This document shows, piece after piece, positions 1-42,073 of a stretch of DNA of 42,073 bases. Origin of the DNA: Erysipelotrichaceae bacterium. GTDB taxonomy: Bacteria > Bacillota_I > Bacilli_A > RFN20 > CAG-826. The stretch is taken from positions 1 to 42,073 of the forward strand of contig JAAYCD010000108.1 of NCBI GenBank assembly GCA_012744375.1, written 5' to 3'. The notes below the pieces were generated by a model that saw nothing but the letters and a program-made list of their open reading frames with translations, was not told the DNA's origin and did no database searches. Position 1 is the stretch's first letter, and every line of letters starts with the position of its first letter. A program made the translations under genes and the position numbers.

Positions 1-341
1 AAACGATTTTTGTTATTCTCACCTTGTCGTTCCTTTTATTCCAAATCATATTAAACGCCATAGAAATTATATATCATCAAAGTAAAAAATCTTTTTTGAT
101 GAAAACCATTCAAGCATTAAAAATAATAAGTCATTATATTTTCCCAACTTTACTAATTGTGTTCGGCGCTATTTATTTAGTGGATGTCGGCGCGAAAGTA
201 ACGCTAATGGTTTTCTCAAGTATTGCGCTAGTAGCTTTTTTGTTGTTCGACTTATTTCGTTTGGTTAGATATAAACGTAAAAACACCAAAAAAGTTATAT
301 CAAATAGAACAAACATTTTATCAAACGATATTGACATTTAA
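1..341 (+). CDS. Hypothetical multi-TM membrane protein, 5' truncated by the window edge
   Basis: Frame is open to position 3 (TIFVILTLSFLLFQII...), so the TTG at 24 is probably not the true start; three hydrophobic segments then a basic tail; TAA at 339-341. Confidence 0.6.
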   Translation, partial: TIFVILTLSFLLFQIILNAIEIIYHQSKKSFLMKTIQALKIISHYIFPTLLIVFGAIYLVDVGAKVTLMVFSSIALVAFLLFDLFRLVRYKRKNTKKVISNRTNILSNDIDI

Positions 342-352
342 GGCCAAAACAA

Positions 353-375
353 AAAGGGCTTTTCACAGCCCTTTG
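353..375 (-). terminator. Intrinsic terminator of the infC-rpmI-rplT operon
   Basis: Minus strand AAAGGGCTGTGAAAAGCCCTTTTTG just after the rplT stop: stem AAAGGGCT/AGCCCTTT plus T-run; may act in both directions. Confidence 0.8.
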
Positions 376-391
376 TTTATTTAATTAATAA

Positions 392-742
392 TTAAGCTTT
401 TTTCGCAGTTTTCACTAAATCAGTGAATGCTTTTGGATCGTTAATCGCTAATTCGGATAACATTTTGCGGTTGATATTGATGTTAGCGGCTTTTAAACCG
501 AACATAAATTTGCTATAGGAAATATCGTTCAAACGGCAGGCAGCATTAATGCGTCTAATCCAAAGTTTACGATAATCTCTTTTAATGTTACGACGGGAAA
601 CATATGCATAGCGTAAGCTGTGCATGACTTGTTCTTTAGCGGTTTTAAAGAGTAAGTGTTTGCTTCCGAAATAACCAGAAGCTCTCTTTAAAATTCTTTT
701 ACGGCGGGCTCTTGTGGCCACACTATTTTTAACTCTTGCCAT
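392..742 (-). CDS. rplT: 50S ribosomal protein L20
   Basis: [28 protein letters not shown]... typical L20; strong SD (GGAGGATGGAG) upstream. Confidence 0.97.
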
Positions 743-757
743 GTGACTCCATCCTCC

Positions 758-952
758 TTATTTAACAATGAGAAACTTAATTCTTTTGTAATCGCTCTTG
801 TGAACAGAGGTTTGCTTCATTAAGTGTCTCTTTTGTTTTGTGGTTTTGTGTGGGGCTAAGTGAGAAACATAAGCGTGATGTCTGACGACTTTGCCAGTAC
901 CGGTAACTTTAATTCTTTTCATTAAAGCTCTTTTGCTTTTCATTTTTGGCAT
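758..952 (-). CDS. rpmI: 50S ribosomal protein L35
   Basis: MPKMKSKRALMKRIKVTGTGKVVRHHAYVSHLAPHKTTKQKRHL, canonical L35; between infC and rplT. Confidence 0.96.
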   Translation of the reverse strand: MPKMKSKRALMKRIKVTGTGKVVRHHAYVSHLAPHKTTKQKRHLMKQTSVHKSDYKRIKFLIVK

Positions 953-964
953 AAATATTTTCTC

Positions 965-1528
965 CTACTTCTTTTTTGGTGCTAATATCGCGATCAGCCA
1001 TCTATTATCCATAGCGGCCGGTTTTTCAATGATCGCGATTTCCAATAAACCGGCGATAAATTTATCCAAGACTTCTTGACCGACATCGATGTGTTGCATC
1101 TGACGGCCTCTGAAACGCACACCAACTTTGACTTTATCGCCATCTTCAAGAAATTTTAATGCCGCGCGTTGCTTGGTTGCTAAGTCATGAGCACCAATTT
1201 GTGGCGTTAATTGCACTTCCTTGATTTCAACAATGTGTTGATTTTTCTTTGCTTCCTTGGCTCTTTTTTGTTGTTCAAAACGATATTTGCTGTAATTAAT
1301 GATTTTACAAACTGGAGGTTGAGCGTCAGGCGCAACACATAGTAAGTCCAAATCATATTGATTGGCTTTGAATTGTGCTTCGCGTGAAGACATCTTTCCG
1401 ATTTGTTCTCCGTTTGGTCCGATTAATAAAACCTCTGGGAAACGAACGTATTCATTGACTAGTTCTTTGTTTTGATTTGTGCCAGGCTTTCTTTTGTCCT
1501 TGTTGGCGTTACGATTGTCTAAGATAAT
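965..1528 (-). CDS. infC: Translation initiation factor IF-3, probable AUU start
   Basis: Track ORF starts at internal ATG 1393, but the frame continues upstream as (ATT)ILDNRNANKDKRKPGTNQNKELVNEYVRFPEVLLIGPNGEQIGKMSSREAQ..., a full IF3 N-domain, with no ATG/GTG/TTG; GGAG (1535-1538) lies 6 nt upstream of ATT at 1526-1528. TAG stop. Confidence 0.88.
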   Translation of the reverse strand: MILDNRNANKDKRKPGTNQNKELVNEYVRFPEVLLIGPNGEQIGKMSSREAQFKANQYDLDLLCVAPDAQPPVCKIINYSKYRFEQQKRAKEAKKNQHIVEIKEVQLTPQIGAHDLATKQRAALKFLEDGDKVKVGVRFRGRQMQHIDVGQEVLDKFIAGLLEIAIIEKPAAMDNRWLIAILAPKKK

Positions 1529-1667
1529 TATCAGCTCCTTTTCTTAATTAAAAACGGGTGCATAGTGCACCCGTTTAAACGTTCTTAATCTTTAAGAAGT
1601 AGCGTCGGCCAACCAATAGTTTTCGGTCTGGCGAGAAGCGGGTGCCTCTGCTTTCTACGTTTTACTG
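1529..1667 (-). ncRNA. L20/IF3-type ribosomal-protein leader with attenuator
   Basis: Perfect terminator hairpin AAACGGGTGCA-CTA-TGCACCCGTTT + T-run (1550-1576). An upstream GCACCCG (1639-1645) can pair alternatively with the terminator's 5' arm CGGGTGC. Located between promoter and infC. Confidence 0.8.
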
Positions 1668-1671
1668 ATGA

Positions 1672-1700
1672 ATGATAGCACTATTAGATGGGGATGTCAA
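1672..1700 (-). promoter_or_regulatory. Sigma70-type promoter for infC-rpmI-rplT
   Basis: Minus strand TTGACA (1700-1695), 17-nt spacer, TATCAT (1677-1672). Confidence 0.85.
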
Positions 1701-1741
1701 TACAAAGATTTATATTCCTTTGTTTCCCAACTATAAGTTGC

Positions 1742-3523
1742 TTACTTATTTTCGACTTTATAAATTAAACGATTGTTCACTTCGTTATCAATTAGCTTTA
1801 AGAACTCCTCAACCGAAACGGTGATTTGTTCGTTAACTCCAAAGCGACGATACGTCACTGTCTTATTATCTCTTTCTTGATCGCCAAGCACGAGAGTAAA
1901 AGGCACTTTTCTCATTTGCGAAGAGCGCATACGATAGCCTAACTTATCGTTAGAATCATCAAGTTTAACGCGTAAGCCACGTGCTTTGAAATCAGTGAAT
2001 AATTGTTTGGCATAATCAAGATGGAAAGCGTTATTAACTGGTAAAATATTAACTTGTAGTGGTGCAAGCCATGTTGGGAAAGCGCCACCAAAGTGTTCAA
2101 TAATAATACCGATAAATCTTTCAATGCTACCTAAACAAGCGCGATGGAGCATAATGGGGCGTTTCTTTTCGCCGTCGCCATCAATATAGAAGCAATCAAA
2201 TCTCTCAGGTAAATTCATATCGAGTTGGATCGTGCCACACTGCCAAATTCTACCCACAGAATCTTTTAGCTTAAAGTCAAGTTTTGGACCATAGAAAGCG
2301 CCATCGCCAGGATTAATCTTAAATTCGCGACCAGATTGTTGGCAAGCTTCCATTAAAATGGCCTCTGATTTATCCCAAGTTTTGATGTCGCCAATATAAC
2401 CTTCTTCTGGACGAGTTGATAAGACGATGTAATAGTCTAAATCAAAGATAGAATACATTTCTTCGAAGAACTTCAATAAGGTTGTAATTTCTTCAACTAA
2501 TTGGTCTTCACGGCAGAAAATATGCGCATCATCTTGTGTGAAAGCGCGCACTCTGAATAATCCGTTAAGCGCGCCACTTGCTTCGTGACGGTGGACGTGT
2601 CCAAGTTCCGCCATTCTAATTGGCAAATCTTTATAAGAATGAAGGGAATTTTTGTAAACCAAAATACTACCAGGACAGTTCATTGGTTTGATTGCAAAAT
2701 CGCGGTCATCAATTTTAGTAGTGTACATATTTTCTTTATACACAAACCAATGTCCAGATATTTCCCAAAGTTCACGGGATAACATGGTTGGTGTTTTAAT
2801 TAAAGAATAGTCATATTTGAAATGTTGTTCTTTCCAATATTTTTCAATATTCTCACGCAATATCATGCCATTAGGTAGCCAAAATGGGAAACCTGGTCCA
2901 TATTCAGAAAGGAAAAATAAACCGAGTTGTTTACCAAGCAAACGATGATCTCTTTTCTTGCGCTCTTCAATGAGATTCAAGTAATTTTTTAATTCTTCAT
3001 CAGTGTACCAAGAAGTACCATATATTCTTGTTAATTGCTTATTATTGCTATCACCGCGCCAATAAGCGCCAGCTAAAGATAATAGTTTAAAATGTTTAAT
3101 TAACGCTGTAGACATCAAGTGTGGTCCACGGCACAAATCGACAAATTCGCCTTGCGAAAAGATGGTGATGTCTTCATTAATTTCGCTGATGAGTTCAAGT
3201 TTATAAGGGTTATCTTTAAAAAGTTCTAATGCTTCTTGTTTATTAACGACATTTCTGACAATTTTTAAATCCTTACTTGCTAATTCTTTCATCTTCTTTT
3301 CAATGATAGGTAAGTCTTCTTCGACTAAGACTTTATCACCAAAATCAATGTCATAGTAAAAACCATTTTCAATCGCTGGACCAAAACCAAACTTCGCAAA
3401 AGGGTATAATTGTTTAACAGCTTGTGCTAATAGGTGGGATGTTGAATGGTTCAATACTTCTAACGCCTCCGGAGCGCTTTTTTCAATTTCAATAATTGAA
3501 CCATCATGTTGTTGTACTTTCAT
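1742..3523 (-). CDS. thrS: Threonyl-tRNA synthetase
   Basis: TGS domain, HSTSHLLAQAVK, catalytic and anticodon-binding domains. Start trimmed from track (3583) to ATG at 3523 preceded by GGAGGAAAG. Confidence 0.96.
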   Translation of the reverse strand: MKVQQHDGSIIEIEKSAPEALEVLNHSTSHLLAQAVKQLYPFAKFGFGPAIENGFYYDIDFGDKVLVEEDLPIIEKKMKELASKDLKIVRNVVNKQEALELFKDNPYKLELISEINEDITIFSQGEFVDLCRGPHLMSTALIKHFKLLSLAGAYWRGDSNNKQLTRIYGTSWYTDEELKNYLNLIEERKKRDHRLLGKQLGLFFLSEYGPGFPFWLPNGMILRENIEKYWKEQHFKYDYSLIKTPTMLSRELWEISGHWFVYKENMYTTKIDDRDFAIKPMNCPGSILVYKNSLHSYKDLPIRMAELGHVHRHEASGALNGLFRVRAFTQDDAHIFCREDQLVEEITTLLKFFEEMYSIFDLDYYIVLSTRPEEGYIGDIKTWDKSEAILMEACQQSGREFKINPGDGAFYGPKLDFKLKDSVGRIWQCGTIQLDMNLPERFDCFYIDGDGEKKRPIMLHRACLGSIERFIGIIIEHFGGAFPTWLAPLQVNILPVNNAFHLDYAKQLFTDFKARGLRVKLDDSNDKLGYRMRSSQMRKVPFTLVLGDQERDNKTVTYRRFGVNEQITVSVEEFLKLIDNEVNNRLIYKVENK

Positions 3524-3591
3524 AATTTTCTTTCCTCCACAATAGAATAGTGGGCTTACTTTAAGGTTATCGTTCTTAAACAAATTTTCTT

Positions 3592-4554
3592 TTATTGTAG
3601 CATGTCAATTAAAGCGCGCAACCCACGTGTGTGAACGTGTTTCATCTTGGTCGCTTCGGCGATTGGATAATCGACAATCATATTATTTTTAATACCAACA
3701 ACGCGACTTGTTGGATCTTTTTCGGTTAATAAATCAATCGCACGGGCGCTAAGTCTAGCCGCTAAAATACGATCATGCGCGTCAGGAGAACCACCTCTTT
3801 GTAAACGACCTAAGACTTCGGTACGAGTGTCAAAGCCAGTTTCAAGAGCGATTTTCTTAGCCAATTCTTTAATATCTAACAAATTTTCAGAAATGATGAT
3901 AATCGCGTGAGATTTATTTTGTGCTTTCATCTTTCTTAATTTGCGGAATAAAGCATCTTCTTTTAAAGGATGTTCAACACAAATGACGCCTTCAGCACCT
4001 TCTGCTAAAGCAGCAAACATTGCAAGGTCACCGCAATCACGACCCATGACTTCAATTAATGTACAACGTTGATGAGAACCGGAAGTGTCTTTAAGTTTAT
4101 CAACGCAATCACAGATGGTGTTTAAAGCGGTAGAAAAACCAATTGTTTCATCAGTGCTGCCAACATCATTATCAATTGTGCCAGGAATACCAATTGTTAC
4201 GATACCAGCTTTATCAAGCAGCTCTAAGCCTTTATATGTACCATCGCCACCGATACCGATTAAAGCGTCGATTTCGAAGTCTTTTAATTGCTGCGCTGCT
4301 TTTTCAGAAACATCAGGATTGGCAAATTCTGGTAAACGGGCACTACGAATAATCGTACCACCACGATTAATAATGTCTTGAGTGAAATCTTTATTTACTT
4401 GGATGATGTTGCCTTCCACTAAACCGCGGAAACCATCATAGACCACATACATATCTTTGCCATAGTATAGGCCAGCGCGAATACAAGCGCGTAAAGCGGC
4501 ATTCATGCCAGGGGCATCGCCACCGCTAGTGAGGACTGCAATTTTTCTAATCAT
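3592..4554 (-). CDS. pfkA: ATP-dependent 6-phosphofructokinase
   Basis: IAVLTSGGDAPGMNAALRA, GGDGTYKG, PGTIDNDV, GRLQRGGSPDAHDR motifs; SD AAGGAG. Confidence 0.96.
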   Translation of the reverse strand: MIRKIAVLTSGGDAPGMNAALRACIRAGLYYGKDMYVVYDGFRGLVEGNIIQVNKDFTQDIINRGGTIIRSARLPEFANPDVSEKAAQQLKDFEIDALIGIGGDGTYKGLELLDKAGIVTIGIPGTIDNDVGSTDETIGFSTALNTICDCVDKLKDTSGSHQRCTLIEVMGRDCGDLAMFAALAEGAEGVICVEHPLKEDALFRKLRKMKAQNKSHAIIIISENLLDIKELAKKIALETGFDTRTEVLGRLQRGGSPDAHDRILAARLSARAIDLLTEKDPTSRVVGIKNNMIVDYPIAEATKMKHVHTRGLRALIDMLQ

Positions 4555-4595
4555 ATATAGAGCTCCTTAATAATATCCTTTATTATTACGGAACT

Positions 4596-4601
4596 ATTAT
4601 A
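4596..4601 (-). promoter_or_regulatory. Probable -10 element (TATAAT) of pfkA-thrS
   Basis: Exact TATAAT on the minus strand upstream of pfkA; no clear -35. Confidence 0.5.
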
Positions 4602-4636
4602 CACACTTTTTCTCTCTTTTATCGTCAAAATGCATT

Positions 4637-4730
4637 TTTTCCACAAATTTTTTTGTGGATAACTTCCATTCCTTGATTAAATGACTACTATTTATATTTA
4701 TATAAATGTAATTGCAATAATTGTGGATAA
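4637..4730. promoter_or_regulatory. DnaA-box cluster in the pfkA/dnaB divergent intergenic region
   Basis: TTTTCCACA (4637-4645, fits TTWTNCACA), TGTGGATAA (4654-4662) and TGTGGATAA (4722-4730), the last two exact complements of TTATCCACA. Confidence 0.6.
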
Positions 4731-4806
4731 CTAAAGATTATAAAGTGTGCATATTTTTTCCAATTTATTTTACTAAATAAGCATGGCATAATACATTCAC
4801 GAAATT

Positions 4807-6120
4807 ATGACAATATTATCTAATAACGATTTCTTGGAAGTGAGACTGGCATCGATGATCGCGGATTATGATCGCGATACTTTAGTCAACCTTTATCAAT
4901 CGATGATTGGCTTTGAAGCAGTCGCTATTTATATGACACTTTGGAGTGAAGCAAACAATGAAAGAATATCTCCTATTTGTACTCACGAACAATTGTTTTT
5001 AAGAATGAGAATTCCTCCAAGCGTTTTTATTGAAGGACGAAAACATCTAGAAGCCGTTGGATTATTAAAGACTTTCGTTTCAAGCGAATCCGATTATAGT
5101 ATTTATCATTATGAGTTATATGCCCCTAAATCACCGAGAGGCTTTTTTGACGATGCGTTATTATATGGTACAATGATAAAAAGCATTGGTGAAAGCAACG
5201 CTAATCGGCTTAAGAATATTTATATTGTCGATAAAGTGCAAGATTATGGCGAAGAAATCACCGCTAAATATTGTGATGTCTTCCAACCTGAGTTCAATGA
5301 CCAAGCCTTCATTGAAGCTACTCAATGCGACTGTAAAATCAAAGGTCGCAACTCCGGCAAGATTAATAGTCAATTCAATTATGAAATCTTCTTTACCGAA
5401 CTAGCTGGAATTTCACAAATCACTTCTACCTCTTTAAAAAAAGAGGAAATGAAAGAAATTGAAAGACTAGCGATGCTTAATGGTGTAAACGAAGAAATGT
5501 CCGCTAGACTTGTCAATCAAGTGTATGTAGCGAGTAACGTTAAAGGACAGCGCGTCAATCTTGCAACGTTAAATAAACTTATGCAAGACATATCTGACAG
5601 TAGATTTAGACCATTTGATGAAACACCAACCGCTAAACCAAACCTCACAAAAGGAAAAACCGATTTAGCAAGAAAAATAAATTTAATGGAAGTAAAATCG
5701 CCAAAAGAATATCTCGCCTATTTACAAAATGGAACAAAACCCGCTTCTGCGGATATGCGTATTTTAGATTCATTAAGTACCGATTATCATTTGCCTAATG
5801 CAGTCATTAACGCCATTGTTGACTATGTGTTAATTAAAACCGACAACGTCTTATCGCGTGCTTACTGTGAAAAAATTGCCGCTTCGCTAGTTAGAGAAAA
5901 CTGTCAAACTGCAGTCGACGCAATGAATTATCTTAAAAAGATTGAACGCAGAGTCAGAAATAAAATTAATCGAAAATCTAAAATTGCTACTCCTGAGGTG
6001 GAAGAAGCAGAAACGATTACCAAACCAAAACCAAAAGCGACTAGTAATGATAACTGGGAAGCAGAATGGGAACGCATCCTCGATGAATTGAAAGGAGGTA
6101 ACAAAGATGGAAAAGCTTAA
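4807..6120 (+). CDS. dnaB: Replication initiation/membrane attachment protein, Gram-positive DnaB type (DnaD-like domain)
   Basis: 437 aa, Firmicutes-type DnaB features (FLEVRLASMIADYDRDTLVNLYQSMIGFEAVAIYMTL...; C-terminal LPNAVINAIVDYVLIKTDNVLSRAYCEKIAASLVR); directly upstream of dnaI. Confidence 0.85.
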   Translation: MTILSNNDFLEVRLASMIADYDRDTLVNLYQSMIGFEAVAIYMTLWSEANNERISPICTHEQLFLRMRIPPSVFIEGRKHLEAVGLLKTFVSSESDYSIYHYELYAPKSPRGFFDDALLYGTMIKSIGESNANRLKNIYIVDKVQDYGEEITAKYCDVFQPEFNDQAFIEATQCDCKIKGRNSGKINSQFNYEIFFTELAGISQITSTSLKKEEMKEIERLAMLNGVNEEMSARLVNQVYVASNVKGQRVNLATLNKLMQDISDSRFRPFDETPTAKPNLTKGKTDLARKINLMEVKSPKEYLAYLQNGTKPASADMRILDSLSTDYHLPNAVINAIVDYVLIKTDNVLSRAYCEKIAASLVRENCQTAVDAMNYLKKIERRVRNKINRKSKIATPEVEEAETITKPKPKATSNDNWEAEWERILDELKGGNKDGKA

Positions 6121-7009
6121 AGTTACAAACTTAAACATCACCAGTGATGAAGCGATTATTCAAGAAATGAAACAATCGCTTAAAAACTGTCCTTCAGTCA
6201 TCAAGTATTGCAAAGACCTTGGCATGGATGAAAATACGATGTACGAAAACATCACGAAAATTTATGATTTAGTGCTCGATACAAACTATTGTAAAAAGTG
6301 CCCCGGCTTACAAAAATGCCAAAAAGATAATGCCTATTTGGTGACAAAAATTACATACAATAACAAAGTGGTGGAAAGCCAACTTGTTCCGTGTCCTGAA
6401 TTACTAAAAAGAATGAGTTTTGAAAAGCAATTAGTAGTCAGGGATTTTCCTGATGATTGGCTTGAAACATCATTATCAGATGTTGATAAATCAAAAAGCA
6501 AAACAGAAGCGATCAAGGCATATACCGCTTATGTTAAAAACGCTAGTAGCAACTGGATATATTTATTCGGAGGCATCGGAGCTGGTAAGTCTTTCTTAGC
6601 AGCGGCTTTTGCTATTGACATAGCTAAAAGATCGATTAAGGGCAAATCACCAGTCGCATTTATTAATGCGGCAAAAAGATTTTTGGAATTGAATGACCTA
6701 AACAAAACCAATAATAATGAATTTAAGTCAAAACTTGATTTTTATTGTAATATCCCATTTTTAGTCATCGATGACTTTGGTCATGAATTAAAAACTGATT
6801 TCATTCGCGACGCGATTTTAAGCGAAATCATTAACACGAGATGTAATAAAAAATTGTTCACCATTTTTACAAGCAACTTTTCATTAGTTGATATCGAAGC
6901 ACTTTATGGCACTAACAATGCACGCGCCATTATGGCAAAACAAATTGTTAAAACCATTAAATCAATGTGCATTAAAGAGATTGATTTAGGCGACTTAAAA
7001 CTTTATTAA
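6107..7009 (+). CDS. dnaI: Primosomal protein DnaI, helicase loader AAA+ ATPase
   Basis: Walker A FGGIGAGKSFLAAA, Walker B FLVIDDFGHE, N-terminal Cys cluster CKKCPGLQKC; overlaps dnaB by 14 nt with GGAGG. Confidence 0.92.
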   Translation: MEKLKVTNLNITSDEAIIQEMKQSLKNCPSVIKYCKDLGMDENTMYENITKIYDLVLDTNYCKKCPGLQKCQKDNAYLVTKITYNNKVVESQLVPCPELLKRMSFEKQLVVRDFPDDWLETSLSDVDKSKSKTEAIKAYTAYVKNASSNWIYLFGGIGAGKSFLAAAFAIDIAKRSIKGKSPVAFINAAKRFLELNDLNKTNNNEFKSKLDFYCNIPFLVIDDFGHELKTDFIRDAILSEIINTRCNKKLFTIFTSNFSLVDIEALYGTNNARAIMAKQIVKTIKSMCIKEIDLGDLKLY

Positions 7010-8387
7010 TAATTGTGTCTACCTGAGACACTAAATCTGCTTTATCCTTGTTGTTATCGATAATATAATCGAGATCGGCCAAATGCTCGAAAAATTGATG
7101 GTTATCATCATTGATGCGCTTGTTAAAGGCGCTTTTTTCTTTATCTCTTAAATTTAACCTATTTATTTGATTTTCTTCATTGATATCAACACCGATTATT
7201 ATGTCAAACATATTTTGCATTTTCGCTTTAAATAATAGAGGAACTTCAGCAACTAATAGTTTTGAGGTCGATGTTTCAAAAATATTAGTAATTTCATTTT
7301 TTACAAGTGGGTGTATAAATCTTTCTAGTTTTGCCAAATCTAACGGATGATGAGCGAGATGGTTTCTTAAATTCACGATAAAATCACCGTCTTCTGGAAG
7401 ATTGAATTTTTTATTAATTTTATTTTGAATGACTTTGTCTTTATAAAGTTGATGAACAATTGCATCAGAAGAAATCGCTAAAAATTTGTGTTTATTAAAA
7501 ATTTCTAGAACTGAACTTTTTCCTGAAGCAATTTTTCCAACAATTGCAATCTTTAGTGGTGGATGTTTTCTGGGCTGACAATTAGGACAATAAGTCGTTC
7601 CACGGCCACCGATTTTGATAAATCTAAGAAATCTGTGACATACGACACACTTTTGACCTTGTCGCCCATAAACTGCGAGTTGTGTTTGGAAATTACCAGA
7701 AATGTCTTTACCTGGATGATAGCTTCGAATAGTAGAGCCTCCGCTTTTAATCGCTTCTAACAAAACTAACTTAGAATATTTAACAACGTTTTCCCAATCT
7801 GACATTGAAAGACTTTTAGTTGGGGTAAGAGGATGTAACTCACTTTTGAAAAGCACTTCATCTACATAAATATTACCTAAGCCAACAAAAAGCTTTTGGC
7901 TAAGTAAAGAGGTCTTGATTGGCAAACCAATTTTTTGTCCTTTTTTATATAATAACGCGACGTCCTTAATATCAAATGGTTCTGGCCCTAACTCTTTAAG
8001 TGATTGAATATTTTGATAACTTGCCTCGTCAGCCATGATCATCCGTCCAAAACAACGCGAATCATCATAACAAAGTTTCATATTATTATCTAAATGGAAA
8101 ACAACACGCGCATATTTACTATTTTCAAAAGATTCTGGTAATTCATAATACTTACCTTCCATTCTTAAATGAGAGACAAGCACTTTGTTATCGCTTAAAT
8201 GGAAAATCAAAAACTTTCCTCGACGGGTAATATTAAGAAATTTAGATCCTTTCATGAATTTAATAAATTCATGTTCAAGGTTATTAACGATACTTTTTCG
8301 TAAAATATCCACTTTCAAAACTGTGCGATTTTTAATAATCGGCAATAAGACATTTTTTACAGTTTCTACTTCTGGAAGTTCTGGCAT
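6972..8387 (-). CDS. mutM-coaE: Fused formamidopyrimidine-DNA glycosylase / dephospho-CoA kinase
   Basis: One 471-aa ORF. N-terminal Fpg (MPELPEVETVK, LGNIYVDE, zinc finger CVVCHRF..GGRGTTYCPNC) runs into CoaE (LKIAIVGKIASGKSSVLE..., IHPLV, VPLLF). Confidence 0.93.
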   Translation of the reverse strand: MPELPEVETVKNVLLPIIKNRTVLKVDILRKSIVNNLEHEFIKFMKGSKFLNITRRGKFLIFHLSDNKVLVSHLRMEGKYYELPESFENSKYARVVFHLDNNMKLCYDDSRCFGRMIMADEASYQNIQSLKELGPEPFDIKDVALLYKKGQKIGLPIKTSLLSQKLFVGLGNIYVDEVLFKSELHPLTPTKSLSMSDWENVVKYSKLVLLEAIKSGGSTIRSYHPGKDISGNFQTQLAVYGRQGQKCVVCHRFLRFIKIGGRGTTYCPNCQPRKHPPLKIAIVGKIASGKSSVLEIFNKHKFLAISSDAIVHQLYKDKVIQNKINKKFNLPEDGDFIVNLRNHLAHHPLDLAKLERFIHPLVKNEITNIFETSTSKLLVAEVPLLFKAKMQNMFDIIIGVDINEENQINRLNLRDKEKSAFNKRINDDNHQFFEHLADLDYIIDNNKDKADLVSQVDTIINKVLSRLNQSL

Positions 8388-8391
8388 ATTA

Positions 8392-10989
8392 TTATTTAGC
8401 GCTATACCAATCTAAACCAAAACCACCATTAACTTCAAGTGGTATGCCTAGATTTAAAACGTTCTCCATAATGTTTTTAATTAAATCGAAAATCTGCTCT
8501 TTTTCTTCGCTAGGAACACGGAAAATTAGTTCGTCATGAATTTGAAGAACCATGCGTGTTTGATATCCCCCAGCTTCTAAAGCTTGGTGTATTTTTATCA
8601 TGGCTAGCTTAATCAAATCAGCAGCAGTACCTTGGACAGGTGCATTCATCGCAGCGCGTTTAGCTCCTTCTCTTTTTTGATAATTGGTGTCACTTAATTC
8701 TCTTAAATATCGTCTTCTGCCTAATAAGGTAGAAACATAACCATCCTTAAGAGCATCACTAACAATGCTATTAAAGAAATTTGCTACTTCTGGGAAATTA
8801 TGAAAAAATGCATCGATAATTGCTTTAGCTTCTTTTGGTGGAATGTCTAGTTGTTCGGCTAGCCCCCAATCAGAGATGCCATATACAACACCAAAATTTA
8901 CAGTTTTTGCTTTGCGTCTTTGCAAATCACTTGGTGATGATTGAAGGTTAAATAATTTCATTGCCGTTGCTGAATGAATATCTTGATTAGAAAGAAAAAT
9001 TTCTTTTAACGATTGACAATTTGAAAGCGCGGCCAAAACTCTTAATTCAATTTGCGAATAGTCAAAAGAAAGAATTTCAAATTGATGGTTTGGATAATAG
9101 AAAGCTTTTCTGATCGCCTTACCTTCTTCAAATCTAACTGAGATATTTTGAATATTTGGGTCAGAAGCAGACAATCGACCAGTGGTGGTCAATGCTTGAT
9201 TAAACTTAGGATGGATTTTACCATCGGGATAAATATGATGTTTTAATCCTTCCACATATGTAGTCAATAACTTAAAGTATTTGCGATATTCTAAAATTTT
9301 CTCAACAACTGGATGCTCGTCAATTATATCATTAAGTGAATCGACGGCCGTCGACAACTTCCGATTACTTGATAAGCCAAGTTTATTGAACAAGATATCA
9401 GCGATTTGTTTTGGCGAAGCAAGATTAAACATTTCGCCGACCATATCAAATATCTCGTTTGAAAGTTCATCGAGCTTTTGCTGATATGTTTCGCCAAAAT
9501 GTTGAAGAACGTTTATGTCCAATGGGAAACCCTCAATTTCCATATCGGCGAGAGTATCGACTAATGGAATTTCTAACTCTTCAAATAGTCTAAATAATTC
9601 CATCTTTTCTAACTCTTCTTGGATTTTTCTTGTTAATTTCATGGTAAAAAATGCAATTCTACAACTTCTTTCGATGTCTTCGGCAGTGAACAAAGATAAA
9701 GTTTCAACACCATTTCCTAAATCAACACCATGAATATTCATGACGACTTGAACATCGTTTTTGATTGTGGAATCTAATAGATAAGAAGCGATCAATAAAT
9801 CAAACTTTAAGCCACTAATCGCAATATCGTTTTTATTTAATGCGACTTTGATGGCTTTATAGTCAAAGCAATATTTTTGTATGGCTTTATCTTTTAATAT
9901 CTCTAAAGCAACTGGGTCACTTTTTAAGTCTTCAATTTTTAAATAATAAGAAATTTCACCATTAGAAAATGCCATGCCATAAAGCGACCCTAATGTATAA
10001 TTATCGTCTTGATAATCTAAGGCAATACCAATTTGTTTATCAAATTTAATGCCTTTGAGCGAACTAACAACCTTGATTGGTACTTCAACTTTAGCAAGGT
10101 CAGATTTCTTCCACTTAGGACTTAAGCGCGCAATGAATTGTTTCAGCCCATATTTTTGTGCAAAAGCACTTACGGCCGTAAATTCATAACCGCGATAAAT
10201 GGTGTCTTCTATACTAAAAGGTAAATCAACATCTGTTCTAATAATGGCTAAATCACGCGATAATCTCCCGATATCCTTTTGCTCTTTCAAAGATTCTCCA
10301 ATCTTGCCGTTTATTTCGTCAGCATGAGCGACGATATTATCAAACGAACCATACTGTTTGATGAGCTTAACAGCTGTGACATTACCAATTCCCTTAATGC
10401 CAGGAATATTGTCACTATCGTCACCTCTAAGCCCTTTATAGTCAACGATTTGTTCTGGAGCAAAGCCATAAGTTTCTTCGACTAGTTTAGGGGTCATAGT
10501 GACGACATCAGATAAGCCTTTTTTTATAATATTGACGGAAATCTTTTCGCTCACCAATTGTAAAAAATCGCGATCAGAAGTATATATGACAACTTCATAA
10601 CCAGCCTTTTCCGCTTTCTTTGCAACCGTGCCCGCAATGTCATCACCTTCAAATCCATCTTGTTCGTAAGTGAAAATATTAAGAGCGTTAAGCATTTCTC
10701 GTGCAATTGGAAACTGTTGGACAAGTTCTTCTGGAGTCGGTTTACGGTGAATTTTATATGTATCTAGCAAATCGTTTCTAAAAGTGTCTTTACCTGTATC
10801 GAAAGCAACTATGATACCTTCATCCTCTTTTAATTTTCCTAAGATTTTGTTTATCATCGTCGAAAAAGTAAAAATCGCGTTAGTCGGAATGCCTTCCTGA
10901 TTACGCATAATTTCCATACCAGGATAAGCAGTAGCAAAGTACGCTCTAAATAGTAATGAATTACCATCAATGATTGTTATTTTACTCAT
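8392..10989 (-). CDS. polA: DNA polymerase I
   Basis: 5' nuclease domain (DGNSLLFRAYF, RGDDSDNIPGIKGIG) and pol domain (DYSQIELRVLAAL, QIHDELIF). Start trimmed to ATG 10989. Confidence 0.96.
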   Translation of the reverse strand: MSKITIIDGNSLLFRAYFATAYPGMEIMRNQEGIPTNAIFTFSTMINKILGKLKEDEGIIVAFDTGKDTFRNDLLDTYKIHRKPTPEELVQQFPIAREMLNALNIFTYEQDGFEGDDIAGTVAKKAEKAGYEVVIYTSDRDFLQLVSEKISVNIIKKGLSDVVTMTPKLVEETYGFAPEQIVDYKGLRGDDSDNIPGIKGIGNVTAVKLIKQYGSFDNIVAHADEINGKIGESLKEQKDIGRLSRDLAIIRTDVDLPFSIEDTIYRGYEFTAVSAFAQKYGLKQFIARLSPKWKKSDLAKVEVPIKVVSSLKGIKFDKQIGIALDYQDDNYTLGSLYGMAFSNGEISYYLKIEDLKSDPVALEILKDKAIQKYCFDYKAIKVALNKNDIAISGLKFDLLIASYLLDSTIKNDVQVVMNIHGVDLGNGVETLSLFTAEDIERSCRIAFFTMKLTRKIQEELEKMELFRLFEELEIPLVDTLADMEIEGFPLDINVLQHFGETYQQKLDELSNEIFDMVGEMFNLASPKQIADILFNKLGLSSNRKLSTAVDSLNDIIDEHPVVEKILEYRKYFKLLTTYVEGLKHHIYPDGKIHPKFNQALTTTGRLSASDPNIQNISVRFEEGKAIRKAFYYPNHQFEILSFDYSQIELRVLAALSNCQSLKEIFLSNQDIHSATAMKLFNLQSSPSDLQRRKAKTVNFGVVYGISDWGLAEQLDIPPKEAKAIIDAFFHNFPEVANFFNSIVSDALKDGYVSTLLGRRRYLRELSDTNYQKREGAKRAAMNAPVQGTAADLIKLAMIKIHQALEAGGYQTRMVLQIHDELIFRVPSEEKEQIFDLIKNIMENVLNLGIPLEVNGGFGLDWYSAK

Positions 10990-13900
10990 AAATTTCGTCC
11001 TCCAATGGAGTAATGTTGTTAGCGATGAAGGTAGTTTCTTCATCTCTTCTATCACGTTTAATTTCACACACGACCAGGTTGTTTTTTTCTAATAAAGACA
11101 CAGCCTCGGCATAAAGCACTGGGAAAACAATAATTTCCATTTCGTCGGTCTCATCTAATAACTTAACAAAGGCCATGGTTGTTCCTTTTTTGGTATTAAT
11201 CTTTTTGATAGCTCTTATTAAGCCAGCAATTTTAGCTTTGTTTGTTTGCTTAGCTTCAACGATAGGCGTTACTTCTTTTTCAACTAGTAAATGTTGTTTA
11301 TAGTGCAACGGATTACTAGAAAGCATCATTCCTAATACTTCATATTCTTTTTCTAAATTTTCCAGCGGGTCATCTTTTTGCTCAATAATGTAAGGTGCTA
11401 AATATGGAGAAAAGCCAATATTAAGTTGACCATTATCTTGATAAGTAAGTTCCGCATATTGTAAGGCACTTTTGATCGTCGCTCTCAGCGAAGCGCGAGA
11501 AGCAGTAAAGCAATCAAAGCAACCCGCATCAATAAGTTTTGTTAATTGTTCTTCAGTAAGTTTGTTTTGATACATCCGTGAGACAAAATCAAAAAAGTCG
11601 CTAAATGGTTTGTCATTTCTTTCAGTCAAGATGTTATCTACTAATATGTTATTAATGCCCTTAATTGCATTGAGTGGGAATAGTAAACCACCTTCTGAAA
11701 TCTTAAAACTCTTTGAAGATAAATTGATGTGCGGTGAAATAATTTTAATGTCGCGCTTCTTCATCTCGCTTACGTACTCGTTAAATTTTGTGTCACTCGT
11801 GCCACTAGCGGTTTCTAAAATAGCAGCATAAAACTGTAAAGGGTAATGCAATTTTAAAAAGGCTGTCCGACATGTGATCACCGCATAAACAGAAGCGTGC
11901 GACTTATTAAAAGCGTAATCTGCAAATTTTCTAATCGTTTCAAACACTTTGCGCGCTACTTTTTCCTCATGGCCATTCTTTAATGAGCCTTGAATAAAAA
12001 GTCGTTCATTATTTGCAAATTGCTCAGCATCTTTTTTGCTTATAGCTCTTCTAAACAAATCGGCTTCGGCCATGGAAAATCCTGCCATTGTTCTCGCAAT
12101 TTCATTTACTTGTTCTTGATAAACAATAATGCCATAAGTTGATTTTAATATTGGTTCTAAACACGGATCATCATATGTAATGGCCTCTTTACCTTCTTTT
12201 CTTCTTCCGTATGAAGGAATTGAATCCATAGGACCTGGTCTATATAAAGCCAATAGTGCTACCACGTCGTCAAAACAACTTGGTTTAAGTAAACTAATCG
12301 CTCTTTTTATACCTGAACTTTCAAGTTGGAAAATGCCCATTGTTTGATTAGAGGCAATTAAGTTAAAGACGCCATTATCATTAAACGGAATATTAAACTT
12401 ATCGATAATTGGTTGATCTTTTCCTTCGTTAATTAGGTCAACGCAATAGGCAATAGTCGTTAAGTTTCTTAAAGATAAAAAGTCAATTTTTAAAAACCCT
12501 TGGTCTTCCAAATAGTTTAATTCATACTGCGAAATATAATGACCAGCAAAATCAGTAGTTAAAGGCAAGACTTCTTCAAGTGGACCATTATTCAAAATCA
12601 CCCCAGCTGGGTGCAATCCATTTTGTCTAATCAAACCTTCGATTTTGCTTGCTAAAGACACAATCGTTAAAAAATAGTCATCACTATCGACAAGTTTCCT
12701 AAACTCAGGCAGTTGTTTGTATGATTCTTTTAAGGACAGTTTTGGGTTTGATAAACGTTTACTTAATAAGTCAATATGACGCGTTGGGTAATTGTAAACA
12801 CGACCGATATCTCTAAGAGATTGCTTGGCCTGAATAGTTTGATAAGTAACGATATTAGCCACGCGACTATTGCCATATTTTTCTCTAACATATTCAACAA
12901 CATCATTACGACTAATATCCATGAAGTCGATATCAATATCAGGCATAGTTTGTCGAAAAGGATTTAAAAATCTTTCGAATTGTAATTCTTCTTTTATGGG
13001 GTCGATTTCTGTTATATCGAGCAAATAGGACACTAAACTTCCAGCGGCGCTACCACGTCCTGGTCCAACTAAGATACGATTATTTTTAGCGTAAGAAATA
13101 AAATCTTGAACGATTAGAAAATAATCTGCATACCCCAGTTTAGAAATTGTTTCTACTTCATAACTTAATCTTTTTTTGTATATTTCAAATTGATTTAAAC
13201 CTTTATTTTTGAGACTTTCCTCACAAAGCAACTTAAGATTCTCTGAGGAATTAGAAACAGGAAAACGCATTAGTTCACCGCGCTTTTGATGGAATGAAAA
13301 ATTGACTGAATCTAAGATTGCTTTAGTGGTTGCAATTTCATTTGTAGTGTATATCTTAGAATAGTTTTTATAGGTCATGAAATAGTCTTGACCAATCAAA
13401 CTTTTTTCTTTCAATACCTCGTCTTTATCTTCTTTGGCAATTGCTTCTGCAATTGCTAAAACGATTGCATCATCGCTTTTTAAATAACGGATTTTTGGAA
13501 AAGCGACCGATCGATAAGGATGGTTATCAAGAAAATTTCTAATCTCATTAGCGTATTTTACTTCTTCTTTGCTAGTAACGGAAATTCCTAAATAAAAGTT
13601 GTTCTTAAATAAGGCATCATATTGATACAGCAGCCTATTTAACTTTTCTTTGTCTTCTTGAAATGCCGCTTTGAACTTGTCATTGGATGTTTCAATAATA
13701 CAAATTAAACCTTCGCAATAATCCTTAAGTAATTGTTCGGAAAAGGTTTGGCTATTAATCGCAGTGGTCAGCTTCATTAAATGACGATAACCAATTTCAT
13801 TTTGAACATATAAGCATAAAACATCATCGTTCACGATAATTTCCATACCGATGATGTAAGGGCGAGACAATTCTTCAGCGACTTTTACAAAAGCTGGGAC

Positions 13901-14041
13901 GCCATACATGACCCCGATGTCACAAAGGCCAAGACCATAGTATTCATTTTTTTGAATTCCAGTTTTTATTCTTTCCATGGTTAGGCCACTTTGTAAAAAA
14001 GAATAGTCAGAAATAATCCGTAGTGGAACAAAATCATTCAT
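10982..14041 (-). CDS. dnaE: DNA polymerase III alpha subunit, DnaE type
   Basis: VGPGRGSAAGSLVSYLL, PDIDIDF, GIIVYQEQV, FNKSHASVYA; start placed at MNDFVPL (14041), alternative ATG at 14059. Confidence 0.94.
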   Translation of the reverse strand: MNDFVPLRIISDYSFLQSGLTMERIKTGIQKNEYYGLGLCDIGVMYGVPAFVKVAEELSRPYIIGMEIIVNDDVLCLYVQNEIGYRHLMKLTTAINSQTFSEQLLKDYCEGLICIIETSNDKFKAAFQEDKEKLNRLLYQYDALFKNNFYLGISVTSKEEVKYANEIRNFLDNHPYRSVAFPKIRYLKSDDAIVLAIAEAIAKEDKDEVLKEKSLIGQDYFMTYKNYSKIYTTNEIATTKAILDSVNFSFHQKRGELMRFPVSNSSENLKLLCEESLKNKGLNQFEIYKKRLSYEVETISKLGYADYFLIVQDFISYAKNNRILVGPGRGSAAGSLVSYLLDITEIDPIKEELQFERFLNPFRQTMPDIDIDFMDISRNDVVEYVREKYGNSRVANIVTYQTIQAKQSLRDIGRVYNYPTRHIDLLSKRLSNPKLSLKESYKQLPEFRKLVDSDDYFLTIVSLASKIEGLIRQNGLHPAGVILNNGPLEEVLPLTTDFAGHYISQYELNYLEDQGFLKIDFLSLRNLTTIAYCVDLINEGKDQPIIDKFNIPFNDNGVFNLIASNQTMGIFQLESSGIKRAISLLKPSCFDDVVALLALYRPGPMDSIPSYGRRKEGKEAITYDDPCLEPILKSTYGIIVYQEQVNEIARTMAGFSMAEADLFRRAISKKDAEQFANNERLFIQGSLKNGHEEKVARKVFETIRKFADYAFNKSHASVYAVITCRTAFLKLHYPLQFYAAILETASGTSDTKFNEYVSEMKKRDIKIISPHINLSSKSFKISEGGLLFPLNAIKGINNILVDNILTERNDKPFSDFFDFVSRMYQNKLTEEQLTKLIDAGCFDCFTASRASLRATIKSALQYAELTYQDNGQLNIGFSPYLAPYIIEQKDDPLENLEKEYEVLGMMLSSNPLHYKQHLLVEKEVTPIVEAKQTNKAKIAGLIRAIKKINTKKGTTMAFVKLLDETDEMEIIVFPVLYAEAVSLLEKNNLVVCEIKRDRRDEETTFIANNITPLEDEIYE

Positions 14042-14078
14042 ATTTCTAATATAGCGCATTTAGGTGGCAAATAAAATA

Positions 14079-14101
14079 AAAGGTACTTTTTGAGTACCTT
14101 T
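14079..14101 (-). terminator. Intrinsic terminator of ackA-nrnA
   Basis: Minus strand AAAGGTAC-TCAAAAA-GTACCTTT then a T-rich tract; overlaps the nrnA stop. Confidence 0.7.
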
Positions 14102-15095
14102 ATTTTGCGAATAATGAATCAAAATCAGCGATAAATTGATCAAGTTCAGCGATATTGTTGAGCTTAGCGCCACTTGCTTGAGCGTGACCGCCACCTCCCC
14201 AACGTGCTGCTAGTTCGTTAATTGGCGTTTTCTTGCTCCGGATGGAAATGCGCCAGCAACCATCTTTTTTATCTTCGGAAATCGAGCACCAACCATTGAT
14301 GCCTTCAATGTTAGAAAATAGGTTAACATTTTCCTTACCTCTTTCAGTGGTAATGTGAAGTTCTTTTAACACTTCGTCAGGTAAGACATAATATGCAACA
14401 CCATTGGGCGAAAGTTTAAAATGTTCCAAAATATAACCCGTAATTTTCAAGTCTTCAATTTGCTTGGTGTACATCGCTTGATAAACAGCGCTCAAATCTA
14501 TACCTCTACTTAATAAGTATGCGGCAGTGATAAACGATACTTCAGAAGTAGAAGAATATTGAAATCTACCAGAGTCGCCCGCAATAGCGGAATAAAAATA
14601 ACTAGCGGCTTCTTTAGAAAAAATATAGCGGCCTTTGAAGGCTTGTAAAATACAAGTGATAAGTTCGCTTGCAGCACATGCTTTAACATTAACAATTGAG
14701 ATATCACCAAAACGCTCGGTTTCTGGGTGATGATCAATTTTGACGATGAAACTCGCTTTTTGCCAACGCGGATCAGAAATACGTGCCATATTGGCAACAT
14801 CGATGATTAAAGCTAAGAAAGGTTGGTTAAACCATTCCTCGTTGACGCGATCAGTTTCAGGATAAAGACGACCAGTAAAAACGTCATGGTTATCGCCTAA
14901 GATTTTAATGTCTTTCTTAGGAAAATTATCCTTTAGCCAAGTTGCTAAACCGAATTGAGTTCCTAAACAATCAAAATCCGGTGTTGCGTGACGAAAAACA
15001 GCGATGTGGTCAAAGCGTTTAATCGCTTGCTGAATGGCTTTAATGTCCTTTTTATAAGGCGCGAGATATTGGATAATTTCCTTATTTAATTTCAT
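14100..15095 (-). CDS. nrnA: DHH/DHHA1 phosphoesterase, NrnA-like oligoribonuclease/pAp phosphatase
   Basis: HATPDFDCLGTQFGL, IDHHPET, GGGGHAQASGA; start trimmed to MKLNKE. Confidence 0.87.
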   Translation of the reverse strand: MKLNKEIIQYLAPYKKDIKAIQQAIKRFDHIAVFRHATPDFDCLGTQFGLATWLKDNFPKKDIKILGDNHDVFTGRLYPETDRVNEEWFNQPFLALIIDVANMARISDPRWQKASFIVKIDHHPETERFGDISIVNVKACAASELITCILQAFKGRYIFSKEAASYFYSAIAGDSGRFQYSSTSEVSFITAAYLLSRGIDLSAVYQAMYTKQIEDLKITGYILEHFKLSPNGVAYYVLPDEVLKELHITTERGKENVNLFSNIEGINGWCSISEDKKDGCWRISIRSKKTPINELAARWGGGGHAQASGAKLNNIAELDQFIADFDSLFAK

Positions 15096-15096
15096 T

Positions 15097-16299
15097 TTAT
15101 TGTTTTCCTTTGATGCACATATTATAGGCATCGCGCGCAATCATGATTTCCTCATCAGTAGGAATGACTGCGACTTTAACTTTGCTTTCTGGTAAAGAAA
15201 TAAGCATATCTTTACCGCGAAGTTTGGCATTAACTTCTTCATTTATCTTAACACCTAATGATGATTCTAGTGCTTTACATACATCGCGACGTGTTCTTGG
15301 TTCGTTTTCGCCAATGCCGGCAGAGAAGATAATTAGGTCACATCCACCTAAACGAACATAATATTGACCGATATAATCTAAAATACGACGATTGAATAAT
15401 TTATTCGCTAAAATTGCTCTTGGATTACCATTATCGGCAGCTTCAATAATATCTCTTTGGTCATTGGAAATGCCAGAAACACCCAAGAAACCAGATTTCT
15501 TATTAAACATTTGGTAAACTTCTTCGGCAGATTTACCAGTGACAGAAACAACATAGTTAAATACACTTGGATCCATATCACCAGTTCTTGTTCCCATCAT
15601 GATGCCACCTAAAGGTGTTAAGCCCATCGAAGTAGCAACACACTTACCATCTTTAATCGCAGTGATAGAAGCTCCGGAGCCAATATGACAAGAAATAATT
15701 TTTGGATGTTCAACGCCTTCCAAATACTTTAAACCTTCTTGGGCCAAATATTGGTGAGAAGTACCGTGAGCCCCATATCTTCTAATGTCATATTTTTCTG
15801 TTAACACAAAAGGAATTGGGAAGACATAATCTTCTGGTTCCATAGATTGATGAAATGCGGTATCGAAAGTGGCAACAGCAGGACAATTAGGCAACACTTC
15901 CTTAAAAGCGCGGAAACACACTAAGTGTGCTGGGTTATGAAGAACCGCTAATGGAATAAGTGATTCAATTTTCTTTTCAGTATCTTCATCAAAGAAAGCA
16001 GAACTCGAGAAATATTTACCGCCTTGAACGACGCGATGGCCAATGGCTCTAATTTCATCGTAGTCTTTAATAATACCTTTCTCTAATAATGTATCAACCA
16101 CTAATTTGGCCGCGACTGCGTGATTAGGGAAGACTGGGTAGGAAACTTCTTTTTTTCCATCATACTTAAAAGTGAAAATACCACTTTTTTCACCAACTCT
16201 TTCACAGTTACCGGAACAGAGTACTTTTTCTTCAGGCATGTCATACAGTTTGAACTTTAATGATGAACTACCGGAATTTATTGTCATTACAAACGTCAT
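15097..16299 (-). CDS. ackA: Acetate kinase
   Basis: INSGSSSLKFKLYDM, GHRVVQGG, FDTAFHQSM, GAHGTSH, GARTGDMDPS-like GTRTGDMDPS; SD AAAGGA. Confidence 0.96.
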   Translation of the reverse strand: MTFVMTINSGSSSLKFKLYDMPEEKVLCSGNCERVGEKSGIFTFKYDGKKEVSYPVFPNHAVAAKLVVDTLLEKGIIKDYDEIRAIGHRVVQGGKYFSSSAFFDEDTEKKIESLIPLAVLHNPAHLVCFRAFKEVLPNCPAVATFDTAFHQSMEPEDYVFPIPFVLTEKYDIRRYGAHGTSHQYLAQEGLKYLEGVEHPKIISCHIGSGASITAIKDGKCVATSMGLTPLGGIMMGTRTGDMDPSVFNYVVSVTGKSAEEVYQMFNKKSGFLGVSGISNDQRDIIEAADNGNPRAILANKLFNRRILDYIGQYYVRLGGCDLIIFSAGIGENEPRTRRDVCKALESSLGVKINEEVNAKLRGKDMLISLPESKVKVAVIPTDEEIMIARDAYNMCIKGKQ

Positions 16300-16619
16300 A
16301 CTAATAAATCCTTTCTTCGATGTTTATTTATAAACATTAAAACATTATGTCATATTTGCCCTTTTCTTTCAATTGTGTAAACAAACAAAACTATATAAAC
16401 GCAAATATGTCACACATTCAGTCAAAAAACAATCGAAGCAAAATAATCTAAATAATTAATCAAAATAGGTTAAACGGATGAAGAAAATCCTTAACGTCAT
16501 CAATTAAAAATAGCACAATTTTGCTATAAACATCTTGTCTAGTATATGCTATATATAATAAATCTAGTTTATTTGTGCTGGATTTTAATTATAATTAAAG
16601 CGATTGGAGATTTTCGACT

Positions 16620-18452
16620 ATGGCATATGGATTAGTGTACGATTACCTCAACGGACAATGTATTGAAGCTCACAACTACTTCGGAGCGCATTTCGGAGAA
16701 GAAAACGGCAAAAAATTTGTGACTTTCCGTCTATATGCTCCAGGTGCAAGTGATGTCTCGGTCATTGGTGAATGGAACTCTTGGGACTTCACCAAGGACA
16801 AAATGAACAAAATTGATGAAGCAGGTGTTTGGGAATTAACGATTCCCAATTTAACTAATTATCAATGTTATAAATTCCATTTTAAAAATGCTAAGGGTGA
16901 ATATGTTGACAAAATCGACCCCTTTGCTTTTTTTTCTGAATTAAGACCAGGAACGTGTTCGCGTTTATTTGATAATCGTTTTTTTCAGTGGCATGACGAT
17001 AGTTGGTTAAGAAAACGCGATCGCAATTTCGATAAGCCAATGTCTATATATGAAATGCATCTTGGTTCATGGAAAGGCAAGGCTGAAGACGGTCATCTTC
17101 TTTCTTATGAAGAAATCGGTGATTATATTATTCCTTATTTAAAAGAACATGGTTTTACACATGTCGAATTTATGCCTTTAGTCCAATATCCTTTCGATGG
17201 TTCTTGGGGGTATCAAGCCACAGGCTTTTTCTCAATTGATTCTAGATATGGTAACCCGTTTCAATTAATGTCTTTAATTAATCGTTTACATCAAAATGGA
17301 ATCGGTGCCATTATCGATTTTGCGCCTGTCCATTTCGCAAGTGACGAATGGGCACTAGCCCAGTATGATGGTACATACCTATTTGAATACGGTAATGAAT
17401 GGCGAATGTCCCCTTGGGGAAGCTTACATTTTGACTTAGGAAAAGATCCTGTTAGAAGTTTTTTAATGAGTGCTATTAATTACTTTATCGATTACTTCCA
17501 TTTCGATGGCGTGAGAATCGATGCAGTTAGTAATATTATCTACCATAATGGCGATGCAAATCTCGGTGTTAATGGTGGTGGGCTTGAATTTTTGAAGCGC
17601 TTAACTAGTAAATTACATCTCGCCCATGATAAAGTCATGCTAATCGCTGAAGATTCGACTGCGTATGCAGGCACAACGAAAGATCCAAAAATTGGTGGTC
17701 TAGGTTTTGATTATAAATGGGATTTAGGCTGGATGAATGATACATTGAAATATTACGCAAAAGACCCTGTATATAAGAAATGGGAACATTATAATATCAC
17801 CTTCAGTATGGCCTACTTCTATAGCGATAACTTCATGCTTCCTTTATCCCATGACGAAGTCGTTCATGGAAAAGGCACCATCATCAATAAGATGTGGGGT
17901 GATTATTACGAAAAATTTGCATTACTTCGTAACTTATACACTTACCAATTTTCTCACCCAGGCAAAAAATTGAATTTCATGGGCAATGAATTAGGCTCAT
18001 TTGATGAATGGGACGAATCCAAATCTCTCCCTTGGGTGTTGAAAACCTATCCGGCTCATGATAGTATTTCTCGATTGATGCGGGACCTCAACCTCATCTA
18101 TCGTCATGAAAAGGCGATGTACTTTGAGGAACATAATCCAACGCATTTCCATTGGTTAATGGTGGATAATGCTAATGATAGCATTTATGCTTTCCAACGT
18201 AACGTTGATAAAGACACTCTAATTTTCGTCTTCAATATGACAAGTAATTACTATGAATCATATTCAATTCCATTATTAGAAAGTGGTACTTATGAGGAAA
18301 TATTTAATTCCGATAAGGATGTCTATGGGGGATCGAATCAATACAATGGTTTGCCACTTAATAGCGAACTTGGAAGTTTCGAAGGTTTACCAGCGCACAT
18401 TAACATAAAGCTTGCTTCGTTTGGGGCTTGCATCTTTAAGAAAATAAAATAG
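16620..18452 (+). CDS. glgB: 1,4-alpha-glucan branching enzyme
   Basis: CBM48-like N-terminus (FRLYAPGASDVSVIGEWNSWD), FDGVRIDAVSN, EDST, LSHDEVVHGKG; TAG stop. Confidence 0.93.
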   Translation: MAYGLVYDYLNGQCIEAHNYFGAHFGEENGKKFVTFRLYAPGASDVSVIGEWNSWDFTKDKMNKIDEAGVWELTIPNLTNYQCYKFHFKNAKGEYVDKIDPFAFFSELRPGTCSRLFDNRFFQWHDDSWLRKRDRNFDKPMSIYEMHLGSWKGKAEDGHLLSYEEIGDYIIPYLKEHGFTHVEFMPLVQYPFDGSWGYQATGFFSIDSRYGNPFQLMSLINRLHQNGIGAIIDFAPVHFASDEWALAQYDGTYLFEYGNEWRMSPWGSLHFDLGKDPVRSFLMSAINYFIDYFHFDGVRIDAVSNIIYHNGDANLGVNGGGLEFLKRLTSKLHLAHDKVMLIAEDSTAYAGTTKDPKIGGLGFDYKWDLGWMNDTLKYYAKDPVYKKWEHYNITFSMAYFYSDNFMLPLSHDEVVHGKGTIINKMWGDYYEKFALLRNLYTYQFSHPGKKLNFMGNELGSFDEWDESKSLPWVLKTYPAHDSISRLMRDLNLIYRHEKAMYFEEHNPTHFHWLMVDNANDSIYAFQRNVDKDTLIFVFNMTSNYYESYSIPLLESGTYEEIFNSDKDVYGGSNQYNGLPLNSELGSFEGLPAHINIKLASFGACIFKKIK

Positions 18453-18463
18453 GAGACAAATTG

Positions 18464-20869
18464 ATGTTTGCAAATAAACAATCATTCAAAGTAGAATACG
18501 CAAAACGATTAATAGAAACTTACGGAGTAACAGTAGAAAAAAGTCACATTAGTGAAAGATTCCAAATACTTGGACAAATGGTTAGAGATTTCGCCAATAT
18601 CGACTGGGAAAAAACATACGATAAGGCGATTAACAAAGATCAAAAAACTTTGATTTACTTCTCAATGGAGTTTTTAATTGGTCGCTTATTGCTAAATAAT
18701 TTACAAAACATGGGCATTTATGATGTCGTTAAAGAAGGCTTAAGCGATTTTAATATTGATATTAATGAACTAGAACAAGTCGAAAGCGATGCAGGGCTTG
18801 GTAATGGTGGTTTAGGGCGCTTAGCAGCTTGTTTTTTGGATAGTATTGCTTCGCTAGGTTATCTTGGCCATGGAAACTGCATCCGTTATGCCTATGGCTT
18901 TTTCCGTCAACGCATCGTTAATGGAAAACAAGTTGAATTGCCCGATCAATGGTTAACTGATGGTAATCCTTGGGAAATTAGAAAGCCAAAATATGCGGTA
19001 GAAGTCAAGTTCTACGGTCGTCCTGAAACATATTTGAAAGCCGACGGCACATTTGGAATAAAAACAACGCAAACGGTGAATGTTAGAGCAGTGCCTTACG
19101 ACGTACCAATTGTTGGTTATAGAAATCACGTGACAAATACATTAAGACTATGGAATGCCGAACCTTCTTCTACGCCATTACCTAAAGGCATTTCATTTAA
19201 AGAATACTGCAATGCCTTAGCGGAACTATGCCATGGTTTATATCCCGATGATAGTACTGAAGAAGGTAGAATCCTCCGTCTCCGTCAACAATATTTTTTG
19301 GTATCAGCAGGTTTACAGGCGACTTTTCTTTCATATTTCCGTCATCACGGTACTTTAGTTGGCATTCATCGTCAGTATGTATTTCAACTTAACGACACCC
19401 ACCCAATTTTAGCTATCCCAGAAATGATGCGTATCATGATGGATGAATACGAGATGGGATGGGATGAATCTTGGAATGAAGTCAAACAAGCAATGGCTTT
19501 TACCAATCACACAGTTATGCCTGAAGCTTTAGAAAAATGGCCAGTCAACTATGTACAAAATCTCGTTCCTAGAGTGTTTATGATTATTGAAGAAATTAAT
19601 CGCCGTTTTAATTTAGAGATGGTGGAAAATCACGTTCCAGAAGTTGCGCGTCACCAAATGAATATTATCAAGGATGGTCAAATTCACATGTGCAATTTAG
19701 CCATCTATGCATCTTTTTCGGTTAACGGTGTCGCTGCTTTACATACCGAAATCTTAAAAAAGATTACTTTCAAAGATTTTTATGCCTATACTCCAGATAA
19801 GTTTAACAATAAAACTAATGGTGTCACCCATCGTCGCTGGTTAGTGTACGCTAATCCTAAACTAGCTAATTTAATTAGCGAAAAAATCGGCGAACAATGG
19901 ATTACTGACATGCCAGAAATTAAAAAATTTGCCGACTATCAAGATGATGAAGAAGTTTTGAGTAAACTCGCTGAAATTAAAAAAGAAAACAAAATCGCGC
20001 TAGCAAAGTACATAAAAGAACATCAAGGCATTGATGTTGATGTTAACGCCATCTTTGATGTGCAAATCAAACGTCTGCATGCTTATAAAAGGCAGTTATT
20101 AAATATTTTCCACGTCATCTACTTGTATTTAAGGATGAAAGAGGATAAAAACTTTAGAATTTATCCGCGTGTCTTTATCTTTGGGGCAAAAGCCGCACCT
20201 AGCTATGTATATGCAAAGAAAATTATTGAACTCATTCTAGCGGTTGCAGAAGTAATCAATGCTGATCCTGATACTGCTGATTTCTTAAAAGTTGTCTTTA
20301 TTGAAAACTATGGCGTGTCGTTAGCCGAACTAATCATCCCTGCCGCAGATGTTTCCGAACAAATTTCGACTGCCGGCAAAGAGGCAAGCGGCACATCAAA
20401 TATGAAGCTGATGATGAATGGCGCTATTACATTAGGTACCATGGACGGGGCTAATATTGAAATTGTCGAACATGCGGGAAAAGAAAATGCTGTAATTTTT
20501 GGTTTAACCGCTGAAGAAGTCGAGAAGCACAATCAATTGGCCGATATTAATCCTTGGGATATCTACCACAAAGACAAAAGAGTAAAAGCGGTACTTGATT
20601 CCTTATTCAATAGTGCTTGGTCAGGCTATAAACATGACCGCTTTGCAATGATCTTTGATGAAATTATGAATAAACGCGATGAGTATTATATTTTGACTGA
20701 TTTTGCAAGTTACCTTGAAGCACAAGAAAAAATTGATAAACTATATCGTAATCAAAAAGTGTGGCAAAAGATGTGCATTAATAATATTGCCAACTCCGCA
20801 TATTTCAGTAGTGACCGTACAATCGAAAGTTATGCCAAAGAAACTTGGCATTTAGAAAAGGTGAAATAA
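18464..20869 (+). CDS. glgP: Glycogen/starch phosphorylase
   Basis: GNGGLGRLAACFLDS, QVKR-type IKRLHAYKRQLLN, PLP-site region EASGTSNMKLMMNGAITLGTMDGAN; SD AGGAGA. Confidence 0.96.
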   Translation: MFANKQSFKVEYAKRLIETYGVTVEKSHISERFQILGQMVRDFANIDWEKTYDKAINKDQKTLIYFSMEFLIGRLLLNNLQNMGIYDVVKEGLSDFNIDINELEQVESDAGLGNGGLGRLAACFLDSIASLGYLGHGNCIRYAYGFFRQRIVNGKQVELPDQWLTDGNPWEIRKPKYAVEVKFYGRPETYLKADGTFGIKTTQTVNVRAVPYDVPIVGYRNHVTNTLRLWNAEPSSTPLPKGISFKEYCNALAELCHGLYPDDSTEEGRILRLRQQYFLVSAGLQATFLSYFRHHGTLVGIHRQYVFQLNDTHPILAIPEMMRIMMDEYEMGWDESWNEVKQAMAFTNHTVMPEALEKWPVNYVQNLVPRVFMIIEEINRRFNLEMVENHVPEVARHQMNIIKDGQIHMCNLAIYASFSVNGVAALHTEILKKITFKDFYAYTPDKFNNKTNGVTHRRWLVYANPKLANLISEKIGEQWITDMPEIKKFADYQDDEEVLSKLAEIKKENKIALAKYIKEHQGIDVDVNAIFDVQIKRLHAYKRQLLNIFHVIYLYLRMKEDKNFRIYPRVFIFGAKAAPSYVYAKKIIELILAVAEVINADPDTADFLKVVFIENYGVSLAELIIPAADVSEQISTAGKEASGTSNMKLMMNGAITLGTMDGANIEIVEHAGKENAVIFGLTAEEVEKHNQLADINPWDIYHKDKRVKAVLDSLFNSAWSGYKHDRFAMIFDEIMNKRDEYYILTDFASYLEAQEKIDKLYRNQKVWQKMCINNIANSAYFSSDRTIESYAKETWHLEKVK

Positions 20870-20872
20870 TTT

Positions 20873-21364
20873 ATGACGATTGACCTGACAAACTTATATC
20901 TTCAGCAAAGCGAATTAGACGAAACAATTGCCAGAAATCACGACGTGAGTTACGAATCAACGCGTGATAGAAGGATACTGGCCTTACTTGTAGAGCTTGG
21001 TGAATTCGCTAATGCTACTCGCTGTTTTAAGTATTGGTCAAATAAAAAAAGTGAAGACCAACATATTGTTTTAGATGAATATGTTGATGGTTTACATTTC
21101 TTTCTTTCTTTAGGTTTAGATATCAATGTTTCAAAAAAGATTTATCACCGTACGAAGTATGAAGACTCCTTAACTAAGCAAATCTTGAAGACATATCGTT
21201 TGCTTTGTGCTTTTCTTGTTAATCAAGATGAAGCAAGTTACATTCGTGCTTTTCAAGCGTTTTTAAATATCGTTCCTTTATTAAAGGTAAGGTGGTCGAC
21301 TATTGAAAAAGCATATTTAAAAAAGCTCGACGTGAACTATAATCGTCAGAACAATAATTACTAA
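20873..21364 (+). CDS. All-alpha dimeric dUTPase family protein (dUTPase_2-like)
   Basis: ELGEFANATRCFKYWSNKK...VLDEYVDGLHFFLSLG matches the all-alpha NTP pyrophosphatase/dUTPase motif arrangement. Confidence 0.82.
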   Translation: MTIDLTNLYLQQSELDETIARNHDVSYESTRDRRILALLVELGEFANATRCFKYWSNKKSEDQHIVLDEYVDGLHFFLSLGLDINVSKKIYHRTKYEDSLTKQILKTYRLLCAFLVNQDEASYIRAFQAFLNIVPLLKVRWSTIEKAYLKKLDVNYNRQNNNY

Positions 21365-21365
21365 T

Positions 21366-21803
21366 CTATTGATTTAAAAGGCTTAAAATTTCCTCTTCGT
21401 TAAAGACGGCGACGCCCTTTTGTTTTAAATATTTCGCGGTTACACCCATGCCATTAACAAGTTTTCCTGAGAAAGAACCATCATAAACTTGATGGACACC
21501 ACAGGAAGGAGATCTTTCTTTTAAGATAGCAATGCGAATGTTTAAATATAAGCAAATGTTATAAGCAAGCTCTGCTCCTTTTTCAAAATAAGCAGTCACT
21601 TCTTTACCTTTATTATCAAAAACTTTGTGATTTTTTTGTTCGCTTGGGTTTCTTGGAACAAGTAAACCACCTTCAACCTCAGGACAAAATGGAATGAGTT
21701 CATATTTTTCCATCAGTTGTTTTATTAAGGGTGTGTAGTTACTTCTTCCGTCGTATCTTACTTTGTCTCCAACGAGACAAGCAGAAATTAAAATCTTTTC
21801 CAT
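21366..21803 (-). CDS. DUF523 family protein
   Basis: ILISACLVGDKVRYDGRSN, FCPEVEGGLLVPRNPSEQ, LKERSPSCGVHQVYDGSFSGKLVNGMGVTAKYL; TAG stop. Confidence 0.88.
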   Translation of the reverse strand: MEKILISACLVGDKVRYDGRSNYTPLIKQLMEKYELIPFCPEVEGGLLVPRNPSEQKNHKVFDNKGKEVTAYFEKGAELAYNICLYLNIRIAILKERSPSCGVHQVYDGSFSGKLVNGMGVTAKYLKQKGVAVFNEEEILSLLNQ

Positions 21804-21811
21804 ACCCGTCT

Positions 21812-21840
21812 ATTTTAATCATCTTTATATGATTGTGCAA
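21812..21840 (-). promoter_or_regulatory. Promoter for the DUF523 gene
   Basis: Minus strand TTGCAC (21840-21835), 17-nt spacer, TAAAAT (21817-21812), only 8 nt before ATG. Confidence 0.65.
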
Positions 21841-21941
21841 TAAACAATTCAGCAGTTTTTTAAATATTATTTAATCGTTATAAATAACAATTAAAAATTT
21901 ACCGTAAACAAATAATATTGTTTCATAGTATGATATTAAAT

Positions 21942-22577
21942 ATGGAACATAATTTCACTTATATTCATGAAAATAAAGAGTATCAAGTGCTCGTTATATA
22001 TAAACGAATTAAAAACATCCATTATCGTTATATTGGCACTAGTTTTGTTATCTCTTGTCCGAATAGAACTAGTATCACCACTTTAAAAAGTGGGTTAGAT
22101 AAATTTGCCGGAAAACTCATTTCTAGACACATCACATTCCAAACGGAAACCGATTCATATATTTACATCTTTGGAAAAAAATATGAGCTTGCTTATCCAG
22201 GAAATATTTCCGTCAAAAGCCAAGAAATAAGCTTTAAAACTAAAGATGAATTACATAAAAAAATAAAGAAATTTTTCTTGACTTACTTAACCCAAATAAC
22301 CCATAAAGCTTCTATAGAAATGGGTGCGCCTTTTTACACTGTTAAATTAAGAAAAATGCGTTCGCGTTTAGGCTCTAATCACCGCAAAAACAAAACGATT
22401 ACTTATTCTTATTCATTAATACATTTTTCAGAAGAAATAATAAAGTCAGTTATCATACATGAATTGGCCCATTGTTTTGTCTTTAATCATGGGCAAAAGT
22501 TTTATGACATTCTATATAAATATTGCCCCAATTATGATGAATGTCGTCGTAAATTACTGAAAGTTGAGCTTAACTAA
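21942..22577 (+). CDS. YgjP-like (M48-related) zinc metallopeptidase
   Basis: HELAHCFVFNHGQKFYDIL zinc site, LRKMRSRLGSNHRKNKTITYS; start trimmed to MEHNF. Confidence 0.85.
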   Translation: MEHNFTYIHENKEYQVLVIYKRIKNIHYRYIGTSFVISCPNRTSITTLKSGLDKFAGKLISRHITFQTETDSYIYIFGKKYELAYPGNISVKSQEISFKTKDELHKKIKKFFLTYLTQITHKASIEMGAPFYTVKLRKMRSRLGSNHRKNKTITYSYSLIHFSEEIIKSVIIHELAHCFVFNHGQKFYDILYKYCPNYDECRRKLLKVELN

Positions 22578-23302
22578 TGCATACTATCATATCTAAAAAT
22601 AATCAAAAAGTAAAAGAAGCATATGCTCTTAAACAAAAGAAAGAACGTCAAGAAAAAGGGCTTTTCCTAATGGAAGGAAGAAAAAACCTAGATATGGCAT
22701 TAGCCTATGGTCAGGTGGATACCATTTTTACAATGATTGATTTGCCTGACATTGATCCTGAAATCGAAATATGTCATGTCAATAAAGAAGTAATTGATAA
22801 ACTAGCCTTTTCTGAATGTCCTGAAGGCGTTGTTTTTGTCGCACGAACTCTTAAACCAAAAATGAAGAAAAAGAATCTGCATAAAATAATATATTTGGAT
22901 GGCGTTAGTGATCCAGGAAACTTAGGGACAATGATTCGTACCGCGACAGCATTTAATTTTGACGCGATTGTTCTTGCAAAGGGTAGTGTAGATATCTATA
23001 ACGAAAAAGTCCTAGCAGCTACTAAAGGAAGCGTCTTTTTAATTGATGCTTATTACGATGATTTAGCCAACTATAAAAAGACACACAAGATTATCGTCTC
23101 GACGCTTGACAAACCTTCGCTGCCATTAAACGAGTTGCCAAAACTAGAAAATTTTGTTCTGGTTTTAGGTAATGAAAGTCATGGTGTAAGTCCAACGTCT
23201 TTAGCTTTAGCGGATATAAAGGTTAATATCCCCATCTCAAATAAAGTTGACTCCTTAAACGTGGCTGTAGCCGCGAGTATATTCATGCATCATCTGCAAT
23301 AG
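22577..23302 (+). CDS. SPOUT/TrmH-family RNA 2'-O-ribose methyltransferase
   Basis: LDGVSDPGNLGTMIRTA, VLVLGNESHGVSP, IPISNKVDSLNVAVAASI; upstream of pheST as in Bacilli; TAG stop. Confidence 0.9.
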   Translation: MHTIISKNNQKVKEAYALKQKKERQEKGLFLMEGRKNLDMALAYGQVDTIFTMIDLPDIDPEIEICHVNKEVIDKLAFSECPEGVVFVARTLKPKMKKKNLHKIIYLDGVSDPGNLGTMIRTATAFNFDAIVLAKGSVDIYNEKVLAATKGSVFLIDAYYDDLANYKKTHKIIVSTLDKPSLPLNELPKLENFVLVLGNESHGVSPTSLALADIKVNIPISNKVDSLNVAVAASIFMHHLQ

Positions 23303-23360
23303 TTTAGTTGCTAATCATTATTAAATTGACAATTTACTAATGTAAGAAGTTTTTTTGTGC

Positions 23361-23366
23361 TATAAT
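23361..23366 (+). promoter_or_regulatory. Extended -10 promoter (TGCTATAAT) for pheST
   Basis: TGn-TATAAT 29 nt upstream of the pheS ATG; SD GAGGG in leader. Confidence 0.6.
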
Positions 23367-23395
23367 CATTAACGATTTATTAGCGAGGGTTGAAC

Positions 23396-24433
23396 ATGGA
23401 AAAAGAAACTCTATTACTATTACAAAACGCTGCCTTAAAGCAAATTGAAGAAGCGGACAATAGCGAAGCTTTGAATAATGTCCGTAACACTTTTCTTTCA
23501 AAGAAAAGCGAACTATCTTCTTTGATGAGCCAACTCGGTACTTTGTCTAGTGAACAAAGAAAAGAATATGGTCAAGTCATTAATGGGGTGCGTGTCACAA
23601 TTACTAATGCTATCGAACAAAAAATGGCACTTTTAAAAGCTAAAGAACTTGAAGCGAAATTAGCCAGAGAAACAATCGATATTACTCTACCGGGAAAAGA
23701 AGGTAGTGTCGGAGCAAGAAACCCATTTTATGTCATTGAAGAAGAGATGATTGAAATCTTTTTAGGCATGGGTTTTGAAATAGCTGATGGTCCAGAAGTA
23801 GAAAGTGACCATTATAACTTTGAGTTAATGAATATTCCTAAAGATCACCCATCTCGCGATATGCAAGATACCTTTTATATCGACGATAATAACTTATTAA
23901 GAACTCACACTTCTCCAGTTCAAGCGCGCGTCATGCAAGCAAAAAAAGAAGGGCCAATTAGAGTCATTTGCCCAGGTAAAACATACCGCCGTGACGATGA
24001 TGATGCAACTCACTCACATCAATTTGCACAAATTGAAGGCTTAGTAGTCGACAAAGATATTAATATTGGCCACTTAAAAGCCACGCTTGAATTATTCGTG
24101 AAAAAAATGTTCGGTGAAAAACGCGAAATTAGATTAAGAAGTTCTTATTTCCCTTTTACTGAGCCGAGCGTTGAAGTTGATATTACTTGCGCTAATTGTG
24201 GAGGTAAAGGGTGTTCCATGTGTAAAGGTACCGGTTATATCGAAATCTTAGGTGCTGGTATGGTCCATCCAAACGTTTTGAAAATGAGCGGTTATGACCC
24301 GGAAGTTTATAGCGGCTTTGCCTTTGGTGTCGGTATTGAACGCGTGGCGATTTTGCGCTATGGCATTGATGATATTCGTAAGTTTTATCAAAATGATGTC
24401 CGTTTTATTCGGCAATTCAAAAAAGCAAGCTAG
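23396..24433 (+). CDS. pheS: Phenylalanyl-tRNA synthetase alpha subunit
   Basis: [67 protein letters not shown] stop. Confidence 0.97.
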
Positions 24434-24445
24434 GAGGAAGTAACT

Positions 24446-26845
24446 ATGTTAGTCAGTTTAAAAAACGTTAGTAAATATGTTTCTTTAGATGGTTTGACCG
24501 CTGAAGAAATCGCCGATAAGTTAACTTTTTCCGGTGTTGAAGTTGAAGAAGTTGGGCGCTTAGCTAGTGGTAGTCATTTAGTCATTGGTGAAGTGATTAA
24601 GTGTGAAAAACATCCTAACAGCGATCATCTTCATGTTTTAGATGTGAATCTTGGTAATCAATATGGTGTTACTCAAATAGTGTGTGGTGCCCCTAATGCT
24701 AAAAAAGGACTTAAGGTTATCGTTGCTAGAGTCGGTGCTATTCTTCCACAACTAGATATAAAAAAAGGCAATATTAGAGGGATAGAAAGCAACGGCATGT
24801 GCTGTTCACTACTCGAACTTGGTGTTGATGCTAAATATTTAAGCGAATACCAAAAAGCGGGAATTGAAGAATTACCTTTAGACGCTCCAGTAGGAGAAGA
24901 AAATGTCTTAGGATATTTAGGGTTAGACGATGTTATTTTAAATCTTAAGGTATTAGCTAATCGCCCAGACTTACTTTCTACTATTAATGTCGCAAGAGAA
25001 ATCGGCGCATTATATGCTCGGGAAGTGAAAATTCCTACCTTTTCTACTAACGTATCATTTAACACCAAACTAGTCGTGGGATCTAAAACAAAGAAATGTA
25101 GTCAATTTGCTGGTAGAGAAATTAGAAATATTGTTACTAAACCATCGCCAAAATGGTTAGTTTCTTCACTAATGGCTATGGGCATTAGAAGTATTAATAA
25201 CATTGTTGATATCGGAAACTATGTCATGATGATGACCGGTCAACCCCTTCATATGTATGATGCTGACAAACTTGAAAAAGCCGAGCTTTATGCGCAAGAA
25301 GATTATCAAGGTGATTTTGTTGCTTTAGATGAAAAGACATATAAAGTCATCAAAGGTGATATCGTTATTGCTTCAAACAATGAACCCAAATGTTTGGGTG
25401 GATTGATGGGGGCATTAAATTGTGCTGTTACAGATCAAACTAAAAACATTTATATCGAAGCGGCTTCTTTTGATAGTGCTTCTATTAGAAGAACATCGAA
25501 TCGTTTAGGTTTATTTAGCGAATCTTCTGCTCGTTTTATAAAAGGGACTAATCACTATCAAGCTGAGTTTGTTATGAACTTTGTGACTGCATTAATTAAT
25601 GATCTTTGCGAAACAAATGAAAATAGTAATATTGTTACTTATCAAAGCGAAAAATATGAACCACAAGTCATAAATACAACAGTCGATAAAATTAATAAAC
25701 GCCTAGGAACTAGTTTTACCAAAGTAGAGATTGCTAATGCCTTAAGTAGACTTAATTTTGTCACGAAGTTTAAAAATGATGAAGAATTCTCGACGAGCGT
25801 TCCTGCCTATCGTTTGGATATCACTGGTCCCGCCGACTTAAGCGAAGAAGTCATACGTTTACTAGGCTTTGAGCACGTTAAATCTGTGCTTCCTGCCTTA
25901 GATACTAAAGTAGGTTTGTTAACTACTAGACAAAAAAGAATTAAAAATATCAAAACATACTTGCGTAATAAAGGTTTGGATGAATGCGTCACCTACACAT
26001 TAACTTCGACGAAGAAAATGCATGATTTCAATATCTTAAAGGAAGAAGAACATTACGCTATTATAAATCCTTTAACCGACGAAAGAGTCGTTGTTAGAAC
26101 ACATATTTTAGGTTCTTTACTTGAAGTTGCAAACTATAACATCGCGCGACAAAATAAAAATCTAGCAATCTTTGAAGTTTCTAACATGATCAGCAAAGTT
26201 TCACGGAGTGAACACCTAGCAATTGTATTAGTTGGTAAAAAACAAGGTCAAGGTTTAATGCACGAAGTCGATTATGATTTCTTCGATATGAAAGGTTTAA
26301 TCGAAGGTTTATTTACTACCTTAGGTGTCGAGTCATCTAGATATAAATTTGAAAGACTAGTGGACACTAAAGGTGAATTACATCCAGGCAAATCTGCGAG
26401 CATCATTTTCCAAAATAAAATTATAGGTAAGTTTGGTGAACTTCATCCAAATGCCATAGAAAAATACGACTTAGGGAAAACCTCAGCCGTAGCTTTAGAA
26501 ATTGATCTTGAAGCCTTACTTGAAGCGAAAGTAAGTGAAATAAAGATGGTGCCAATTTCACGTTATCCAAGTGTATCCAGAGACTTAGCTTTTATATTAG
26601 ATAAAGGTATCGCTGCTGGAGATGTAATTAAATATGTGAAAAAAAGTGGTGGTTCTTTAGTCGTAGACTGCCAAGTGTTTGATGTTTATCAAGGTGAACA
26701 TATTGCCGAAGGTAAGAAATCAATGGCAATTACTGTTACTTACTTAAAAGATAACGCCACCTTAACAGAAAAAGAAGTTAGCGATGCAGAAGATAAAATT
26801 AAGTTTGAACTTGCGCGTTCCTTCAAAGCGGAGATTCGTAGTTAA
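24446..26845 (+). CDS. pheT: Phenylalanyl-tRNA synthetase beta subunit
   Basis: tRNA-binding domain, B3/B4, B5 domains, C-terminal FDX-ACB (RYPSVSRDLAFILD). Confidence 0.97.
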   Translation: MLVSLKNVSKYVSLDGLTAEEIADKLTFSGVEVEEVGRLASGSHLVIGEVIKCEKHPNSDHLHVLDVNLGNQYGVTQIVCGAPNAKKGLKVIVARVGAILPQLDIKKGNIRGIESNGMCCSLLELGVDAKYLSEYQKAGIEELPLDAPVGEENVLGYLGLDDVILNLKVLANRPDLLSTINVAREIGALYAREVKIPTFSTNVSFNTKLVVGSKTKKCSQFAGREIRNIVTKPSPKWLVSSLMAMGIRSINNIVDIGNYVMMMTGQPLHMYDADKLEKAELYAQEDYQGDFVALDEKTYKVIKGDIVIASNNEPKCLGGLMGALNCAVTDQTKNIYIEAASFDSASIRRTSNRLGLFSESSARFIKGTNHYQAEFVMNFVTALINDLCETNENSNIVTYQSEKYEPQVINTTVDKINKRLGTSFTKVEIANALSRLNFVTKFKNDEEFSTSVPAYRLDITGPADLSEEVIRLLGFEHVKSVLPALDTKVGLLTTRQKRIKNIKTYLRNKGLDECVTYTLTSTKKMHDFNILKEEEHYAIINPLTDERVVVRTHILGSLLEVANYNIARQNKNLAIFEVSNMISKVSRSEHLAIVLVGKKQGQGLMHEVDYDFFDMKGLIEGLFTTLGVESSRYKFERLVDTKGELHPGKSASIIFQNKIIGKFGELHPNAIEKYDLGKTSAVALEIDLEALLEAKVSEIKMVPISRYPSVSRDLAFILDKGIAAGDVIKYVKKSGGSLVVDCQVFDVYQGEHIAEGKKSMAITVTYLKDNATLTEKEVSDAEDKIKFELARSFKAEIRS

Positions 26846-27348
26846 TGAAAATTAATCGTGCCACTTTACCAATAAAAAAAGACGTAAATATCATCGAGAC
26901 AATTGACTTTAGTATTTATCCGTTTGATGAGCATCACATCCGAAGAGTTGATCGGTGTGAAGTGAAAGTCATTTTGCATGAATTTGAAGATGTCTTAAGT
27001 TGCAAACTAACTGGCACTGCTGAGGTAATTGCCGCATGTTCATATACATTAGATGACGTTCCTTTAAAAGTAAAATTTAAAGAAGATTTCTTCTTCTCTA
27101 ATGAAGAAAATGGCTCAGAAAATATTGACTTTGAACCAAACAATATTATCGATTTAGATCCATACATCATCGCTTTAATTTGCGCTGCTGTGCCACATAA
27201 CTTAGTCAAGCCAGGCGCTACTTTACCAAGTGGTGGAAAAGGCTATCGCGTTTTAACAGAAGAACAATATTTATCGGAGAAAAAGAATAAAAGAAATACC
27301 TCCTTTGACATTTTGGATACTTTAATTACTGACGATGAAGTAAAATAG
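26845..27348 (+). CDS. yceD: YceD/DUF177 family protein
   Basis: CEVKVILHEFEDVLSCKLTGTAEVIAACSYTLDDV...VPHNLVKPGA; TAG stop. Confidence 0.8.
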   Translation: MKINRATLPIKKDVNIIETIDFSIYPFDEHHIRRVDRCEVKVILHEFEDVLSCKLTGTAEVIAACSYTLDDVPLKVKFKEDFFFSNEENGSENIDFEPNNIIDLDPYIIALICAAVPHNLVKPGATLPSGGKGYRVLTEEQYLSEKKNKRNTSFDILDTLITDDEVK

Positions 27349-27376
27349 TCATCTTTAAAATAAAGATAGACACAAT

Positions 27377-27412
27377 AAAATGTTCCGCTAATAAGGAGCA
27401 TTTTCTTTTTTT
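27377..27412 (+). terminator. Intrinsic terminator after pheS-pheT-yceD
   Basis: AAAATGTTCC-GCTAATAA-GGAGCATTTT followed by CTTTTTTTAT (one T:G pair in stem). Confidence 0.75.
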
Positions 27413-27434
27413 ATATTATTTTCTTTCTTAAGTG

Positions 27435-27463
27435 TTGCAATCAGTTACTCCATTTGTAATAAT
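27435..27463 (+). promoter_or_regulatory. mraZ promoter
   Basis: TTGCAA (27435-27440), 16-17 nt spacer, TAATAAT (27457-27463). Confidence 0.6.
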
Positions 27464-27470
27464 AAAGGCA

Positions 27471-27500
27471 CAAGTGGTAGAAAGTGGTAGAAAGTGGTAA
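27471..27500 (+). promoter_or_regulatory. MraZ operator: three 10-bp direct repeats
   Basis: CAAGTGGTAG AAAGTGGTAG AAAGTGGTAA in tandem, ending 2 nt before the mraZ ATG. Confidence 0.85.
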
Positions 27501-27502
27501 AA

Positions 27503-27928
27503 ATGTTTTTTGGAAGTTATAACCATACACTAGATGAAAAAGGTCGCTTGATGATTCCGCGTAAAATGCGTGAACAAGTCGGCGAAGTACTTTATATCAT
27601 GCAGGGCTACGATGGCTCTTTATCACTATATACCGAAACCCGCTATCAAGCATTAGTGGAGGAATATAGTCGCTTATCTTTCAATCAAAGCAAAGTCCGT
27701 GACTATTTACGCCTACAATTCGCTAGCACCTTCGAAATCGAAATCGATAAGTTGGGTCGCATCCAACTTCCTACAGCCTTACTCAGCAAGTTCAACATCT
27801 CACGTGATGTGATGGTACTTGGCATTGGTGACCACATCGAAATTTGGGATAAAACCAAATATGAAGATTATGAGAATTTAAAACGCAACGAGTTCGATGC
27901 CATTGCTGAAGAAATCTCAAATAAGTAA
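27503..27928 (+). CDS. mraZ: Transcriptional regulator MraZ
   Basis: MFFGSYNHTLDEKGRLMIPRKMRE; ATG 27503 preferred over track GTG 27494. Confidence 0.95.
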   Translation: MFFGSYNHTLDEKGRLMIPRKMREQVGEVLYIMQGYDGSLSLYTETRYQALVEEYSRLSFNQSKVRDYLRLQFASTFEIEIDKLGRIQLPTALLSKFNISRDVMVLGIGDHIEIWDKTKYEDYENLKRNEFDAIAEEISNK

Positions 27929-27932
27929 GCGT

Positions 27933-28886
27933 ATGGGTGAGCACATTCCAGTCCTCTATAACGAGGTTATCGAAGGATTAAACATTAAGCCAGATGGCAT
28001 TTACGTCGACTTAACAGTCGGTCGTGGTGGCCATAGCTCTGGCATATTGACAAAACTAACCACCGGTCGACTCATCGCTGTAGATCAAGACTTAGATGCA
28101 ATCGAAGCTTCAAAAGTCAGATTAGCCAAAATTTCAAACAACTTTGTTGTTAGACGGGCTAACTTCTCAAAGATTGAGGATATACTCGAAGAAGAAAACG
28201 CTGAAGAAGTGGATGGCATCTTAATGGACTTAGGAGTATCTTCTCCCCAGTTCGATGAAGGTGAACGCGGCTTCTCATATCGCGAAGACGCAACGCTCGA
28301 CATGCGGATGGATCAAAGAAATCCTTTAACCGCTTATCAAATTATCAATTCTTATTCTTTACAAGAATTAACCCAAATATTTAAGAATTATGGCGAAGAA
28401 AAATTTGCATATTCTATCGCCAAAAACATCATCAAAAGCCGCGAGGTTACTCCAATTGAAACGACCTACCAATTAGTAGAAATTATCAAAATGAGTAAAC
28501 CGATGAAAGAACTCAATAAAAAAGGACACCCAGCTAAACAAGTGTTCCAGGCATTAAGAATCGCGGTCAACGACGAACTAAATGTTCTAGAAACAACCTT
28601 AACCCGAGCATTAAGACACTTAAAGCCCGGTGGAAGACTAGCAGTCATTACCTTCCATAGTGGTGAAGATAGAATAGTCAAAAATATCTTCAAAGACGCT
28701 TCGGTTGTAGTAGGTAACCGATTCGATGGCCCAAATGTTCCTACTGAAAAGCCATACATACTCATTAATAATAAGCCGATTGTCGCTTCAAAAGCGGAAT
28801 TAGAAAGTAATCACCGCGCTGCAAGCGCTAAGCTTCGGATCATTGCCAGAAAGAAAGGGGATACTAATTATGGTCATGAAAGATAA
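27933..28886 (+). CDS. rsmH: 16S rRNA (cytosine1402-N4)-methyltransferase
   Basis: GEHIPVLYNEVIEGL, VDLTVGRGGHS, LMDLGVSSPQFD, RGFSYREDATLDMRMD; start trimmed to 27933. Confidence 0.96.
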   Translation: MGEHIPVLYNEVIEGLNIKPDGIYVDLTVGRGGHSSGILTKLTTGRLIAVDQDLDAIEASKVRLAKISNNFVVRRANFSKIEDILEEENAEEVDGILMDLGVSSPQFDEGERGFSYREDATLDMRMDQRNPLTAYQIINSYSLQELTQIFKNYGEEKFAYSIAKNIIKSREVTPIETTYQLVEIIKMSKPMKELNKKGHPAKQVFQALRIAVNDELNVLETTLTRALRHLKPGGRLAVITFHSGEDRIVKNIFKDASVVVGNRFDGPNVPTEKPYILINNKPIVASKAELESNHRAASAKLRIIARKKGDTNYGHER

Positions 28887-29085
28887 GTTAGTCAAAAACC
28901 ATCATCATCGTTTATACTACCGTTTTCGCAAATTAGGTATTTTAACTCTTGCCCTTATTTCATTTGGAACTATCGTTGCTGTTCCAACCTATATCACTGT
29001 CCGCGAGATTGAAAACCAAACTCAACATGCTGAAACTAATCGCGTTCAAGAAGATTTGTTAGCAGTTGAAGACGTGAATTTTTAA
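28870..29085 (+). CDS. Small single-TM protein in the FtsL position
   Basis: About 71 aa, basic N-terminus, one TM (LGILTLALISFGTIVAVPTYIT), short acidic extracellular tail; overlaps the rsmH end. Confidence 0.65.
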   Translation: MVMKDKLVKNHHHRLYYRFRKLGILTLALISFGTIVAVPTYITVREIENQTQHAETNRVQEDLLAVEDVNF

Positions 29086-29132
29086 GCCTGTTAATAAATT
29101 TAATACGCTAAAAATCAAGGTTGTATCAATAT

Positions 29133-29166
29133 AGAGACGATTTGTTCATGCTGTCGTCTTTTTTAA
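29133..29166 (+). terminator. Probable intrinsic terminator after mraZ-rsmH-TM gene
   Basis: AGACGA...TCGTCTTTTTTAA hairpin with T-run. Confidence 0.55.
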
Positions 29167-29255
29167 TTTATAGTCATTAAATAGTAATAAAATGGTAAAC
29201 AATTAGTATATTTTCCGATATTTTCCTGTTAAATTGCTTAACTAATAGTTAATTG

Positions 29256-29284
29256 TTGTTATCTAACAAAAAGTTATTTACAAT
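29256..29284 (+). promoter_or_regulatory. ftsA promoter
   Basis: TTGTTA, 17-nt spacer, TACAAT. Confidence 0.6.
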
Positions 29285-29305
29285 AAAGTAAAATTGGTAA
29301 TAAAT

Positions 29306-30511
29306 ATGGAAAAACCTATCGCAGCGATTGAACTCGGTTCAAAAAAGTTAAAGTTAGTTGTTGGCTATGAATTAGATGGTCAAGTTTATGTTATTTATAC
29401 ATTAGTCAAACCGTACGGCCAATGTATCGATGCCGGAGTATTTAGCGATGAAAGCAAAATTAGTGCGACCATCGCAAGCATACGCGAATTTACCGATCCA
29501 TTAGCTAAACTGCGCATCAACATTTCTGATGTGCTTTTATGTTTACCGCCTTATAACCTCGGTATTTATCAAACTAGACAAGTCACTACCGTCGTAACCG
29601 AAGATTCGAAAATCTCACCACTAGATATCAAAAACATATATGCATTAATTCGCAATAGTGCCTATCCACTAAACGAAAAAGCCTTAGTTGATGTTGTCCC
29701 TGAGTCATTCACACTTGATCATGGACGCATTTTTGCACGCGCTCCAATGGGAGAATCTTCTTCTACTTTAACCGTAAGCGCCAAAGTGCAAACCTTACCA
29801 AAAGCTTTGGTTGATAGTTATCAAAACGTTTTACTCAATGGTGGAGTGGTTTCGCGGCGCTTTGTTGTTGCCCCTTTAGCAGCTGTTGAACTAATTTCCT
29901 CTTACGATAATATGCCACACTCCTATATTCTTGTTGACATCGGTTCAAATATTACCACGGTCTCATTTATTGGAAATGGGGCATTATATGGTTCAACCTA
30001 TTTTTCTTGGGGAAGTGACCACATAACAGAAAGAATTATTGAAAAATTCAACATTAATGAAGCTGATGCTGAAAAATATAAAATGATGTACGGCATAGAT
30101 AATCGTGTCATGAACTTCAAGGTGCCTATTTGTAGTGTCGATGATGGTGCTGGTCGCGAAATAAAACATTTTAACAACGAACTTAACGCAATTATTAAAA
30201 GCGAACTCGACATATTCGTAAAAAACATTAATCAAGCAGTGGACTCCATTGTTTTACAACATGATAAATCATATCGCTCCTTCCCGATGTTACTCATTGG
30301 TGGGGGTGCAGAACTTAACGGTTTAGAAGCTTATTTAGCTCCAAAAGTATTAAGCGAAAGTGTTCAAGTCATTAGACCGAAAAACTTAGGAGCTAGAAAT
30401 GGTACATTTTTCAATTGTTTAGGTATGCTGTTAGCAAATGCTAAATATCTCAATGTCAATGATGAATCCCATACAAAGGCGGGTAATTTGACTCGCAATC
30501 CAGGGAAATAA
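29306..30511 (+). CDS. ftsA: Cell division protein FtsA
   Basis: Actin-like fold motifs (IAAIELGSKKLKLVVG, YILVDIGSNITTVSFI, PMLLIGGGAELNGLEAYL), directly upstream of ftsZ. Confidence 0.9.
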   Translation: MEKPIAAIELGSKKLKLVVGYELDGQVYVIYTLVKPYGQCIDAGVFSDESKISATIASIREFTDPLAKLRINISDVLLCLPPYNLGIYQTRQVTTVVTEDSKISPLDIKNIYALIRNSAYPLNEKALVDVVPESFTLDHGRIFARAPMGESSSTLTVSAKVQTLPKALVDSYQNVLLNGGVVSRRFVVAPLAAVELISSYDNMPHSYILVDIGSNITTVSFIGNGALYGSTYFSWGSDHITERIIEKFNINEADAEKYKMMYGIDNRVMNFKVPICSVDDGAGREIKHFNNELNAIIKSELDIFVKNINQAVDSIVLQHDKSYRSFPMLLIGGGAELNGLEAYLAPKVLSESVQVIRPKNLGARNGTFFNCLGMLLANAKYLNVNDESHTKAGNLTRNPGK

Positions 30512-30523
30512 GGAGACAAGTTT

Positions 30524-31633
30524 ATGCAAAATTACGATTTAGATAATTTTGAACCCGCAGCCAAGATAGTCGTCATCGGCGTCGGTGGTGCTGGCAATAA
30601 TGCCGTTAACCGCATGATTGATGAAGAAATCGCTAATGTTGATTTCTGGGTGGCAAACACTGATAAACAAGCGCTTTCGACGAGCAAATCACCAAATCGT
30701 TTGATCTTAGGTCAAGACATTACTGGTGGTTTAGGTGCTGGAGGAGAACCAGAAATCGGTGAAAAAGCTGCTGAAGCTAGCGCCGAAGACATCAAGCAAA
30801 TCGTCAAAGATGCGAACATGGTTTTTGTCGCAGCTGGTATGGGTGGAGGCACTGGTACTGGCGCAGCGCCAGTCGTAGCTAGAATCGCCAAAGATTCAGG
30901 TGCTTTAGTCATCGCCATTGTCACTCGTCCTTTTACTTTTGAAGGCAAGAAAAGAGTCGTTAATTCGATTTCTGGCTTAAATAGGCTTAGAGAAAATGTT
31001 GATTCAATTATCGTTGTTAGTAATGATAAGTTACTAATGACTGCTGGAAATTCTGCAATTTCTTCGGCATTTAATGAATCTGATAAAGTGTTGGCACAAT
31101 CCGTTAAAACCGTTGTTAATTTAATTTTATTACCTGCTGTTATTAATCTAGATTTTGCTGATGTTCGTAATACACTCAAAAACTCTGGCGTGGCGATGAT
31201 TGGTTTTGGTGTCGGTAATGGTCCTAATCGTGCTAAAGAAGCCGCCACAGCCGCTTTAAATTCTCCATTACTTGAAACGTCTATTTCTGGAGCAAGACGT
31301 GCGATTGTCGCGGTGACATGTGGTAGAAATGTTTCACTATTTGATGCTCAAGATACTGTTAACTTATTAATTAATGCTTCAGGTCATGATGTTGATGTCA
31401 AGTTTGGCGTAGCCATTAATGATCAACTCAATGATGAAATCTTAGTCAGTGTTATCGCTAGTGACTTTGAAGATGAAATTGATTTCACACAACCAACAAC
31501 CTATACTTCTCCTAATCGTAATACGGTTGAACCTCCAGTACTTACTCCTGTTTTACAATCTGAAGACGATGATGGTGAAGGGATTGATAATATCGATAAA
31601 ACCTCGATTTTACCTGGTTTCTTAAAAGACTAA
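30524..31633 (+). CDS. ftsZ: Cell division protein FtsZ
   Basis: IGVGGAGNNAVNRMI, AAGMGGGTGTGAAPVVA, C-terminal ILPGFLKD peptide. Confidence 0.98.
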   Translation: MQNYDLDNFEPAAKIVVIGVGGAGNNAVNRMIDEEIANVDFWVANTDKQALSTSKSPNRLILGQDITGGLGAGGEPEIGEKAAEASAEDIKQIVKDANMVFVAAGMGGGTGTGAAPVVARIAKDSGALVIAIVTRPFTFEGKKRVVNSISGLNRLRENVDSIIVVSNDKLLMTAGNSAISSAFNESDKVLAQSVKTVVNLILLPAVINLDFADVRNTLKNSGVAMIGFGVGNGPNRAKEAATAALNSPLLETSISGARRAIVAVTCGRNVSLFDAQDTVNLLINASGHDVDVKFGVAINDQLNDEILVSVIASDFEDEIDFTQPTTYTSPNRNTVEPPVLTPVLQSEDDDGEGIDNIDKTSILPGFLKD

Positions 31634-33439
31634 ATGAAAAAAATTGTTTTATCCGTAATTTGTGTATTGACCTTAACCGCCTGTAATTTTGGTGGCCTTT
31701 TTCCACATTCTAGTTCCACTAATGACTATAGTTATTCTAACGTCATTCCGAGTAGTTCAAACGGCATAAGTTCTTCTGAATCCTCTTCTTCGAACATACC
31801 TTCTTCTAATTCTAGTAGTTCTTCTAATGTAATAGATAAAGAGCCTTATAACGGTTACTACGTTTCTTTAACTAGCTGGACTAATGGTGAGGACCTAAAA
31901 AATAAACTTTATTCCATCATGCGTGATGGGTATAAACCTTTGAGTTATGGTGGTAATACCACCAATTGGCAATCTAACACAAAAGCTGACCACACAAAAT
32001 ACGATTTTGAATATTTAGATATCGTTTATAGTAACATTGATATATATTATTCTGAAACACAAAAAAGCTGGCAAAGAGAACACGCTTTTTGTGCTTCTTT
32101 AATGACTGGTAGTCCAACTAGTGAAGCAATCAAATATAAAGGACGTGCAACTGATTTTCATAATTTATTTGCTGCGCAATCTTCTGCTAATGGTTCTAGA
32201 CACAATAAAAACTATGGTACTGCAGATTCAACTAAAGTTGGTTATATAGATAGAACGATAGATAATGGTTTTGATGGCTATAGCTATGATGCCGTTAATT
32301 TTGAACCAGGTGATAAAGATAAGGGTCGCTTAGCTCGTGCACTTTTCTATATGGCAACGATGTATAAGGATGATGAGCTTGATACTGCAAACAACATTAC
32401 CATGAAAGGTTTAAGGTTATTAGAAGAAGCGGTCGAATATATTCCAGGTAATGCTGGAAACTTTGCGATTGGCAACTTATCAACGCTATTATTGTGGAAT
32501 AAAAACTTCGGTGTTGATTATTTAGAAATGCAACACAATATTTCCGTCTATCAAGATGTCATCTCGATCGATGGTTTTGCTCAAGGTAATCGTAATCCAT
32601 ATGTCGATTTCCCTGAATTAGCCGACTACGTTTATGGCGAGAAGAAAAATGATGCCGGAAGCTTAAAAGACCTAACTCCAAGTGAACGTTTGTTAGGTTC
32701 TGACGAACATGTGTTTTCGCATTATGCTCTTAAAAGCGCTAGACGTGAACATCAATTAGGTGAAACCTTAGCGCCTTCAGATTACGAAGTAGTTAAAGTT
32801 TATCAAGACTATACCTATGAACCAGTGACGACTGGGATTACCCATTCTTTAGCCGGCCACACTTTTAGTGCGGCTGATGGCGATAGCCTCGAAGCAACCA
32901 TTTCAATTGCATCACAAACATTTAAATATACAATCGTTCTTAACCCCATGGCTTCAACGGCCAGCGGTCCTATACATTTAAGTCATAAAACAGGTGATTT
33001 CGACATACTAAAATCTGGACAAGATCAAAATGTTTCTTATGGAAATTATAATTTCGTGTTGAACTTTACCACGAGTGGCAATGGATTAACACAAGGTTTA
33101 CATGTTCAAAATATTAGTACTAATGGTCCTGGTATTACCTTTGGTAGTGGGTCACGGCCACTCAACTCTTTAACGCTAACAACAGTAGCTAGTTTCACTA
33201 ATATCGATGCTGCATATATAAAAGCCGCAGCAGGTAATAGTGGAAGCAGCTATGAATTAACGATAAAGGTAAATGATGAAATTGTTTTAACTGGTGGACC
33301 GATTAATAATAGTGATGGCGTCTTCCGCTTGCATGGCGGAAACTTTGCTACTCCAAAAACCGGACAAATTAGTTTTATCTTTACAGGTACTAATGGTCTT
33401 AGACTCAATTCTATTGCTTTTAATTATATTAACGTTTAA
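31634..33439 (+). CDS. Endonuclease I-family lipoprotein with Ser-rich spacer and C-terminal beta-rich region
   Basis: Lipobox LTAC, Ser-rich linker, Endonuclease_I motifs WQREHAFCASLM, ATDFHNLFAAQSSANGSRHNKNYG, FEPGDKDKGRLARALFYMATMY, NRNPYVDFPELADYVYG. Confidence 0.87.
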   Translation: MKKIVLSVICVLTLTACNFGGLFPHSSSTNDYSYSNVIPSSSNGISSSESSSSNIPSSNSSSSSNVIDKEPYNGYYVSLTSWTNGEDLKNKLYSIMRDGYKPLSYGGNTTNWQSNTKADHTKYDFEYLDIVYSNIDIYYSETQKSWQREHAFCASLMTGSPTSEAIKYKGRATDFHNLFAAQSSANGSRHNKNYGTADSTKVGYIDRTIDNGFDGYSYDAVNFEPGDKDKGRLARALFYMATMYKDDELDTANNITMKGLRLLEEAVEYIPGNAGNFAIGNLSTLLLWNKNFGVDYLEMQHNISVYQDVISIDGFAQGNRNPYVDFPELADYVYGEKKNDAGSLKDLTPSERLLGSDEHVFSHYALKSARREHQLGETLAPSDYEVVKVYQDYTYEPVTTGITHSLAGHTFSAADGDSLEATISIASQTFKYTIVLNPMASTASGPIHLSHKTGDFDILKSGQDQNVSYGNYNFVLNFTTSGNGLTQGLHVQNISTNGPGITFGSGSRPLNSLTLTTVASFTNIDAAYIKAAAGNSGSSYELTIKVNDEIVLTGGPINNSDGVFRLHGGNFATPKTGQISFIFTGTNGLRLNSIAFNYINV

Positions 33440-33442
33440 AAT
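33414..33442 (+). promoter_or_regulatory. Promoter of the ileS T-box leader
   Basis: TTGCTT, 17-nt spacer, TAAAAT, overlapping the 3' end of the nuclease gene. Confidence 0.6.
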
Positions 33443-33449
33443 TAACTTT

Positions 33450-33672
33450 GCCTAGAAGACACGTCTTTAAGAATACTAACTTGAGCGAATTTGGGACGGT
33501 GGAAGCCAAATAGTATAGGTCTTAAAGGTATCACTTCTTTGTATGATTTCTGAACTAATAGTAAGAATCCGTTACTTCAACGAAATGAAGCAAAATGAGT
33601 GCTAGGAAGATCATCTTTCTAGAACTAAGGTGGTACCGCGCTAATAGCGTCCTTAGAAATGGACGCTTTTAT
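33450..33672 (+). ncRNA. T-box riboswitch leader (Ile specifier AUC)
   Basis: T-box AAGGTGGTACCGCG (33627-33640); stem I base AGAAG/CTTCT; GGGACGGTGGAAGCC; specifier ATC at 33530-33532 followed by A; terminator AGCGTCC-TTAGAAAT-GGACGCTTTT; antiterminator CTAAGG/CCTTAG. Confidence 0.93.
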
Positions 33673-33690
33673 ATTGAAAAGGAGTCAAAT

Positions 33691-36426
33691 ATGGATTACA
33701 AAGACACTTTATTAATGAACAAATCGAATTTCGAAATGCGGGGTAATTTAAATCTTAAAGAGCCTATTTTAGTCAAGAAATGGGAAGAAGAAAAGCTTTA
33801 TGAAAAGATGAATTTAAATCGCAAAGACGCAAAAGAGTTTGTGCTACACGATGGCCCGCCTTATGCTAATGGCGATATGCACTGCGGTCATATGCTTAAC
33901 CGCATTTTAAAAGATATTGTTGTTAGATATAAAAATATGCAGGGGTTTAGAACTCCCTTTGTATTTGGTTGGGACACCCACGGTTTACCAATTGAAAATA
34001 TGCTCACGAAAAGCGGAATAGACCGTAAAAGTATGTCTTTGGCCGCTTTTAGAGCAAAATGTGAGCAATATGCCTTGGGTCAAGTCGAAAGACAAAAAGA
34101 ACAAATTAAACGTTTGGGATTAGTCGGTGATTTTGTTCATCCTTATTTAACTTTACAAAAAGAATATGAAGCAGCACAAATTGAAGTATTTGCGGCGATG
34201 GCTTTAAAGGGTTTGATTTATAAAGGTTTAAAGCCAGTTTATTGGTCACCAAGCAGTGAATCCGCTTTAGCGGAAGCAGAAATTGAATACGCTGACGTTG
34301 AGTCACATTCTATTTATGTAGCCTTTAAGGTGAAAGATGGAAAAGGGATCATTGATAACGATGCTAGACTGATCATTTGGACAACTACTCCTTGGACACT
34401 CCCTGCTAACTTAGCGATTTCTGCGCACCCTGATTTTGTCTATGGCGAATACGAAACAAACTTTGGCAAACTCGTCTTCTTACAAGAATTTGCTGAAAAA
34501 CTCACTGAAGAACTAGGTTTAGGCATCATAAAATTAATCAAAACATTCAAAGGACAAGATTTAGAATTTGTCGTTTGCACTCATCCGTTTTACGATCGCG
34601 ATAGTCTAGTCATTAATGGCACACACGTGACTAACGAAGCTGGGACTGGCCTAGTCCATACTGCTCCAGGCCATGGTATTGAGGATTACCAAGTATGCTT
34701 AAAATATTCTAATAGAGGTCTAGAACCATATTGTCCTGTCGATGAACACGGTAAATTTTTACCTGAAGCAGGCGAAAGACTAGCGGGTATTTTTTATGAA
34801 AAAGCTAACGACGTCGTTTTAGAAATGTTACAAGAAAATCATGCATTATTAAAACATAGCAAATTCGTTCATAGCTATCCACATGACTGGAGAACAAAAA
34901 AACCATTAATTTTTAGAGCCACAAAACAATGGTTTTGCTCGATTGAACCAATTAGAGAACAGTTATTAGAGCAAATTCATCATATAAAATGGCATCCTGC
35001 TTGGGGCGAAACCCGCATGGTTAATATGATAAAAGACCGCGCTGATTGGTGTATTTCTCGTCAAAGAGCATGGGGTGTACCAATTCCAATTTTTTATGCC
35101 GAAGATGAAACGCCGATTATTGACGAAGTTGTCTTTAATCACGTAGCGAAATTGTTTAAAGAGTATGGCAGTAACATTTGGTATGAAAAAGAAGCGAAAG
35201 AACTTTTGCCACCAGGTTACGTTAATTCACATTCTCCTAACGAAATATTCACTAAAGAAAAAGACATCATGGATGTTTGGTTTGATAGTGGTTCTTCTTG
35301 GCAAGTACTTAAAAAGCGTGGCTTTGCTTTTCCTAGTGACTTGTATTTAGAAGGCAGTGACCAGTATCGCGGTTGGTTTAATTCTTCGTTAATTTTAAGT
35401 GCCGCTACCCAAGGCGAAGCTTCATTTAAGAATGTGGTCAGCCATGGTTGGGTGTTAGATGAAAAAGGCGAACAAATGCATAAATCTAAAGGTAATGGTG
35501 TTGATCCGACTAAAATTGCTAACGTTTATGGAGCAGATATTCTTAGACTTTGGGTGGCAAGTGTTGATTATCAACAAGATGTGAGAATTGGCGAAAACTT
35601 AATTAAGCAAGTCGCCGATCAATATCGCAAAATACGTAATACCTTAAAATTTATTTCTTGGAACTTAGCCGATTATGACGTTAATGACCAAGAAAACATC
35701 ACTTCGCGTGTTGACTTATATATTTTAGAAAAACTTAACGCTTTAATTAAGGAAGTAGTGACTTCGTTTGACGATTACGATTTTTCTAATGCAATTGGCC
35801 AAATCATGACTTTTATGTCAACAGATTTATCTAGTTTTTATCTAGACATTAATAAAGATGTTTTGTATTGTGAGGCGAAAAAATCTATTAGAAGAAGACA
35901 AGTACAAACTGTTTTATTTAAGGTTGGCGAAACGTTACTCGCTTTACTAAATCCAATTATTCCTTTTACGATGGACGAATTTAATGTCAATATGCCAGGG
36001 ATTAGAAAAGAAAATGCGCAATTTTTAAATTATCCAAATTATCGAGAAGTTAACGAAGAAGTGTTACAGGAATATGAACAGTTTAAACTTCTTAGAGATG
36101 ATGTTTTAAAAGCACTAGAAGAAGCACGTGTTAACAAAATAATTGGTTCTGCCCAAGAAGCACTTGTCTTAATTCAGTTTACTAACGATAAGTTAAAAAC
36201 TTTATTTAATTCGTATGACTTGACATTAAGAAACCAACTCTTTGTTGTTTCACAAATTAAAGAAAGTGATAATGAAGGGGTAGTCTATAAAAATGCAAAA
36301 ATTCAAATTTTACATCATCAGGGCCATTTCTGTGAAAGATGTTGGAACTACGAAGATGAAGCAGTGAAACAAGCAGATGATTCTTACTTATGCCGTCGCT
36401 GCCATGAGGTTATACATCATGAATAA
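33691..36426 (+). CDS. ileS: Isoleucyl-tRNA synthetase
   Basis: [45 protein letters not shown]-terminal zinc finger [15 protein letters not shown]; start trimmed to ATG 33691 after AAGGAG. Confidence 0.98.
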
Positions 36427-37033
36427 AGAGAAGATGAAGTGTTATTTAAAAATGTTCTTTCGGTCTTTTGTTTGGCTTTTTATCTTGCTTTTAACGCTTG
36501 ACATCATTACCAAGCAACTAATTTTAGCAAGTGGGGCAAATCCCGGAACAGTGATTATGGACTGGGGTATTGTGCGCATCAGTTTTGTCTTAAATTATAA
36601 TGCTGCTTTCGGTTTAGGTTTTGCGGATAAGCTTGCTTCTCGAGTTACTTATTTAATTAGTGCTTCAATCATGTCGTTTGGCATTATTTCTTTCCTAATA
36701 ATTAAAAGAAAATCGACAAATTTACTCATTAGGGCTGCTTTTGTTTTAGTGATAACTGGGGCAATAGGCAATATGATTGATCGGACATTTTATGGACCTG
36801 AATACGCGGTCGTTGATTGGATTGACTTTTATTGGTTTTGGCCATTTGTCTTTAATATTGCTGATTGTTGTATTGTTATCGGCGCTGGTATTTTAATTGG
36901 ATTTACTTTGATATTAGAGGTTAAAGAAATGATAAAAAATCGCCAAGAAAAAGTTCATGAAGGTAAGGTTATTTCTAATACCGAAAAAGAACGTTTAGCC
37001 GAGCAAGATAAAACCGAAAAGAAAGATACTTAA
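36419..37033 (+). CDS. lspA: Lipoprotein signal peptidase (SPase II)
   Basis: [45 protein letters not shown]; start trimmed to 36419. Confidence 0.93.
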
Positions 37034-37034
37034 T

Positions 37035-37940
37035 ATGGAAAAAATCGCTGTAACATTTAGACAAAACGGATTAAGACTTGATAAAGCATTAAGTGAACTT
37101 AAGCCTGACTTTTCGCGTTCTTATGTCGCTAAACTATTAGAGGAAGGCAAAGTTTTGCTTAACGACAAAAACGAAAAACCAGCTTGTAAAGTTAAAGCTG
37201 GTGATGTGATTACCATTACTGAAATTATTGATACTAAAAGCGATATCAAGGAAGAAGATATACCGTTAGATATCATTTATGAAGATGATGACATCATGAT
37301 AATAAATAAACCGCAAGGCATGGTTGTCCATCCAGCTAATGGCCATTATTCTGGCACATTAGTTAACGCTTTAATGTTTCAAGAAGATAGCCTTTCTTCA
37401 ATCAATGGTGTCATTCGTCCAGGTATTGTCCACCGCATCGATAAAGATACTTCTGGCTTACTTTGTGTTGCAAAAAACGATAAAGCACATCACTTTTTAG
37501 CTGAGCAACTTCAAAATCACACCATGGCTAGAGAATATATCGCTTTAGTTCGTGGTGTCATCAAAGAAAATAGTGGGATGATTGATATGCCAATTGGTCG
37601 AGACCCAAAATCACGTCAAAAAATGGCGGCAGTAAAAGATGGAAAGCCGGCAATTACTAATTTTTTAGTAATGAGAAGATTTAAAACCCACACTTTGGTC
37701 AAGTGCCAATTAGTGTCTGGCCGCACCCACCAAATCCGTGTGCACCTAAGTTGTATTGGTTATCCAGTGGAAGGCGATCCTCTTTATGCTGGTAAAAATT
37801 TCGATAAACTTTATAAAGGTGGGCAATTATTAACCGCTTTTAAATTAAGACTCATTCATCCAGCCACAAAAAAAGAAATGGAATTTGAAATTCCATTACC
37901 TAAATATTTTGATGAAGTGTTTGCTCAACTAGAAGAATAA
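37035..37940 (+). CDS. rluD: RluA/RluD-family 23S rRNA pseudouridine synthase
   Basis: S4 domain N-terminus; HRIDKDTSGLLCVAK; SGRTHQIRVHLSCIGYPVEGD. Confidence 0.94.
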   Translation: MEKIAVTFRQNGLRLDKALSELKPDFSRSYVAKLLEEGKVLLNDKNEKPACKVKAGDVITITEIIDTKSDIKEEDIPLDIIYEDDDIMIINKPQGMVVHPANGHYSGTLVNALMFQEDSLSSINGVIRPGIVHRIDKDTSGLLCVAKNDKAHHFLAEQLQNHTMAREYIALVRGVIKENSGMIDMPIGRDPKSRQKMAAVKDGKPAITNFLVMRRFKTHTLVKCQLVSGRTHQIRVHLSCIGYPVEGDPLYAGKNFDKLYKGGQLLTAFKLRLIHPATKKEMEFEIPLPKYFDEVFAQLEE

Positions 37941-37969
37941 AATACAGTCAACAATTGTTGGCATTATGA

Positions 37970-38752
37970 TTAAAGCTTATAGTCTTTTATATGTGTTAAT
38001 TTGTATTTATCAATTATTTCGCTAGCAACATCAATTTGATTATCAAACTCCAAAGGATGATGAGCATCATAACCAACAACAACTTTGATAGGATATTGAC
38101 TTGCGATTTTCCAAAACTTTACTTCTGGATAAACCATAAAGTCACTATTATTATTCCAAAATCTGCTAGCGTGAATATTAATTTCTAATGGTAGAGCAAG
38201 TTTAACAGCTTCTTCACAAATCGCTCGCGTGACTTTTTCACAATGTTCATTCCAAGTCTTAAACATTGTGACAAACAAATCAGGATGCGCCACATACTTA
38301 AATAAACCACTTTGCATGCCTTTAATTAATTGATCGGCATAGTGATATAATTCACTGATATTGTTCTTGTATTGTTTTATGTATTGTGGGTTATCTGACT
38401 TATCGAAATCAAAGTGTTGTCCAAGAATCAAATAATCGATCTTTCCTGAGGCTAATAGCTCTTGATAATAATTTACAAAGCGATCAGCATATTCCGCTTC
38501 AAAACCAACTTTAATGTCGATTATATCTTTAAATTTATGCTGGAGTTTTCTAGTGGATAGTAAATAATCATTCAGCAAAGTAAAATCGCCACGCGAATGT
38601 GGTTGCTTGATACCTGGTAACATCACATGGTCAGAAAAGCCGAAACGTTTTATTCCTATTTTAATTGCGTTAAGCACGTAATCTTCATCTTCGCCAAAAG
38701 CATGTCCGCATCTACTTGTATGTGTGTGATAACAATAATCTAATTTAATCAT
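37970..38752 (-). CDS. PHP-domain phosphatase, histidinol-phosphatase (HisK)-like
   Basis: YHTHTSRCGHAFGEDEDYV, FGFSDHVMLPG, LILGQHFD, VAHPDLF, VVGYDAHHP metal-site residues. Confidence 0.85.
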   Translation of the reverse strand: MIKLDYCYHTHTSRCGHAFGEDEDYVLNAIKIGIKRFGFSDHVMLPGIKQPHSRGDFTLLNDYLLSTRKLQHKFKDIIDIKVGFEAEYADRFVNYYQELLASGKIDYLILGQHFDFDKSDNPQYIKQYKNNISELYHYADQLIKGMQSGLFKYVAHPDLFVTMFKTWNEHCEKVTRAICEEAVKLALPLEINIHASRFWNNNSDFMVYPEVKFWKIASQYPIKVVVGYDAHHPLEFDNQIDVASEIIDKYKLTHIKDYKL

Positions 38753-39665
38753 TACTAATTATCCGTTTGTAATTGGCAAAGTTTTGTTTGCAAAGTTTAT
38801 CAAACTCTTCTTTACCATGTTTTTTTATAAATTTTAAGGCAAATTTATCAACGAGCGATCCTGCCCCAAAGGGGAAAGATGTTTTATATTTTTTATCTAG
38901 TTTGTCTTTTTCTAATAAAAAAGCATATCTAGCAACAACACTAGCCAAGGCCACACAAGGATAATAACTTTCACCTTTGGTTTTAAAAACAATGTTTAAG
39001 ACATGTGGTTCGTTAGGGTCGTTTAAATATGAGAAATATTTACTTTCTCCAACAAATTGATCGACGAAGATATTTTTAGTATCTGGGAATTGTTTTAATA
39101 AATTTAATAAGGCCCGATTGTGCATCTTTGCTTTGACCGAATTTAAGTTTTCACCTTTGGCAATGACTTCGTTATATTTTTCATTGGAGATAGTCAGCTT
39201 AGACACTTTAAAAACTTTAAGAAGTGGTGGCACTATTTCTCTAATTCTTTCATCAGTGAGCCGCTTGCTATCCTTTACACCAAATTTTTCTAATATCGGT
39301 ATATCTCTGCCTCTAACGAAAGCTGCGACTACGATTAAAGGAAGGAAGAAATCACCAACGCCAACTTCATCGCTACCAATCTGATTAGAAAAGCATTGCC
39401 AACCAATTGGTTCCTTGACTACTTTTACTTTGTTAATTTCAATATCATTATTCCATTTTTTAGCTTCTAGTAAAGCATCTATGCCAACAAAGGTAATTTT
39501 ATGTTTACCTTTGTTATTTTTATAAATAGTAATCAAAATTTGATTATAGTCAGCTTGAAAAACGATGTATTCACCATTGTTAATTCTTTGATAGCGGTCA
39601 TAAAAAGCTATTATTTCTGCTACTTGTTCGTTAGTAATCGCAAAAGAAATTGTCTCTTTATTCAT
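38745..39665 (-). CDS. rnhC: Ribonuclease HIII
   Basis: N-terminal TBP-like domain then IGSDEVGVGDFFLPLIVVAAFV, GVKDSKRLTDERI, ALASVVARYAFL. Confidence 0.95.
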   Translation of the reverse strand: MNKETISFAITNEQVAEIIAFYDRYQRINNGEYIVFQADYNQILITIYKNNKGKHKITFVGIDALLEAKKWNNDIEINKVKVVKEPIGWQCFSNQIGSDEVGVGDFFLPLIVVAAFVRGRDIPILEKFGVKDSKRLTDERIREIVPPLLKVFKVSKLTISNEKYNEVIAKGENLNSVKAKMHNRALLNLLKQFPDTKNIFVDQFVGESKYFSYLNDPNEPHVLNIVFKTKGESYYPCVALASVVARYAFLLEKDKLDKKYKTSFPFGAGSLVDKFALKFIKKHGKEEFDKLCKQNFANYKRIISND

Positions 39666-39726
39666 GAAACTATGATACCACTTTTTTATCTATAAAAAAT
39701 GTTTTTTATTGTGTTAGAATGTTCGT

Positions 39727-42030
39727 ATGCAAGATATTTATCAAACATTTGAATTTCATAAAATTAAGGAACACATCCTCGAATATAATAAAACCGAATT
39801 AGGCAAAGTATATACTTCTAGCTTAAAAATGCTTCCTGATATCGATTCGGTTGAGCAAGCTTTGCTGGATTTATCCGAAGTAAGTTCGATTATTGTTCGT
39901 TTTGGTCCACTTCCAATTACTAATTCAGCAAATGCTTTAATGTTAATTGATATGGCCAAAAAGACGGCTTTATTAACTCCGCGAGATTTACATTTAATCG
40001 CAGAAGATGTTTTAACGATTGCGAAGATTTCGACTTTTCTCAAGAAGATTGGTGATTCTTATGAGCGAGTTAAACAGTTAACAAGTGGCTTTATTGATTT
40101 AACAAACTTAGAAAAAGAAATTCACCGCGTTATTACTAATTCTTTAACAGTTGCTGATAATGCTTCGAGTGAACTATTGCAAATTAGAAACAAACTGAAG
40201 AAAGTCGAAAAAAACTTACAAGACAAAATTGCTTCGTTAGCGTTTACTTATTCTAAATTTTTAAATGATGATAATATCACTATTCGCGATGGTCACTTTG
40301 TTTTACCAGTCAAAACTGTTGATAAGAGTAAAGTAACCGGCATTGTTTATGATGTTAGCGATAGTGGTAATACTACCTTCATTGAACCTTTAGAAATCGT
40401 CCAATTAAATAATGAAATTACCGCGCTTAAAGTCCAAGAAAACGAAGAAGTAAGAAAAATTTTAAAAGCACTGACTGCTTTAGTGCTTCTTCAAGAAAAC
40501 GAAATCATTACTAATAATAAAATTATTGCTAAATTAGACTTTTTAAGCGCGAAAGCTTGTTACGCTAAAGAAATAGAAGCGGAAATCGCCACATGTTCTC
40601 GAAAACAAATAATCGATATTAAGGAAGCTAGACACCCGCTAATTGATCAAACTAAAGTTGTGGCTAATTCTTTCTATTTAGATGAAACGCAACCGATCAT
40701 TATTATTTCTGGTCCTAATGCTGGAGGTAAAACTGTTTCTTTAAAGACCGTTGGTTTATTAACGCTCATGCATCAATCAGGACTTGCAGTCCCTGCATTA
40801 AGAGCGACAATCGGTCACTTTAAGCATATTTATATTGATATTGGCGATAACCAATCTCTTTCCGATAATCTATCGACTTTTTCCGCCCATATTTCACAAA
40901 TTGGCGAAATCTTAAAAGTCGTTGGTGGTAAAGACTTAGTGTTGTTAGACGAACTTGGCACAGGTACAGACCCGCAGGCCGGTGAGGCTTTAGCAATTTC
41001 GATTACTAAGTATTTAGAATCTAAACATGCTTTAGCGCTCATTTCTTCGCACTTCAGCGCAATGAAAGAATATGCATTCCTATCTAAAAACATCGCTAAT
41101 GCCAGCATGATTTTTGATGAAGCCAACCTCGCTCCAACGTATCGCTTTAAACAAGGTTCGCCTGGCAAAAGCTATGCTTTAGAAGTCGCGGCTAGATATG
41201 GAATAGAAGATTTTATTATTGATGAGGCGCACCGCTTTTTAGCCAGCCATCATCAAAATGAAAACGCCAAGTTATTAGATATCTTGCAACATAAAATTGA
41301 AGAAGTAGACAAATTACAAAATGAATTAGTTAAAAAAGAAAATGAACTATCACGTCGCGAAAAAACTCTCACAAGCGCTGAAAGTTTATTTGATTCTAGA
41401 AGAGAAAACTTCCTAAAAGACGCCAAAGAAGAAAAAGCAAAACTAATTGAAAACGCAAAAAAAGAAATTTCAGACATCATCGCCAAGATGCATAACTCCG
41501 ATATGCGTGTTCATGAAGTAATCGAACTTAAAAAAGAGCTTGAAAAACTTGAAGAAGTTGAAGAAGAAGAAATATTCGATGAGCAAATTAATGTTAATGA
41601 CTTTGTTTCTATTCCAAGTATGAATATTTCCGGAAGAGTCGTTAGAACAAAAGGCGAAAAAGCCCACATTATCTCTGATAGTGGTCTAGCCTTTGATGTT
41701 TCAAAAAGCAAGTTGAAAAAAATTGCACCTCCAAAAGTAGGCAACACCAAAGTGAAGAAAACCAATTACGATTTAGCGATTAATACTCAGGTTGGGATTG
41801 AGTTAAATATTATTGGTATGCGCGTTGAAGAAGCAAAAAACAATTTAATTAAGTATTTAGATAATTGTCGACTGAAACATTTGTCACAAGTAAGAATCAT
41901 CCATGGCTTTGGTAGTGGAGCCCTACGCAATATGGTGCGCGACTACTTAAAAACCCAAAAGGACCTAACCTTTAGAGCGGGTGGCGAATACGAAGGTGGG
42001 GGCGGTTCGACCGTCGTGATATTTTCCTAA
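39727..42030 (+). CDS. mutS2: MutS2 ATPase with C-terminal Smr domain
   Basis: Walker A ISGPNAGGKTVSLKT, LLDELGTGTDPQAGEALA, Smr domain RIIHGFGSGALR. Confidence 0.97.
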   Translation: MQDIYQTFEFHKIKEHILEYNKTELGKVYTSSLKMLPDIDSVEQALLDLSEVSSIIVRFGPLPITNSANALMLIDMAKKTALLTPRDLHLIAEDVLTIAKISTFLKKIGDSYERVKQLTSGFIDLTNLEKEIHRVITNSLTVADNASSELLQIRNKLKKVEKNLQDKIASLAFTYSKFLNDDNITIRDGHFVLPVKTVDKSKVTGIVYDVSDSGNTTFIEPLEIVQLNNEITALKVQENEEVRKILKALTALVLLQENEIITNNKIIAKLDFLSAKACYAKEIEAEIATCSRKQIIDIKEARHPLIDQTKVVANSFYLDETQPIIIISGPNAGGKTVSLKTVGLLTLMHQSGLAVPALRATIGHFKHIYIDIGDNQSLSDNLSTFSAHISQIGEILKVVGGKDLVLLDELGTGTDPQAGEALAISITKYLESKHALALISSHFSAMKEYAFLSKNIANASMIFDEANLAPTYRFKQGSPGKSYALEVAARYGIEDFIIDEAHRFLASHHQNENAKLLDILQHKIEEVDKLQNELVKKENELSRREKTLTSAESLFDSRRENFLKDAKEEKAKLIENAKKEISDIIAKMHNSDMRVHEVIELKKELEKLEEVEEEEIFDEQINVNDFVSIPSMNISGRVVRTKGEKAHIISDSGLAFDVSKSKLKKIAPPKVGNTKVKKTNYDLAINTQVGIELNIIGMRVEEAKNNLIKYLDNCRLKHLSQVRIIHGFGSGALRNMVRDYLKTQKDLTFRAGGEYEGGGGSTVVIFS

Positions 42031-42073
42031 TGAAACAAAAAATTAAAATCGGAATTGAAAACTTAAAGCACTT
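42030..42073 (+). CDS. Start of an unidentified CDS, truncated by the window edge
   Basis: ATG overlapping the mutS2 stop (TAATG): MKQKIKIGIENLKH... Confidence 0.5.
   Translation, partial: MKQKIKIGIENLKH

Follow-up and report, generated by a model that had tools for sequence, protein, structure and literature searches.

Introduction

The DNA-repair enzyme Fpg (MutM) and CoaE, the last enzyme of CoA synthesis, are usually made from neighbouring genes. In the polA-mutM-coaE region of Bacilli the same two enzymes are encoded in the same order as in the fused gene described here, with short spacing or overlap, but about 45 named loci (Bacillus, Paenibacillus, Lactobacillaceae, Streptococcus, Staphylococcus and others) are all split, and the split genes, unlike the fusion, mostly keep a coaE start of their own. 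The same gene pair forms a GeneTack frame-transition cluster, 'DNA glycosylase / Dephospho-CoA kinase', for which reporter tests in E. coli indicate that frameshifting and translational coupling may both occur (PMC3711429); there the two products would be joined during expression, whereas here the join is encoded in one open reading frame (ORF). CoaE fusions with other partners are already known. The HAD-DPCK protein of Hominis-group Mycoplasma likewise has two domains (~445 aa), a C-terminal CoaE and a home in reduced genomes, but its partner is a HAD-like phosphatase domain and not a DNA glycosylase (PMC8721197). Mycobacterial CoaE-UPF0157, in which CoaE is N-terminal rather than C-terminal as here, and the animal CoA synthase (PPAT-DPCK) are also natural fusions, again with other partners (PMC2765170). 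One published passage is a possible earlier sight of the present fusion, although its paper does not call it one. The points of interest are the recurrence of the fusion and a change of the kinase lid that is shared by a whole clade. There is also a practical consequence, in that annotation naming such proteins Fpg only will miss CoaE in these organisms.

The fused gene

The window analysed here is a stretch of 42,073 nucleotides, contig C92 in the 121-contig, 1.13 Mb draft genome of an uncultured bacterium. On its minus strand a single ORF, mutM::coaE (6972-8387), runs from an ATG at 8387 to a stop at 6972 and encodes 471 residues without interruption; it is supported by the ORF list, by profile matches and by relatives that are also fused. 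The preliminary description had proposed that Fpg and CoaE form one ORF, and the profiles bear this out. TIGR00577 (NCBIfam fpg) matches residues 1-271 with E 9e-80 and 267.9 bits against a curated cut-off of 203.3, and TIGR00152 (NCBIfam dephospho-CoA kinase) matches residues 280-457 with E 1e-27 and 97 bits against a curated cut-off of 65.55; Pfam agrees, with Fpg N-terminal, H2TH and zinc-finger domains followed by CoaE (PF01121, 81.2 against a cut-off of 27). The Fpg half accordingly comprises residues 1-271 (7575-8387, minus strand; TIGR00577, alignment and structure model), and its zinc finger spans residues 244-273 (7569-7658, minus strand; PF06827 above cut-off). The CoaE half comprises residues 279-471 (6975-7553, minus strand; TIGR00152, PF01121 and a domain model).

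At the junction the zinc-finger motif CPNCQ is followed by PRKHPPLK and then by the P-loop GKIASGKS (residues 284-291; 7515-7538, minus strand; placed by alignment). The linker itself is short, about seven residues (PRKHPPL, residues 272-278; 7554-7574, minus strand), and is confidently modelled (pLDDT ~94) within a whole-protein model of pLDDT 94 and pTM 0.88. The distance from CxxCQ to the P-loop is 12 residues in 50 of 88 fused proteins. Directly upstream, with 4 nt between, lies polA (8392-11067, minus strand; from the ORF list and named from its translation). At the other end dnaI, also named from its translation, is convergent with the fused gene, and the 3' ends of the two overlap by 38 bases (6972-7009).

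In the window gene CTA stands where a CoaE start codon would be expected, and an in-frame ATG, GTG or TTG is absent between codons 209 and 338. Because the P-loop begins at residue 284, no free intact CoaE could be initiated with these codons; a CoaE start inside the gene was rejected on this ground, and the earlier proposal that CoaE is made only as a fusion is supported. The same loss is seen more widely when start signals are counted as an ATG no more than 14 codons before the CoaE P-loop and a Shine-Dalgarno match of at least 5 bases. The ATG is present in 71 of 81 split genes versus 2 of 61 order-level fusions and 4 of 27 other fusions; for the Shine-Dalgarno match the corresponding counts are 51/81, 1/61 and 1/27. 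One fused ORF, L133 (2037-3500), still holds AAGGAG and an ATG at the CoaE start, and its nearest row in the tree (L134) is split; the L133 fusion is apparently young.

Distribution and recurrence of the fusion

Examination of related genomes for the same architecture, as the preliminary description had suggested, revealed the full fusion in nearly all same-genus and same-family genomes that have the locus. Within the order, families f3, f5 and f2 are also fused, the genes are split neighbours in f6 and f8, and in f4 coaE is elsewhere or lacking. Fused genes occur as well in families f12, f16, f19, f25, f26, f27 and f28, and split genes accompany them there or in sister families; these wider families come from class-wide and phylum-wide samples checked on fetched DNA, and since the fetched loci were picked by matches to the fusion, their counts are no measure of prevalence. 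The fused relatives that carry names are uncultured Bacilli, for example Erysipelotrichales HAN092 and goat-rumen Bacilli RGIG3500. Independent genomes at the genus, family and order level carry the same fused ORF, which excludes chance or assembly error as its source, and an assembly artefact was rejected for this reason. A fused ORF in family f28 (L105, genome G319, 2037-3473) has an in-frame stop within its Fpg part, and is either a pseudogene or an assembly error.

In a tree of 175 concatenated Fpg and CoaE loci, the fused or split state changes at least 13 times, with 10 changes forced by well-supported branches; the tree is built from the two domains and is not a species tree, and some of these changes could be fissions. 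A single clade holding all fusions is rejected by the AU test (p = 7.7e-5, in a 58-row set with all fused rows held together). Given at least 13 state changes and the rejection of a single fused clade, the fusion is recurrent: it is genuine and of long standing, and it evolved on several occasions within the phylum. One split row, L172, is nested in family f1 and could be read as a true fission, but this was rejected as its CoaE frame has no P-loop; the locus is probably damaged or misassembled.

Gene order in the split relatives matches that of the fusion, with coaE often right after the mutM stop; several of these pairs share a frame and are parted by a single stop. No excess of such in-frame, one-stop pairs is claimed, since these loci were chosen by in-frame matches.

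Residues and models of the two halves

In an alignment of 52 fused proteins, P2, E3, E6, K58, N172 and R262 of the Fpg half, which include the N-terminal Pro (P2), the catalytic Lys (K58) and the zinc-finger Arg (R262), are invariant, as are the zinc-finger residues C247, C267 and C270, with C250 conserved in at least 90%. The model of this half superimposes on the MutM structure 3jr5 with a TM score of 0.94 by target. The Fpg half is thus predicted from its residues and fold to have glycosylase activity, and would be an active 8-oxoguanine/Fapy DNA glycosylase.

For the CoaE half, the AlphaFold domain model is closest to dephospho-CoA kinase 8dv0 (TM 0.84), and its best 30 matches are all dephospho-CoA kinases or CoA synthase. 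G284, G289 and K290 do not vary among the 88 fused and 86 split CoaEs, and Asp308 (7464-7466, minus strand; placed by alignment and PMC2765170) is present in every fused and split row. Asp308 is the second Asp of the DXD motif, the first being replaced by Ser306; in M. tuberculosis CoaE the second Asp, Asp32, is the proposed general base (PMC2765170). The altered motifs noted earlier are confirmed in the window CoaE, which has SSD for DAD (with the second Asp retained), FK for FE, and no lid Gln. The lid region (residues 404-446; 7050-7178, minus strand; by alignment) is remodelled, such that Asn429 and His435, like Ser306 in the DXD motif, stand in place of the lid Gln, lid Lys and first Asp that are usual in the CoaE family rather than proven to be required. 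Lid Gln144 of M. tuberculosis CoaE is thought to help hold the phosphates of dephospho-CoA (PMC2765170); the window lid site would correspond to Gln144 by its place in RIxxQ, with an ambiguity of one residue in the lid alignment.

These lid changes extend across a clade. Among split CoaEs the lid Gln is present in 85/86, the lid Lys in 82/86 and Glu387 in 86/86, and nearly all other fusions keep these residues as the split Bacilli do, whereas the clade formed by families f1, f3 and f5 has lost both lid Gln and lid Lys, and often Glu387 and Arg410 as well. In the same clade Tyr315 is invariant (48/48). With a near-invariant Gln and Lys missing, kinase activity should not simply be assumed. Loss of the lid residues as a result of fusion is not supported, since fused lineages outside this clade nearly all have the lid, and the split CoaEs of f6 and f8 show partial lid changes. 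Of the drift of the kinase that had been considered possible, the loss of lid residues stands, across f1, f3 and f5, but decay does not: dN/dS in the CoaE half is 0.06-0.27 (15 close pairs), and this purifying selection, together with the kept P-loop and catalytic Asp, indicates a domain that is not decaying. The solved Rickettsia felis CoaE also has Cys-Ala-Asp for DAD, as well as an LY-x-D stretch like that of the window CoaE.

The CoA pathway in the genome and its relatives

A second CoaE, the search for which had been proposed at the outset, was not found in the source genome, nor was the archaeal-type kinase PF04019 found in 59 relatives; both were rejected as alternative enzymes. CoaD and CoaE are both above cut-off in 31 of 37 near-complete relatives, and PPTase is present in all 37. 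Two genomes, G026 and G053, have the fusion but lack a clear CoaD. In nearly all relatives (G000-G058) coaBC is missing, though coaD, coaE and PPTase are kept, a pattern pointing to possible uptake of a late CoA precursor. Mycoplasmas have been proposed to salvage 4'-phosphopantetheine or pantetheine (PMC8721197), and the essential absence of coaBC fits such salvage here. As judged from gene content, the salvage route in this genome would run through CoaD and then CoaE.

In family f4 (G037, G044, G049, G054) Fpg is unfused; coaE is elsewhere in G044 and G054, and both coaE and coaD are absent from G037 and G049, so that CoA salvage seems to have been lost in some members. No CoaE match was found in genomes of group g162, taken as phytoplasmas on account of their size and family.

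Discussion

The explanation that most likely accounts for these results is one bifunctional Fpg/dephospho-CoA kinase with a remodelled lid, which would be the cell's only CoaE and would end a CoaD-CoaE salvage route. The kinase of the f1, f3 and f5 clade has kept its P-loop and catalytic Asp while swapping lid residues, and the CoaE half would phosphorylate dephospho-CoA as the cell's only dephospho-CoA kinase, finishing salvage after CoaD. A sole CoA-finishing kinase that lacks the presumed substrate-contacting lid residues could help to show which CoaE residues are needed. We consider it unlikely that the CoaE half of this clade is instead another small-molecule kinase, or a nucleotide-binding accessory to Fpg, with CoA obtained in another way. 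The loss of lid Gln429 and Lys435, of the first Asp and often of Glu387 and Arg410 is what such a change of function might leave behind, as is the invariant Tyr315, and the few genomes with the fusion but no clear CoaD point the same way; however, the invariant P-loop and Asp308 under purifying selection, the fold closest to dephospho-CoA kinases, and the lack of any alternative CoaE candidate while CoaD and the CoA-using PPTase persist all argue for the dephospho-CoA kinase, and the Rickettsia structure has comparable departures from DAD. Also improbable is a CoaE, remodelled across the clade, whose function depends on being the C-terminal half of Fpg or is altered by it; other residues or the glycosylase half would then stand in for the lid, or else the kinase would have a new substrate, and the protein would be a true repair-metabolism bifunctional enzyme.

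With regard to origin, it is hardly credible that the fusion is an artefact or that the fused frame still yields a separate CoaE: the window genome is a draft in many contigs, and L133 keeps its signals at the CoaE start, but independent genomes have the same fusion and the window gene offers no in-frame start between codons 209 and 338. An adaptive fusion, which couples oxidative DNA repair to the level of CoA as a redox thiol or localises CoaE at DNA, would be consistent with repeated independent fusion, with linkers that are short and conserved in length, and with the rise of CoaE in B. subtilis when the 8-oxoG repair system is missing (PMC10968225). We nevertheless regard it as very unlikely, as the pair are already operon neighbours, often in frame with one stop, so that few mutations are needed, and other fusions occur without a matching active-site change. 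Since the fusion recurs from a tightly spaced operon, a neutral origin is no less likely than the link between repair and CoA stoichiometry raised in the preliminary description, and we infer that the origin was mostly non-adaptive. That the same two unrelated operon neighbours fuse repeatedly lets one ask whether function, or spacing alone, drives such joins in reduced genomes. The tightly spaced mutM-coaE pair would have fused when the mutM stop was lost, and the coaE start and its ribosome-binding site would have decayed afterwards. Fusion by stop and start loss, as first proposed, is supported by the shared gene order of the split relatives and by the missing coaE start and ribosome-binding site of the fusions; the order of events, stop loss before decay of the start signals, fits their disappearance from most fusions and their retention in L133.
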